From assembly GCA_902786245.1 (NCBI GenBank), contig CADABS010000031.1, forward strand, positions 1-46,465: 46,465 nt of DNA, given 5' to 3'. This document shows positions 1 through 46,465 of the stretch, piece by piece. Below the pieces are notes generated by a model, which saw nothing but the letters and a program-made list of their open reading frames with translations, had not been told where the DNA came from and did not search any database. Every line of letters begins with the position of its first letter. The stretch's first letter is position 1. A program made the translations under genes and the position numbers. The DNA comes from an uncultured Erysipelotrichaceae bacterium. Its GTDB lineage: Bacteria > Bacillota_I > Bacilli_A > Erysipelotrichales > Erysipelotrichaceae.

Positions 1-14
1 TCTATATGAAAAAC

Positions 15-56
15 GGAGGAATATGTCGAGATCATCTCGATATCTCCTCCATTTTC
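15..56. terminator. Bidirectional hairpin terminator
   Basis: An imperfect inverted repeat (15-50) pairs GGAGGA..TCGAGAT with ATCTCGA..TCTCCTCC. The plus strand continues into ATTTTCTTTA, and the minus strand continues into GTTTTTCAT. It therefore probably ends transcription arriving from the minus-strand PTS gene and from beyond the left edge. A second small hairpin (GCCTCT/AGAGGC, 64-78) lies between it and the gene. Confidence 0.6.
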
Positions 57-105
57 TTTAACCGCCTCTTTCAGAGGCATACATTTTCAGCAGCCTCGCA
101 TCTGC

Positions 106-519
106 TCATTTTCTTTTGGTCCATCTGCGGTTGGATACCGTGCGCATGACACGCAGCGGATTGGCTTCGCCTTCGAAGTGATAGGGATTCATGCCGGTTT
201 CTTTCCATCCGGCAATGACATCTTCCGCATCTTCGATGAATGCCTCGGCTGCCATGAGGCCGTAGAGTCTTGTCGGAATGACATAGAAGGGAACCTGGGG
301 ATATTTCTCTGCCAGCTGCTTCGCATTCATTGCCAGATGCGGACACAGCATGACGACATCGACTTTGTCGACTGTATCGCCGATGCCGCCGAAGTCATAG
401 GGCTTGAAGAGAAAATCCGCTCTGTCACCCAGGCCTTTCTCCTGTGTTTCTTTATTGAGATGAACGACCAGGGCACTGGAAGAGAATCCGGCCCCGCATG
501 TAATCATGATATGGATCAT
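106..519 (-). CDS. PTS sugar transporter subunit IIB
   Basis: A 137-residue protein with the N-terminal phosphocysteine loop of PTS IIB proteins: MIHIMITCGAGFSSS, with Cys8 as the probable phosphate acceptor. By family knowledge it would take phosphate from a IIA protein and pass it to sugar during IIC-mediated uptake; it is cytoplasmic. The fold suits the lactose/cellobiose or galactitol IIB superfamily, but the sugar cannot be told from sequence. The start is supported by AAGGAGG just upstream on the minus strand. No IIA or IIC gene lies beside it in the window, so partners may be beyond the left edge or unlinked. The C-terminal 30 residues, rich in Arg and Lys, extend past the usual end of the domain. 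Confidence 0.75.
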   Translation of the reverse strand: MIHIMITCGAGFSSSALVVHLNKETQEKGLGDRADFLFKPYDFGGIGDTVDKVDVVMLCPHLAMNAKQLAEKYPQVPFYVIPTRLYGLMAAEAFIEDAEDVIAGWKETGMNPYHFEGEANPLRVMRTVSNRRWTKRK

Positions 520-664
520 ACAGTCCTCCTTCTTACAAAGCCATTAAACCATGGGACTGCATATGTATGGAAGATTTTTCTGTCAATTATTGGGACATCC
601 GGAATTGAAAAACAGCCGGATGGGAAGGATAATGGCGTTGGAACGATCTGACGGAGATAAAATT

Positions 665-1729
665 ATGAAATATATCAAATACTGGCTGCTGGCCGCACTG
701 GCGGTTTTACTGATCCTGACTGCGTCCATACCCCGCATCACGGAGCCGCCTGTACAGGAAACCCAAGAACCGGTACAGGAAACACTGCCGTACTGGAATG
801 CGTCTTCCCCGGTCATGCATTCGATCATGGACTATGTGCAGGAAGTCTCTGATCCATCTTCCGAGATGTATGTGAACCCGGCTGAAAGAATTGCCGTCTT
901 TGATTTTGACGGTACTTTATACGGGGAACTGTTTCCGTCCTACTTTGATACATGTCTGCTGATGCACAGAGCCCTGCATGATGAAGGATATACGGCACCG
1001 GAAGAAATCAGAGCCTATGCCCAGGAACTCGAATATGCATATGACCATGGTCTGCCGGAACCGGAATCGGATCTTTCCGGTGCCCAGTGTCTGGCCCAGA
1101 TGTTTGCCGGTATGACGGTCGAAGAATACCGGGCTTATATCCGTGCATTCATGGATACACCGGTCTGGGGATTTGAAAACATGACATACGGCGAAGCATT
1201 CTATCTGCCGATGCGCTCGGTCATCGAATATCTGGATGGACATGACTTTACGGTATTTGTATCAAGCGGATCAGAAAGAAACATGGTAAGGGAACTGATC
1301 ACAGGAACACTGGATGAATGGATCCCGGCTGACAGAGTCATCGGCAGTACGTTTGCGCTTTCTGCTTCACAGCAGGGGGAGAAGGCCGGCAGAAGCTATG
1401 AACTCAAAGAAGACGATGCGGTGATCATGGCCGGGAATCTTGTTACAAAGAACCAGAAGACCAATAAGGTATTCTCGATCATCGATGAAATCGGACAGGC
1501 ACCGCTGATGGTCTTCGGCAATTCATCGGGCGACCTCTCCATGGCAAGATATGCTCTCCAGCATAACGGCAGGGGATATATGCTGTTGTGCGATGATACG
1601 GTCAGAGACTACGGCAATACGGAAACCGCTGATGCATTCGCGCAGAAATGCATTGAATACGGGTTGGAAACCATATCCATGAAGGATGATTTTGAGACCA
1701 TATACAGGCAGGAAAGTCACAGAAAATAA
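665..1729 (+). CDS. Membrane-anchored HAD-family phosphatase
   Basis: A 354-residue protein with an N-terminal hydrophobic segment (residues about 5-22) that is a signal anchor, followed by a Pro/Glu/Gln-rich linker. The HAD motifs are present: DFDGTLYG (nucleophile Asp80 and Asp82), a motif-II SSGS near residue 202, and motif IV GNSSGD near residue 290. The large insertion between motifs I and II is a helical cap, as in phosphoserine-phosphatase-like enzymes. It probably removes phosphate from a small molecule outside the membrane; the substrate is unknown. A longer reading frame opens upstream, but ATG 665 directly follows a GGAGAT site and starts the signal anchor, so it is preferred. Confidence 0.75.
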   Translation: MKYIKYWLLAALAVLLILTASIPRITEPPVQETQEPVQETLPYWNASSPVMHSIMDYVQEVSDPSSEMYVNPAERIAVFDFDGTLYGELFPSYFDTCLLMHRALHDEGYTAPEEIRAYAQELEYAYDHGLPEPESDLSGAQCLAQMFAGMTVEEYRAYIRAFMDTPVWGFENMTYGEAFYLPMRSVIEYLDGHDFTVFVSSGSERNMVRELITGTLDEWIPADRVIGSTFALSASQQGEKAGRSYELKEDDAVIMAGNLVTKNQKTNKVFSIIDEIGQAPLMVFGNSSGDLSMARYALQHNGRGYMLLCDDTVRDYGNTETADAFAQKCIEYGLETISMKDDFETIYRQESHRK

Positions 1730-1768
1730 GCGGTATGATAGAGCAAACAGGACAACAGAGAAAACAAT

Positions 1769-2009
1769 ATGATCATTAAAGCAGTGAAATTCAGAACCGA
1801 TGGTTTTTATTCGCAGCCGTTTGCCTTCGGCGGTGAAGAAGGTCCGCAGGCATTTGATCCCAATATCCGCTACCGCGGCAGTCTGCAGCTCGATCTGCGG
1901 CTATGTCTATGATCCTGCTGAAAACAACGGCGCTGCCTTTGAAGATCTGCCGGAGGACTGGAAATGTCCGCGGTGCAGACAGGGCAAGGACAAATTCAAT
2001 CCGGCATAA
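1769..2009 (+). pseudogene. Deletion remnant: MBL-fold N-terminus joined out of frame to rubredoxin
   Basis: Two coding scraps in different frames abut here. From ATG 1769 a frame reads [27 protein letters not shown], like the start of a metallo-beta-lactamase-fold protein, then hits TGA at 1910-1912. In another frame, from about 1884, the sequence reads [30 protein letters not shown], which is the body of rubredoxin (iron-binding CxxC pairs). The first pair is abnormal, CSSIC instead of CxxC, because the codon for the normal first Cys lies at the junction. The simplest reading is an internal deletion that fused the head of an MBL-fold (perhaps MBL-rubredoxin) gene to its rubredoxin tail out of frame. 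The product is unlikely to work. Confidence 0.6.
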
Positions 2010-2016
2010 TACAGTG

Positions 2017-2046
2017 GACATCTGTGATGAGCAGATGTCTTTTTTT
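2017..2046 (+). terminator. Rho-independent terminator
   Basis: A perfect 8-bp stem GACATCTG/CAGATGTC with a 7-base loop is followed by seven T residues. It sits just after the rubredoxin reading frame, as expected for the end of a formerly functional transcript. Confidence 0.85.
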
Positions 2047-2116
2047 CTGCGGATGCTTTCTGTTATGTGCACAGTGCGCTAAAATGAATAGCGGATCACA
2101 ACAGTGGAGAATTACA

Positions 2117-3559
2117 ATGAAAAAGACATATATTGCGACCATGCCGAACAAGATCGGTGCCTTTCTGAAAGCCAGTGAATGCGTATCGAAGCTGAACATC
2201 AATATCACCCGGATCAGCTATAACAAAGCTGTCGATTCGCATACCCTGTTCATGGATGTCAGCGGCAGTGCCGCAGCCATTGAAGAGGCAGACAGACAGC
2301 TCAAGGAATTAGGCTACCTGGATGCGGAAGGACATGAGAAAAATGTCGTGCTGCTCGGCTTTACCCTGAAAGACAGACCCGGGGCAGTGACCGAAATCCT
2401 GCGTCTGATCGAAGATTTCGGCCTGAATATCTCCTATGTCAATACAAGAGAGAATGACGCAAAGGTCAATAATGCCGTCTTCGGTCTTCTGGTCAGGGAC
2501 GAAAAGGTACTGGATGAATTCCTGCAGAAGGCGGAACAGCACTGTCCGGTTCAGATCATGGATTACAACCATGCCGAGCAGGTCTATGACAACAGCATCT
2601 TCTACCGTTCCTTCGTATCCGGACTGATGGAGACATGCGGTCTGCCGGAGGAGAAGCGGGATGAACTGCTGGTGTGCTCCAACCAGATCATGCAGATGAA
2701 AGAGGACAGCGGACAGTCTCCCTACAGAACCTTTGAAAGCATCAGCCGTTTCTCGGAGCTGCTGGCAAAATACCGGGGACCTGCGTTCAATCCGAGGATC
2801 ACGAGACATCCATTGGCAGATCATACCGAACTGCTCCTGATCGAGCCGCCGTGCGGATCGAATACGATGGTCATCCGCAGCTATGATGAATATCTGTTTA
2901 TCGATTCCGGCTATACCGTATACCGGGAAGAGATGAAAAAGATCCTGCGCAGGCTGATTCCGGATTTTGATCATATCCCGAAAAAGATCGTTCTGACCCA
3001 TGCCGATGTCGATCATACCGGTCTGCTCGATCTGTTTGATGAGATCATCGTGACTGAAAGGACAAAGCAGTGGCTGATCGATGAAGCAGAAGGGAAAGAC
3101 GGCTACCGGGAACATCTTGAAGCCCACCGTCCCTATGTACGTATATGCAAGGCGGTTTCGCATTTCCGTCCCTGCGATCCGGCGAAGATCCGGACACCGT
3201 GGAAGTATTTTGAAACCCTGGACGGACTGCTGACACAGATCGGCTTCTTTGACTTCGGCGAGATGCATTTTGAAGTGTATGAAGGACAGGGCGGCCATGT
3301 GCCGGGGGAAACGATCCTGATCGATTATGAACATCAGGTGGCCTTTACCGGCGATGTCTATTTCAATGTTCATTCCGTCACAAAGGAACAGGCGGAATAC
3401 AATAAATATGCACCGGTTCTGCTTTCTTCGGTGGATTCCGATCCCCGCCAATGCGCAGCGGAGCGGCAGGCGATCCTGATGCGTCTAGGCCAGGGCGACT
3501 GGCAGGTGTTCGGTTCGCACGGCATGAAGAAGGAATACAGCATTCATATCGATGAGTAG
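2117..3559 (+). CDS. ACT-ACT-metallo-beta-lactamase-fold protein
   Basis: A 480-residue protein. Residues about 3-70 and 76-150 are two ACT-type domains (the second begins VLLGFTLKDRPGAVTEIL), which in other proteins bind amino acids. A helical linker follows, and residues about 215-475 form a metallo-beta-lactamase fold. The metal ligands can be read: THADVDHTG (His295, Asp297, Asp299, His300), GGHVPGE (His394), TGDVYF (Asp413) and GSHGMK (His468). The Asp in place of the second His of HxHxDH is notable. It is probably a cytosolic hydrolase or redox enzyme controlled by a small ligand; the substrate is unknown. ATG 2117 is chosen because the first ACT domain starts there; upstream lies the terminator of the previous unit. 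Confidence 0.75.
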   Translation: MKKTYIATMPNKIGAFLKASECVSKLNINITRISYNKAVDSHTLFMDVSGSAAAIEEADRQLKELGYLDAEGHEKNVVLLGFTLKDRPGAVTEILRLIEDFGLNISYVNTRENDAKVNNAVFGLLVRDEKVLDEFLQKAEQHCPVQIMDYNHAEQVYDNSIFYRSFVSGLMETCGLPEEKRDELLVCSNQIMQMKEDSGQSPYRTFESISRFSELLAKYRGPAFNPRITRHPLADHTELLLIEPPCGSNTMVIRSYDEYLFIDSGYTVYREEMKKILRRLIPDFDHIPKKIVLTHADVDHTGLLDLFDEIIVTERTKQWLIDEAEGKDGYREHLEAHRPYVRICKAVSHFRPCDPAKIRTPWKYFETLDGLLTQIGFFDFGEMHFEVYEGQGGHVPGETILIDYEHQVAFTGDVYFNVHSVTKEQAEYNKYAPVLLSSVDSDPRQCAAERQAILMRLGQGDWQVFGSHGMKKEYSIHIDE

Positions 3560-3566
3560 GCTATGG

Positions 3567-3603
3567 CAGAGACAGTTGGATTTGACAACTGCCTCTGTCT
3601 TTT
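3567..3603 (+). terminator. Rho-independent terminator
   Basis: Stem CAGAG-A-CAGTTG pairs with CAACTG-C-CTCTG (one mismatch) around a 7-base loop and runs into TCTTTTG. It lies directly after the ACT-MBL gene and separates it from the transporter gene. Confidence 0.75.
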
Positions 3604-3638
3604 GTATACCTATGCATTGGACTGCAGAGGTAAAACAA

Positions 3639-4862
3639 ATGATCAATACTATCCGAAAATATATCGAACCCGACATCAGACTGCGCAGAGCAGGCTGTGC
3701 CGTACTGGCACTTCTGCTTGCCATATCCGCTTTCTGCTTCATATACGGCACAAACAAGCTGCAGATCGATCCGGCAGAATGCAGCTTCCATCAAGAAGTG
3801 CAGATGCAGAGAGACAGAGAAGCCGAGGAAATAGATGAAGACAGCACCATGTGCGATGTCATCTACGTGTATGAAGATGCACAGATGACAGTTTCGTATA
3901 CGCAGGAGGCGTATGCGCAATTGACAGATGACCCCATCACTGCCTATGAGTATGTTTCAAAGAACGGGGAAAAACTGTATTTTGCCCATCCCGGTCCAAG
4001 CGCCTATGAAATCAGAGATACATATAAACAGAGCATGGCTGATACATTGATGCCGGTATTCAATCTTGCCAACGCGCTGCTGATTCTTGCGGTATCGCTC
4101 AGTGTCATACTGATGTTTTCGGGATTCTTCAGTACCTATGAAAAATGCTGGTTCCTGTCGATCATGGTACTGGCAGTGATCGTATCGGTGCTGTTTCCCG
4201 AGGAAAGCGCCAACGGTGTCAGCGGTATCTGGATCATGTTATTGTATCTCCTGGATACATTCCTGAATATCCTGTGCGAACTGCTGATCTCGAAACAGTC
4301 CAGATACAATTTCCTGGTTTCCGTTGCGGTAGAAATCACCGAGATTGCGATCAGTCTTGTGCTTATGTACAGATTTGCGACCATGGCCGTGACCCTGCTG
4401 TTCTGGCTGCCGATCGATATCATCTCCTTCATCAACTGGACAAAGCATAAAGATGAAGAAGAGGATGAACTGACAAGAGTCAGAAAACTGAAGGGATGGC
4501 AGGAAGTATTGGTCATTGCCGCAATCGCTTTATGGACACTGGTGGTGGGATACTGGATGAGCGGATTGAATATTGCGACCGATTTCTTCGGGGGAAACAG
4601 AGATCTGGAAATTGTCATGATTTATCTGGATGCCTGTGCTTCTGCGGTAGGTATTGCCAACGGACTGTTCATTTTCTTCCGGATGCGGGAACAGTGGATC
4701 GCATGGTATATCTGTGCCGCCCTGGAAGCCTTCATGAATATTCTTGCCGGACAGTATGTTCTGCTTGTATTGAAACTGGGCTATTTCACCAATACCACTT
4801 ACGGATATATCAAGTGGAGCCGCTATATCAAAACACATCAGGAGGATGCTTCGCTGTTCTGA
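3639..4862 (+). CDS. PnuC-like nicotinamide riboside transporter with N-terminal extension
   Basis: A 407-residue membrane protein. The C-terminal two thirds resemble PnuC: several membrane helices, then a cytoplasmic KHKDEEEDELTRVRK loop, and at the end the tryptophan-rich REQWIAWYICAALEA helix and a YGYIKW ending. PnuC proteins move nicotinamide riboside by facilitated diffusion. Unlike ordinary PnuC (about 200-250 residues), this one begins with an extra membrane helix (about 17-36), an acidic extracytoplasmic region (about 37-125) and another helix. ATG 3639 follows AGAGGT; an in-frame start about nine codons earlier is possible. The PnuC call rests on the C-terminal pattern and helix layout. 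Confidence 0.65.
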   Translation: MINTIRKYIEPDIRLRRAGCAVLALLLAISAFCFIYGTNKLQIDPAECSFHQEVQMQRDREAEEIDEDSTMCDVIYVYEDAQMTVSYTQEAYAQLTDDPITAYEYVSKNGEKLYFAHPGPSAYEIRDTYKQSMADTLMPVFNLANALLILAVSLSVILMFSGFFSTYEKCWFLSIMVLAVIVSVLFPEESANGVSGIWIMLLYLLDTFLNILCELLISKQSRYNFLVSVAVEITEIAISLVLMYRFATMAVTLLFWLPIDIISFINWTKHKDEEEDELTRVRKLKGWQEVLVIAAIALWTLVVGYWMSGLNIATDFFGGNRDLEIVMIYLDACASAVGIANGLFIFFRMREQWIAWYICAALEAFMNILAGQYVLLVLKLGYFTNTTYGYIKWSRYIKTHQEDASLF

Positions 4863-4896
4863 GCCATGCAAAGTTTCCGGAATGTACGGTATGGAA

Positions 4897-4925
4897 TTGA
4901 TTCAATGCAATAAAGTTGATAAAAT
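4897..4925 (+). promoter_or_regulatory. Sigma-A-type promoter of efp
   Basis: TTGATT (4897-4902), a 17-base spacer, and TAAAAT (4920-4925) lie 32 bases before the efp start codon. Spacing and both hexamers are close to consensus for a vegetative promoter. Confidence 0.65.
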
Positions 4926-4956
4926 ATGCAGGTAAAAATGAAAGCAGGTAATGAGT

Positions 4957-5514
4957 ATGGCTATTGAAGCAGGCGATTTTAAAACAGGATTAACGATCAT
5001 GAACGACGGCGACCCGTGGGTCGTTCTGGATTTCCAGCATGTCAAGCCGGGCAAAGGCGCAGCGATTCTGAAGACAAAGCTGAAGAACCTGAAGACAGGT
5101 TCCACACAGGAAATCAACTTCAACGCATCGGTGAAGTTCGAAGCTGCCAATATCGAAAGAAAGCAGGCGACGTATTCCTATAACGACGGTGAAACATATT
5201 ATTTCTATTCACCGGACGGAAGCGAGTCTTTCGAAGTCAACAACGTTCATATCGGCGACAAGAGCAAGTACATCGTTGACAATCTTGACTGTGTACTGAT
5301 GATGTTCGACGGCGATGTTCTCGACATTCAGCTGCCTTCCACCGTTGCGATGACAGTCGTTGAGACAACACCGGCAATCAAGGGCGCTCCTTCCACCCAG
5401 ACAAAGGATGCGACAACGGATACGGGTCTGACTCTGAGAGTTCCGCAGTTCATTGAACAGGGCGAAGTCATCATGGTCAACACCGATGAAGGAAAGTATT
5501 CCGGAAGAGCCTGA
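4957..5514 (+). CDS. efp: Elongation factor P
   Basis: A 185-residue protein, the standard EF-P length. It has the N-terminal KOW-like domain with the tip loop KPGKG (Lys33 at the position that is modified in other bacteria), the central OB domain and the C-terminal OB domain ending EGKYSGRA. EF-P binds ribosomes stalled on polyproline runs and promotes peptide-bond formation. Starting at 4957 (MAIEAGDF) gives the family length and better spacing to the AGCAGG site than ATG 4951. No gene for a known EF-P lysine-modifying enzyme is adjacent. It has its own promoter and terminator, so it is probably transcribed alone. Confidence 0.95.
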   Translation: MAIEAGDFKTGLTIMNDGDPWVVLDFQHVKPGKGAAILKTKLKNLKTGSTQEINFNASVKFEAANIERKQATYSYNDGETYYFYSPDGSESFEVNNVHIGDKSKYIVDNLDCVLMMFDGDVLDIQLPSTVAMTVVETTPAIKGAPSTQTKDATTDTGLTLRVPQFIEQGEVIMVNTDEGKYSGRA

Positions 5515-5530
5515 TCAGGGCTCTTTTTTC
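5506..5530 (+). terminator. Rho-independent terminator overlapping the efp stop codon
   Basis: AGAGCC/GGGCTCT pairs around TGATCA and is followed by six T residues. The stem includes the last efp codons and its stop, and it ends only a few bases before the next start codon at 5535, so the downstream gene has almost no room for its own promoter. Confidence 0.8.
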
Positions 5531-5534
5531 AGAT

Positions 5535-6278
5535 ATGAGCAGAACAGCACTGGTGACAGGAGGCAGCGGCGGCATCGGCAGTGCCATCGTTAAGGAACTG
5601 GCAGAATACGGCTGGGATATTGCCATTCATTATTTTCAGAACAGGGAAAAAGCAGAAGAACTGATGGAGCAGCTGAAGGCTCTTCCCGTCAGATGCATCT
5701 GTGTACAGGCGGATATATCCGATGAGCAGGCAGTCGATGCGATGTTTACAAAGATCGAAGAGGAACTCGGTCCGGTAACCGCTCTGATCAATAACGCCGG
5801 CATCGACCGTCCGGATTTCTTCATGAATAAGAAAACAGAAGATTTTCACAGGGTCATGGATATCAATGTGCTCGGTGCCTGGCACTGTGCCAGAAGAGCC
5901 TATAAAAACATGATGGACATGGAAACCGGAAAGATCGTCAATATTGCTTCGACAGACGGCATCAATACGTATTATCCGGTCAATATCGATTATGACGCAT
6001 CCAAGGCAGCCCTGATCTCACTGACCCATAATCTGGCGGTGCAGTTTGCCCCGTATGTCAATGTCAACTGCGTCGCCCCTGGCTTTATCGGAACCGAGAA
6101 AGAACTCGAAGGGTATGATGCGGAATTCCTCAAACAGGAAACGGAAAAAATCTTAAAAAAACGGTACGGAAGACCGGAAGAGGTCGCCCATACCGTACGC
6201 TTTCTTGTCAGTGAAGAAGCGGAGTTTATCAATAATACCGTCATCCGGATCGATGGCGGACAGATGGGAAGCGTCTAG
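5535..6278 (+). CDS. Short-chain dehydrogenase/reductase, FabG-like
   Basis: A 247-residue classical SDR of usual length. Visible motifs are the nucleotide loop TGGSGGIG (residues 8-15), NNAG (86-89), catalytic Ser139 in IASTDG, Tyr153 and Lys157 in YDASK, and the C-terminal IDGGQ. It would reduce a keto group or oxidise an alcohol with NAD(P)H; FabG-type beta-ketoacyl-ACP reductase is closest in pattern but the substrate is not proven. No clear Shine-Dalgarno site precedes ATG 5535, since the T-run of the efp terminator occupies that position. Expression may come from read-through of efp. Its TAG stop shares a CTAG with the convergent gene. Confidence 0.85.
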   Translation: MSRTALVTGGSGGIGSAIVKELAEYGWDIAIHYFQNREKAEELMEQLKALPVRCICVQADISDEQAVDAMFTKIEEELGPVTALINNAGIDRPDFFMNKKTEDFHRVMDINVLGAWHCARRAYKNMMDMETGKIVNIASTDGINTYYPVNIDYDASKAALISLTHNLAVQFAPYVNVNCVAPGFIGTEKELEGYDAEFLKQETEKILKKRYGRPEEVAHTVRFLVSEEAEFINNTVIRIDGGQMGSV

Positions 6279-7534
6279 GCTTCCTTTTTCTGTGCTTTGG
6301 TCAGTGCCAGCATGATCATGAGCTTTCCGTATGCCAGAGAAAGCCCGCCCTGCATATAGAGGGTATAGGGAGGAATCACCGGGGCATCGGCACTGAGTTC
6401 GATCGTGCTGCCCTGGGTAAAGGCACCGCAGGCCATGACTTCATCGAAAGGATAACCCGGCATCGGTGCGGGAAGGACGGTGACATAGGAATCTACCGGG
6501 GAAGAGGACTGCAGTCCCTGGGTAAAGCGGACCAGGCTTTCTTTATCCCCGAGTTCCACTGTCTGGATGATATCGGTGCGGTATGCATCATAGCGGGGCG
6601 ATACATTCTGATAGCCCAGCTTCTCCATCATCCATGCCGCAAAGACAGCGGTCTTCAGGGCACTGTTGACAGCACGGGGTGCCATGAACAATCCTTTGAA
6701 GAATGCATTGTTCAGATTGAAATTGGCACCATGTTCCTTGCCAAGCCCCGGTGCTGTTAACCGGTCTGCGCACATTGCGATCAGATCGCTTCTGCCGGCA
6801 ATATAGCCGCCGGTGGAGGCGACACCGCCGCCGAGGTTCTTCATCAATGAACCGACGACCAGATCCGCACCGGCATGGCCCGGTTCTTTTTCTTCCACAA
6901 GTTCGCCATAGCAGTTATCGACCATGATGATGACTTCGTCATTGACTTTGCGTATCTCTGCGATCAGATGAGCGATCTTTTCGATGGTCAGGGAAAGACG
7001 GGAGGAGTAGCCTCTGGATCTCTGGATCTCCACCAGCTTTACGTCTTTTCTGCTTAAGCGTTCAACGATCGTTTTTTCATCGAATTCGTTGTCGATGAGA
7101 TCGATCTGTTCATACTGTACGCCATGGGCTTTCAAGGACTGGCTGGAGTCTCCGTACAGTCCGATCATTTCCTGCAGGGAATCATAGGGAGTCCCGGTCA
7201 GGGAGATCATCGTATCCCCATGTTTCAGCATCGCCGAGAAAGCAAGCCATAAGGCATTTGTCCCGGACATGATCTGGGGACGCACCAGGCTGTCTTCACA
7301 TCCCAGTACGGACGCATAGATCTTTTCCAGTTTGTCCCGGCCGGGATCGTAGTTGCCGTAGCCGTTGATATCGGCGAAGTCGGTATAGCTGACCTTGTTC
7401 TCAATGAAAGCAGAGAGAATACGTTCGGAATTGACAAGAGAGATCCTGTCGATGTTTTTATAGACGGCATCCAGTTCGGAATCGGACTGCTGTGCCAGTG
7501 TCAGTATTTTCTGATCAATCTGATCCAGTATCAT
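6275..7534 (-). CDS. PLP-dependent lyase, aluminium-resistance / methionine gamma-lyase family
   Basis: A 419-residue fold-type I PLP enzyme of the aluminium-resistance family seen in many Bacillota. The PLP lysine is Lys232 in SLMKNLGGG, preceded by the Asp206 region VDNCYGE, and NGYGNYDPGRD near residues 57-66 is typical for the family. Members are related to cystathionine beta-lyase and methionine gamma-lyase and probably cleave a sulfur amino acid; the name from aluminium tolerance reports an old phenotype rather than a reaction. The start follows AAAGGAA on the minus strand, and a TATAAT lies at 7566-7561. It converges on the SDR gene, overlapping it by four bases. Confidence 0.8.
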   Translation of the reverse strand: MILDQIDQKILTLAQQSDSELDAVYKNIDRISLVNSERILSAFIENKVSYTDFADINGYGNYDPGRDKLEKIYASVLGCEDSLVRPQIMSGTNALWLAFSAMLKHGDTMISLTGTPYDSLQEMIGLYGDSSQSLKAHGVQYEQIDLIDNEFDEKTIVERLSRKDVKLVEIQRSRGYSSRLSLTIEKIAHLIAEIRKVNDEVIIMVDNCYGELVEEKEPGHAGADLVVGSLMKNLGGGVASTGGYIAGRSDLIAMCADRLTAPGLGKEHGANFNLNNAFFKGLFMAPRAVNSALKTAVFAAWMMEKLGYQNVSPRYDAYRTDIIQTVELGDKESLVRFTQGLQSSSPVDSYVTVLPAPMPGYPFDEVMACGAFTQGSTIELSADAPVIPPYTLYMQGGLSLAYGKLMIMLALTKAQKKEA

Positions 7535-7674
7535 AGTGTTCTGTTCCTTTCAGCCTTAACATTATAGCCTTGCCATGAACGCAAAGAAAGGGTGCTGTGA
7601 CGGAAACAGTACTTCAATGAGGCAGGAACAGGTATCTCTGATGTATCATGGAAGCAGAGACAGGGTACAAGGCT

Positions 7675-8732
7675 ATGGAGAAAAGAATATGCATATTTCT
7701 GATCTGCGCACTGGCGCTTGCTGCCTGCACAGGCAGACACCAGGAACCTCCCGTCAATGACAGTACAACAGATACGGCAAGAGACACCAGCCATGAAGAA
7801 ATCACCTGGGATCTGATCCAGATGGTACAGCATAATACAGAGGTAAAGACTCTGCTGGAAAAGTCCATTGCCAAAGCCTATGCGATCAATCCCGATCCGG
7901 ATACCAATCCGGTGGATTGCCTGGAGAACTATTATGCATTTATCGACAGAACTGTGAAATGCATGCCATGGGAAATCGATCCCTCACAGGAACACAGCAG
8001 TCTCTATGACCGTATCGATCAGTCCATGGGCTGTCTGTACTTTGTCATTGACCAGCCTCTGGAAGAACTGGAAGACAAAGGATACTTCCATAACTCGATC
8101 ATGTATCATGAACCGTTCAGGACATGGTGGACGCAGTTTCTTTCCGTCAACGGTCAGTTCCTGAACAGCGAAGCATCCTGGAATGATACGTATTATAAAA
8201 ATGCATTGAAAGAAGAAGGCTTTGGACTGGATACAGGTTTATATGAAAATCCATCGAACTGGCACAACTTCAATGATTTCTTTGCCAGAAAACTGAAAGA
8301 TCCGTCCCTGCGTCCGGTTGAAGCAGAGAGAAGATGATCATGTCGTTGTTTCACCGGCGGAACATGCAGGTATTGCCATCAAGACGGGTACCCTGACGGA
8401 TGTATCGGTACTGTTATAAAGAATACTATTCCGAAAGCATCGGCTGGCAATCGCTGGAGACAAGGGGCATTGTCATTGTCGAAACTCAAAGCAATGCATT
8501 ATGTGCAATCATACCGGTAGGCATGTGTCAGGTATCATCAGTCAATTTCGAGGAAAGCGTCAAAGCCGGAACAGAAGTGAAAAAGGGCGATCCGCTGGGA
8601 TATTTCCTGTTCGGAGGAAGTGATATCATCATGGTATTTTCCGGAGATACAGGTTTTGAAATGACCGCAGAAAAAGATGTTCATCTCGATATGGGCAGTG
8701 CATACGGTACAATAAATACAGGAGATCAGTAA
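7675..8732 (+). pseudogene. Broken phosphatidylserine decarboxylase-like lipoprotein gene
   Basis: The first frame (7675-8337) encodes a lipoprotein signal ending in Cys18 and then the N-terminal part of a phosphatidylserine-decarboxylase-family protein, ending NWHNFNDFFARKLKD. It stops at 8335. Shifting by one base continues the family sequence (DDHVVVSPAEHAGIAIKTGT) until a stop near 8416. The third piece (to 8732) carries the family end, with GMCQVSSV and KKGDPLGYFLFGGSDII; the usual LGST-like pyruvoyl site is replaced by FGGSD. The middle segment that would hold the HxxxHxPV-like core is missing. So the gene has a frameshift and an internal deletion. The first ORF could still make a stable lipoprotein fragment. 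Confidence 0.65.
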
Positions 8733-8734
8733 TC

Positions 8735-11419
8735 ATGGGACTGTTTACAAAGACAAAGGGAAACGGATGGAATTTTGATAAAAACTCAGGCACATTGTAC
8801 ATTGACGGAAAGCTTGACAATGTAAGTAAGTATTTTAATAAAATTGCGGATAAAGTCAGAAGAATCGTCTGCCGCAAAGGTGCAGTTCTGACTGCCGGAA
8901 CAGAACTTTTCAAAGATATGAGAAATCTTGAAACAGCGGATCTGTCTGCCCTGGATGTTTCCGGGTGCACTTCCTTCGGTTATATGTTTTCCTGCTGTAC
9001 GTCTCTGAAAGTCCTGGATCTTTCTTCCTGGGATATCAGAAATGCAAGAAACATGGAACGTATGTTCTTTCTCTGCCGGTCCCTGAAAAAAATCATCACC
9101 GGACCACAGTGGATCCCGCACAAAGTTACAGACACGGGCAGTATGTTCAACAGCTGCGGCAGCCTGGAGACAATCGAACAGGCGATGCTGGATCTTCCTT
9201 CCATCACTTACTGCAGTTACATGTTCCAGGACTGCGGCAGTCTGCGCACTCTGAATCTCCGGGGAATGGATGTACGGAACGCAGTTTATATGAGAAGCAT
9301 CTTCAGCGGCTGTAAAAATCTCAGAGAACTCGATCTGAGCGGCTGGCAGATCCCGGATCAATGCAATACAGAGAATATGTTTGAAGGGCTGTCCGGAAGC
9401 GTCCGCATCTATGCGGATGATGACAGTGTCATCAGACTGCTTCCGGATGGAATACAGGCACGCAGCCATGAACCGGAACAGAAACAATGCCCAGTCAAAG
9501 ACAAAGAAACACCGTCTGTGAATGAACCGGAACCGAAACAAAGCACTGTCAAAGACAAAAAAGCACAGTCTGTGAATAAACCGAAACCGAAAGAAAACAC
9601 CGTCAAAGACAAAGAAACACAGTCTCTGCATGCACAGGAACAGAATGACAGGATCATTCAGGGCAGCGGCTGGTCCTTTGATCCGGATACCGGTGCGCTG
9701 ACATTCAGCGGCATCATTGAAAAAGTACCGGATGCATTTGGATCCTTTGCGGAACAGGTCCTGACCGTCAAAGCACTGAAAGGGGCAGCTTTGAGAAATG
9801 GCAGGAATATGTTTAAAGGAATGAAAAATCTTGCCCTGGCAGATCTGAGGAAGCTGGATGTATCACAGTGTACAGATTTCACGTATATGTTCGGTTCGTG
9901 CAATGCCCTGAAGGTTCTTGATCTTTCTTCCTGGGATTTCACCAATGCAGCAACAGTCAATCATATGTTCTCGGGATGTACTGCCCTGGAAGAAATCATT
10001 ACCGGACCGAAATGGATTCCTCGGAATTTATCCACTGCCGTATTCATGTTCTCCGGATGCCGGAAACTGCAGGAACTCGATTTCTCTGCCTGGGCAGAAG
10101 CTCCGTTGGAGAATACCTGCGGCATGTTCTACGGATGTACATCTCTGAGGGAACTGGATCTTTCAATGATCCATACAGCGAAAATCAAAAACATTGGCAA
10201 TATGTTCAACGGCTGCACAGACCTGCAGTCTCTCCATCTGGACGGGTGGGATGTTTCCGCTGCCGAAAAAATGGATGCCATGTTCAAAGAATGTGGATCC
10301 CTGACGGAACTGAATCTCAGCGGCTGGGATGTTTCCGGTGTATCTGATATGACCTGGATGTTCGGCGGCTGCGAAAAACTGAAAACTCTGGATCTGCGGG
10401 GATGGCGGATCGATAAAAGAACAGATACCGAAAATATGTTCCGCAGTCTGCCGAAAACGGTACACATCTGTGCGGATGATAAGAGTGTTGTGAATTCTCT
10501 GCCGGACTATCTCAAAGTCAAGGCTGTTCAGGCGGAAATACAGACATCAGAAAAGGAAAGAACAGCACCTTCGGTGAAAGAAACAGAGCCAGCACATGCA
10601 GTGCCGGAAAACATAGAGACAGGATTGCCGGAAGATGCATATTCTCTGTATCTCAGAGCCATTGGCTACTGCAACGGAACGGAAGGACTGCCGCAGGACC
10701 TCAATCAGGCACTGCAGACTGCTCTGGCTGCCAAAGAACATGCAGAAGGGCAGCTGTTGAACAATATCCGGTATCTGATTGCACAGATCGGATGGATGCA
10801 CACGTATGACCGTGAGGATGAATCAGAAGATATGATCGGTCAAAGGAGAGATGCAGCAAAGAACGGCGATACGAATGCCCTGCTGGATCTCGCGAACCGT
10901 CTGTACTTCGGATCGGAATATGTGGACAAAGACCCGGAGGAAGCGCTGATCTGTGCGGTACAGATAAAATACAGCAGATTCTCCGAGAATAAGCTATATG
11001 CGGAAAATCTGCTCGAAGTTCTTAGGGAAAACAGTCTGTATGATACACTGGCAGCCGGACTGGAAGCGGAAAAATCCGGTTATCTGGCAGAAGCATTCAA
11101 ACAATACGAGAAAGCTGCTCTGCAGGGAAGTGCAGCAGGCATGTGGTATCTTTCCCGGATGTACCGGGATGGTAAAGGGACTGCCGCAAACCTGAAGAAA
11201 TCCGATGCATTCAAAGAACTGGCGGCCTCTCTCGGCTGGGGTGAAGCTCTGTTTACAGATGCGAAAGACAGTTTCAATACATACATTAAAGGCGGCAGCG
11301 CAGAAGAAGCGCGGGATAAGATACGCAAAGCAGAGGCATACGGACATCGCCTGAGTAAAAACCAGAATCATGAACTCGGAAAGATGGAGGTGCGGGTGCT
11401 GCAGGTTCTGGGGTACTGA
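8735..11419 (+). CDS. Two-module BspA-like (DUF285) protein with Sel1-like C-terminus
   Basis: An 894-residue protein without a signal peptide. Residues about 9-245 and 309-592 are two similar modules, each opening with a GxGWxFDxxTGxLxxxG strand followed by DUF285 leucine-rich repeats of the form MFxxCxxLxxLDLSxWD. Between them is a Lys/Glu/Pro linker with three 18-residue repeats beginning VKDK. Residues about 629-894 look like Sel1/TPR helical repeats (ALICAVQIKY, AAGMWYLSRMYRDGKG). DUF285 proteins in this phylum are usually secreted surface proteins; lack of an export signal suggests a cytoplasmic scaffold. GGAGAT precedes the start, two bases after the broken upstream gene. Confidence 0.75.
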   Translation: MGLFTKTKGNGWNFDKNSGTLYIDGKLDNVSKYFNKIADKVRRIVCRKGAVLTAGTELFKDMRNLETADLSALDVSGCTSFGYMFSCCTSLKVLDLSSWDIRNARNMERMFFLCRSLKKIITGPQWIPHKVTDTGSMFNSCGSLETIEQAMLDLPSITYCSYMFQDCGSLRTLNLRGMDVRNAVYMRSIFSGCKNLRELDLSGWQIPDQCNTENMFEGLSGSVRIYADDDSVIRLLPDGIQARSHEPEQKQCPVKDKETPSVNEPEPKQSTVKDKKAQSVNKPKPKENTVKDKETQSLHAQEQNDRIIQGSGWSFDPDTGALTFSGIIEKVPDAFGSFAEQVLTVKALKGAALRNGRNMFKGMKNLALADLRKLDVSQCTDFTYMFGSCNALKVLDLSSWDFTNAATVNHMFSGCTALEEIITGPKWIPRNLSTAVFMFSGCRKLQELDFSAWAEAPLENTCGMFYGCTSLRELDLSMIHTAKIKNIGNMFNGCTDLQSLHLDGWDVSAAEKMDAMFKECGSLTELNLSGWDVSGVSDMTWMFGGCEKLKTLDLRGWRIDKRTDTENMFRSLPKTVHICADDKSVVNSLPDYLKVKAVQAEIQTSEKERTAPSVKETEPAHAVPENIETGLPEDAYSLYLRAIGYCNGTEGLPQDLNQALQTALAAKEHAEGQLLNNIRYLIAQIGWMHTYDREDESEDMIGQRRDAAKNGDTNALLDLANRLYFGSEYVDKDPEEALICAVQIKYSRFSENKLYAENLLEVLRENSLYDTLAAGLEAEKSGYLAEAFKQYEKAALQGSAAGMWYLSRMYRDGKGTAANLKKSDAFKELAASLGWGEALFTDAKDSFNTYIKGGSAEEARDKIRKAEAYGHRLSKNQNHELGKMEVRVLQVLGY
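9494..9655 (+). repeat. Three tandem 54-bp coding repeats (linker)
   Basis: Units begin at 9494, 9548 and 9602 with GTCAAAGACAAAGAAACA-like sequence and encode VKDKETPSVNEPEPKQST-type peptides. They form the charged linker between the two DUF285 modules and could change copy number by slippage without breaking the frame. Confidence 0.8.
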
Positions 11420-11432
11420 TCATCAGAGAAAG

Positions 11433-11458
11433 CCTGTCGGAGGACAGGTTTTCTTTCG
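11433..11458 (+). terminator. Rho-independent terminator
   Basis: CCTGTC/GACAGG stem with a GGAG loop followed by TTTTCTTTC, directly after the DUF285 gene. Confidence 0.8.
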
Positions 11459-11473
11459 TCTGCTGGAAGCAGT

Positions 11474-12091
11474 ATGATGCATGGTATGGAAATCATACGG
11501 TATCTGAAAAAACATCCGGAGCTGAGCATCCGGATGAGTGCCCTGTGGAGTCTTGTCTACGGAGTATTCAACCTGTCCCTGTCTCTTACCCGGAAATCAT
11601 ACTGGTATCTGGCAATAGGCGCGTATTTTCTGATCCTGGGAACCGGCAGACTGACAGCTGCCGCAGTGAAGGGAAAACTGAAGACAAAACTGCGTATGAC
11701 AGCAGGCATGATCCTGTTTCTTGCCGCTGTCATTGCCGGACTGATGTATATGACGATCCACGAAGTTGTCTATCCGGAAGGAAACAGAATGATCGTGATC
11801 GGGCAGGCTGCGTTTGTTTTCACCATGCTCGGTGCGGCTGTATATAACATGATTCTTTCCATCCGCAGAAAAGACCGTACGGTGATCATGGCCAGGAATC
11901 TGTCCATGACAGCAGCCGTCGGTGCAGTGCTTTCGCTGCAGAGAACGATGCTGGGTACATTCGGCAATGCCGCAGATACATTCAATATTCAGATCGGTGC
12001 ATATACCGGGGCAGGAGCAGTGATCATTCTTTTCCTTCTGGCATATGATCTGCTCAGGGAATCAAAGAAAAAGATAGGGGAATCAGAATGA
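11474..12091 (+). CDS. Uncharacterised multi-pass membrane protein
   Basis: A 205-residue protein with about six predicted membrane helices (for example ALWSLVYGVFNL, MILFLAAVIAGLMY and a final AVIILFLLAYDLL) and a Lys-rich cytoplasmic tail. I do not recognise the family. It overlaps the next gene by ATGA, so the two are translationally coupled. The start is either 11474 or the in-frame ATG at 11486; the upstream GGAAG suits the first. Confidence 0.65.
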   Translation: MMHGMEIIRYLKKHPELSIRMSALWSLVYGVFNLSLSLTRKSYWYLAIGAYFLILGTGRLTAAAVKGKLKTKLRMTAGMILFLAAVIAGLMYMTIHEVVYPEGNRMIVIGQAAFVFTMLGAAVYNMILSIRRKDRTVIMARNLSMTAAVGAVLSLQRTMLGTFGNAADTFNIQIGAYTGAGAVIILFLLAYDLLRESKKKIGESE

Positions 12092-12429
12092 AAGTACTGG
12101 CAGTTGTCGGTGCAGGAAAAGGCGGAAATACCGACGCATTGGTAAATGCTTTTGTACAGAGTGCTGTCAAAGTAGGACAGCAGGCAGAAATTGAATATCT
12201 GTTTGAGAAAAAGAACATTCACGGCTGCAATGGCTGCTATATCTGCCGGAAAACCGGATCCGGTACATGTACGATGCATGATGATCTGACACCGGTTCTG
12301 AAAAAGGCAGCGGAAGCGGATGTGATCGTGCTGGCTTCTCCGGTATATTTCTACAATGTCTCGGCACAGCTCAAGATGTTCATGGACAGAACATATGCCA
12401 TCAGTAAGCAGAAAATGGAAAAAAGCTGA
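12088..12429 (+). pseudogene. Truncated flavodoxin-like NAD(P)H-dependent reductase
   Basis: The 113 residues start like a NADPH-dependent FMN reductase/iron-sulfur flavoprotein: MKVLAVVGAGKGGNT (FMN phosphate loop), HGCNGCYICRKTGSGTC (Cys-rich segment) and VIVLASPVYFYNVSAQLKMFMDR (flavin-stacking loop). The family is normally about 180-200 residues; here it ends soon after MDRTYA, and the last sheet strands and helix are missing. The loss coincides with the GGTTCGGA repeat region downstream, so the 3' end was probably replaced by that sequence. A shortened product may still be made, but a full flavodoxin fold is unlikely. Confidence 0.6.
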
Positions 12430-12470
12430 TGGCAGTTTGAAGTCTTTACTTAAGCGCTAGAGGAGAAATA

Positions 12471-12535
12471 AAATCCGAACCTTTTCATTCATAAAACCCA
12501 GTGTTTAAGCCAAATATGAGAAAAGGTTCGGATTT
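12471..12535. repeat. Perfect 16-bp inverted repeat of the GGTTCGGA cluster
   Basis: AAATCCGAACCTTTTC (12471-12486) is repeated exactly in inverse at 12520-12535, with 33 bases between. It is the left part of a group of GGTTCGGA copies in an A+T-rich, non-coding patch right after the truncated reductase. It could be a MITE-like element end or a strong RNA hairpin. Confidence 0.7.
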
Positions 12536-12538
12536 ATC

Positions 12539-12594
12539 AAAGGTTCGAAAGGTTCGGATAAATGAAAAAATCCGAAGGTTCGGATTTTTCAATT
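12539..12594 (+). repeat. Direct AAAGGTTCG copies ending in a terminator-like hairpin
   Basis: AAAGGTTCG occurs at 12539 and 12548. It is followed by AAAAATCCGAA-GG-TTCGGATTTTT (12566-12589), an 11-bp perfect stem with a run of T. Any AATCCGAA arm here can pair with several TTCGGATT arms, so alternative hairpins are possible. The rest of 12430-12714 has no gene I can support. Confidence 0.6.
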
Positions 12595-12714
12595 GAAATT
12601 GTACATTCACAGGTCCCAAAGTCAGGAAGTCAATTGATAACTTACATTAAATATTATATAAGATTTCAATGAGGTTGCATGTTTCTCATTGAACAGCCAT
12701 GCCGGACAGACGGT

Positions 12715-12741
12715 GCCGTGCGTGATCATGGCGGTTTTTTT
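12715..12741 (+). terminator. Probable rho-independent terminator
   Basis: GCCGTG/CATGGC (one G-U pair) with a 6-base loop, then GG and seven T residues. It lies about 45 bases before the Sel1-repeat gene and argues against the longer upstream start of that reading frame. Confidence 0.5.
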
Positions 12742-12786
12742 ACATTGCGGACATGCAAGAATTGTTTCCGCAGGGAGGAAAACAGC

Positions 12787-13617
12787 ATGATGGATACACA
12801 GAAAAAATACACCGTGGAAGGTGTTGTCAATGAACTGAAGCAGTTATTGCATGAAGATATTCCCGAAGGATACAGACGCTGGGCAGAGGACGGCATTGTA
12901 TTCATGCGGAAATACAGTGAAGCAGATGTACAGGATTTTCCCAATAATATCTTTGCCTATATCGGCGATACGCCGATGCCGGAAAGAATCAGAGAACTGG
13001 TGGAAGGCATTCTGGAACAGGGAATCAGCGAAGGCAGCGGCAGAGCCGCATGCAATCTGGGTGCCCTGTATTATACCGGTGCCATCGGCGAACAGTCCTA
13101 TGCCAAAGCCAGGGAATACTATGAGATCGCGGCAGAATCCGATGATGAGCAGGCAGTCGAGAACCTGGGTGAATGCTGGTATCTGGGCAGGGATTGCGAA
13201 CAGGACTATCAGAAAGCGTTTGAATGCTATGCAAAAGGCGCATTCAACGGAAGGGTCGGTTCGCTGTTCAGAATTGCGGATATGTACCGGTACGGGCAGT
13301 ATGTGACAAAGAACGAAACAGAAGCGTACCGCATCATCTCCAGATGCATCGATCTGATCAATGCCGACCATGATAAATTCGTCTTCTTTGAACCCGATGT
13401 CTATGTGCGCTATGGCGAGATGTTACTGACGGGCAGCGGTACAGAGAAAGATCCGTTAAGGGCACTGTACTGGGCCCAGCAGGCGGAATACGGCTTCCGC
13501 CATCAGGAAGCAGACCATATGTATGAGGCAAGACTCGGTACGGAAAGGGCGATGCGTCTGATTCATGCATGTAGGCAGGTACTGGACCGCGAAAACGGTA
13601 TTTCCCCTGCCAATTGA
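12787..13617 (+). CDS. Sel1-like repeat protein
   Basis: A 276-residue soluble protein with Sel1-type repeats, for example AACNLGALYYTGAIGEQSYAKAREYYEIAA and AVENLGECWYLGRDCEQDYQKAFECYAKGA in sequence order (residues about 80-150). Each pairs two helices, as in TPR-like scaffolds that hold partner proteins. GGGAGG lies 10 bases before ATG 12787 and a terminator sits upstream, so this start is preferred to the longer frame. It resembles the C-terminal domain of the DUF285 protein nearby, so the two may act together; this is only an inference. Confidence 0.75.
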   Translation: MMDTQKKYTVEGVVNELKQLLHEDIPEGYRRWAEDGIVFMRKYSEADVQDFPNNIFAYIGDTPMPERIRELVEGILEQGISEGSGRAACNLGALYYTGAIGEQSYAKAREYYEIAAESDDEQAVENLGECWYLGRDCEQDYQKAFECYAKGAFNGRVGSLFRIADMYRYGQYVTKNETEAYRIISRCIDLINADHDKFVFFEPDVYVRYGEMLLTGSGTEKDPLRALYWAQQAEYGFRHQEADHMYEARLGTERAMRLIHACRQVLDRENGISPAN

Positions 13618-13710
13618 CTGCTGCAATAAGAAGCAGAGGATAAGGCAGGCAATGCCCTTACAGCCATTCGGGAAGGATACTTTGCAGGTCTCAAACCGTA
13701 AAGAACACCA

Positions 13711-13747
13711 ACCGCATGCACAGATGTGCAGCGGTTTTTTCTTTTCC
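13711..13747 (+). terminator. Rho-independent terminator
   Basis: ACCGC-A-TGCAC pairs with GTGCA-GCGGT around AGAT and is followed by TTTTTTCTTTT. It ends the Sel1 gene transcript about 95 bases after its stop. Confidence 0.85.
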
Positions 13748-13756
13748 TGTGCTTGA

Positions 13757-13775
13757 CTGTTCCCTAAGGGAACAG
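13757..13775 (+). promoter_or_regulatory. Inverted repeat inside a promoter (candidate operator)
   Basis: CTGTTCCC-TAA-GGGAACAG is a perfect 8-bp inverted repeat. It overlaps TTGACT (13753-13758) and precedes GATAAT (13779-13784), upstream of the zinc-ribbon gene. The spacer between the hexamers would be 20 bases, long for sigma-A, so an activator or repressor may bind here. Confidence 0.4.
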
Positions 13776-13814
13776 ACCGATAATAAAAGAACGAAACACA
13801 GGAGAGAACATAAA

Positions 13815-15191
13815 ATGTCAGAAAAGAAAACGAATCTCGTTCCGGCAGTATGCACACAGTGCGGCGCCAAGCTGGAAGTCGATCCTGATCAGGAGGCAGC
13901 GGTATGCCCGTACTGCGGAACGCCGTTCATCACTGAAAAGGCAATCAATCATTACAATATTACCCATGTCCATCAGAACAATACCGTGCATATCCAGCAG
14001 GGCAGGAAGGGAATCTTCCAGTCTATGGCAGATCTTGCGGACAGGCAGCTGGAAAGAGAACAGAACGCCAAGATCAGAGAACAGGAACTGCAATTGGAGA
14101 AGCAGAAACTCGAAATGATCAGGGAAGAAAAAAGAAAAGCAGCCGCCTCATCGTTCCTCAAGAAGATTCCCTGGTTCTTTGGATGGATCTATATATTCCC
14201 GCTTCCCCTGACCATTCTTTTATCCAGGAAACAGGATATCGATCCCCGGAAGAAGAAAATATATATCGGCGGCGCCTGGGCTGCATATGCAGTACTGATT
14301 CTGTTACTGATCATCACCGGCAGAGCATCGGAAAAGAAAGAAACCGCAGCTCAGACACCTGTGATCGAACAGAAAGAACAGCAGACAGAACAGGAAACTG
14401 TTACATGGCAGGAGAAGACAAAACAGGCCAATGACTTCGATACCATGGAACATGTCACAGTAACAATCGGTGATTATCAGATCGATGTACCTGCATGGCC
14501 GCAGGACAGTGACGGAAATTATCTCATGAAGGACAGCGCAGGAAAACTGGTTGCTGTATTCAGAGTGCTGCATAATAATACTGCTTATACGGATGAAACG
14601 CTGGTACAGAGAAGATCTGCTGATCTCAGGGATATGATGAAAGCTGACATTTTTCAGAATTCTGAATTGATTTCAGAGGACTCCGTCAAGATCAACGGCA
14701 TTGTTATGAACGATGGTGTCTTTCATTCCGAATTTGTAACAACCAGTAATAATGTACCGGTCATAAACAGAATGATCTGGTTTTCCAATCCTTCTGATTC
14801 TTCGGTAAATATTATTCATTTCATGGAGACAGACAGTTCGCCTGCAGGCCATACAGACGATCTTATGAAAATCATAAACTCAATCAGAATTGCAGAAATA
14901 CCGCAGGAGTCTGCAGAAACATCCGGCAATGGCATGACATTTGAAGAATTCAAGAAGTACATGGATGATTATGAGAGCTTCTTTGTTTCCTATGCGGAAT
15001 TCATGAAGACCTATGATGCCAATGATACGAGTATGCTTTCACAGTATATTGAAGTACTCTCACAGTACAATGATGCAATGGCTGCACTGGATGCGATTGA
15101 TGAATCGCAGCTGACACCGGAACAGGATGCCTATTATACAGAGGTGATGCTGAGAATCAGCCAGAAGCTTCTGGAAGCAGCGAATCAGTAA
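13815..15191 (+). CDS. Zinc-ribbon membrane protein with extracytoplasmic domain
   Basis: A 458-residue protein. Residues 13-34 form a zinc ribbon (CTQCG..CPYCG, Cys13/16/31/34), then a Gln/Glu/Lys coiled coil (about 70-112), two membrane helices (about 118-136 and 149-169), and an extracytoplasmic region. Its central part (VTVTIGDYQIDVPAW..) resembles small beta-sheet domains of lipoproteins that take stress or lipid ligands, and its end (about 380-458) is helical. No enzyme motif is seen. CAGGAGAG precedes ATG 13815. Function unknown; a membrane sensor or scaffold is possible. Confidence 0.7.
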   Translation: MSEKKTNLVPAVCTQCGAKLEVDPDQEAAVCPYCGTPFITEKAINHYNITHVHQNNTVHIQQGRKGIFQSMADLADRQLEREQNAKIREQELQLEKQKLEMIREEKRKAAASSFLKKIPWFFGWIYIFPLPLTILLSRKQDIDPRKKKIYIGGAWAAYAVLILLLIITGRASEKKETAAQTPVIEQKEQQTEQETVTWQEKTKQANDFDTMEHVTVTIGDYQIDVPAWPQDSDGNYLMKDSAGKLVAVFRVLHNNTAYTDETLVQRRSADLRDMMKADIFQNSELISEDSVKINGIVMNDGVFHSEFVTTSNNVPVINRMIWFSNPSDSSVNIIHFMETDSSPAGHTDDLMKIINSIRIAEIPQESAETSGNGMTFEEFKKYMDDYESFFVSYAEFMKTYDANDTSMLSQYIEVLSQYNDAMAALDAIDESQLTPEQDAYYTEVMLRISQKLLEAANQ

Positions 15192-15198
15192 CAGATAT

Positions 15199-15240
15199 AA
15201 AAGTACTCTGCGATGTGAAATACACCACAGAGTATTTTTA
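15199..15240. terminator. Shared bidirectional terminator
   Basis: AAGTACTCTG (15201-15210) pairs with CAGAGTATTTTT (15228-15239), with a small inner GTG/CAC pair. T-rich flanks occur on both strands, so it serves both convergent genes. Confidence 0.8.
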
Positions 15241-15248
15241 ATCAGTTA

Positions 15249-15998
15249 TTATTTCTGCATTTTTGTTTCCTGGGCGATGGCTTCAATTTTCTGTTCTTCG
15301 ATGTGGAGCAGGTCTCTGTCATTCTGCAGAGAAATCATTTCATCATAGACCTGTGACTGAAGGGCTTTCAGCTCTTCCCAGGAAGTCTTTAATGTTTCAT
15401 TCTGCGATCTGAATCTGTCCAGCAGGGAACGGTATTCTTTGGCAGCGGTGTATCTGCCGGTATGTTCAGCAATCTTTGAAAACGGTATTTCTGCTTTATG
15501 GAGACGGGACCGACGGGGAATGTTTTCTCCGCTGATGCCAAGTATCTTTCTGCAGGTGCTGACTTCATCGGAAAGACTGTCAAATGCCTGCTGCTGTGCA
15601 TTGATATCTTTCTGTTTACTGTCGATATCACTCTGCAGGGCGCTGACCACCGCTTCTTTCTGATAGATTTTCTCTTCCAGTTCTGTGATCCGGGTATTCA
15701 GTTCATCCATCTGCCGGCTGTATTCCTCTGGATTTGTACTGATTTCGGCTTTCAGTATTTCCAGTTCCTGCTGGGCCTGCTGATATCCCTGCCTGCGTCC
15801 GTTGAGGTATTCTGTGAATGCTGAACAGCCGGCTTCATCATAATCCACGGAAGAAGTGCCGCATTTACTGTTCCAGTATTCTGTATCATCGAAGCCCGGT
15901 TCTGCAGAAACAGGAATGAGCGGGCTGACTGTCAGCGCTGTACATACAGCAATCAGACATCTGATTGGTTTTGTGTTTTTTAGGGTGCAATTCTGCAT
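15249..15998 (-). CDS. Secreted coiled-coil protein
   Basis: A 249-residue protein with a signal peptide (residues 1-32, cleavage near PVSAEP), a short Cys-containing region (CGTSSVDYDEAGCSAF) and long heptad-rich helices (about 70-150 and 190-249). It resembles the N-terminal coiled coil of PcsB-type or P60-type cell-wall hydrolase partners, but no CHAP, NlpC or glucosaminidase domain follows. It may be a stand-alone regulator of cell-wall hydrolysis or a shortened family member. AAGGAGA lies 5 bases before the start. Confidence 0.7.
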   Translation of the reverse strand: MQNCTLKNTKPIRCLIAVCTALTVSPLIPVSAEPGFDDTEYWNSKCGTSSVDYDEAGCSAFTEYLNGRRQGYQQAQQELEILKAEISTNPEEYSRQMDELNTRITELEEKIYQKEAVVSALQSDIDSKQKDINAQQQAFDSLSDEVSTCRKILGISGENIPRRSRLHKAEIPFSKIAEHTGRYTAAKEYRSLLDRFRSQNETLKTSWEELKALQSQVYDEMISLQNDRDLLHIEEQKIEAIAQETKMQK

Positions 15999-16147
15999 GA
16001 TGTCTCCTTGTGTATAGATGAAAGAATTCGTATCGATTAATACATATATCGTACATCAAATTGCAGAATACAATCCGTGAATATGTCCTGGTGACAGATG
16101 ATTTGTTCTGCGGATTTGCATTATAATACTGGCAGTAGAGAAAGAAT

Positions 16148-17014
16148 ATGAAGAATACAATGAAAGCATTATTGGTACTGCCGCTGGTACTGTCACTGGC
16201 AGGATGCGGTTCGTCTGAACCGGCAGTGACAGAGGAAGTAAAAGAAGAAACAGCTGCGGAAACACCGGAAGAAGACAGCAGCAAATCCGGATTCAGCCCG
16301 TTTACGGCAATCGATACGGATGAGCTGACAGTCACGGTTACAGCTGTGGATGTGGAGAGTGATGAACCGATCAAGCTGGAGTATGAGAATAAAACAGCAG
16401 ATAGAGAATTTGCAATACGGTATCCGCATGTAACAATCGATGGTTTTGAAGATGAAGATATTGATGAAATCCATGTTAAGCCGGGGAAAACAGCGAAAGA
16501 TCAGATCTACAACAGTTATCTGCCGGCAATGTCGGAACTTGGTGTGACATTTACTGATTTTGAACTTGATATTCAGGTCTTCGATGCGGATACCAATGAG
16601 GCAGTACTGGAAGAAACTTTCCATGTATATCCGTATGGCGAAGACAGAGCAGAGGAATTTGTACTGAAAGAAGACATGTTCAAAGCAGTGCTTCTGGATA
16701 ATGATGAATGCAGAATATCCGTTATAAGCGATCAGTTTAAAGCCGATCAGGGCCGTTTCAGTGTATATACACTTATTGAAAACAAGACAGATCACGAAAT
16801 CAGATTCCGCTTTGATCAGGGCAGTGTCAACGGTACTGAATGTGACGTCGATGCATATGCGTCTTCTGTGCGGGCAGGAAGCAGGTGCATCACTACTCTG
16901 TACTGGGAAGGTGTCACTGCTGAGAGCATTGAAGAAGCCTCCTGTACAATCAGATTGCTTGATGACAATCGTACGGAAACCGGAACAGAAACATTAACGT
17001 ATAAGCCTGAATAA
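16148..17014 (+). CDS. Uncharacterised lipoprotein
   Basis: A 288-residue lipoprotein: signal MKNTMKALLVLPLVLSLAGC with lipid-modified Cys20, an acidic Glu/Thr/Ser spacer (about 22-50) and two similar beta-rich halves (about 55-160 and 170-285). The second half includes YTLIENKTDHEIRFRF, like the FxxNxTxxxIxF strands of immunoglobulin-like lipoprotein domains. No catalytic motif is visible. A TATAAT lies about 25 bases upstream (16120-16125), and GAGAAAG serves as the ribosome site. Confidence 0.75.
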   Translation: MKNTMKALLVLPLVLSLAGCGSSEPAVTEEVKEETAAETPEEDSSKSGFSPFTAIDTDELTVTVTAVDVESDEPIKLEYENKTADREFAIRYPHVTIDGFEDEDIDEIHVKPGKTAKDQIYNSYLPAMSELGVTFTDFELDIQVFDADTNEAVLEETFHVYPYGEDRAEEFVLKEDMFKAVLLDNDECRISVISDQFKADQGRFSVYTLIENKTDHEIRFRFDQGSVNGTECDVDAYASSVRAGSRCITTLYWEGVTAESIEEASCTIRLLDDNRTETGTETLTYKPE

Positions 17015-17039
17015 AGATCATGCAATGCATGGTCTTTTT
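17015..17039 (+). terminator. Rho-independent terminator
   Basis: AGATCATGC/GCATGGTCT stem (one weak pair), AAT loop, then TTTTTC, directly after the lipoprotein stop codon. Confidence 0.75.
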
Positions 17040-17051
17040 CAGAAAGGATGA

Positions 17052-19100
17052 ATGAATATGGGTGCGAAATGGATCTGGTATCCGTCGGATTTTGAACTGT
17101 ATCACAATATGATCCTGCATAACCGCAGAGAAGAATATGACTATATCTTTCCTGTCATGTGGCATATACAGAGACCGGAATCGGTATGCTGCTTTTCTAA
17201 AGAAGTGACATTGAAGAAGGAACAGATAGTATTTGTACATGCCAAAGGCATGGGCTATGTGAAGATCGGTGAAAAGAAGATTGCACCGGTAAATACAGAA
17301 GTATTGCTGCCGGCAGGTACATATATACTCGGTGCGGAAGTAACAAACCTGGAGACGTTCCCGGCATTGTTCATTGACGCAGATGAAGTATGTACCGATG
17401 AAAGCTGGGTGGTTCATTTCAATGGTGCAGCCCGTAAACATGCATCCTGTGAGCCTGCTTTTACTGAAGCAGAAGATGATCCGGCAGTATTCCCGTTCTG
17501 CTATCAGAGTATTGTGCCGAAGAGTACAGAAGAGATCAATGGCGGTATCCTCTATAACTTCGGAGTGGAAAGCTTCGGTATCATTGCAATCAGCCGTACC
17601 CTGGACATTGGAAGAATTGATATTTATTACGGTGAATCCAGAGAAGAAGCACTGGATGAGAAATGGGCATATCTCCGGGAACATATTCCTGCCGGTGATG
17701 AAGCCTATACATGCAGGGCCAGGGCATTCCGTTATATCTATATCAGAAGTGAAAAGGGTATACCTTCGATCAAAGCAAAGGAAGAGTATCTGCCAATCAA
17801 AGATATTGCCAGCTTTACATGCGATGATACACAGCTGCCTGCCATCTGGGATATATGTGCAAGGACACTGCATTTAAATGCAAGAGAGTTTTATCTTGAC
17901 GGTGTTAAAAGAGACCGCTGGGTATGGTCAGGAGATGCCTATCAGTCATATATGATTGGCAGATATCTGTTCAATGACAGGGATATCACAAAGAGAACGA
18001 TCCGGGCATTATTGGGCAAAGGTCCGTACTTTCAGCACATCAATGTCATCAATGACTATTCGATGTATATGTTTGCGGCAGTCAGAGAATACTATGAAGC
18101 GACCGCAGACGTACAATTTGTTCTGTCCATCAAAGAACAACTGACATACCTCTATGAATTCATCACATCAAGACTCGATGAAGAAACAGGATATGTCGTT
18201 GCCAGAGACGGAGACTGGATCTTCATTGACTGGGCAGACATCGATAAAGACGGACCCTTATGTGCAGAACAGATCCTGCTGTATCAGGTATATCAGTCTA
18301 TGGCAGTCATAGAAGATATATGCAAAGACTATCATGAAGACTTCGGCATTGTCGGAAGGCATCACTATGCCGCAAGTTCCACCAATGCCGTACCGTTTAA
18401 AACAAAACAGAAAGAAAACAATTACCTGGAGAAAGCAGAAGCACTGAAACAGAACATCCTGCGTGACTTCTGGGACAAAGACAGCCATGCCTTTATCGAT
18501 ACCTATGCATCAGGAAAGAACCATATTACTAGACATGCCAATATCTTTGCCATTCTCTATGACTTCGCCGATGAAGCCATGCAGAAAGAAATCGTGGAAC
18601 ATGTACTGCATAACCCTGATATCGATGAAATCACAACACCGTATTTCAAACTGTATGAACTGATGGCACTGGGCAAGACAGGACATATGGCAGAGGTACA
18701 GGACTATATCGACAGCTACTGGGGCGGTATGATCGACAACGGCGCAACCAGTGCCTGGGAAGCATATGATCCAAAGAAACACGGAACAGAACACTACAAT
18801 ATGTACGGCGATCCCTATGACTGTTCCTTATGCCATGCCTGGGGCAGCGGTCCCATCTATCTCTTAACAAGATACTGTGCAGGAGTATATCCCACCTCAC
18901 CCGGGGCAAGAACATTTGCCATCGCACCGGATCCCGGCAGATATACATTCTTTGATACAACCGTACCCATCGGTACAGGAACAGTCACAATACACTACAA
19001 AGATAATCACATCACAGTCATTACAGACATACCGGGAGGCACATTATACTGGAAGGGACAACAAATACCGGTACCGCCGAATACAGAAATCACAGTATAA
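17052..19100 (+). CDS. GH78-type alpha-L-rhamnosidase-like glycoside hydrolase
   Basis: A 682-residue cytoplasmic protein with the layout of family GH78: N-terminal beta-sandwich modules (about 1-255), an (alpha/alpha)6 barrel (about 260-595) and a C-terminal beta domain (about 600-682). The barrel opening LDGVKRDRWVWSGDAYQSY matches the conserved DxxxRDRxxWxGDA segment that carries acidic active-site residues. Substrate could be a rhamnoside; other sugars are possible in this family. It is shorter than typical members (about 900 residues). AAAGGATGA precedes the start. It probably forms its own transcript; no sugar transporter is adjacent. Confidence 0.75.
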   Translation: MNMGAKWIWYPSDFELYHNMILHNRREEYDYIFPVMWHIQRPESVCCFSKEVTLKKEQIVFVHAKGMGYVKIGEKKIAPVNTEVLLPAGTYILGAEVTNLETFPALFIDADEVCTDESWVVHFNGAARKHASCEPAFTEAEDDPAVFPFCYQSIVPKSTEEINGGILYNFGVESFGIIAISRTLDIGRIDIYYGESREEALDEKWAYLREHIPAGDEAYTCRARAFRYIYIRSEKGIPSIKAKEEYLPIKDIASFTCDDTQLPAIWDICARTLHLNAREFYLDGVKRDRWVWSGDAYQSYMIGRYLFNDRDITKRTIRALLGKGPYFQHINVINDYSMYMFAAVREYYEATADVQFVLSIKEQLTYLYEFITSRLDEETGYVVARDGDWIFIDWADIDKDGPLCAEQILLYQVYQSMAVIEDICKDYHEDFGIVGRHHYAASSTNAVPFKTKQKENNYLEKAEALKQNILRDFWDKDSHAFIDTYASGKNHITRHANIFAILYDFADEAMQKEIVEHVLHNPDIDEITTPYFKLYELMALGKTGHMAEVQDYIDSYWGGMIDNGATSAWEAYDPKKHGTEHYNMYGDPYDCSLCHAWGSGPIYLLTRYCAGVYPTSPGARTFAIAPDPGRYTFFDTTVPIGTGTVTIHYKDNHITVITDIPGGTLYWKGQQIPVPPNTEITV

Positions 19101-19101
19101 A

Positions 19102-20355
19102 ACTATAAATACCAAACAAGAAAAATATGAATTGCGTTCACAAGATATCATTCGTGTATACGGAACCGGATTATCGGTTTCATTGGTCAAAGGTAAGCGG
19201 AGCACAGTAAGATATCGAAATCCGGCCAATGGAGAGATTATTACCCTGTCATATAATCCTTCCGAGATCAGAGTGCCGACCGTTTCGCAAAAACCGGATA
19301 ATGTTCTGACATTACAGAAGATCGGCGGTAAAACCGACTATGAATATGTATTCGACGCCAAATATAAATTGAATCCGTCGTTACCGGGCACGGATTATTA
19401 CGAAAACATCGATCATACTCCCGGACCTCAAACGGATGATATTAATACAATGCACCGTTATAGAGATGCTATCGTATATCGGAATGATGCATCTCCATAT
19501 GAAAGAACAATGTTCGGAGCATATGTATTATTTCCATACCAAAATGAAGAAGAGTATAAGAATCACAGATTCTATAAAAGCATAGAACAGGTCAATATCG
19601 GCGGACTTCCGTTTTTACCTACAGCGACTAAGCTGGTGACAAAAATGCTTGATGAATTGATTTCCGATTCACCTGATTCGGCTTTTGAAAGGGCAATTCT
19701 GCCGAGAGGTATAGAAAACAAACTTGCTAAAGTCGATTGGAGTAAAAGAGATGTTTTGATCGGTACGCTGCGGAACAGAGAGCAGCTTACAGCTTGCCTG
19801 GAACATAAGTTTTATCATATACCTGTATCAAGAATCGATGAGGATCATTTGCCGATCCATTATGTTGCAATATACCAGACAAAAGCATTGTTCGGTTCGG
19901 AAGCGAAAATCGAATACTATGGCGAAGTGAAATCAACACGAATTGTAAAGCGTGATGACATTTCGGAGATTCCTAAGGATTCAGATGAACTGTATTACAG
20001 GTTTGATATTAAAAACTGGAAAAAACTGGATCGTCCGATTGTTCCCAAGGAACGCGGTTTCATTAATGAGTTCACGAATATGTTTCTGTTGAGACACAGT
20101 TCGCAGGTACCGGAGTTGTTATTACAATCAGAAGAAGAATACAGGTTTTATACAGAACTGAAACGAAGAACAGATGCATCAGTTATTAACGAAGAAGATC
20201 CTGCATCGGGTTTTGAAGTTAATGGCAGCAGAATTGCATTTGAAAACGGACAGATTCTTGTGATCTCAAACGGAGAGATAATTGAACAGTGTTCTATCAG
20301 TGAGTTTGCTAAAACGCCGAACATGGTATTCAGGAGATTGTTTTCAGTAATTTAG
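19102..20355 (+). pseudogene. 5'-truncated DUF2357 / PD-(D/E)XK nuclease
   Basis: An open frame begins exactly after the rhamnosidase stop and has no ATG or ribosome site for the first 115 codons. It reads YEYVFDAKYKL, then TDDINTMHRYRDAIVY and GAYVLFPY, the signature of PD-(D/E)XK nucleases in the DUF2357 family (McrC-like partners in type IV-style restriction). A second region (VLIGTLRNREQL.. to KLDRPI) looks like a PUA/EVE-type base-recognition fold, an inference from pattern. The N-terminal half and the first active-site helix are absent, so 417 codons of an original of perhaps twice that size remain. A+T-rich composition differs from the rhamnosidase gene and marks the left edge of the island. 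Confidence 0.65.
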
Positions 20356-20435
20356 AAGTGCCGGCTTCATATGATATAGTTAACTACAGAAACTGACCAT
20401 TTGTAACCACTATCAGAAATTAAAGGATTTATAAG

Positions 20436-23400
20436 ATGGCTAATTTGAGTTTATTGACAGGAACACCATGGCACGTTGAAAAGTGGCATTTAGCTGAAGG
20501 GGATACACGTCGGCATTGTGCCAGATGTATTTATTATGAAAAGCAAAATGAAAAGTTTTGTTCTCGCATCGGAAGGAAATGTTTTGGCTCTGCACATTGT
20601 GAATACTATTCAGAAGAAGCACATCAGGATATTGCAGTAAAACCGTTCAGCAGTTCTTTAACACCACTCGGTACTTCTAAAAATGACATTGCAAATACCG
20701 CAAAAGCAAAGGACGAATCCAAATCCGAATCGGAAAATGTAAACCTTGCAAAAGGATACTCGAATTTTGCGTTCATCGGATCGGTAAATTCGGAAATTGA
20801 GCAAGTGGCAAGAGATGCCGAATACTATTTGGGTTCCGATGCAAATGTCGCTATATATAAGATCGGCAGACTTGGAGAATTAATTGTTAACAGTGTATTC
20901 GATAAGGAGAATATATCCTATTTGAAGAGCGAAAAACAGGTTGATTCGATTAATGCTTTATATAACAGGAATTTACTTCCTAAGGAAATAGTTGCTTCGT
21001 TAACTAAAATCCGTATTGGAAGAAATAAGGCTGTTCATGAAAACTATGATTCTGAAAAAAGTGCCAGAACACTGCTTAAAAACGCTTATGTGATTTGCTG
21101 CTGGTTTATGAAACAGTACGGGTCATCACTTTTTGATCCGACAAAAATGACATATATCGAACCGTTTTATGAAGGTGAGAAGTTTGAAAAAGCTGCTAGT
21201 TATATTCTTCCGCCGGCGGTAAAAGAAGAAATCAAGAAAGACAGCACTGTTATTGAGAATAAAACCAAAGTTAATGATGCTAAAGATAATGAAGAAACTG
21301 CAAAACAGATTGCAAAAGTTGAGAAACTGTTAGATATCGAAACCGTTGAATTCTCTTTCTCTGATGCCATCTTAATTGAAATGCGTTGTGTTCCTCAATT
21401 AGACAGCAAAATCCACATCGGAATTGATGAATTATACATAGAGAATAATCTTGAAGCACCTTTAGAAAATACAATCCTTGAAATTCAATCGAATCCCGGA
21501 GTTTGTTTACCGTATACCCGTAAGATTGTCAGTGTTAGCGGTCATAGGGGATTAACAATTCGAAATATTGATCTGACCGTTGATGCGGATCAGTTGGGTA
21601 AACTGAAAAAGAATCCGTATTTATATCTTTCCGTAGTATTGAGACAAGGTGAAGAAATCATTGCTGAAGAGAGGGCTGATGTTGAACTTGGTGATGATGT
21701 ATTAGAAGCCATTAATCTTGATGCTGCGCAGGATATCCAAATGTCAGGAGAATCCGATCCGGAGAACATGTATGTCAATCCGATATTGGATGAGGAACAG
21801 AAAAGAATATACATTCCATGCGGACTGGGTAACAGTGATAATGGTTTCTTTATATACGGAATAAAGAAAACACGTTTATGCAATTATTTGCAAGCTGATA
21901 TATATGCATTGGTTTATAACTATTTACTTCGTGAATCCAGGATGCAAGCGGATTATTTACCAGTGTATCTAAAGGATCTTTCTTTGTCATATCAATTGGA
22001 TTACAGAACTGTTTTCAGGCTTTCAGTTGTAATACTGCAAATGATTAAAAACAATTATGTCAAAAACAATTCGATATCCGTTAAGTATATCGGAAACAAA
22101 GATGATTTTAAGTATGCTGCAGAATTGATAAATGATTATGCCGCAAGATTCGCACGATTGTTACATGTAAGGTTTACTCCGCTTGCTATAAAGAATGAGA
22201 GTGCGGGAATTCAGGTTTCAATAAATCAAAGAGCTACGATTTATACTATGAATAATACTGAACTCAGAACTAACGCCAGAGAGATGTGGTTCGGTCATAA
22301 ACTGAAATACAATTTACAAGACACGGATAAGAACGATCTGTTATACATTCTGCATGAGATTTCGACGTTTAGTGTTTTCAGAGAGGGTCAATTAGAAGCA
22401 CTTACGGCAATGCTGAACACCGAAAAGAACGCAGTCAGCATCATGCCGACCGGAAGCGGAAAGTCTTTGGTTTTCTATATGGCTTCTTTACTGCAACCGT
22501 TACCTGTAATGATTGTTGAGCCGACTGATATTTTAATCACCGATCAGATAAGAAATCTGAAGAATATACATAGAATCGATAATATTGCTCATTTGAAAGT
22601 TACCGCTGATTTTGATTTTTCTGATTATGATATTCACAACAATCTGAATTACTTAACCCCGGAAACACTAACGAATAGGAATTTATTCAGTTCATTTATA
22701 CATAAGTTTAATTTAGGTGAGAATTTGAGATCTGAAAAAATCAGTCCCGGCCCGATGATGGCATATTTCATTATGGATGAGGTTCATTGTATTTCGAATT
22801 GGGGCCATGATTTCAGACCGGAATATCTGATGATATCCAGAAACCTGGAAAAGTACCTGGATCACGTACAGATTTGGGGATTTACGGGAACCGCTAATTA
22901 TACTGTTGTTGAAGATCTTCAAAAGCAACTTTCCATTCCGACAGAGAATTTCTTTTCTCCGATTCAATTTGAAAAATATAATGTGTCTTACGATTTCAGA
23001 GAATGTAATACACAGGAAGATATGTACCTAAATGCAGCCTCGATATTAGCAGAGTGTAATGCAAGAGGTGAAAGAACAATTATCTTTACCAAAAACGATC
23101 AGATTACTGAGAATGTGGCGCGCGCAGTTGATTATAATGCTATTCCTTTTAGTCATAATGATTTAAGAGCATATACCGATTTTGCCGAAGGACACATTAA
23201 TTCTATGATTTCATCTGAAGAATTAGGGATTGGCATCAGTTTTCCGAATGTCAGAAATATTATTCATTTCGGCTTGCCGCTTTCAAAAAATGAGTATGTC
23301 CAGGAAATCGGACGTGCCGGTCGTGCAAACGAACGTGTCAGATCATACGTATTGTATTTGGAGAATAATTCTGAGAATGTGGCATCCGGGTTGCTGGACA

Positions 23401-23819
23401 GAAATCTGAATATTGCCGAACTGCCGAAAATGTATTCACAGATGGATAATGATTATTCGGATATTTACCGCAAGTTGATGGGGAATATTTCGGATAAAGA
23501 CAAGTTATTAAAAGATCTTATAGACTTAAAGAACACACTGCTCGGTAAATTCCAATCATCTGTTCTTCTTGAATATGACGATAATGATCTGAAAGAAGCT
23601 AAAAAGAATCTGTACATGCTGTATGTTTGCGGATTTATCGAAGATTGGTATCCGTATGAAAAAGTACCTGACGAAAACATAACAATCGCTTTTGTGCTGG
23701 TAATGCAGCTTTACCCTTTTTCTTTGCCGAAACCGATTGATTATATGTGTCTATGTTTCTGCAGCCGCTCTTTGCAAAAACATTCATTCTTTCTTCTACA
23801 AGTTCAGACAGATACTTAA
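20436..23819 (+). CDS. RecQ-like DEVH helicase with HEPN-like domain, 5' part of an inversion-split gene
   Basis: As it stands the frame is 1127 codons, but true helicase sequence stops at 23671; the last 49 residues are antisense to the ATPase gene. In order: a Cys-rich N-terminus (CARCIYYE..C..C..C, residues about 28-60), a DUF4145/HEPN-like domain (about 140-225) with RNKAVH (Arg196, His201), an Ig-like domain (about 300-425), and a RecQ-type core with Walker A TGSGKS (Lys676), DEVH (781-784), TGTANY and QEIGRAGR (956-963). It probably unwinds DNA in an ATP-driven way as part of a defence-like complex. Adding the piece at 25952-25238 gives 1316 codons in frame. AAAGGA precedes the start. 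Confidence 0.8.
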   Translation: MANLSLLTGTPWHVEKWHLAEGDTRRHCARCIYYEKQNEKFCSRIGRKCFGSAHCEYYSEEAHQDIAVKPFSSSLTPLGTSKNDIANTAKAKDESKSESENVNLAKGYSNFAFIGSVNSEIEQVARDAEYYLGSDANVAIYKIGRLGELIVNSVFDKENISYLKSEKQVDSINALYNRNLLPKEIVASLTKIRIGRNKAVHENYDSEKSARTLLKNAYVICCWFMKQYGSSLFDPTKMTYIEPFYEGEKFEKAASYILPPAVKEEIKKDSTVIENKTKVNDAKDNEETAKQIAKVEKLLDIETVEFSFSDAILIEMRCVPQLDSKIHIGIDELYIENNLEAPLENTILEIQSNPGVCLPYTRKIVSVSGHRGLTIRNIDLTVDADQLGKLKKNPYLYLSVVLRQGEEIIAEERADVELGDDVLEAINLDAAQDIQMSGESDPENMYVNPILDEEQKRIYIPCGLGNSDNGFFIYGIKKTRLCNYLQADIYALVYNYLLRESRMQADYLPVYLKDLSLSYQLDYRTVFRLSVVILQMIKNNYVKNNSISVKYIGNKDDFKYAAELINDYAARFARLLHVRFTPLAIKNESAGIQVSINQRATIYTMNNTELRTNAREMWFGHKLKYNLQDTDKNDLLYILHEISTFSVFREGQLEALTAMLNTEKNAVSIMPTGSGKSLVFYMASLLQPLPVMIVEPTDILITDQIRNLKNIHRIDNIAHLKVTADFDFSDYDIHNNLNYLTPETLTNRNLFSSFIHKFNLGENLRSEKISPGPMMAYFIMDEVHCISNWGHDFRPEYLMISRNLEKYLDHVQIWGFTGTANYTVVEDLQKQLSIPTENFFSPIQFEKYNVSYDFRECNTQEDMYLNAASILAECNARGERTIIFTKNDQITENVARAVDYNAIPFSHNDLRAYTDFAEGHINSMISSEELGIGISFPNVRNIIHFGLPLSKNEYVQEIGRAGRANERVRSYVLYLENNSENVASGLLDRNLNIAELPKMYSQMDNDYSDIYRKLMGNISDKDKLLKDLIDLKNTLLGKFQSSVLLEYDDNDLKEAKKNLYMLYVCGFIEDWYPYEKVPDENITIAFVLVMQLYPFSLPKPIDYMCLCFCSRSLQKHSFFLLQVQTDT

Positions 23820-24504
23820 CAGCACTGATCGCATCATGTGTATTTGTTATTATCGGTGCTGCGAGATGTGCTGCATCGTGATATTCGGCAAATTCGATCT
23901 TCTTAGTATCAACAAGAAGCAGCTTCAGTTCTTCCGGATCCGAGTGCGTCAAAAACGTGCAGATCATCGCATGCAAAAACAGTGATTTGCCGGTACCCGT
24001 AGAGCCGCCGATCAGCATTGGCGATGATTCACATAAAAAGTCCGTTACTACGCAGCAATAGTCATCCTGTCCGAGAAAATACAGTAATGGGTGATCATCA
24101 CCTTCTTCAGGCGGACTGGTAAAAGCATGCCAAAGAGAAAAGACCGTCCTAACAGGATTGCTAATAATGACTGCAATGGTAAAATCTTCCGCAGGCTGCG
24201 AAACAATTTCCAGATTGTTTACTGACAGCTGCAGCTGTAATGTTGACCTTAATCGGTTTAACTGCCCCGCTGTCACACTTGTAAACACTCGCAATATGAA
24301 TGCAGTTCTATTCGAACTGACCCTCGTATCGATCAGTTCAGACCTGATTCCGTTCAGCCTTAAAACCTCAACTAATTGCTGAGACTTCTGTTTGCTGTAT
24401 TCACAATTCGATATCACATCTTTGTCATTACTGTGATCATCTACTAAATCAATGATGTTCTTATATATTTTTGCCATATCTTTGAACGATGATTCCAGAA
24501 ACAT
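23635..24504 (-). CDS. FtsK/SpoIIIE-type ATPase, N-terminal half of an inversion-split gene
   Basis: The minus-strand frame holds the first half of an FtsK-family motor: a helical and beta region (1-140) and the P-loop GGSTGTGKS (Lys173), followed by LLLVDTKKIEFAEYHDAAHL and the AISAVKYLSELVEERM helix. The frame is genuine down to 23665; beyond that it is antisense to the helicase. The Walker B half is absent here and lies on the plus strand from 25960. FtsK/HerA motors pump DNA; this one has no N-terminal membrane helices. The start at 24504 lacks a good ribosome site, and 24505-24601 contains no other gene. Confidence 0.75.
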   Translation of the reverse strand: MFLESSFKDMAKIYKNIIDLVDDHSNDKDVISNCEYSKQKSQQLVEVLRLNGIRSELIDTRVSSNRTAFILRVFTSVTAGQLNRLRSTLQLQLSVNNLEIVSQPAEDFTIAVIISNPVRTVFSLWHAFTSPPEEGDDHPLLYFLGQDDYCCVVTDFLCESSPMLIGGSTGTGKSLFLHAMICTFLTHSDPEELKLLLVDTKKIEFAEYHDAAHLAAPIITNTHDAISAVKYLSELVEERMNVFAKSGCRNIDTYNQSVSAKKKGKAALPAQKRLLCFRQVLFHTDTNLR

Positions 24505-25959
24505 TGAAGATTTGTTTGTGTCAACATTTTGGATAAATTCCTATGATTTGCATCATAAAATTCATCCCCTTCTATTGATTTAACTAATTTAATTGAATAA
24601 CTTATAACACGATTCCGAGAATACCGATAATGAGATTAATGACTAAAAGTGCGATCAGAATATTCTGTTTTCCGCTTACCCCTTTTTCAATTTGACTTAT
24701 TGAAGTTTGGACCTGATTAAGTACCTGTTCAGAATTACTAATAATCTTGTCATACCGTGTACTCAACAGTTCTTCACACTTGCGTAATTCATTCTCGGTT
24801 GAAGCCATCTGACTTATATACTTATTCGTTTCTTCTTCAAATACCCGACCAACACTAATAATACTCTTATTCATCTCTGTCTTAGTTTCAGCAAGCAATT
24901 CCGAATACTTATCAGTTAAAGCGGAATGATATTGTTTTACAGCATTTGTCGAATTGTTTAAATCGGCATCGTATTTACTTAAAATATTCTTATTAGTGTC
25001 AATGAGTTTCTTATTTAGTTCTTCATTAACATTCTGAAGTTTGTAAGGAATGCCTTGAATTTCCGAAATGATTTTCTTGGATTCATTATCAAAACTCTCT
25101 GTTTGTGCTCTAACAGCTTCGCTAACACTCTTAATCCCGACAATCAGGTCTTTTGACGCGAGAATATTTTGCTCAAATTCTTTTATTTCATCCTCTAATT
25201 GTTTTACATTATCGAACATACTTACAGTCTCCTTTGATCATGAAAATAATGTATTCAGTCTTTTTGCTATAACAGCCAGGAATATGTCATCTATTGCTTC
25301 TGTTTTATAAATTTTATCAATAAACTTATAAACATCTATATCATGCCTTTTCCCGTATCTTTCCAGATAATTCGTGATCTCCAGTTTGCCTTCGATCTCG
25401 CAAGCGGGATACATTTTCCAGAAGAACTCATTCAATACCGGCTTATGCTCTGAAGGTATAGATTTCATCAGTCGATCCAGTCTGCTTTGATTCAATCTGC
25501 CACCGGCTTTTAATTCATTACCAAGTAATAGCAAGTCTAGTTTATATGAGTACTTATTACTGTTGATTCTCTCTATATTCGCAATTGTAGACCTATTGAA
25601 TCCGACTATGGATTTTTCGAGAATCTGTCTCAAATCCATTGAATTATATTCATTTTCTTCATCAATCATTACAGTAAACGGTAATGCAAAGAATTCCTTT
25701 ATCTGGTCCGTAATTTCTTCCGAATTCATATTGTTTCCATGGCTGATAAACTCATACAGATCCATAAACTCTTCATTATGGCGATAGAGATATTTGTCAT
25801 AGTACCAATTTATGTAGATACTGAGTATCTCATCGGCCGATTTAGCCAAAGCGGTTTTTACAAGTTCTCTCTGATTACCGTCTCCCAGGGAACTTAAATA
25901 ACTTCGGAATCTGTTTTGCATAGCTGATTTCAGGTGATTCTCATCACGATCTTCAGGTA
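23665..25959. other. Inverted segment splitting two genes
   Basis: TACCTGA at 23665-23671 and TCAGGTA at 25953-25959 form an inverted pair, with TGAAAA-like sequence beside each. Inverting the 2295 bp on paper joins helicase codons Tyr-Glu-Lys-Val-Pro to Glu-Asp-Arg-Asp-Glu-Asn, and ATPase codons Phe-Arg-Gln-Val to Phe-Ser-Arg-Ile-Phe-Leu-Pro-Tyr-Ile. Both joins are in frame (3951 and 1974 bases in total). The segment carries one whole gene, the coiled-coil protein. Nothing in the window looks like an invertase. Confidence 0.8.
24602..25219 (-). CDS. Tail-anchored coiled-coil protein
   Basis: A 205-residue protein, nearly all long coiled coil (about 1-175), ending in one membrane helix (ILIALLVINLIIGILGIVL) at the very C-terminus. 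It has no signal peptide, so the coiled coil faces the cytoplasm. AAGGAGA lies just before the start and the helicase tail ends only 18 bases upstream on the same strand, so the two would be one operon in the alternative orientation. No family is recognised. It probably tethers the helicase and the ATPase to the membrane or acts as a sensor; this is inferred from order and topology. Confidence 0.7.
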   Translation of the reverse strand: MFDNVKQLEDEIKEFEQNILASKDLIVGIKSVSEAVRAQTESFDNESKKIISEIQGIPYKLQNVNEELNKKLIDTNKNILSKYDADLNNSTNAVKQYHSALTDKYSELLAETKTEMNKSIISVGRVFEEETNKYISQMASTENELRKCEELLSTRYDKIISNSEQVLNQVQTSISQIEKGVSGKQNILIALLVINLIIGILGIVL

Positions 25960-25966
25960 TTTTCAC
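25238..25966 (-). CDS. C-terminal part of the split helicase
   Basis: A 242-codon frame opening at a GTG with the residues KIPEDRDENHLKSAMQ. It is helical and charged and has no enzyme motif. It starts at the inversion junction: from 25952 it continues the helicase exactly in frame, so it is best read as the last 238 codons of that gene, not a separate gene. No ribosome site precedes the GTG. Its stop lies 18 bases before the coiled-coil gene. In the present orientation it is probably not translated, and it is on the strand opposite to the helicase body. Confidence 0.75.
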   Translation of the reverse strand: MKIPEDRDENHLKSAMQNRFRSYLSSLGDGNQRELVKTALAKSADEILSIYINWYYDKYLYRHNEEFMDLYEFISHGNNMNSEEITDQIKEFFALPFTVMIDEENEYNSMDLRQILEKSIVGFNRSTIANIERINSNKYSYKLDLLLLGNELKAGGRLNQSRLDRLMKSIPSEHKPVLNEFFWKMYPACEIEGKLEITNYLERYGKRHDIDVYKFIDKIYKTEAIDDIFLAVIAKRLNTLFS

Positions 25967-25974
25967 GTATATTC

Positions 25975-27093
25975 TTGCCTTATATAGTGATGATTATTGA
26001 TGACATCACTGATTTGCTGCTGAATTATCGTGAAGAGTTTGAAAACCTGTATCTGAAGATAATCAATCAGGCAAACAGAGCCGGTGTATATTTAGTACTG
26101 AGCGCCCAATTGCCTTCTGCTGCAGTTATCCCTACATCGATCGTCAGAGCTTCAGCAATGCGGATTTCCTTTTCCGTAACCTCCCAAAGAGACAGCATGA
26201 TTATTCTTGAAGAAAAAGGTGCTGATTATTTAGCCGGAAATGGAGAATTTATATACAGAAATCTGAAGCAGAATGAAATTGAGAGGCTGCAGGGACTGTT
26301 TGTATCAGACAGTGAAATATCAAAGATATCAGACTATGCAAGGAAACTCGGCAAACCTGCGTATTTAGATCAATTCATTCTGATAGGAGCCGATTATTCG
26401 ACGGGCAGTATATTGATTAATGATGCTGTCACAGATCCTTTATATGATGAAATTGTAAGCAGGGTTAAAAAGAATGAAAATGTAACAACCTCATTCCTTA
26501 TGAGGGAATACGGAACCGGATATCACCGTGCAGCCGGACTGATGGATGCTTTGCGAGAAAACGGAATTATAGAAAACTGTAGGACTGTATCATCCGGTGA
26601 CACTGTTACTGCAGTAAGCACTGAGCAGACAACGGAGGATCTTAAAGTCCCTGAAATGAAATCACAGGAAACAGCACAGACGGAAGTGCCGCCACAGCAA
26701 GAACCTGATTTGGATTATTCCATGACATTGAAACTGGTCGGTGTGGAAGAAACGGTTTCAGATAATCAGACAGAGGAGAGCCGGAAACCGATTCGTAAAG
26801 ATATAGCAGATAAATCGGGAAAAGGAACTGAGAACAAGCAGGCTTCTGTAAAGATCGGTGACTGGATGGCCATGATAACGTTTATTCTGTTCGGTTTTGT
26901 ATTCCTCTGTGTTCTTACTGACAGTATCTGGCACCTGGTCATAGTACTGTTCAGCATATTCGGTTTTATGCTTTCTGCACCTTTCTTAAGAGGGCGGGTA
27001 ATGGATGTTATCAAAAACGATAATCTGCGATATGCATTGGTTGTATTGTGCTATTTCATTATCATAGTCTCTTATCTGAACAGAATACCCTGA
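25975..27093 (+). CDS. FtsK/SpoIIIE-type ATPase, C-terminal half of the split gene
   Basis: The frame is open from 25960, with TTG 25975 the first possible start. It begins at Walker B (LPYIVMIIDDITDLL; Asp294-Asp295 of the rebuilt protein) and continues with AGVYLVLSAQLPS, a sensor-like segment. A gamma-type winged helix follows (DPLYDEIV..TTSFLMREYGTGYHRAAGLMDALRENGII), the DNA-reading domain of FtsK/SpoIIIE. After an acidic linker come about three membrane helices (rebuilt residues about 582-655). C-terminal membrane anchoring is unusual, since FtsK has it at the N-terminus. Without the P-loop half this fragment cannot hydrolyse ATP. Confidence 0.75.
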   Translation: MPYIVMIIDDITDLLLNYREEFENLYLKIINQANRAGVYLVLSAQLPSAAVIPTSIVRASAMRISFSVTSQRDSMIILEEKGADYLAGNGEFIYRNLKQNEIERLQGLFVSDSEISKISDYARKLGKPAYLDQFILIGADYSTGSILINDAVTDPLYDEIVSRVKKNENVTTSFLMREYGTGYHRAAGLMDALRENGIIENCRTVSSGDTVTAVSTEQTTEDLKVPEMKSQETAQTEVPPQQEPDLDYSMTLKLVGVEETVSDNQTEESRKPIRKDIADKSGKGTENKQASVKIGDWMAMITFILFGFVFLCVLTDSIWHLVIVLFSIFGFMLSAPFLRGRVMDVIKNDNLRYALVVLCYFIIIVSYLNRIP

Positions 27094-27145
27094 TAAAATC
27101 ATTCGGTTTATGTAATATCCAAATGGCAGAAAGGATGGTACTCTC

Positions 27146-27526
27146 ATGAAAAAGCTATTTATATTATCACTGATCCTGCTGTTCCTGTGTGCCTGTACAA
27201 AGACATATACACTGGATGAGGGCAGATATATGCAGGATGGTTTAGTTGAAGGCAATGGTCTGGTACCGTATCTTCTTGTACAGGAAGGGAAACTGACAGT
27301 TGTACCTGATATCGTGATATCCTATGTTCCTTCCGGTACTGTTTCTGTAAAGGGTAATGAAGTAATCATGGAAACAGAATATGCAGATAAGTATTGTGTA
27401 TTCGCATTTAAACTGACTGATGATAATACACTGCAGTTTCTGTCAGAGAAGTCGGAACTACCGGATCTGTTCGGGACCTGGGATAACGGCATCATTTTCA
27501 GACTTGCAGATGAGCAGGGACAGTAA
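27146..27526 (+). CDS. Small lipoprotein
   Basis: A 126-residue protein with a lipoprotein signal (MKKLFILSLILLFLCAC, lipidated Cys17) and a compact beta-rich domain of about 105 residues with no catalytic motif. AAAGGAT precedes the start. Base composition returns to that of the surrounding chromosome here, so the island ends between 27094 and 27145. It resembles small calycin-like lipoproteins, but no family is certain. Confidence 0.7.
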   Translation: MKKLFILSLILLFLCACTKTYTLDEGRYMQDGLVEGNGLVPYLLVQEGKLTVVPDIVISYVPSGTVSVKGNEVIMETEYADKYCVFAFKLTDDNTLQFLSEKSELPDLFGTWDNGIIFRLADEQGQ

Positions 27527-27773
27527 CTTCTGCTCTCTAAACACAGCAGCGCAATAAGCATTTTCGAGGCTGTTCCTGCTTTGAAATGAAGCATTTATGT
27601 GGGGAGTTGTGGACAAAGAGTGGACAAACGCAATGAACCGGGGATAAATGCTGTGAATCGTGGAAAAACACCGGAAATGTGGAAAAAAGTGCAGGGAAAA
27701 AGACAGTAAAATGGGAGAAAATCGACAGTAATATTAGAAGTTTTCAACTATTTTTATCTGTTACAATATATAT
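27527..27773 (+). promoter_or_regulatory. Intergenic region with phased GTGGA/A-tract repeats and a promoter
   Basis: No gene is seen. Between 27608 and 27686 there are copies of TGTGGACAA, AGTGGACAA, CGGGGATAA, CGTGGAAAA and TGTGGAAAA starting at 27608, 27619, 27639, 27659 and 27678, all on one strand and close to whole helical turns. They resemble degenerate DnaA boxes (TGTGGATAA) and also give phased A-tracts that should bend DNA. A probable promoter follows: TTTTCA about 15 bases before TACAAT (27762-27767). Confidence 0.4.
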
Positions 27774-27813
27774 GTAAACCGAAGGCCTGACGTTTACTGG
27801 AAAGAGTGTAAAC
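27774..27813 (+). promoter_or_regulatory. Alternating GTAAAC/GTTTAC/GTAAAC repeats before a start codon
   Basis: GTAAAC (27774-27779), GTTTAC (27792-27797) and GTAAAC (27808-27813). The middle copy can pair with either neighbour; the second hairpin would enclose the ribosome site GGAAAGAG in its loop five bases before ATG 27818. They could be operator half-sites or a translational switch. Confidence 0.45.
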
Positions 27814-27817
27814 GATA

Positions 27818-28285
27818 ATGAAAATTGAATATGATGAGCTGGCTGAACAGGTCAGAAACAGTACAGATCCTGTTGATACATTTCTTGCGTCATGGGATGC
27901 AAATGAGCTTTTATTGGACTGCATGTCTTTGAAAGATAATCAGAGAACGTTATTGAGAAGCTGTATTTCTGATCTTCTGGAACTGCAGAAGGCATCATTA
28001 TGGCAGGAAAAAAGCGATGCGGAAAGAACGGTTCACAACCCGGATGGGGATTTCAGATATAATCTTCTGGATGATTTCAGCACGAAGAGAATCATCAGAG
28101 GTCAGGAAATCATTGACTGGATCACTGATAACCAGGTAGAGGATGTGAGTATCATTACCACGGATGACGGACTGTATTTCAGTCTGACAGATATCCATGA
28201 TTCAGATCATTACGTGGAGTTCAGACTGAACCGGGCTACGCGCAGGCCAAGATATGAGGCTTATGAAATGCATATGAAAGAGTAA
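27818..28285 (+). CDS. Hypothetical cytoplasmic protein
   Basis: A 155-residue soluble acidic protein with a helical N-terminal half (1-75) and a beta-rich C-terminal half (about 95-150, IIDWITDNQVEDVSIITTDDGLYF). I recognise no family. It has a clear ribosome site (GGAAAGAG) within the repeats just upstream, and stands alone between a lipoprotein and a rhodanese gene. Confidence 0.6.
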   Translation: MKIEYDELAEQVRNSTDPVDTFLASWDANELLLDCMSLKDNQRTLLRSCISDLLELQKASLWQEKSDAERTVHNPDGDFRYNLLDDFSTKRIIRGQEIIDWITDNQVEDVSIITTDDGLYFSLTDIHDSDHYVEFRLNRATRRPRYEAYEMHMKE

Positions 28286-28410
28286 TGACTGTTCCGGTGA
28301 AGGTGCCGCCCGGTCCGCAAAGGGTACCAGTATGACCGGTGATCTGTTATATGCAATCTGAGGTATACTGATAGCAGTAAAGCAGTACAGGATGTACAGA
28401 AGGAGCAGAC

Positions 28411-28803
28411 ATGAAATACTTCGTATGTTTACTTGCACTGGTATTATCCGGATGCGGTATATTTCAGCCATTGGACAAAGACGGCATGATCTATGAAGAC
28501 AGAACTCTGATTACCCTGGAACAGGCAAAGGAAAAGATGGCAGAAGACGGTGCAGTGATCATCGATGCCAGAACACAGGAAGAATATGACGAAGGGCATA
28601 TTCCCGGTGCCATTGCAATTCCGGTGGGAACCATCGGAACTGTCCGTCCGGAACAGCTGCCGGATCTGGATGCGGTGATACTGATTTACTGCAAAGAAGG
28701 CAGGTGTGCTTCGGAGGCGGCCAGCCGGCTGATTGATCTTGGCTATATGCATGTCTATAACTTCGGCGGCATCGAAGACTGGGACGGCGAAATCGTAAAG
28801 TAA
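28411..28803 (+). CDS. Rhodanese-domain lipoprotein
   Basis: A 130-residue lipoprotein: signal MKYFVCLLALVLSGC (Cys15) and one rhodanese domain (about 33-130) with IIDARTQEEYDEGHIPGA and the active-site loop YCKEGRCASEAA (Cys94; a second Cys, Cys99, within the loop). Rhodaneses move sulfane sulfur. Exported single-domain forms are thought to handle persulfide or thiol groups at the cell surface. AAGGAGC precedes the start. The extra Cys in the loop is unusual and could form a disulfide. Confidence 0.85.
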   Translation: MKYFVCLLALVLSGCGIFQPLDKDGMIYEDRTLITLEQAKEKMAEDGAVIIDARTQEEYDEGHIPGAIAIPVGTIGTVRPEQLPDLDAVILIYCKEGRCASEAASRLIDLGYMHVYNFGGIEDWDGEIVK

Positions 28804-28816
28804 AGGAATCCGGTTC

Positions 28817-28863
28817 AATGGATGTTTCTCTGAATTTAACAGGGGGACATCCATTTTGTTTTC
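28817..28863 (+). terminator. Rho-independent terminator
   Basis: AATGGATGT (28817-28825) pairs with ACATCCATT (28847-28855), followed by TTGTTTTC. Directly after the rhodanese gene. Confidence 0.7.
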
Positions 28864-29045
28864 TCCTGTATCCGGCAGCTGATCTTCAACCATGAGGGCA
28901 AGGTGTCTGTAAACCTGAAATTGGTTTCTCTGTTTCTTCTCTGTTTCATTGAGCGATCATATGACAAAGAATCCTTGATTTGCGATCAGCCATGATACAA
29001 TAAGCATATAGGTTTGTATTACTAACTAGTGAATGAGATGATGAG

Positions 29046-29171
29046 GTGATTATTCTTACTGTTTACAAGCTCTGCGACATGGTGCTGATCGATAACTTTC
29101 TGCTTTTGAAGTTTCTTTTTTTCCAGTATTACTATCCGGAAGTCGCTGATGTCATGACTGACAGGAAATAA
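29046..29171 (+). CDS. Possible 41-residue small ORF
   Basis: A GTG-started frame encoding a hydrophobic peptide (VYKLCDMVLIDNFLLLKFLF..), preceded only by a weak GATGAG. A promoter-like pair CCTTGA/TACAAT lies about 70 bases upstream. It may be a small membrane peptide, but it may equally be chance within decayed sequence. No family recognised. Confidence 0.2.
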   Translation: MIILTVYKLCDMVLIDNFLLLKFLFFQYYYPEVADVMTDRK

Positions 29172-29310
29172 GGTTTCATTATCAAATTCAGCTGCTGAAG
29201 CTCTTTATCATCTTTCCGGCCGTATCCGCCCTTGCCGCTGTGATCTGCAGCAGATTTGCATCCGGCATGTAAAGGGCAGGAATGCACAATCACTGATTCT
29301 TTTCATCATC
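29165..29310 (-). pseudogene. Possible transposase remnant
   Basis: On the minus strand, one frame reads HSCPLHAGCKSAADHSGKGGYG, resembling the CxxCPxxxxCK zinc-binding segment of IS1182-type DDE transposases, before stops. No terminal repeats or other domains are visible. The rest of 28864-29400 holds no other gene that I can support. Confidence 0.3.
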
Positions 29311-29400
29311 CGTCCGTATCATTCAGGTGTTTTCTGAAGCAGTCCCGGTGTTTTCTTCTCTGCGATGACGGGTATAATACTGTTGAGGTTGAACACGATT

Positions 29401-30969
29401 ATGAATAATCAGAAGTTTTTTGATGAAAGGTATGATGTGATCGTCATCGGCGGTGCTCTGGCCGGTCTTGCGTCTGCTCTGACGCTGGCGTCGAAAGGAA
29501 AGAAGGTGCTTGTTCTCGAACAGCACAACCTGCCGGGCGGTGTTGCGACATCGTTTGTAAGAAGCGGCGTGGAAATTGAAGGAACGCTGCATGAAATGAT
29601 GTCGATCGGACCGAAGGAATCACCTTTGAAGATCCGGAAGTTCTTTGATGAGATGGGTGTCGATATCGAATGGCTGCGGGTGCCCGATGCCTACCGGTTC
29701 GTCGACGGAAAGAAGAAGACCGATGTGCTTGTCCATCCGGGAACGCACGGGAATTTTGAAACGCCTGCCTTTGAAATCGCGCAGGCATGCGGCGACAGTG
29801 ACGGAAGCGTATTCCATGCGATCCTTGAACTGCTGCAGCTGTGCCATCGCGTCTATAACTCGGTCAATGTTCTTTCCGTTACCCATATGTCCAAGGCGCG
29901 GATGCTGATAGAACATCCTGACTTTGTCCGAACCGCCGGCTACAGCGCAAAGGAAGTCATCGATACATTCCATCTGCCGGATACCGCTGTCGATATTCTT
30001 TCCGCCTACTGGATCTATGTCGGCGATGTCATTGACAATCTGCCGTTTACCGTATGGGCAGTGCTGATGGCGGATTATCTCGGATACGGCTCCTATGTGC
30101 CGGCGAAATTTTCCCATGAGATGTCCCTGAAGATGGCGGAAAGGGCCATGGAGATGGGATGCCAGGCGGAATTCGGTATCCGGGTGGATAAGATCCTGGC
30201 TGAAAACGGCCATGTCAAAGGCGTACGGTTAATGAACGGGGAAGAGATCCAGAGCGATTATGTCATCTGTTCGGCATATCCGGATAAAGCCTATACGTCG
30301 ATGATCGAACCGCTGTCGGAAGTACCCGATGGCGCATTGAAATTCGTCAATGCAAAAACGGTCGGCGTCAGCTGCTTCTCGGTGGTGATGCTGCTGGATC
30401 AGAGCCCGGAAGAACTCGGCATCCATGATTATTCGACATTCTATGCGCCGCATGGCATGGATCTCAACACGATCTTTGAAGAATACGCGACAGAGGGACC
30501 GTACAATTACATCACCTCGATCTGCACGAATCTCGCCAATCCGAACGCTTCGCCGAAAGGCACCTGTATCTATTCGATCACGGCGCTGCCGCGGCCGGAA
30601 GGATGGTTCGGCGTCAATGAAGAAAACTACGAAGAGATGAAACAGAAGAATGCCGAATACTTTATCCGGATGGAATCGGAAAGACTCGGTGTCAGCCTGA
30701 AAGACCATATTCTTGAAATCGTCATTGAAACACCGGTGACCATCAGCCACTATACCGGCGCCTATCAGGGATCTGTCTACGGATATATGCATACGATGGA
30801 TGACCATATCGTCGCAAGGCTGCAGATGTCCGAAGCGGAAAACTATATTCATGGTCTTGCCTTTGCCGGTGCCCATCAGATTTCCGGCGATGGCATGGGC
30901 CCTGCCGTAACCAACGGCAGAAAGGCCGCAAAGATCATTCTGGATATGATGGAGGAGGCACAGGGATGA
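29401..30969 (+). CDS. FAD-dependent desaturase/isomerase-like oxidoreductase
   Basis: A 522-residue flavoprotein of the phytoene-desaturase/carotenoid-isomerase superfamily: N-terminal Rossmann loop YDVIVIGGALAGLASAL followed by LEQHNLPGG, and C-terminal FAD closure GLAFAGAHQISGDGMGPAVTNGR with the last helix AAKIILDMM. The third glycine of GxGxxG is Ala (GGALAG). In non-photosynthetic Bacillota such genes often act on unsaturated lipids, quinones or other hydrophobic substrates, and no carotenoid gene is near. It overlaps the next gene by ATGA, which pairs it with a ferredoxin-type reductase. The start lacks a strong ribosome site; ATG 29401 is set by the Rossmann strand. Confidence 0.75.
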   Translation: MNNQKFFDERYDVIVIGGALAGLASALTLASKGKKVLVLEQHNLPGGVATSFVRSGVEIEGTLHEMMSIGPKESPLKIRKFFDEMGVDIEWLRVPDAYRFVDGKKKTDVLVHPGTHGNFETPAFEIAQACGDSDGSVFHAILELLQLCHRVYNSVNVLSVTHMSKARMLIEHPDFVRTAGYSAKEVIDTFHLPDTAVDILSAYWIYVGDVIDNLPFTVWAVLMADYLGYGSYVPAKFSHEMSLKMAERAMEMGCQAEFGIRVDKILAENGHVKGVRLMNGEEIQSDYVICSAYPDKAYTSMIEPLSEVPDGALKFVNAKTVGVSCFSVVMLLDQSPEELGIHDYSTFYAPHGMDLNTIFEEYATEGPYNYITSICTNLANPNASPKGTCIYSITALPRPEGWFGVNEENYEEMKQKNAEYFIRMESERLGVSLKDHILEIVIETPVTISHYTGAYQGSVYGYMHTMDDHIVARLQMSEAENYIHGLAFAGAHQISGDGMGPAVTNGRKAAKIILDMMEEAQG

Positions 30970-32147
30970 AAGTCAGAAACTTTATTGAAGATGTCGGCGG
31001 TGCGTCCCGTGTGACAAAACGCAGACAGGCCGTCTATGACAAAGCCTCAAATACACCCAAGCCCTTTGATCCGATCGGCGATACCGCGAAGAAACTGCAT
31101 CCCGGCTTCATCGATCTGACCGTCACATCCGTCAGACAGTCCGGTAAAGACGCGCGTACGATCCGCTTTACGGCGGATCATCTGCCGTATTTCAAAGCCG
31201 GTCAGTTCATGACCCTGCGCATGAAAATCGGCGATTCCATTGTCACCAGGCCGTACTCGATCAGCTCTGCGCCATATGAGACACGCGGCGAAGCTCCGTT
31301 TATTGAGATCACCGTGCGCAGGCCCAGAAAAGACGGCTTTGCGGCAGACTGGCTCTATGACAATGTGAAAGAGGGAGATACATTCACCGGCGAAGCAGGC
31401 CTTGGCGAATTCTGCCATGAACCGCTGCGCGACGCAGACAGGATCATGGCCCTGGCAGGAGGAAGCGGAATCACGCCGTTTGTCTCGATGGCAAAGGAAA
31501 TCAGAAACGGAAAGATGAAAGCGGACCTGACCATCCTGTACGGTTCAAGAAACGAAGAAGAGATCATTCTGAAGGAAGAACTGGAGGAATGCATTTGTGA
31601 CCATGTGCGGGTCATTCATGTATTGAGCGAGCCGGAAGAAGGCTGGACAGGGGAAACAGGCTTCCTCACAAAAGAACTGATCGGAAAATATACACAGGGC
31701 GATACGTCATACTTCATCTGCGGCCCGCAGGTCATGTATGCGTATATGCTGAAACAGCTGGAAGAAATGAATGTGCCGAAGCGGCGCATCCGCTGCGAAG
31801 TATTCGGCCAGGCAGCCGATATTACAAAAGACACCAGCTACCCGTCAGAAATCAAAGACAGTGTATTTGATCTGAGAGTCGAGCAGGGTACGGCTTCACA
31901 GGTGATCCCGGCAAGGGCAGACGAATCCATCGCCGCGGCGCTGGAAAGGGCAGGCATCGTAATCCATACCCGCTGCCGCAGCGGGGCCTGTGGAATCTGC
32001 CGCATCAAAGTGCTATCCGGCAGATACCATGTGCGTACGGAAAATGACGGCCGAAGGGCAGCGGACAAAGAATTCAATTATGTCCATGCCTGCGCGGCCT
32101 ATCCGCTCTCCGATCTGACCGTAAAAATCAATATCCCCATGCAATAG
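30966..32147 (+). CDS. Flavin reductase with 2Fe-2S ferredoxin domain
   Basis: A 393-residue three-domain oxidoreductase. FAD-binding barrel with RPYSISSA (about residue 94), NAD(P)-binding domain with GGSGITPF (about 162) and YFICGPQVMYAYM, and a C-terminal plant-type 2Fe-2S domain with CRSGACGIC and a later Cys (HACAAYPLSDL). It passes electrons from NAD(P)H through FAD to the iron-sulfur centre. An N-terminal segment of about 45 residues before the barrel is extra. It shares four bases with the desaturase-like gene, so it is probably that enzyme's electron donor; this partnership is inferred from coupling. Confidence 0.85.
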   Translation: MKVRNFIEDVGGASRVTKRRQAVYDKASNTPKPFDPIGDTAKKLHPGFIDLTVTSVRQSGKDARTIRFTADHLPYFKAGQFMTLRMKIGDSIVTRPYSISSAPYETRGEAPFIEITVRRPRKDGFAADWLYDNVKEGDTFTGEAGLGEFCHEPLRDADRIMALAGGSGITPFVSMAKEIRNGKMKADLTILYGSRNEEEIILKEELEECICDHVRVIHVLSEPEEGWTGETGFLTKELIGKYTQGDTSYFICGPQVMYAYMLKQLEEMNVPKRRIRCEVFGQAADITKDTSYPSEIKDSVFDLRVEQGTASQVIPARADESIAAALERAGIVIHTRCRSGACGICRIKVLSGRYHVRTENDGRRAADKEFNYVHACAAYPLSDLTVKINIPMQ

Positions 32148-32153
32148 CAGAAG

Positions 32154-32190
32154 AAACACCTGATTTGAATATTTCAGGTGTTTTCTGTTT
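32154..32190 (+). terminator. Rho-independent terminator
   Basis: AAACACCTGA and TCAGGTGTTT form a 10-bp stem with a short loop and run into TTCTGTTTCT. It ends the two-gene oxidoreductase operon. Confidence 0.8.
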
Positions 32191-32216
32191 CTCTGCCGGT
32201 GGTATCATATTCATAT

Positions 32217-32232
32217 GTTAGAATAAACTAAC
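32217..32232 (+). promoter_or_regulatory. GTTAG-N6-CTAAC palindrome (candidate operator, copy 1)
   Basis: GTTAGAATAAACTAAC, 31 bases before an alpha/beta hydrolase gene. The same pattern and spacing occur before the other alpha/beta hydrolase gene at 38276-38291, suggesting one regulator (TetR-like site geometry) for both. Confidence 0.5.
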
Positions 32233-32263
32233 TTATGTATATGAATGAAACAGGGAGATTGAT

Positions 32264-33037
32264 ATGCAGTTTGATGAAATGGGAAACAGAAACGGGAAGA
32301 CATTGATGTTATTGCCGGGAACGGCCTGCGACTATCAGACAAATTTCGGCAATGTGCTGGAAGCGCTGGGTGAGAAATACCATCTGATCTGCGTCAATTA
32401 TGACGGCTTTGACGGCAGCGGTCTGATCTTTCCGGATATCATCACGGTCACGGAAAAGATCGAAGACTATATTCTCGAAAACTACAACGGAAAGATCGAC
32501 GGGGCCATCGGATCTTCCCTTGGCAGCACTTTCGTCGGCCAGCTGATCCAGAGGAGAAGAGTGCATATTGATCATGGTATTTTCGGCAGTCCGGACCTGG
32601 ACCAGAGCGGCAGGTTTTCCGCCTGGCTGCAGTCCAAACTCGTCGTTCCCTTACTGACCGGCTTTACGAAAAACGAAAAGAAACGGGCAAAGACAAAGGA
32701 AAAGCTCAAAGGTTTCTTTGAAATGAGCGATGAGACAGCCGACCGCTTCATGGAATGCTTTTCCAGGTTTTCGCCGGTTTCCATCAAAAACGAATATTAT
32801 TCGGATCTCCTGACATGGCTGGATGATGACATTGCGGTCGAAGGCACGAAGTTTCATTTCATCTATGCCGAAAAGATGGGCGAGAAGTATCTCAAACGCT
32901 ATCTGAAGTATTTCCATGACCCCGAGATCCGTTCATTCCCCATGCAGCATGAACAGTGGGTATTCGGCGGACCCGAATACGCGGCGCCTGTGCTGCAGGC
33001 AATCGATGAATTTATGGAATTGCAGGTGAAGAAATGA
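32264..33037 (+). CDS. Alpha/beta hydrolase
   Basis: A 257-residue alpha/beta hydrolase: oxyanion region LLPGTACDY (about 17-25), nucleophile elbow GSSLGS with the Ser in GAIGSSLGSTFVG (about 82-88), and the C-terminal His probably in MQHEQWVFGG (about 229-238). The helical cap (about 115-175) is Lys/Glu-rich. Substrate unknown. GGGAG lies 6 bases before the start. Likely controlled by the palindrome just upstream. Confidence 0.75.
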   Translation: MQFDEMGNRNGKTLMLLPGTACDYQTNFGNVLEALGEKYHLICVNYDGFDGSGLIFPDIITVTEKIEDYILENYNGKIDGAIGSSLGSTFVGQLIQRRRVHIDHGIFGSPDLDQSGRFSAWLQSKLVVPLLTGFTKNEKKRAKTKEKLKGFFEMSDETADRFMECFSRFSPVSIKNEYYSDLLTWLDDDIAVEGTKFHFIYAEKMGEKYLKRYLKYFHDPEIRSFPMQHEQWVFGGPEYAAPVLQAIDEFMELQVKK

Positions 33038-33057
33038 ATCATATAAAAGCGCAGGAA

Positions 33058-33080
33058 CTGTTCTGCTTCGGGCAGATCAG
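33058..33080 (+). other. TTCGG-loop hairpin after the hydrolase gene
   Basis: CTG-T-TCTGC-TTCGG-GCAGA-T-CAG forms a compact hairpin with a stable UUCG-type loop but no T-run. It could stabilise the 3' end or be a weak terminator. Confidence 0.3.
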
Positions 33081-33168
33081 CCGGTCATATCGCTTTGTGA
33101 ACTGTTTTATCCGGAAATCCGGAAGTGCGGTAAAATAGAAACAGTAAAAACAGACGGAGGTATCGTTC

Positions 33169-33810
33169 ATGAAACAGATAATTCTCAGCAGAATGCGCAG
33201 AGAGTATACGCTCGAGCCGCGTGAAATGGGCAGCCTCAGAACCATTCAGAAATTCCCGTACCGCTTTGACTGCGAAGCATATACCGTCAAGGGCGTTGGA
33301 AATCTGTTCTTTATTTCCATGAAGGCAATGTTCGGCCTGATGACCATGTCGACAGCTGTCATTACACCGCTTGACAGAGATCTTTCCTTTGCGAACTTTG
33401 ACATTGTCAAAGCGGCTGGCAAAGAGACGTATATGTTTGAAATGTATAAGAGCGCGCTCCATGATCCTGATTTTTCTTCCTTCCGGACGATCAGAAAGGA
33501 ATTTGGCGACCTGACGGATTATGAATCAAAGCCGCGCTGGTATGACGCGCTGCGCCTTGAACCATCCATTTCCAAGACGGGAAGGAAGATCGGCGGCAGA
33601 GCAGAGAGAATGATGGAAACATGCCTTGAGGCATATCTTGTGCTGCTGCGCAATGCGCCGGAATGCGACAGGGAAGCCAAGAAAAAAGCGGTTGAAGAAT
33701 ACACCGGACGCCTGATCAGTGAAGGCGGCGCTGCCGTTGACAGCATGAATAAGATCATCGGACGGGAAAAGACAGCCGAGCTGATAAGCACATATATGTA
33801 CGGTCTCTGA
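33169..33810 (+). CDS. Conserved-looking hypothetical protein
   Basis: A 213-residue soluble protein with an excellent ribosome site (ACGGAGG). The N-terminal half is beta-rich (CEAYTVKGVGNLFFISMKAMFGLMTM, about 36-62) and the C-terminal half is helical (EYLVLLRNAP, SMNKIIGREKTAELISTYMYG). I do not recognise a domain. No membrane segment and no Cys clusters. It stands between the hydrolase and a terminator, perhaps alone. Confidence 0.6.
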   Translation: MKQIILSRMRREYTLEPREMGSLRTIQKFPYRFDCEAYTVKGVGNLFFISMKAMFGLMTMSTAVITPLDRDLSFANFDIVKAAGKETYMFEMYKSALHDPDFSSFRTIRKEFGDLTDYESKPRWYDALRLEPSISKTGRKIGGRAERMMETCLEAYLVLLRNAPECDREAKKKAVEEYTGRLISEGGAAVDSMNKIIGREKTAELISTYMYGL

Positions 33811-33821
33811 AATGGGAAAAG

Positions 33822-33851
33822 CATACCGATCATAAACGGTGTGTTTTTTTT
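33822..33851 (+). terminator. Rho-independent terminator
   Basis: ATACCG/CGGTGT stem with an 8-base loop and GTGTTTTTTTTC after it. Confidence 0.8.
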
Positions 33852-33900
33852 CTGTATTCCGGTGCAGGTGAGAAGTATTTTGTCGCCTGAGAGACGACCT

Positions 33901-33929
33901 CTGCAGTATATGGAAAGACTATACTGCAG
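33901..33929 (+). promoter_or_regulatory. Perfect 10-bp inverted repeat upstream of a gene pair
   Basis: CTGCAGTATA at 33901-33910 and TATACTGCAG at 33920-33929, with nine bases between. The AAGGAGG ribosome site of the next gene begins four bases later. It could be an operator or a 5' RNA hairpin. Confidence 0.5.
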
Positions 33930-33948
33930 GTGAAGGAGGACATTGACG

Positions 33949-34593
33949 ATGATAATCAGTCCGAAACTGTATGCTGAAACAGAACTGAAGGGAAAACCTA
34001 GTAAAGAAATCATGAAACGAATCCGTCTGATGAGACGGGAAATCAGGGATCTGAAAAAAGAACTGGAAGAAAACATCCGGCCAACCGATGAGATGTTTCC
34101 GGGGCGTCTTCAAAGAATCCGGTGGAACCGGGAATGCATTGCACTGGCAAGGAAAGCAGCAGAAGAAACAGGAGAAGCCTGTCCGCTGACGAAGGCAGAA
34201 CAGAGAGATCTTGCATTCAATGCATCATTGCAGGATCTGAAGAAAGTCACCTTTGAATACAGCGGATATGCAATCGGTATTGAAAAGGTGATCTGTACCC
34301 TTATGGGTAAAAAGGTTGTATTCAGATATGAAAGTCTGTTCAACAGGAAACATGCAGATCATGAACCGGTGGATCGGGAAGAGTTCATTGATGACATTGC
34401 CCATCTGCATATCGGTGAATGGAAAAGAAGATATTCCGATCCGATGATCAAAGACGGTATCACGTGGCAGCTGAAATTTGAATATGAAGGAGATATGAAA
34501 CCCGTTCATATTCACGGATATAACAGTTTCCCGTATAACTATGATGGTCTGCTGGATCTGTTGGGAATCGATCCGGAAGGAGACCGGCTATGA
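33949..34593 (+). CDS. Hypothetical protein, first gene of a coupled pair
   Basis: A 214-residue soluble protein. Residues about 18-75 are a basic helical region (KRIRLMRREIRDLKKELE), and the rest is mixed alpha/beta ending HGYNSFPYNYDGLLDLLGI. Family not recognised. ATG 33949 is chosen because AGGAGG is 9 bases away; a TTG two codons earlier would be too close. It overlaps the following gene by ATGA. Confidence 0.6.
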   Translation: MIISPKLYAETELKGKPSKEIMKRIRLMRREIRDLKKELEENIRPTDEMFPGRLQRIRWNRECIALARKAAEETGEACPLTKAEQRDLAFNASLQDLKKVTFEYSGYAIGIEKVICTLMGKKVVFRYESLFNRKHADHEPVDREEFIDDIAHLHIGEWKRRYSDPMIKDGITWQLKFEYEGDMKPVHIHGYNSFPYNYDGLLDLLGIDPEGDRL

Positions 34594-35723
34594 AATATAA
34601 GGATACCGGGTTCCGTGCATTCTATCATCACTTTACAGCCATACCGATGAAGGAGAATCTGCGCAAGGCATTGAAGGATTTTCCCGGAATGTCAGATGCA
34701 GATTATATACTGACCTATGGCTATATCGATCATACAGCCGGAATGACACTGGAAGTACTTGCGGCAGCGCTGCATACGGAAAACGGTTTCCGGTTCGCAG
34801 AAGGCAATGACGAAGTGTCTTTCAAGATCCGGATCGGAGATGTTATTGAGGATGAAGCCGCATATTTTGATGATGAAAACGGAATTCTTGCGGAAAGATA
34901 TGCCGCAAAACTGGAAATGCTCAGAGGATATGATGTTTCCGAAGAAATCGAAAAGACACGGAATATGACATTCCTGGATGGCTGCAGAGATGAAACCTGC
35001 ATCGATGATGTTCTTGTCTGTCTCATGAAGGACGGACTGAAGACAGAAGGCTGCTGGGTCAGGATCAGCGGCCTGGGCGATCACTGGATCATGGGCACGC
35101 TGCTGAATGAACCGGACCAGGACTTCGGTTACCACATGGGTGAAACGATCGGTTTCTTTGTACAGGAAACAGAAGATCAGAGGTATCGCTGTTACTGCGA
35201 TATGAATCCGACGCAGAGAATTACCGCAGAAGACCTGGAAGACGGCAGTCTGCTGGAAGCCGCAGTCTCTGCCTTCAACAAAGAACGCACCCAGGATCAT
35301 CTGTTCGAACTCCTGGAAATCCTGCGGGACAGCTATGTATGGGTACCATGCATAGCCGTCATGAGCGAAGAAGACCAGAGATACTGGGATGAAATTGCAC
35401 AGAAGTTCAAAGATGATCCGCAGGGTGATTATTCCGAACTGATCGGTACAGAATATGTATCGAAGGGAGAGACACGATTGATTCCGGATATATTGCAGAA
35501 CGGCGATGCATTCTATTTCCCGATTTTCTCCACGGAAGAAGCGATGGGTGAATACGGCAATGGTTTCTCCAAGGTACAGAAACATATGCTGGAAGTCATT
35601 CCACTGGCCAGAAACAACGAAAAGAAACCCGTCGGTATTGTACTCAATGCCTTCACGGAACCTTTTGTACTGGATGCAGGTATCTTTGAAATTGTAGAGA
35701 AGATGAAATCACGGATCGGCTGA
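34590..35723 (+). CDS. Protein with C-terminal SseB-like domain
   Basis: A 377-residue protein. The middle part (about 150-200, CWVRISGLGDHWIMGTLLNEP) resembles DUF2314-type small barrels that show up beside SseB, and the C-terminal 140 residues (VWVPCIAVMSE.., DAFYFPIFSTEEAM.., VLNAFTEPFVLD) follow the SseB domain pattern. SseB-like proteins are of uncertain role in Bacillota. It is translationally coupled to the preceding gene, so they may form a two-protein unit. Confidence 0.6.
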   Translation: MKYKDTGFRAFYHHFTAIPMKENLRKALKDFPGMSDADYILTYGYIDHTAGMTLEVLAAALHTENGFRFAEGNDEVSFKIRIGDVIEDEAAYFDDENGILAERYAAKLEMLRGYDVSEEIEKTRNMTFLDGCRDETCIDDVLVCLMKDGLKTEGCWVRISGLGDHWIMGTLLNEPDQDFGYHMGETIGFFVQETEDQRYRCYCDMNPTQRITAEDLEDGSLLEAAVSAFNKERTQDHLFELLEILRDSYVWVPCIAVMSEEDQRYWDEIAQKFKDDPQGDYSELIGTEYVSKGETRLIPDILQNGDAFYFPIFSTEEAMGEYGNGFSKVQKHMLEVIPLARNNEKKPVGIVLNAFTEPFVLDAGIFEIVEKMKSRIG

Positions 35724-35767
35724 AAAGAAGAATCCTTCATCAATGAATGAATGGTATCATTCATAGT

Positions 35768-36160
35768 ATGAAATACACACATACAGACAGGCCCGGCTTC
35801 CTGCTGGGATTCATCGATTTCTTTACTGCCGGAATTTTCTTTCTGCTGTATATGCCTCTTGGAGGCTTACAGGATGAACTGGAAGAAATCATCGGTCATA
35901 AAGTCATGCCATACTGGAAGGCATATGTACTCGGTATTCCGACATTGTTTATCTATACACTTGTATGGATGGCACGGATCTCAGAAGAAGTGAAAGAAAA
36001 GGCAATCGAACTGGGGTTGGATGGACCCTATACTTCCTGGCGCCATATGTTCTGGTGGAATACCCTCGGACTTCCGCTGATGGGTCCGGCAGTTGCCACC
36101 CACCGTTTCTTCAATACACTGAACCGGGTCGAGAAAGAACTCAACCGCAGAGGCTCATAA
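35768..36160 (+). CDS. DUF4234-like small membrane protein
   Basis: About 130 residues with two hydrophobic helices (FLLGFIDFFTAGIFFLLYM and YVLGIPTLFIYTLVWM) and a conserved-looking TSWRHMFWWNTLG segment, as in the DUF4234 group. No catalytic motif. ATG 35768 is one option; a start seven codons earlier at 35747 cannot be excluded, and neither has a strong ribosome site. AATGAATG/CATTCAT repeats lie at the start region. Confidence 0.6.
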   Translation: MKYTHTDRPGFLLGFIDFFTAGIFFLLYMPLGGLQDELEEIIGHKVMPYWKAYVLGIPTLFIYTLVWMARISEEVKEKAIELGLDGPYTSWRHMFWWNTLGLPLMGPAVATHRFFNTLNRVEKELNRRGS

Positions 36161-36162
36161 AG

Positions 36163-36190
36163 AAAGGAATCCATGGCGGATTCCTTTTGA
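36163..36190. terminator. Shared bidirectional terminator
   Basis: AAGGAATCC/GGATTCCTT 9-bp stem with a five-base loop. TTTTGA follows on plus and TCTTT on minus, between two convergent genes. Confidence 0.8.
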
Positions 36191-36198
36191 ATATCGGT

Positions 36199-36699
36199 TC
36201 AGAAATCGATATAGCTGTTGTATTTCTTTTCGGGATCCCTGACAGTCAGGTACCAGTCCTTCCAGGACAGTGTATCCGGTTCATAAAATAAGAAAAGATG
36301 TACCTCATTGCCTGCCGAGATGAAGGTAAAGGGATCATCGCCGGGATAGCCCCATTGATCGACGTCAAAGCTGGACCGGCTGAGACCCGAATATCTCAGA
36401 TTCCCCGGGCAGAGAACAATGCCGATGAATCTGCCTTCATCGAAGACTGCATTTTCGGGACGCAGATCGAAGCATCCCCGGTAGGAACCTCTGGCATCTT
36501 CTCCGCTGTCGGAGTCTGCCAGGAAGTACATGGATCCGGAACGGATCATGATCCAGCGATCCTTCTGGGCATTGAAAAGGTCTGTTTCTTCCGGTGTATA
36601 TTCTGCCTGGGCAAGATAGACGGTTTTTTCTTCTGAGAGTTTGACTGCAATATGGTTATGATGATTCTGGGGATGATCTATGATCACTGCGTGCTTCAT
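36199..36699 (-). CDS. Hypothetical protein
   Basis: A 166-residue soluble protein with His-rich N-terminus (MKHAVIIDHPQNHHNH) and Trp/Tyr-rich beta strands (QKDRWIMIR, WKDWYLTVRD). No family recognised. GAGGAAGAG precedes the start, and a minus-strand TATAAT lies at 36731-36726. Divergent from the XRE gene, with the palindrome at 36756-36780 between them, so the two may share control. Confidence 0.6.
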   Translation of the reverse strand: MKHAVIIDHPQNHHNHIAVKLSEEKTVYLAQAEYTPEETDLFNAQKDRWIMIRSGSMYFLADSDSGEDARGSYRGCFDLRPENAVFDEGRFIGIVLCPGNLRYSGLSRSSFDVDQWGYPGDDPFTFISAGNEVHLFLFYEPDTLSWKDWYLTVRDPEKKYNSYIDF

Positions 36700-36755
36700 G
36701 GCTCTTCCTCTATACTTTCAGAGGTATTATAGCAGGAAGAAGGGGAAAATCTGCG

Positions 36756-36780
36756 GAATGTAACATGACATGTTACATTC
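36756..36780. promoter_or_regulatory. Perfect 25-bp palindrome between divergent genes (candidate XRE operator)
   Basis: GAATGTAACATG-A-CATGTTACATTC has two exact 12-bp arms around a central A. It sits between the divergent minus-strand gene and the XRE regulator, close to a minus-strand TATAAT (36731-36726). The regulator gene starts 72 bases downstream, so autoregulation is likely. Confidence 0.7.
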
Positions 36781-36852
36781 TGAACACCCGTGTTGCTTGA
36801 TGAAAACCGCATGGATTCCTATGATGAAGACGTCAGAAAGGAAAAAACGACT

Positions 36853-37299
36853 ATGAATGAAATGGGAAACAGAATCTCCCGCAAGAGAAGGGACCTGGGT
36901 CTGACCCAGTCGGAATTTGCGGATGAACTGAATGTCACAAGACAGACAGTCAGCCGCTGGGAGGCGGGTACCGTGATGCCGGATATAGACAAGATCAGCG
37001 ATATCGCCGATATTCTCGGTGTCAGCTGCGACTATCTGCTCAAGGACGATGTCACGGAAGAAAATCCGGTTGTTACGGGAGGCATCAGCCGTCTGCTGCG
37101 GAGTGCGGAAGGAAAGACGGTACGTCTCAGCTTCTTTGAAGATGAAGCGGATATCGATCTGTTCAATACAGACTGCCGTATTCTTGCCTTTGAAGGCAGC
37201 TGGATGAAAGTACAGGCAGAGACGAAGAAAGGAACCGTTGAAAAACTGATTCCGGTATCCTCGATTCTCTCCCTGGAAATTAAAGAGGAGGCCGCATAA
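36853..37299 (+). CDS. XRE-family helix-turn-helix regulator
   Basis: A 148-residue regulator with an N-terminal HTH of the Cro/CI type (about 5-62: GNRISRKRRDLGLTQSEFAD.. VTRQTVSRWEAG.. PDIDKISDIADILGVSCDYLL), followed by a beta-rich C-terminal domain (LLRSAEGKTVRLSFFEDEADI..) that may bind a ligand. ATG 36853 fits the HTH start; upstream in-frame codons exist but lack a ribosome site. It overlaps the next gene by one base (TAATG). Confidence 0.8.
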   Translation: MNEMGNRISRKRRDLGLTQSEFADELNVTRQTVSRWEAGTVMPDIDKISDIADILGVSCDYLLKDDVTEENPVVTGGISRLLRSAEGKTVRLSFFEDEADIDLFNTDCRILAFEGSWMKVQAETKKGTVEKLIPVSSILSLEIKEEAA

Positions 37300-37676
37300 T
37301 GGAATATATCGGATTTGTATTCGGTATCTTCGGTCTGATGGCATACCTGGAGGTATCTTCTCTGAAAAAAAGAATCGATGCACTTGAACGGGAACTGAGC
37401 GGCATCAAGGGAACGACCTACCATACCAACAAAGCATCCCTGGTCAGAACCGTACGGGACTATATCGGTCAGAAGGCAGAGATCATTCTCAAGGAAGACC
37501 ATGAAGATTTCGATATCATCAACTACGGCAACAGTAAACATGGCTCCAATATCATCCTGGACGCAGATGATCAATGGCTGCTGGTCCGGATCGAATCACC
37601 GAAAAAGACTATGGAAAAACTGATCCGTCTGGAATCAGTGGATAGGATTTCTCTGCGGCCGGAAAATGAACAGTAA
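37299..37676 (+). CDS. Small membrane protein coupled to the XRE regulator
   Basis: 125 residues: one membrane helix (YIGFVFGIFGLMAYLEVSSL), a short coiled coil and a beta domain (DQWLLVRIESPKKTMEKLIRLESVD) that resembles the ligand region of the regulator's C-terminus (MKVQAETKKGTVEKLIPV). The similarity suggests duplicated domains, one cytosolic on DNA and one membrane-linked. Probably the partner or sensor of the regulator. Confidence 0.65.
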   Translation: MEYIGFVFGIFGLMAYLEVSSLKKRIDALERELSGIKGTTYHTNKASLVRTVRDYIGQKAEIILKEDHEDFDIINYGNSKHGSNIILDADDQWLLVRIESPKKTMEKLIRLESVDRISLRPENEQ

Positions 37677-37681
37677 CAAGC

Positions 37682-37706
37682 ATGAGGAAGGGAAACCTTC
37701 CTCATT
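37682..37706 (+). terminator. GAAA-tetraloop hairpin
   Basis: ATGAGGAAGG-GAAA-CCTTCCTCAT is a perfect 10-bp stem. The T-run after it is weak, so it may be a weak terminator or an mRNA stabilising hairpin. Confidence 0.5.
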
Positions 37707-37753
37707 GATCTGCTATAGTACAATCAATGCATAAGGACGGAGGTATTCCTGCC

Positions 37754-38191
37754 ATGTCAGAAAACAAAGAGAAAGAACTGCGTCAGCGCATCGGCAATCT
37801 GGCCTATGAAGTAACACAGAACAGCGCCACGGAAAGACCTTTTACCGGTGCATATGATACCTTCTTTGAGAAAGGAATCTACGTGGATATCGTCAGCGGA
37901 GAACCATTATTTACATCCCTGGATAAGTATGATTCGGGATGCGGCTGGCCTGCATTCACAAGACCCATTGCAGAAACAGCTGTAAAAGAGAAAAAGGATT
38001 TCTCCCATTTCATGATCCGCACGGAAGTCAGAAGTACACAGGCAGATTCGCATCTGGGCCATGTATTCCATGACGGACCGGCAGAGAAGGGAGGATTGCG
38101 CTATTGTATCAACTCTGCCGCATTGCGTTTTATTCCGTACGAAGACCTGGAACAGGAAGGTTACGGTACATATAAGAAACTGTTTGAATGA
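37754..38191 (+). CDS. msrB: Peptide-methionine (R)-S-oxide reductase
   Basis: A 145-residue MsrB of usual length: SGCGWPAF (Cys63), [10 protein letters not shown] and the catalytic Cys118 in [13 protein letters not shown]. The zinc-binding CxxC pairs of some MsrBs are absent. It reduces methionine R-sulfoxide in oxidised proteins, using thioredoxin. ATG 37754 is placed by GGAGG at suitable spacing; an in-frame start at 37727 is less likely. It ends in a terminator at 38189-38220. Confidence 0.93.
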
Positions 38192-38220
38192 TCTGCATAC
38201 CTGCAGGTCATTTTCTCTTT
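38189..38220 (+). terminator. Rho-independent terminator
   Basis: TGATCTGCA/TGCAGGTCA with one G-U pair, then TTTTCTCTTT. It overlaps the stop codon of msrB. Confidence 0.7.
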
Positions 38221-38275
38221 GACAGTTTAGCGCTATAATTGTCAGCGTAAACTAACTGGTAGATACTGCATACGT

Positions 38276-38291
38276 GTTAGTTAATACTAAC
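38276..38291 (+). promoter_or_regulatory. GTTAG-N6-CTAAC palindrome (candidate operator, copy 2)
   Basis: GTTAGTTAATACTAAC ends 10 bases before an esterase start and overlaps nothing but the ribosome site region. A further CTAAC is at 38252-38256. TATAAT at 38233-38238 may be the -10 box. Confidence 0.5.
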
Positions 38292-38301
38292 GGAGGAATG
38301 T

Positions 38302-39210
38302 ATGTCATTGACGTATGAAATACTGAAGCGGGCAGTGAAACTGTCCGGTCTGAAAAAAAGCATGGAAATGGACAGCAGTGAAATCATAGAAGTCATGAAC
38401 CGGAGGAATGCAAAGAACCGGATTCCCGATCTCAAAGATCAGGATTTTGATATTGAACGGATCCTCTGTGACGGCTATCCCGTGGTTGTGATGAAACATA
38501 AAGAGAAAACAGAGAAAGCCTGTCTGTTTCTGATCGGCGGAGGCATGGTGAAATGGCCCAATCCCGCTTCACTGAAAAAAGCACTGCGCATCGCGAAAGA
38601 AACAGGCCTGGATCTCTATGTACCGTATTATCCGTTATGTACCAAGAATCCCGTCAGCCGCAGCTTTGCGATGATCGCGGAAACATACAGGACGATGCTT
38701 GAGGAATATGACAGTTCAAACATTACGCTGTTCGGTACATCCTCCGGCGGCTGTCTTGCCCTGGGGCTGATTGCCTATCTGAATGCCATGCATATGGATC
38801 TTGCAAGGCCCGCACAGATCCTTGCCATATCTCCCGGTACCTGTCCTGTGAGCAAAGAAGAAAAGCAGAGAATGGCAGAACTGGATGAAAAAGATGTGAT
38901 CATCCCGGCAAAGTATATGATCACTGCGGAAGAGATCATGAAACACGGAACAAAAGTACCCGGGTATATGCTGCATCTGCAGGAAGGGGATTTCACCGAT
39001 TGTCCCAGGGTGACATTCATGTACGGAAGCGATGAAGTGCTTTATGCCATTGCGCCTTCCTTTGAAAAAACAATGCAGAAATACGGAGTAAATTACCGGA
39101 TGATCATCGGGGAAGGCATGTTCCACTGCTACCCGGTATTCCCCGTCTGTCCCGAGGCAAAAGCAGGCTGGGATCAGATGATCCGGATCCTGAAGGGAGA
39201 AGAAGTATGA
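38302..39210 (+). CDS. Alpha/beta hydrolase of the HSL/esterase type
   Basis: 302 residues: oxyanion motif FLIGGGMVKW (about 75-84) in the place of HGGG, nucleophile elbow GTSSGG (about 149-154), Asp in YGSDEV (about 236-242) and His in GMFHCYPVF (about 276-284). It is a probable carboxylester hydrolase; substrate unknown. CGGAGG precedes the start. It begins the long operon that continues to about 44 kb, as the next gene overlaps by ATGA. Confidence 0.8.
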   Translation: MSLTYEILKRAVKLSGLKKSMEMDSSEIIEVMNRRNAKNRIPDLKDQDFDIERILCDGYPVVVMKHKEKTEKACLFLIGGGMVKWPNPASLKKALRIAKETGLDLYVPYYPLCTKNPVSRSFAMIAETYRTMLEEYDSSNITLFGTSSGGCLALGLIAYLNAMHMDLARPAQILAISPGTCPVSKEEKQRMAELDEKDVIIPAKYMITAEEIMKHGTKVPGYMLHLQEGDFTDCPRVTFMYGSDEVLYAIAPSFEKTMQKYGVNYRMIIGEGMFHCYPVFPVCPEAKAGWDQMIRILKGEEV

Positions 39211-39692
39211 CAGTATTGATCGAAATCATAATCGGCTGTGCCGTATTCGGTGTCTTTGCAATCTGGAATACAGCCAGAGACCCGTTGGCAGTGATCTCTG
39301 ATTATCCGCCTGCGATCCGGCAGAGATGCAGAGAACTCGGTCTGATCGAGAATACAGAAAAGCATTACAGTACAAAGGATTATGTGCGCAAGGGCATTGC
39401 GATGATCCTGTTTGCCGGGATCTTTGCGTTTGTGCTTTCTAAGATCAACGGTATTCACAGTTTCAAAGAAGGCTTTCTTGTTTCTTATCTGATCTGGCTT
39501 GCCATTGCCTGGTTTGATGCTCTGGTCATTGACAGTCTCTGGTTTACCCATTCCCCAAAGGTACGGATTCCCGGCACGGAAGATATGAAGGAATACGGAG
39601 ACTGTATGTTCCATATAGAACAGAGCGCCATCGGTTCTCTGCTGGGACTGCCGGTGTGTCTGCTCACCGGTCTGATCGCATCGGTTTTATAA
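39207..39692 (+). CDS. Uncharacterised membrane protein
   Basis: 161 residues with about four membrane helices (IIIGCAVFGVFAIW, IAMILFAGIFAFVLS, LVSYLIWLAIAWFDALVI, IGSLLGLPVCLLTGLIAS). No motif known to me. Coupled to the esterase gene by a 4-base overlap. Confidence 0.65.
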   Translation: MTVLIEIIIGCAVFGVFAIWNTARDPLAVISDYPPAIRQRCRELGLIENTEKHYSTKDYVRKGIAMILFAGIFAFVLSKINGIHSFKEGFLVSYLIWLAIAWFDALVIDSLWFTHSPKVRIPGTEDMKEYGDCMFHIEQSAIGSLLGLPVCLLTGLIASVL

Positions 39693-39717
39693 ATATTTTC
39701 GGAAAAGAAGGTGAAGC

Positions 39718-40536
39718 ATGCATATTGAAAAGAATTCTGTACAGGAAACACTGATCATACCGCTCTATGGCAGAGTCATGTGCACCCGGATGTATCCTCA
39801 GCTGTTTCAGGACAGGCAGGCAGAAAACCTGATCCGTGCACTGGATTACGATTTCAGCGCTCTGGAGAAAAAAAGCAAAGGCATCGGCTACCGGTTCGGT
39901 GCGCTGGAAACAGCGATGCGCCAATATGACATGAAAATGGAAATGCAGGCATACCTGAACAGCCATCCCCATGCATCTCTTGTGAATCTTGGATGCGGTC
40001 TGGATACGACCTGTGAAAGCATCGATAACGGAAAGTGCCGTATCTATAACCTGGATATGCCCGATGTCATTGAAACAAGAAACAGTCTGATCCCGCCCAA
40101 TGATCGTACCGTGAATATCGCCTGCGATCTCAATGATCATACCTGGGCAGATCAGATTGAAAGTTCTGATGGAGTCTGCTTCATGGCTGCCGGCGTATTC
40201 TACTACTTCACAAAAACACAGATACGGCATCTCTTTACGATGATGAAGGAACGGTTTCCCGGGGGAAGACTAGTATTCGATACTGCCGGAAAAATGGCTG
40301 TATCGATGATGGTGAAGACATTTATCAAAGATGCCGGCATCAGCTCCATCGAAGAATGTTTCTATATTGAGAAACCGGATAAAGATCTGGCATGGCTGAA
40401 TGCAGAGATTTCCTGGAAGGGATATATGCTGGGTTCTAACGATCTGAAACATCCCTCGGTTTCTGCTTTGTTCCGGATGCTTGCGAAGACCGGCGATTCC
40501 GTCATGAAAATGCGGATCATCCGCATTGATTTCTGA
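39718..40536 (+). CDS. LCMT-like SAM-dependent methyltransferase
   Basis: A 272-residue protein resembling leucine carboxyl methyltransferases and related polyketide O-methyltransferases: N-terminal helices, then SAM motif LVNLGCGLDTTCESI (about 86-100), acidic strand end IYNLDMPDV and FMAAGVFYYF (about 160). Substrate likely a small molecule. AGAAGGTG precedes the start. It sits in an operon with another predicted methyltransferase of different type. Confidence 0.7.
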   Translation: MHIEKNSVQETLIIPLYGRVMCTRMYPQLFQDRQAENLIRALDYDFSALEKKSKGIGYRFGALETAMRQYDMKMEMQAYLNSHPHASLVNLGCGLDTTCESIDNGKCRIYNLDMPDVIETRNSLIPPNDRTVNIACDLNDHTWADQIESSDGVCFMAAGVFYYFTKTQIRHLFTMMKERFPGGRLVFDTAGKMAVSMMVKTFIKDAGISSIEECFYIEKPDKDLAWLNAEISWKGYMLGSNDLKHPSVSALFRMLAKTGDSVMKMRIIRIDF

Positions 40537-40544
40537 GGAGGAAT

Positions 40545-41033
40545 ATGAAAAAAGAACATCTGCCTGTATACGGACCCGGACCGTTCTATACAGGAACCAT
40601 TATTATTATCACTGTCCTATGCGTAATCTTTCATTCTCATCTCCCATCCGGGCAGATCGTTTCCCTGCCATGGCTGTGCCGTCTCTGCGGTTCGTTATTG
40701 ATCATCGCAGGCATTGCTTTGTGGGTATATGCGGTGATCCTCTCGAAGATCGATGACGGTATTGTGAATAACAGACTTGTCACAGAGGGTGCCTATGCAT
40801 TGGTACGCAATCCTATCTATTCTGCTTTTATGCTTGTGTGTGACGGTATACTGCTGTGGCTGTGCAATCTCTGGTGCATCCTGCCCGCACTGTTCTATTG
40901 GCTGTTTATGACAGTATTGATGAAAGCGACCGAAGAAAAATGGCTCCAGGATCTCTATGGACAGGCATATATCGATTACTGCCAGCGGGTCAATAGGTGC
41001 TGGCCCTGGTTCCCGGAGAAAAACCATGGATAA
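40545..41033 (+). CDS. Isoprenylcysteine carboxyl methyltransferase-like membrane protein
   Basis: 162 residues with four hydrophobic stretches and the ICMT/phospholipid methyltransferase signature: LVTEGAYALVRNPIYSAFM (about 78-96) and the C-terminal EEKWLQDLYGQAYIDYCQRV..WPWF. Such enzymes methylate a carboxyl or amine in the membrane with SAM. GAGGAGG precedes the start. Confidence 0.8.
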   Translation: MKKEHLPVYGPGPFYTGTIIIITVLCVIFHSHLPSGQIVSLPWLCRLCGSLLIIAGIALWVYAVILSKIDDGIVNNRLVTEGAYALVRNPIYSAFMLVCDGILLWLCNLWCILPALFYWLFMTVLMKATEEKWLQDLYGQAYIDYCQRVNRCWPWFPEKNHG

Positions 41034-41367
41034 GATACAGCAGAAAAGAGAAGCAGAAAAGAAACTGGTGACAGAAATGATCATGCTGTACTGCCATGAC
41101 TGCCATCATACGGAAATAGGGAAACTATGTCCGGAATGCGAAGAACTTGCCGCATATGCGCAGCAGCGCAGCGACCATTGTCCGTTTATGGAAAACAAGA
41201 CGTTCTGCTCAAACTGCACAGTCCATTGCTATACGCCGCAGATGTGGGAAAAGATTCGCACAGTCATGCGCTACAGCGGACCGCGGATGATTTTCCATCA
41301 TCCCTGTATGGCAGTAAAACATCTCATATGCTCAAAAACGGAAAAGAAAAGGATGGAAAAACAATGA
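41026..41367 (+). CDS. YgbA-like (nitrous-oxide-stimulated promoter family) protein
   Basis: 113 residues with the family's Cys/His pattern: LYCHDCHHTEIGKLCPECEEL, then HCPFMENKTFCSNCTVHCY and RYSGPRMIFHHP. Members are often near nitric-oxide response genes, and YgbA is under NO control in enteric bacteria; the role is open. The N-terminus overlaps the ICMT-like gene by eight bases. Confidence 0.8.
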   Translation: MDKIQQKREAEKKLVTEMIMLYCHDCHHTEIGKLCPECEELAAYAQQRSDHCPFMENKTFCSNCTVHCYTPQMWEKIRTVMRYSGPRMIFHHPCMAVKHLICSKTEKKRMEKQ

Positions 41368-41744
41368 AAAAGGCTGTCTTTATCTGTTTGGAATGTATAT
41401 GCTTTGTTCTTGGTACAACCGGTGTATTCCTGCCGGTGCTGCCGACGGTGCCGTTCTATATGTGTACGGTATTCTTCTTTGCAAACAGCTCGCAGAAACT
41501 CCATGACTGGTTTATTAATACGCAGCTGTATCATAAACATCTGGAATCCTATATGAAAAAAGAAGGCATGACCGTAAAGACAAAGATCTCGGTCATCGCC
41601 ACGGTGACGGTTCTGATGGGCTTTGGCTTCATTATGATGGCCAGAAAAGAAATATGGATTCCCTGTCTCATTCTTGCGGCCGTATGGGTCGGCCATATCA
41701 TATATTTCGTATTCGCTGTAAAAACAATTTCACAGGAACAGTGA
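41364..41744 (+). CDS. DUF454 (YbaN-like) membrane protein
   Basis: 126 residues: VLGTTGVFLPVLPTVPFYMCTVFFFANSS (typical DUF454 signature), NTQLYHKHLE, and two further helices. Role unknown in the family; one report links it to stress or haem neighbours, which I cannot judge here. Coupled to the YgbA-like gene by a 4-base overlap. Confidence 0.8.
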   Translation: MKKAVFICLECICFVLGTTGVFLPVLPTVPFYMCTVFFFANSSQKLHDWFINTQLYHKHLESYMKKEGMTVKTKISVIATVTVLMGFGFIMMARKEIWIPCLILAAVWVGHIIYFVFAVKTISQEQ

Positions 41745-41754
41745 GGATAAACAG

Positions 41755-42429
41755 ATGAACAGAAAAGAACAGATATCCAATGCATACCGGATGACCGGTG
41801 AAAAGAGTTCATTCTATGATGGCATGATGACTTATTCCACACCGCTGGGAAAACTCATCTGCCGGCTTGTATGGAATATGGACGGTGAAAAGAATATTGC
41901 ATATATCACGGAAGCACTGTGCGGGATTCCGGAGGATTTTGCCGGGAAACTCCTGGAGGTGCCGGTGGGTACAGGGGTACTGACCATGCCTGTATACAGA
42001 ACACTGAAAGATGCGGATATTACCTGTCTGGATTATTCAGCGGATATGCTGGAAGCGGCGAAGAAGAAAGCAGCAGATCTGCAGAATATAAGCTTTATGC
42101 AGGGAGATGTATCGGCACTGCCGTTTGAAGATGAACACTTTGATATTGTACTTTCATTGAACGGATTCCATGCATTTCCCGATAAAGAAGCAGCCTTCCG
42201 GGAGACGTTCAGAGTATTGAAGAAAGGCGGTACGTTCTGCGGCTGTTTCTATATCGAAGGGGCATGTAAACGGACGGATGCGATCATTCAGACCCTGTAC
42301 CAGAAACTCGGCTATTTCACGCCGCCCTATGAGACAGAACAGTCGCTGCGAAGAAGACTGCAGAATATGTATGCATCGGTACAGGTGAGCCATGTCGAAG
42401 GCATCGGCATTTTCAATTGCATAAAGTAA
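41755..42429 (+). CDS. Class I SAM-dependent methyltransferase
   Basis: 224 residues: motif I LLEVPVGTGVLTMPV (about 68-82), CLDYSADMLEAAKKK, GDVSALPFEDEHFDIVLSLNGFHAFPD and FRVLKKGGTF. The first Gly of the usual E/DxGxGxG is replaced by Val-Pro-Val-Gly, as in a subgroup of UbiE-like proteins. Substrate unknown. GAGGAT precedes the start. Second methyltransferase of the operon, unlike the LCMT-like one. Confidence 0.8.
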   Translation: MNRKEQISNAYRMTGEKSSFYDGMMTYSTPLGKLICRLVWNMDGEKNIAYITEALCGIPEDFAGKLLEVPVGTGVLTMPVYRTLKDADITCLDYSADMLEAAKKKAADLQNISFMQGDVSALPFEDEHFDIVLSLNGFHAFPDKEAAFRETFRVLKKGGTFCGCFYIEGACKRTDAIIQTLYQKLGYFTPPYETEQSLRRRLQNMYASVQVSHVEGIGIFNCIK

Positions 42430-42481
42430 GGAAGTTGTGCAAAGCATGTACATGCGCTACCATCTCATTGGAGGGCTGCAT

Positions 42482-43888
42482 ATGACACTGGATGAACTTT
42501 CCAAGAGAATCGAAACGGGGAAAACAACATGTACTGCACTCACAGAAGAAGTACTGCGAAGGATCGCAGAGAATGATACAGGCGGCAGAAAGCTGAACAG
42601 TGTATGCTGTCTGAATCCTGATGCACTGTTTCAGGCAAGAGCCATCGATGCAGAGATCCGCCGAAACGGCAGAAAAAGTCCGCTGCACGGCATCCCGGTA
42701 TTGGTGAAAGACAATATTGATGTCAAAGGGATGATCACAACGGCAGGTTCTGAAGCACTGGCAGATAATCTGTGCATGGAAGATGCGGTGATCGTAAAAA
42801 GACTCAAAGAAGCAGGGGCATTGATTCTCGGCAAGGCGAATCTTTCCGAGTTTGCCTACTGGATGAGCAGACAGGATATGCCTTCGGGATACAGTTCCTA
42901 CAGCGGTCAGGTCGTACATGCCTGGGTGCCGGGTATCGATCCTTCGGGAAGTTCGAGCGGTTCGGCAGTGGCCGTCAGCGCAAGACTGATACCCTTTGCC
43001 ATCGGCACAGAGACAGACGGATCATTGATGTCTCCGTCCATCGCCAATGCGATCATTTCGATCAAGCCGACGGTCGGACTTGTGCCAAGAACCGGTATAC
43101 TGCCCTTAAGCTGTATACAGGATACGGCCGGCCCCATGTGCACCAGCGTACAGGACTGCGCCGATGTACTGCAGGTGCTTTCCGGAATGGATGAAAACGA
43201 TACAGCTTCGTATAATGCATGTGTAAAGGATTACCGGAGTGCATTGCATACAGACGGCAAGGAATTAAGGATCGGCATCCTGCGGCAGGATTACGATGAA
43301 ACCGCACTGCAGACGATTGAAAAGGCAGTAAGCATACTGCAGGAAGCAGGGGCAGAGGTAAAGGATATTGCAATTGAAACGATCCGTCAGGATGAATCGG
43401 AATGTCTCATGCATGAATTCAAGCATGATATTAATGTCTATCTGCACCAGCACCACAGTAAGTGTCAGAGCCTGGCAGACATCATTGCCTATAATAAAGC
43501 CCATGCCAAAACCTGTCTTGTCCATGGCCAGGATCTGCTCGAAGCTTCTGAAAACAAAAGCGGCAGACTGATGGAAAAAGAATATATTGAAAAGCGCATG
43601 GAACTGCGTAAAACTGCAAGTGAGAATCTGGATGGGACATTGAAGAAATACAGGATCGATGTCATACTGAGTGCAGGAGCCAGGCCGAAGGGGAATCTTT
43701 CACCCATCAGCGGCAATCCCTGTATGAGCCTGCCGGCAATCGTACCGGATGAGAGGGATTATAAGCCCTGTTCCTGGTATCTGATGGCAGGGGCCTACAG
43801 AGAGGACCATTTACTGCATACGGCATATATCCTGGAACAGAAAGCAGGAATACACACATGTCCTTCCTGGACGGAGGAACTCAGATGA
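42482..43888 (+). CDS. Amidase-signature hydrolase
   Basis: 468 residues with the Ser-cisSer-Lys triad pattern: Lys76 in VLVKDNID, cis-Ser region DPSGSSSGSAVA (about 153-163), and Ser181 in GTETDGSLMSPS. It cleaves an amide; substrate unknown. It is probably not GatA, since no gatB or gatC is near. TTGGAGGG lies before ATG 42482. Overlaps the next small gene by ATGA. Confidence 0.85.
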   Translation: MTLDELSKRIETGKTTCTALTEEVLRRIAENDTGGRKLNSVCCLNPDALFQARAIDAEIRRNGRKSPLHGIPVLVKDNIDVKGMITTAGSEALADNLCMEDAVIVKRLKEAGALILGKANLSEFAYWMSRQDMPSGYSSYSGQVVHAWVPGIDPSGSSSGSAVAVSARLIPFAIGTETDGSLMSPSIANAIISIKPTVGLVPRTGILPLSCIQDTAGPMCTSVQDCADVLQVLSGMDENDTASYNACVKDYRSALHTDGKELRIGILRQDYDETALQTIEKAVSILQEAGAEVKDIAIETIRQDESECLMHEFKHDINVYLHQHHSKCQSLADIIAYNKAHAKTCLVHGQDLLEASENKSGRLMEKEYIEKRMELRKTASENLDGTLKKYRIDVILSAGARPKGNLSPISGNPCMSLPAIVPDERDYKPCSWYLMAGAYREDHLLHTAYILEQKAGIHTCPSWTEELR

Positions 43889-44082
43889 AACAGGACAGCA
43901 GGTTTATTCAGACAGCCATTTATATTGCAGTATTTATCGTTGCGTGGAATATGCTCGATATGCTGTATACGATCATATTCACACGGCAGATGTATCACTT
44001 CAGTTTCAGCAGGGGACTCGGTGTACCGGTCAGTGCAGCTATACTGTTCAGTCTGCTGTTTGTCTGGAGAAATCACGATTGA
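43885..44082 (+). CDS. Small two-helix membrane protein
   Basis: 65 residues with two hydrophobic helices (TAIYIAVFIVAWNMLDMLYTIIF and VPVSAAILFSLLFVW). ACGGAGG lies just before ATG 43885 and the gene overlaps the amidase stop, which supports it as real. No family recognised. Confidence 0.65.
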   Translation: MKQDSRFIQTAIYIAVFIVAWNMLDMLYTIIFTRQMYHFSFSRGLGVPVSAAILFSLLFVWRNHD

Positions 44083-44088
44083 AATGAC

Positions 44089-44109
44089 AGCCGGTTCTGC
44101 CGGCTTTTC
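44089..44109 (+). terminator. Rho-independent terminator
   Basis: AGCCGG/CCGGCT with a 5-base loop and TTTTC. It marks the end of the esterase-to-amidase operon. Confidence 0.75.
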
Positions 44110-44186
44110 AAATGTCTCTTTACAGGCGACCTGTGATCAGAAGTAACGGATTATACTGCAGATGTAAAACAAAGGAGGACAAGTAT

Positions 44187-44984
44187 ATGTTAGGTGCAGT
44201 TTTCGGAGATATCGTCGGATCGGTATATGAATTCCATAACACGCATGATTATGATTTTACACTTCTGCAGAAAAGATCGGGACCGACCGATGATTCCTGC
44301 ATGACCCTGGCAATGGCTAAGGCACTGATGGATACCGAAGGACAGGATGATGAAACGGTGAAAAAGGCAATGGTCAGACAGATGCAGCGGATCGGCAGAA
44401 TGTATCCGGATGCCGGATACGGAGGCAGATTCTTCTGGTGGCTGCAGGAAGAGGATCCCAAACCCTATCACAGCTTCGGCAACGGCAGTGCGATGCGCGT
44501 ATCGCCGGTCGGCTGGATGTTTGATACGCTGGAAGAAACACTGCATTATGCAAAGCTCAGTGCCGAAGTCACCCATAACCATGCGGAGGGAATCAAAGGG
44601 GCTGAGGCCACGGCCGCAGCGATATTCCTGGCAAGAACAGGAAAAAGCAAAGAAGAGATCAAATCGTATATCGAAAAGACATTTGATTATGATCTTTCCA
44701 GAACACTGAAGGAGATACGGAAGGACTACGGTTTCTATGCGATCTGCCAGAAGTCCGTTCCCGAATCCATCATCGCATTCCTGGAAGGAACAGACTATGA
44801 AGATGTGATCCGCAAAGCAGTCACCCTGGGCGGCGACAGCGATACGATTGCCTGTATCGCCGGCGGTATTGCCGAGGCATATTACGGGCTGCCGCAGGCA
44901 TTCAGAGAAGAAGCACTGCAGCGTCTGGATGATGAACTGCGCAGTATTGCCATCGGCTTTGAAGAACGCTTCAGCCGTAAATGA
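44187..44984 (+). CDS. ADP-ribosylglycohydrolase family protein
   Basis: 265 residues, cytoplasmic. Metal-binding motifs of the family: GDIVGSVYEF (about 7-16), GPTDDSCMTLAMA (about 32-44), HNHAEGIKGAEATAAAIF and GGDSDTIACIAGGIAEAYYG (about 213-232). Such enzymes remove ADP-ribose from proteins or small molecules, using two metal ions. GGAGG (44174-44178) precedes ATG 44187. It stands alone between terminators. Confidence 0.9.
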   Translation: MLGAVFGDIVGSVYEFHNTHDYDFTLLQKRSGPTDDSCMTLAMAKALMDTEGQDDETVKKAMVRQMQRIGRMYPDAGYGGRFFWWLQEEDPKPYHSFGNGSAMRVSPVGWMFDTLEETLHYAKLSAEVTHNHAEGIKGAEATAAAIFLARTGKSKEEIKSYIEKTFDYDLSRTLKEIRKDYGFYAICQKSVPESIIAFLEGTDYEDVIRKAVTLGGDSDTIACIAGGIAEAYYGLPQAFREEALQRLDDELRSIAIGFEERFSRK

Positions 44985-44985
44985 A

Positions 44986-45006
44986 AAAAGGGACTTTTCA
45001 GCCCCT
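44986..45006 (-). terminator. Rho-independent terminator of the minus-strand phosphatase
   Basis: On the minus strand GGGGC/GTCCC with a 6-base loop runs into TTTTTT. It also lies just after the ADP-ribosylglycohydrolase stop. Confidence 0.6.
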
Positions 45007-46182
45007 CAGAATCCTTGCTTTGAACGCATCGAGTGCTTCCTGGCTCATGCCTGCTTTGCGCAGGTATGCTTCGGCATAGGGAGCCAGGGATGCGTTTTTA
45101 TAATCCACGGAAGGATCATTGACAACGAATCCGATCATCGCATCGATGTTCATTTCCTTGATGGTTTTGTATTTTGCCGGCTGCTCTGCTTCATTGATCT
45201 GATAGTAATTGTCATAGGTGAGCATATAATCCGCGACGATCTCTTCATAGGAAGCGCCTGCCAGCATCTCCACAAGCATGCATACAAATCCGGTCCTGTC
45301 CTTGCCTTCGGTGCAGTGAATCAGATAGGGACCGTCAAAGGCGGAGATGTCCGTAAAGCCCTGGGCAATCTTCCGGGCGAATTCATCGGCCAGATAATTC
45401 ATGTTCAGAGCGATCGGAATGACATGGCCGTATTCATATAAACCCCGGAAGTATTCGCAGTTGAAACCGTGTCTTGCCATATACGACTGGATCTTTACGT
45501 CATTGTCGGAAAGATTCAGGATAGTATTGATTTCTGCTTTTTCACAGAGCTGATCCACATATTCTGCCCGGTTATGGGAATTGTCACAGGGCGAAGCCGA
45601 ACGGTATACCATATTCTCTTTGAGAGAACCCATATTGATCGGGCGGAAATTGGCAAATACTTCATCGCTGGGATAATCCGTACGGATATCCGTATAGGCA
45701 ATATCCCGTGCTTCCTGGATATCCAGGTATTTTCCTTTTTCATTCAGTTTGACCGATGCCGTGTCATGTTCCTGAACACCCGATGTCAGCCAGAGACTTT
45801 CGCGGGGTTCCTGACGGGCACCGGGCATCAGCTGCAGATTGGCAGTTTCCCAGAGATCTGCTCCGTAATTGACGGCTGCCTTAATATAGTCATAGCCCGG
45901 ATAGGCAATCAGCAGCGGTTCTCCTGCCGCGACATAATAGCCGTTGTAATAGGGGATATCCTTCAGTTCATAGCCGTTGGAGAAGGTCACATCGACACTG
46001 TCGCCGTAAGTAAAGCCAAGGGCATTGAAATCATCGATGGAGATCTCGATATAGACGCCGCCGAATTCCTGTTCGTGCTGAATGGGATATGCTTCGATCC
46101 CGGGCTTTTCTTCTTCCCCGGGTTCTGATGCACAGCCAGCCAGAAGGGAAGCTGCCAGTAATGTCAGAATGTTTTTTTTCAT
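44998..46182 (-). CDS. Lipoprotein tyrosine phosphatase
   Basis: 394 residues: lipoprotein signal MKKNILTLLAASLLAGC (Cys17), a beta-rich N-terminal domain (about 45-150) and a PTP/DSP domain (about 170-390) with HCTEGKDRTGF (Cys290, Arg296) and RSASPCDNSHNR. The N-terminal domain (YGDSVDVTFSNGYELKDIPYYNG..GEPLLIAYPGYDYIKAAVN) resembles the C-terminal barrel of SAM hydroxide adenosyltransferases, an inference from pattern. It probably dephosphorylates proteins or phospholipids outside the membrane. ATG 46182 is chosen because GGAGAG precedes it and the signal starts there. A transposon end lies about 75 bases upstream. Confidence 0.85.
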   Translation of the reverse strand: MKKNILTLLAASLLAGCASEPGEEEKPGIEAYPIQHEQEFGGVYIEISIDDFNALGFTYGDSVDVTFSNGYELKDIPYYNGYYVAAGEPLLIAYPGYDYIKAAVNYGADLWETANLQLMPGARQEPRESLWLTSGVQEHDTASVKLNEKGKYLDIQEARDIAYTDIRTDYPSDEVFANFRPINMGSLKENMVYRSASPCDNSHNRAEYVDQLCEKAEINTILNLSDNDVKIQSYMARHGFNCEYFRGLYEYGHVIPIALNMNYLADEFARKIAQGFTDISAFDGPYLIHCTEGKDRTGFVCMLVEMLAGASYEEIVADYMLTYDNYYQINEAEQPAKYKTIKEMNIDAMIGFVVNDPSVDYKNASLAPYAEAYLRKAGMSQEALDAFKARILRG

Positions 46183-46256
46183 AGCTCTCTCCGATATGCA
46201 TTCATGTATGTTATTGTTTCCAAACATCCATTAATAGTATAATGCCTTCGCCGTCA

Positions 46257-46465
46257 ACTACCCACCCACTGATAAAGTGAGTGGGCTTGTAACTCCCCAG
46301 TAGTGCAAACGTCTTACGACTCCTACCTTTTGCTTATCTGATTACTCAGACAGTGGGGTTACATCACAGGGTGATTGACTGCACCCTTATCATCTCAGAT
46401 ATGCTGAGGTGATACTGTATCCGGTACTTGACTATCCTTTGCAAGATAGTTGATTCCCATGCGAT
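46257..46465 (-). ncRNA. Probable IS200/IS605 right end with TnpB omega-RNA scaffold
   Basis: The minus strand, after the tnpB stop, carries structured sequence ending in GCCCACTCAC..GTGGGTGGG (hairpin 46261-46285, one G-U pair). This layout (tnpB 3' end, structured RNA, terminal hairpin) matches IS605-type elements, whose omega-RNA overlaps the end of tnpB. If so, the sequence just past the right end (about 46236-46256), the promoter region of the phosphatase, would act as guide. The exact element end cannot be fixed from one copy. Confidence 0.55.
46395..46465 (-). CDS. tnpB: 3' end of tnpB (partial)
   Basis: The last 22 codons of a minus-strand frame that runs off the window: RMGINYLAKDSQVPDTV.., stop at 46395-46397. 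It resembles the common C-terminus of TnpB after the RuvC-like domain (NxREGxRLLA). Only the tail is visible, so the call leans on the downstream structure. Confidence 0.5.
   Translation of the reverse strand, partial: RMGINYLAKDSQVPDTVSPQHI

Follow-up and report, generated by a model that had tools for sequence, protein, structure and literature searches.

The gene order described here is best explained, with a probability of roughly three in four, by a recent, one-off illegitimate inversion within a defence-like gene cluster that is eroding. The inverted segment, about 2.3 kb long (2.29 kb), lies in a contig of an uncultured Erysipelotrichaceae bacterium (the window, that is, the whole stretch of 46,465 nucleotides that we analysed) and splits the genes for a RecQ-like helicase and an FtsK-like ATPase. 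Two features identify it as a gene-disrupting inversion: a single breakpoint pair brings both genes back in frame, and the genes run uninterrupted across both borders in relatives (the helicase in L042, L043 and L048, the ATPase in the FtsK proteins of the genus). An earlier note on this DNA had proposed an inversion splitting two genes of a co-directional row, and this proposal is borne out, as reversal restores both genes and relatives carry the joined helicase. The features concerned are as follows.

20436..23685, plus strand: RecQ-like helicase, 5' part (about residues 1-1083, the whole motor; DEAD and Helicase_C, relatives L042, L043 and L048)
23683..25976, no strand: inverted segment, best estimate (two profiles scored jointly for every breakpoint pair that keeps the frames)
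23686..24504, minus strand: FtsK-like ATPase, 5' part, inside the inversion (alpha domain and Walker A; FtsK_SpoIIIE 1.6e-26, FtsK_alpha, FtsK alignment)
24602..25219, minus strand: complete coiled-coil protein of 205 aa with a C-terminal membrane helix, inside the inversion (26% identity to L042:10406-10906)
25238..25974, minus strand: helicase, 3' part (about the last 245 residues), within the inversion (relatives)
25975..27093, plus strand: FtsK-like ATPase, 3' part, outside the inversion (Walker B, gamma domain and membrane segments; FtsK_gamma 4.3e-11, FtsK alignment)

Breakpoints placed by two independent profiles

The breakpoints were located by homology, with three clear helicase relatives on the helicase side. 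Specifically, the last base before the inversion (a) was varied from 23655 to 23720 and the last inverted base (b) from 25935 to 25994, and the frame-keeping pairs were scored with a helicase profile (L042, L043 and L048) and, separately, with a profile of the FtsK proteins of the genus. For both independent profiles the maximum is at a+b=49659, the outcome expected of a plain inversion in which no bases are lost. The best joint score, 1374.3 bits, is reached at a=23682-23685 with b=25977-25974; these pairs give identical products because of a shared 3-bp word, CAA/TTG, which is common to both breakpoints at the best-scoring position. Neighbouring solutions are only a few bits apart, which leaves an uncertainty of about 10 bp, with the left breakpoint at about 23682-23688, the right one at about 25971-25977 and their sum at 49659. 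No breakpoint pair that scores within 20 bits of the best shares a word longer than 3 bp at the crossover. A crossover at GTG (23694-23696) scores about 7 bits below the CAA position and was rejected.

Reversal at these breakpoints yields a helicase of 1328 aa and an ATPase of 645 aa. The junction of the corrected helicase reads DWYPYEKVPDENITRIYVKIPEDRDENHLKS, and a join of the same a+b a few bases further gives a gap-free alignment to L043 from DWY to KS. The junction of the corrected ATPase reads KAALPAQKRLPYIVMIIDD, for which the FtsK counterpart is ALEKLPYIIVIIDE. The borders originally put forward, 23665 and 25959, are therefore displaced: both profiles place the breakpoints elsewhere, and the join at the 7-mers that define those borders scores 1344.5 bits, 30 bits lower than the best pairs.

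A direct repeat that imitates inverted borders

The two 7-mers in question lie close to the breakpoints.

23665..23671, plus strand: TACCTGA, the left border of the earlier note; one direct-repeat copy in the helicase gene
25953..25959, minus strand: TACCTGA (TCAGGTA on the plus strand), the right border of the earlier note; the other direct-repeat copy

Much of what had been said about them stands. Both 7-mers and the open frames are present, reversing 23665-25959 yields uninterrupted frames of 1316 and 657 codons, and the reversal sets the helicase, the 205-aa coiled-coil protein and the ATPase in one direction. An inversion exactly at TACCTGA/TCAGGTA, by 7-bp microhomology, would thus join in frame on either side. 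The rejoined helicase gene, however, contains two copies of TACCTGA in the same frame, which form a direct repeat with a spacing of 36 bp, and the copies look inverted after the flip because the break fell between them. Reversal at the 7-mers looks perfect because it acts as an in-frame deletion of 12 codons from the helicase together with an insertion of 12 codons into the ATPase. The protein comparisons reveal both changes: at the junction, L042 and L043 are longer by about 20 residues than the helicase joined at the 7-mers, including a conserved strand of the [IV]x[VIL][VIL]DI type that is also found in L048, and the ATPase joined at the 7-mers has 12 extra residues ahead of Walker B compared with FtsK. 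The 12 residues dropped from the helicase fit its relatives, and the 12 added to the ATPase are found in no FtsK at that place.

Such matches are also expected by chance. In a random control, an inverted 7-mer match between two 121-bp stretches of the window turned up in 63% of trials, so that TACCTGA as a border signal is no more than chance. As a further control, each of the 26,770 inverted 7-mer pairs of the window with a spacing of 0.5-6 kb was reversed in turn; the TACCTGA pair ranked third for newly made pairs of long ORFs, and the two pairs above it both fall within a single gene (17052-19100). With the 30-bit deficit summed over both genes, the chance expectation and a homology-placed crossover that shares at most 3 bp, the 7-mers can be set aside as the crossover, and an inversion at exactly these bases is very hard to credit. 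The motif around the originally proposed border has only two further genomic copies, each within unrelated coding sequence; they share no flanks, and a family of recombinase sites was accordingly rejected.

The helicase and its coiled-coil partner in other genomes

The long helicase part contains a DEAD/Helicase_C motor by Pfam and a DUF4145-like stretch close to the N terminus. When the order, the phylum, plasmids and viral contigs were searched with single sequences, no helicase relative was found beyond the RecQ motor; plasmid tblastn matches cover only this motor or the DUF4145-like part, no near-identical DNA was found in plasmids, and a 23-base word beside the left border had no exact copy in the viral contigs. 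A weak match in G238 is an SRP GTPase-like gene, and hence a chance match. Relatives were found with broadened patterns, in which the query was paired with a conservatively substituted copy (A1, A3 and A4); these rows are search devices and not real proteins, and tblastn against the real sequence confirmed each match. The first relatives came from A4.

The helicases recovered are those of L041/L042, from a viral-contig collection (38% identity), of L043, a Ruminococcus metagenome-assembled genome (46% identity), and of L048 in genome G1167. As the earlier note had proposed, we searched relatives for the rejoined proteins: a single ORF spans the helicase junction in L042, L043 and L048 (3/3), and the ATPase aligns with the FtsK proteins of the genus. 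Conservation of the split arrangement, or absence of any homolog spanning the junctions, would have told against an inversion; the joined helicase is what relatives carry, and no relative with a split helicase was found. This bears on the idea that the pieces are separate working genes of this organism and not broken ones. Every fragment is an open frame, and the truncated helicase retains its motor domains, as this idea would have it. Against it, the ATPase is cut inside its motor, the split helicase has no counterpart in the relatives found and both 5' fragments end in foreign tails, the helicase ORF continuing in a foreign frame to 23819 and the ATPase ORF to 23635. We regard separate working genes as the least credible of the readings considered.

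Directly behind the helicase, in the same direction, L042, L043 and L048 carry a gene for a coiled-coil protein with a C-terminal membrane helix, as does the window after reversal; in L049 (G819), whose helicase is more distant, a similar coiled-coil gene comes next. The conserved RecQ-like helicase/coiled-coil pair occupies 7692-10906 in L042, 9563-13403 in L043, 6890-11051 (minus) in L048 and 7777-11735 (minus) in L049. Its context varies: in L042 it lies behind two serine recombinases (two large serine-recombinase-like genes upstream of the helicase), and in L043 it precedes kinase, vWA and PP2C genes, neighbours that resemble the TerY-P triad. The coiled-coil protein of L048 is extended by MORN-like repeats, recognised by eye; the helicase of L049 carries a DUF559 nuclease-like domain.

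The helicase is RecQ-like in its motor only, scoring 145.9 bits with the housekeeping RecQ model TIGR01389 against an NCBIfam equivalog cut-off of 640.2. It shares a RecQ-type motor with RecQ-like defence helicases (the PADLOC models DpdF and PsyrT), but these matches are limited to the motor, at window residues of about 631-978, and the N- and C-terminal parts differ. Across the PADLOC anti-phage models, the proteins gave only motor-domain matches (DpdF, PsyrT and SspH) and a DUF4145-like N-terminal match, and they were not assigned to any of these systems.

An FtsK-type motor cut between its Walker motifs

The two ATPase pieces together form a member of the FtsK/SpoIIIE family. PF01580 and PF09397 score above their cut-offs and PF17854 slightly below (19.8 versus 22.9), and by Pfam the plus-strand piece also carries the weak end of FtsK_SpoIIIE. 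Between about residues 20 and 484 the rejoined protein can be aligned, at 35% identity, with FtsK proteins of its genus, and the alignment runs directly across the junction. It shares the alpha, motor and gamma domains with these translocases and differs from them in lacking the N-terminal membrane part and in having membrane segments at the C terminus instead. It is a second FtsK-type gene of the genome, besides the housekeeping one on contig C8. In its present form, the ATPase has Walker A and Walker B on separate pieces and should thus be incapable of acting as a motor.

The gene order suggests that the ATPase belonged to the same operon as the helicase and the coiled-coil gene. No relative found has an FtsK-like gene next to the helicase/coiled-coil pair, and the FtsK-like paralogs L050, L051 and L053 from the genus do not adjoin such a pair. 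In L051 (5761-10980, minus strand, G058, same genus), the neighbour of an FtsK-like ATPase is a protein in which two CbxX-like AAA domains were recognised by eye; this row is not linked to the helicase pair.

The first in-frame ATG of the window ATPase, at 24504, has no clear ribosome-binding site in 24505-24620 (minus strand); the best such site, AGAAGGGG, stands before an ATG of another frame, and the third frame reads KLVKSIEGDEFYDANHRNLSKMLTQTN. The 5' end may possibly carry an older lesion or have an unusual start.

A truncated mcrC-like gene next door

Directly upstream of the helicase lies a second damaged gene.

19107..20355, plus strand: mcrC-like gene, 3' remnant (PD-(D/E)XK part), DUF2357 half missing (PF04411 1.2e-41, no DUF2357)

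By definition, McrC is DUF2357 plus PD-(D/E)XK (PMC11090510). The window gene has PF04411 and no DUF2357. In terms of McrBC type IV restriction, it keeps the PD-(D/E)XK part, about 63% identical to the 3' half of an McrC-like protein of G066, and differs from mcrC in that the DUF2357 half is missing. The G066 homolog, about 63% identical, is a protein of 820 aa in which DUF2357 occupies 122-364 and PDDEXK_7 occupies 388-543. A search of the rest of the genome did not recover the missing half. Homology to mcrC sets in no more than about 25 bp from the stop codon of the rhamnosidase-like gene (17052-19100), as though mcrB and half of mcrC had been deleted. The locus of G066 (L031, 4735-12131) holds an intact row of genes for an AAA (McrB-like) ATPase, an McrC-like protein, a MutH/Sau3AI-like protein and a cytosine methylase, with restriction types side by side.

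With a truncated mcrC-like gene beside a split helicase and ATPase, a deletion and an inversion appear to have struck neighbouring genes, and both look recent, as the fragments have no internal stops. The McrC remnant and the company that such helicases keep suggest that the whole is a defence cluster.

Accident, switch or assembly artefact

Reversal returns both genes exactly in frame, as in phase-variable invertons, including intragenic ones (Hin-type, PhaseFinder and PhaVa sets), in which reversal of a segment likewise restores open genes. A programmed, reversible phase switch would have a site-specific recombinase flip the segment and turn the helicase and the ATPase on and off together. 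Invertons are described as flanked by inverted repeats of 10-40 nt (PMC11892184). By contrast, the ends of the window segment have no more than 3 bp in common at the crossover placed by homology, and 7 bp, at chance level, at the borders first proposed. The earlier note had advised looking for a recombinase elsewhere in the genome, and matches do exist there (7 to Phage_integrase and 5 to Resolvase) that could act in trans; all are on other contigs, and the 46-kb contig of the window has no match to either family. No allele of the other orientation was found among assembled sequences, the genome has no repeated site family, and the adjacent mcrC-like gene is broken as well. The phase switch that the earlier note had considered is thus unsupported and, in our view, very improbable. 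A reversible switch without inverted repeats, by a trans recombinase on dissimilar sites or by recurrent end joining, shutting the helicase and DNA-translocase genes of a defence-like row together, appears more improbable still.

An assembly error or a mixed-strain consensus, in which the flip was never in the genome or only in a minor part of the population, has in its favour that the window is one of 102 contigs, with an estimated contamination of 2.8%. Two concerted false joins would be required, however, at borders sharing only 3 bp (or 7 bp). Shared words of 3 or 7 bp are far shorter than the k-mers of any assembler. Both products fit a plain inversion without a base lost, and the segment is single-copy in the genome. 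We consider an assembly error or such a consensus unlikely.

A microhomology accident, another of the suggestions made earlier, fits best, at other bases than the 7-mers. The illegitimate inversion that we favour resembles known non-homologous or micro-homologous inversions, in which two breaks are rejoined reversed with about 3 bp shared and genes are cut at both borders. It does not differ from them in kind; its one peculiarity is that a direct repeat within a gene mimics inverted-repeat borders.

Discussion

Under this illegitimate-inversion model, the ancestral row would have comprised three genes, for the RecQ-like helicase, the coiled-coil membrane protein and the FtsK-like ATPase. A single inversion of 2.29 kb, with one break in the helicase gene and the other in the ATPase gene, would have rejoined the ends reversed with about 3 bp or less shared, through illegitimate end joining or a replication-associated error, and would have needed no gain or loss of bases. 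Both genes would now be broken, the helicase keeping its motor and losing about 245 C-terminal residues. The lack of internal stops in the fragments would place the inversion in the recent past, and, together with the lost 5' half of the adjoining mcrC-like gene, the inversion would mark a defence-like cluster under erosion.

The event is of an ordinary kind and the illusion that it creates is instructive. An ordinary inversion can pass for a convincing 'phase switch' when the break falls between the copies of an in-gene direct repeat, which then mimic inverted-repeat borders, and the illusion is deepened here by the fact that reversal at the repeat copies is even in frame. The pair of a helicase and a coiled-coil membrane protein, which recurs in several genomic contexts, is possibly an undescribed defence module and merits study as a candidate of this kind.
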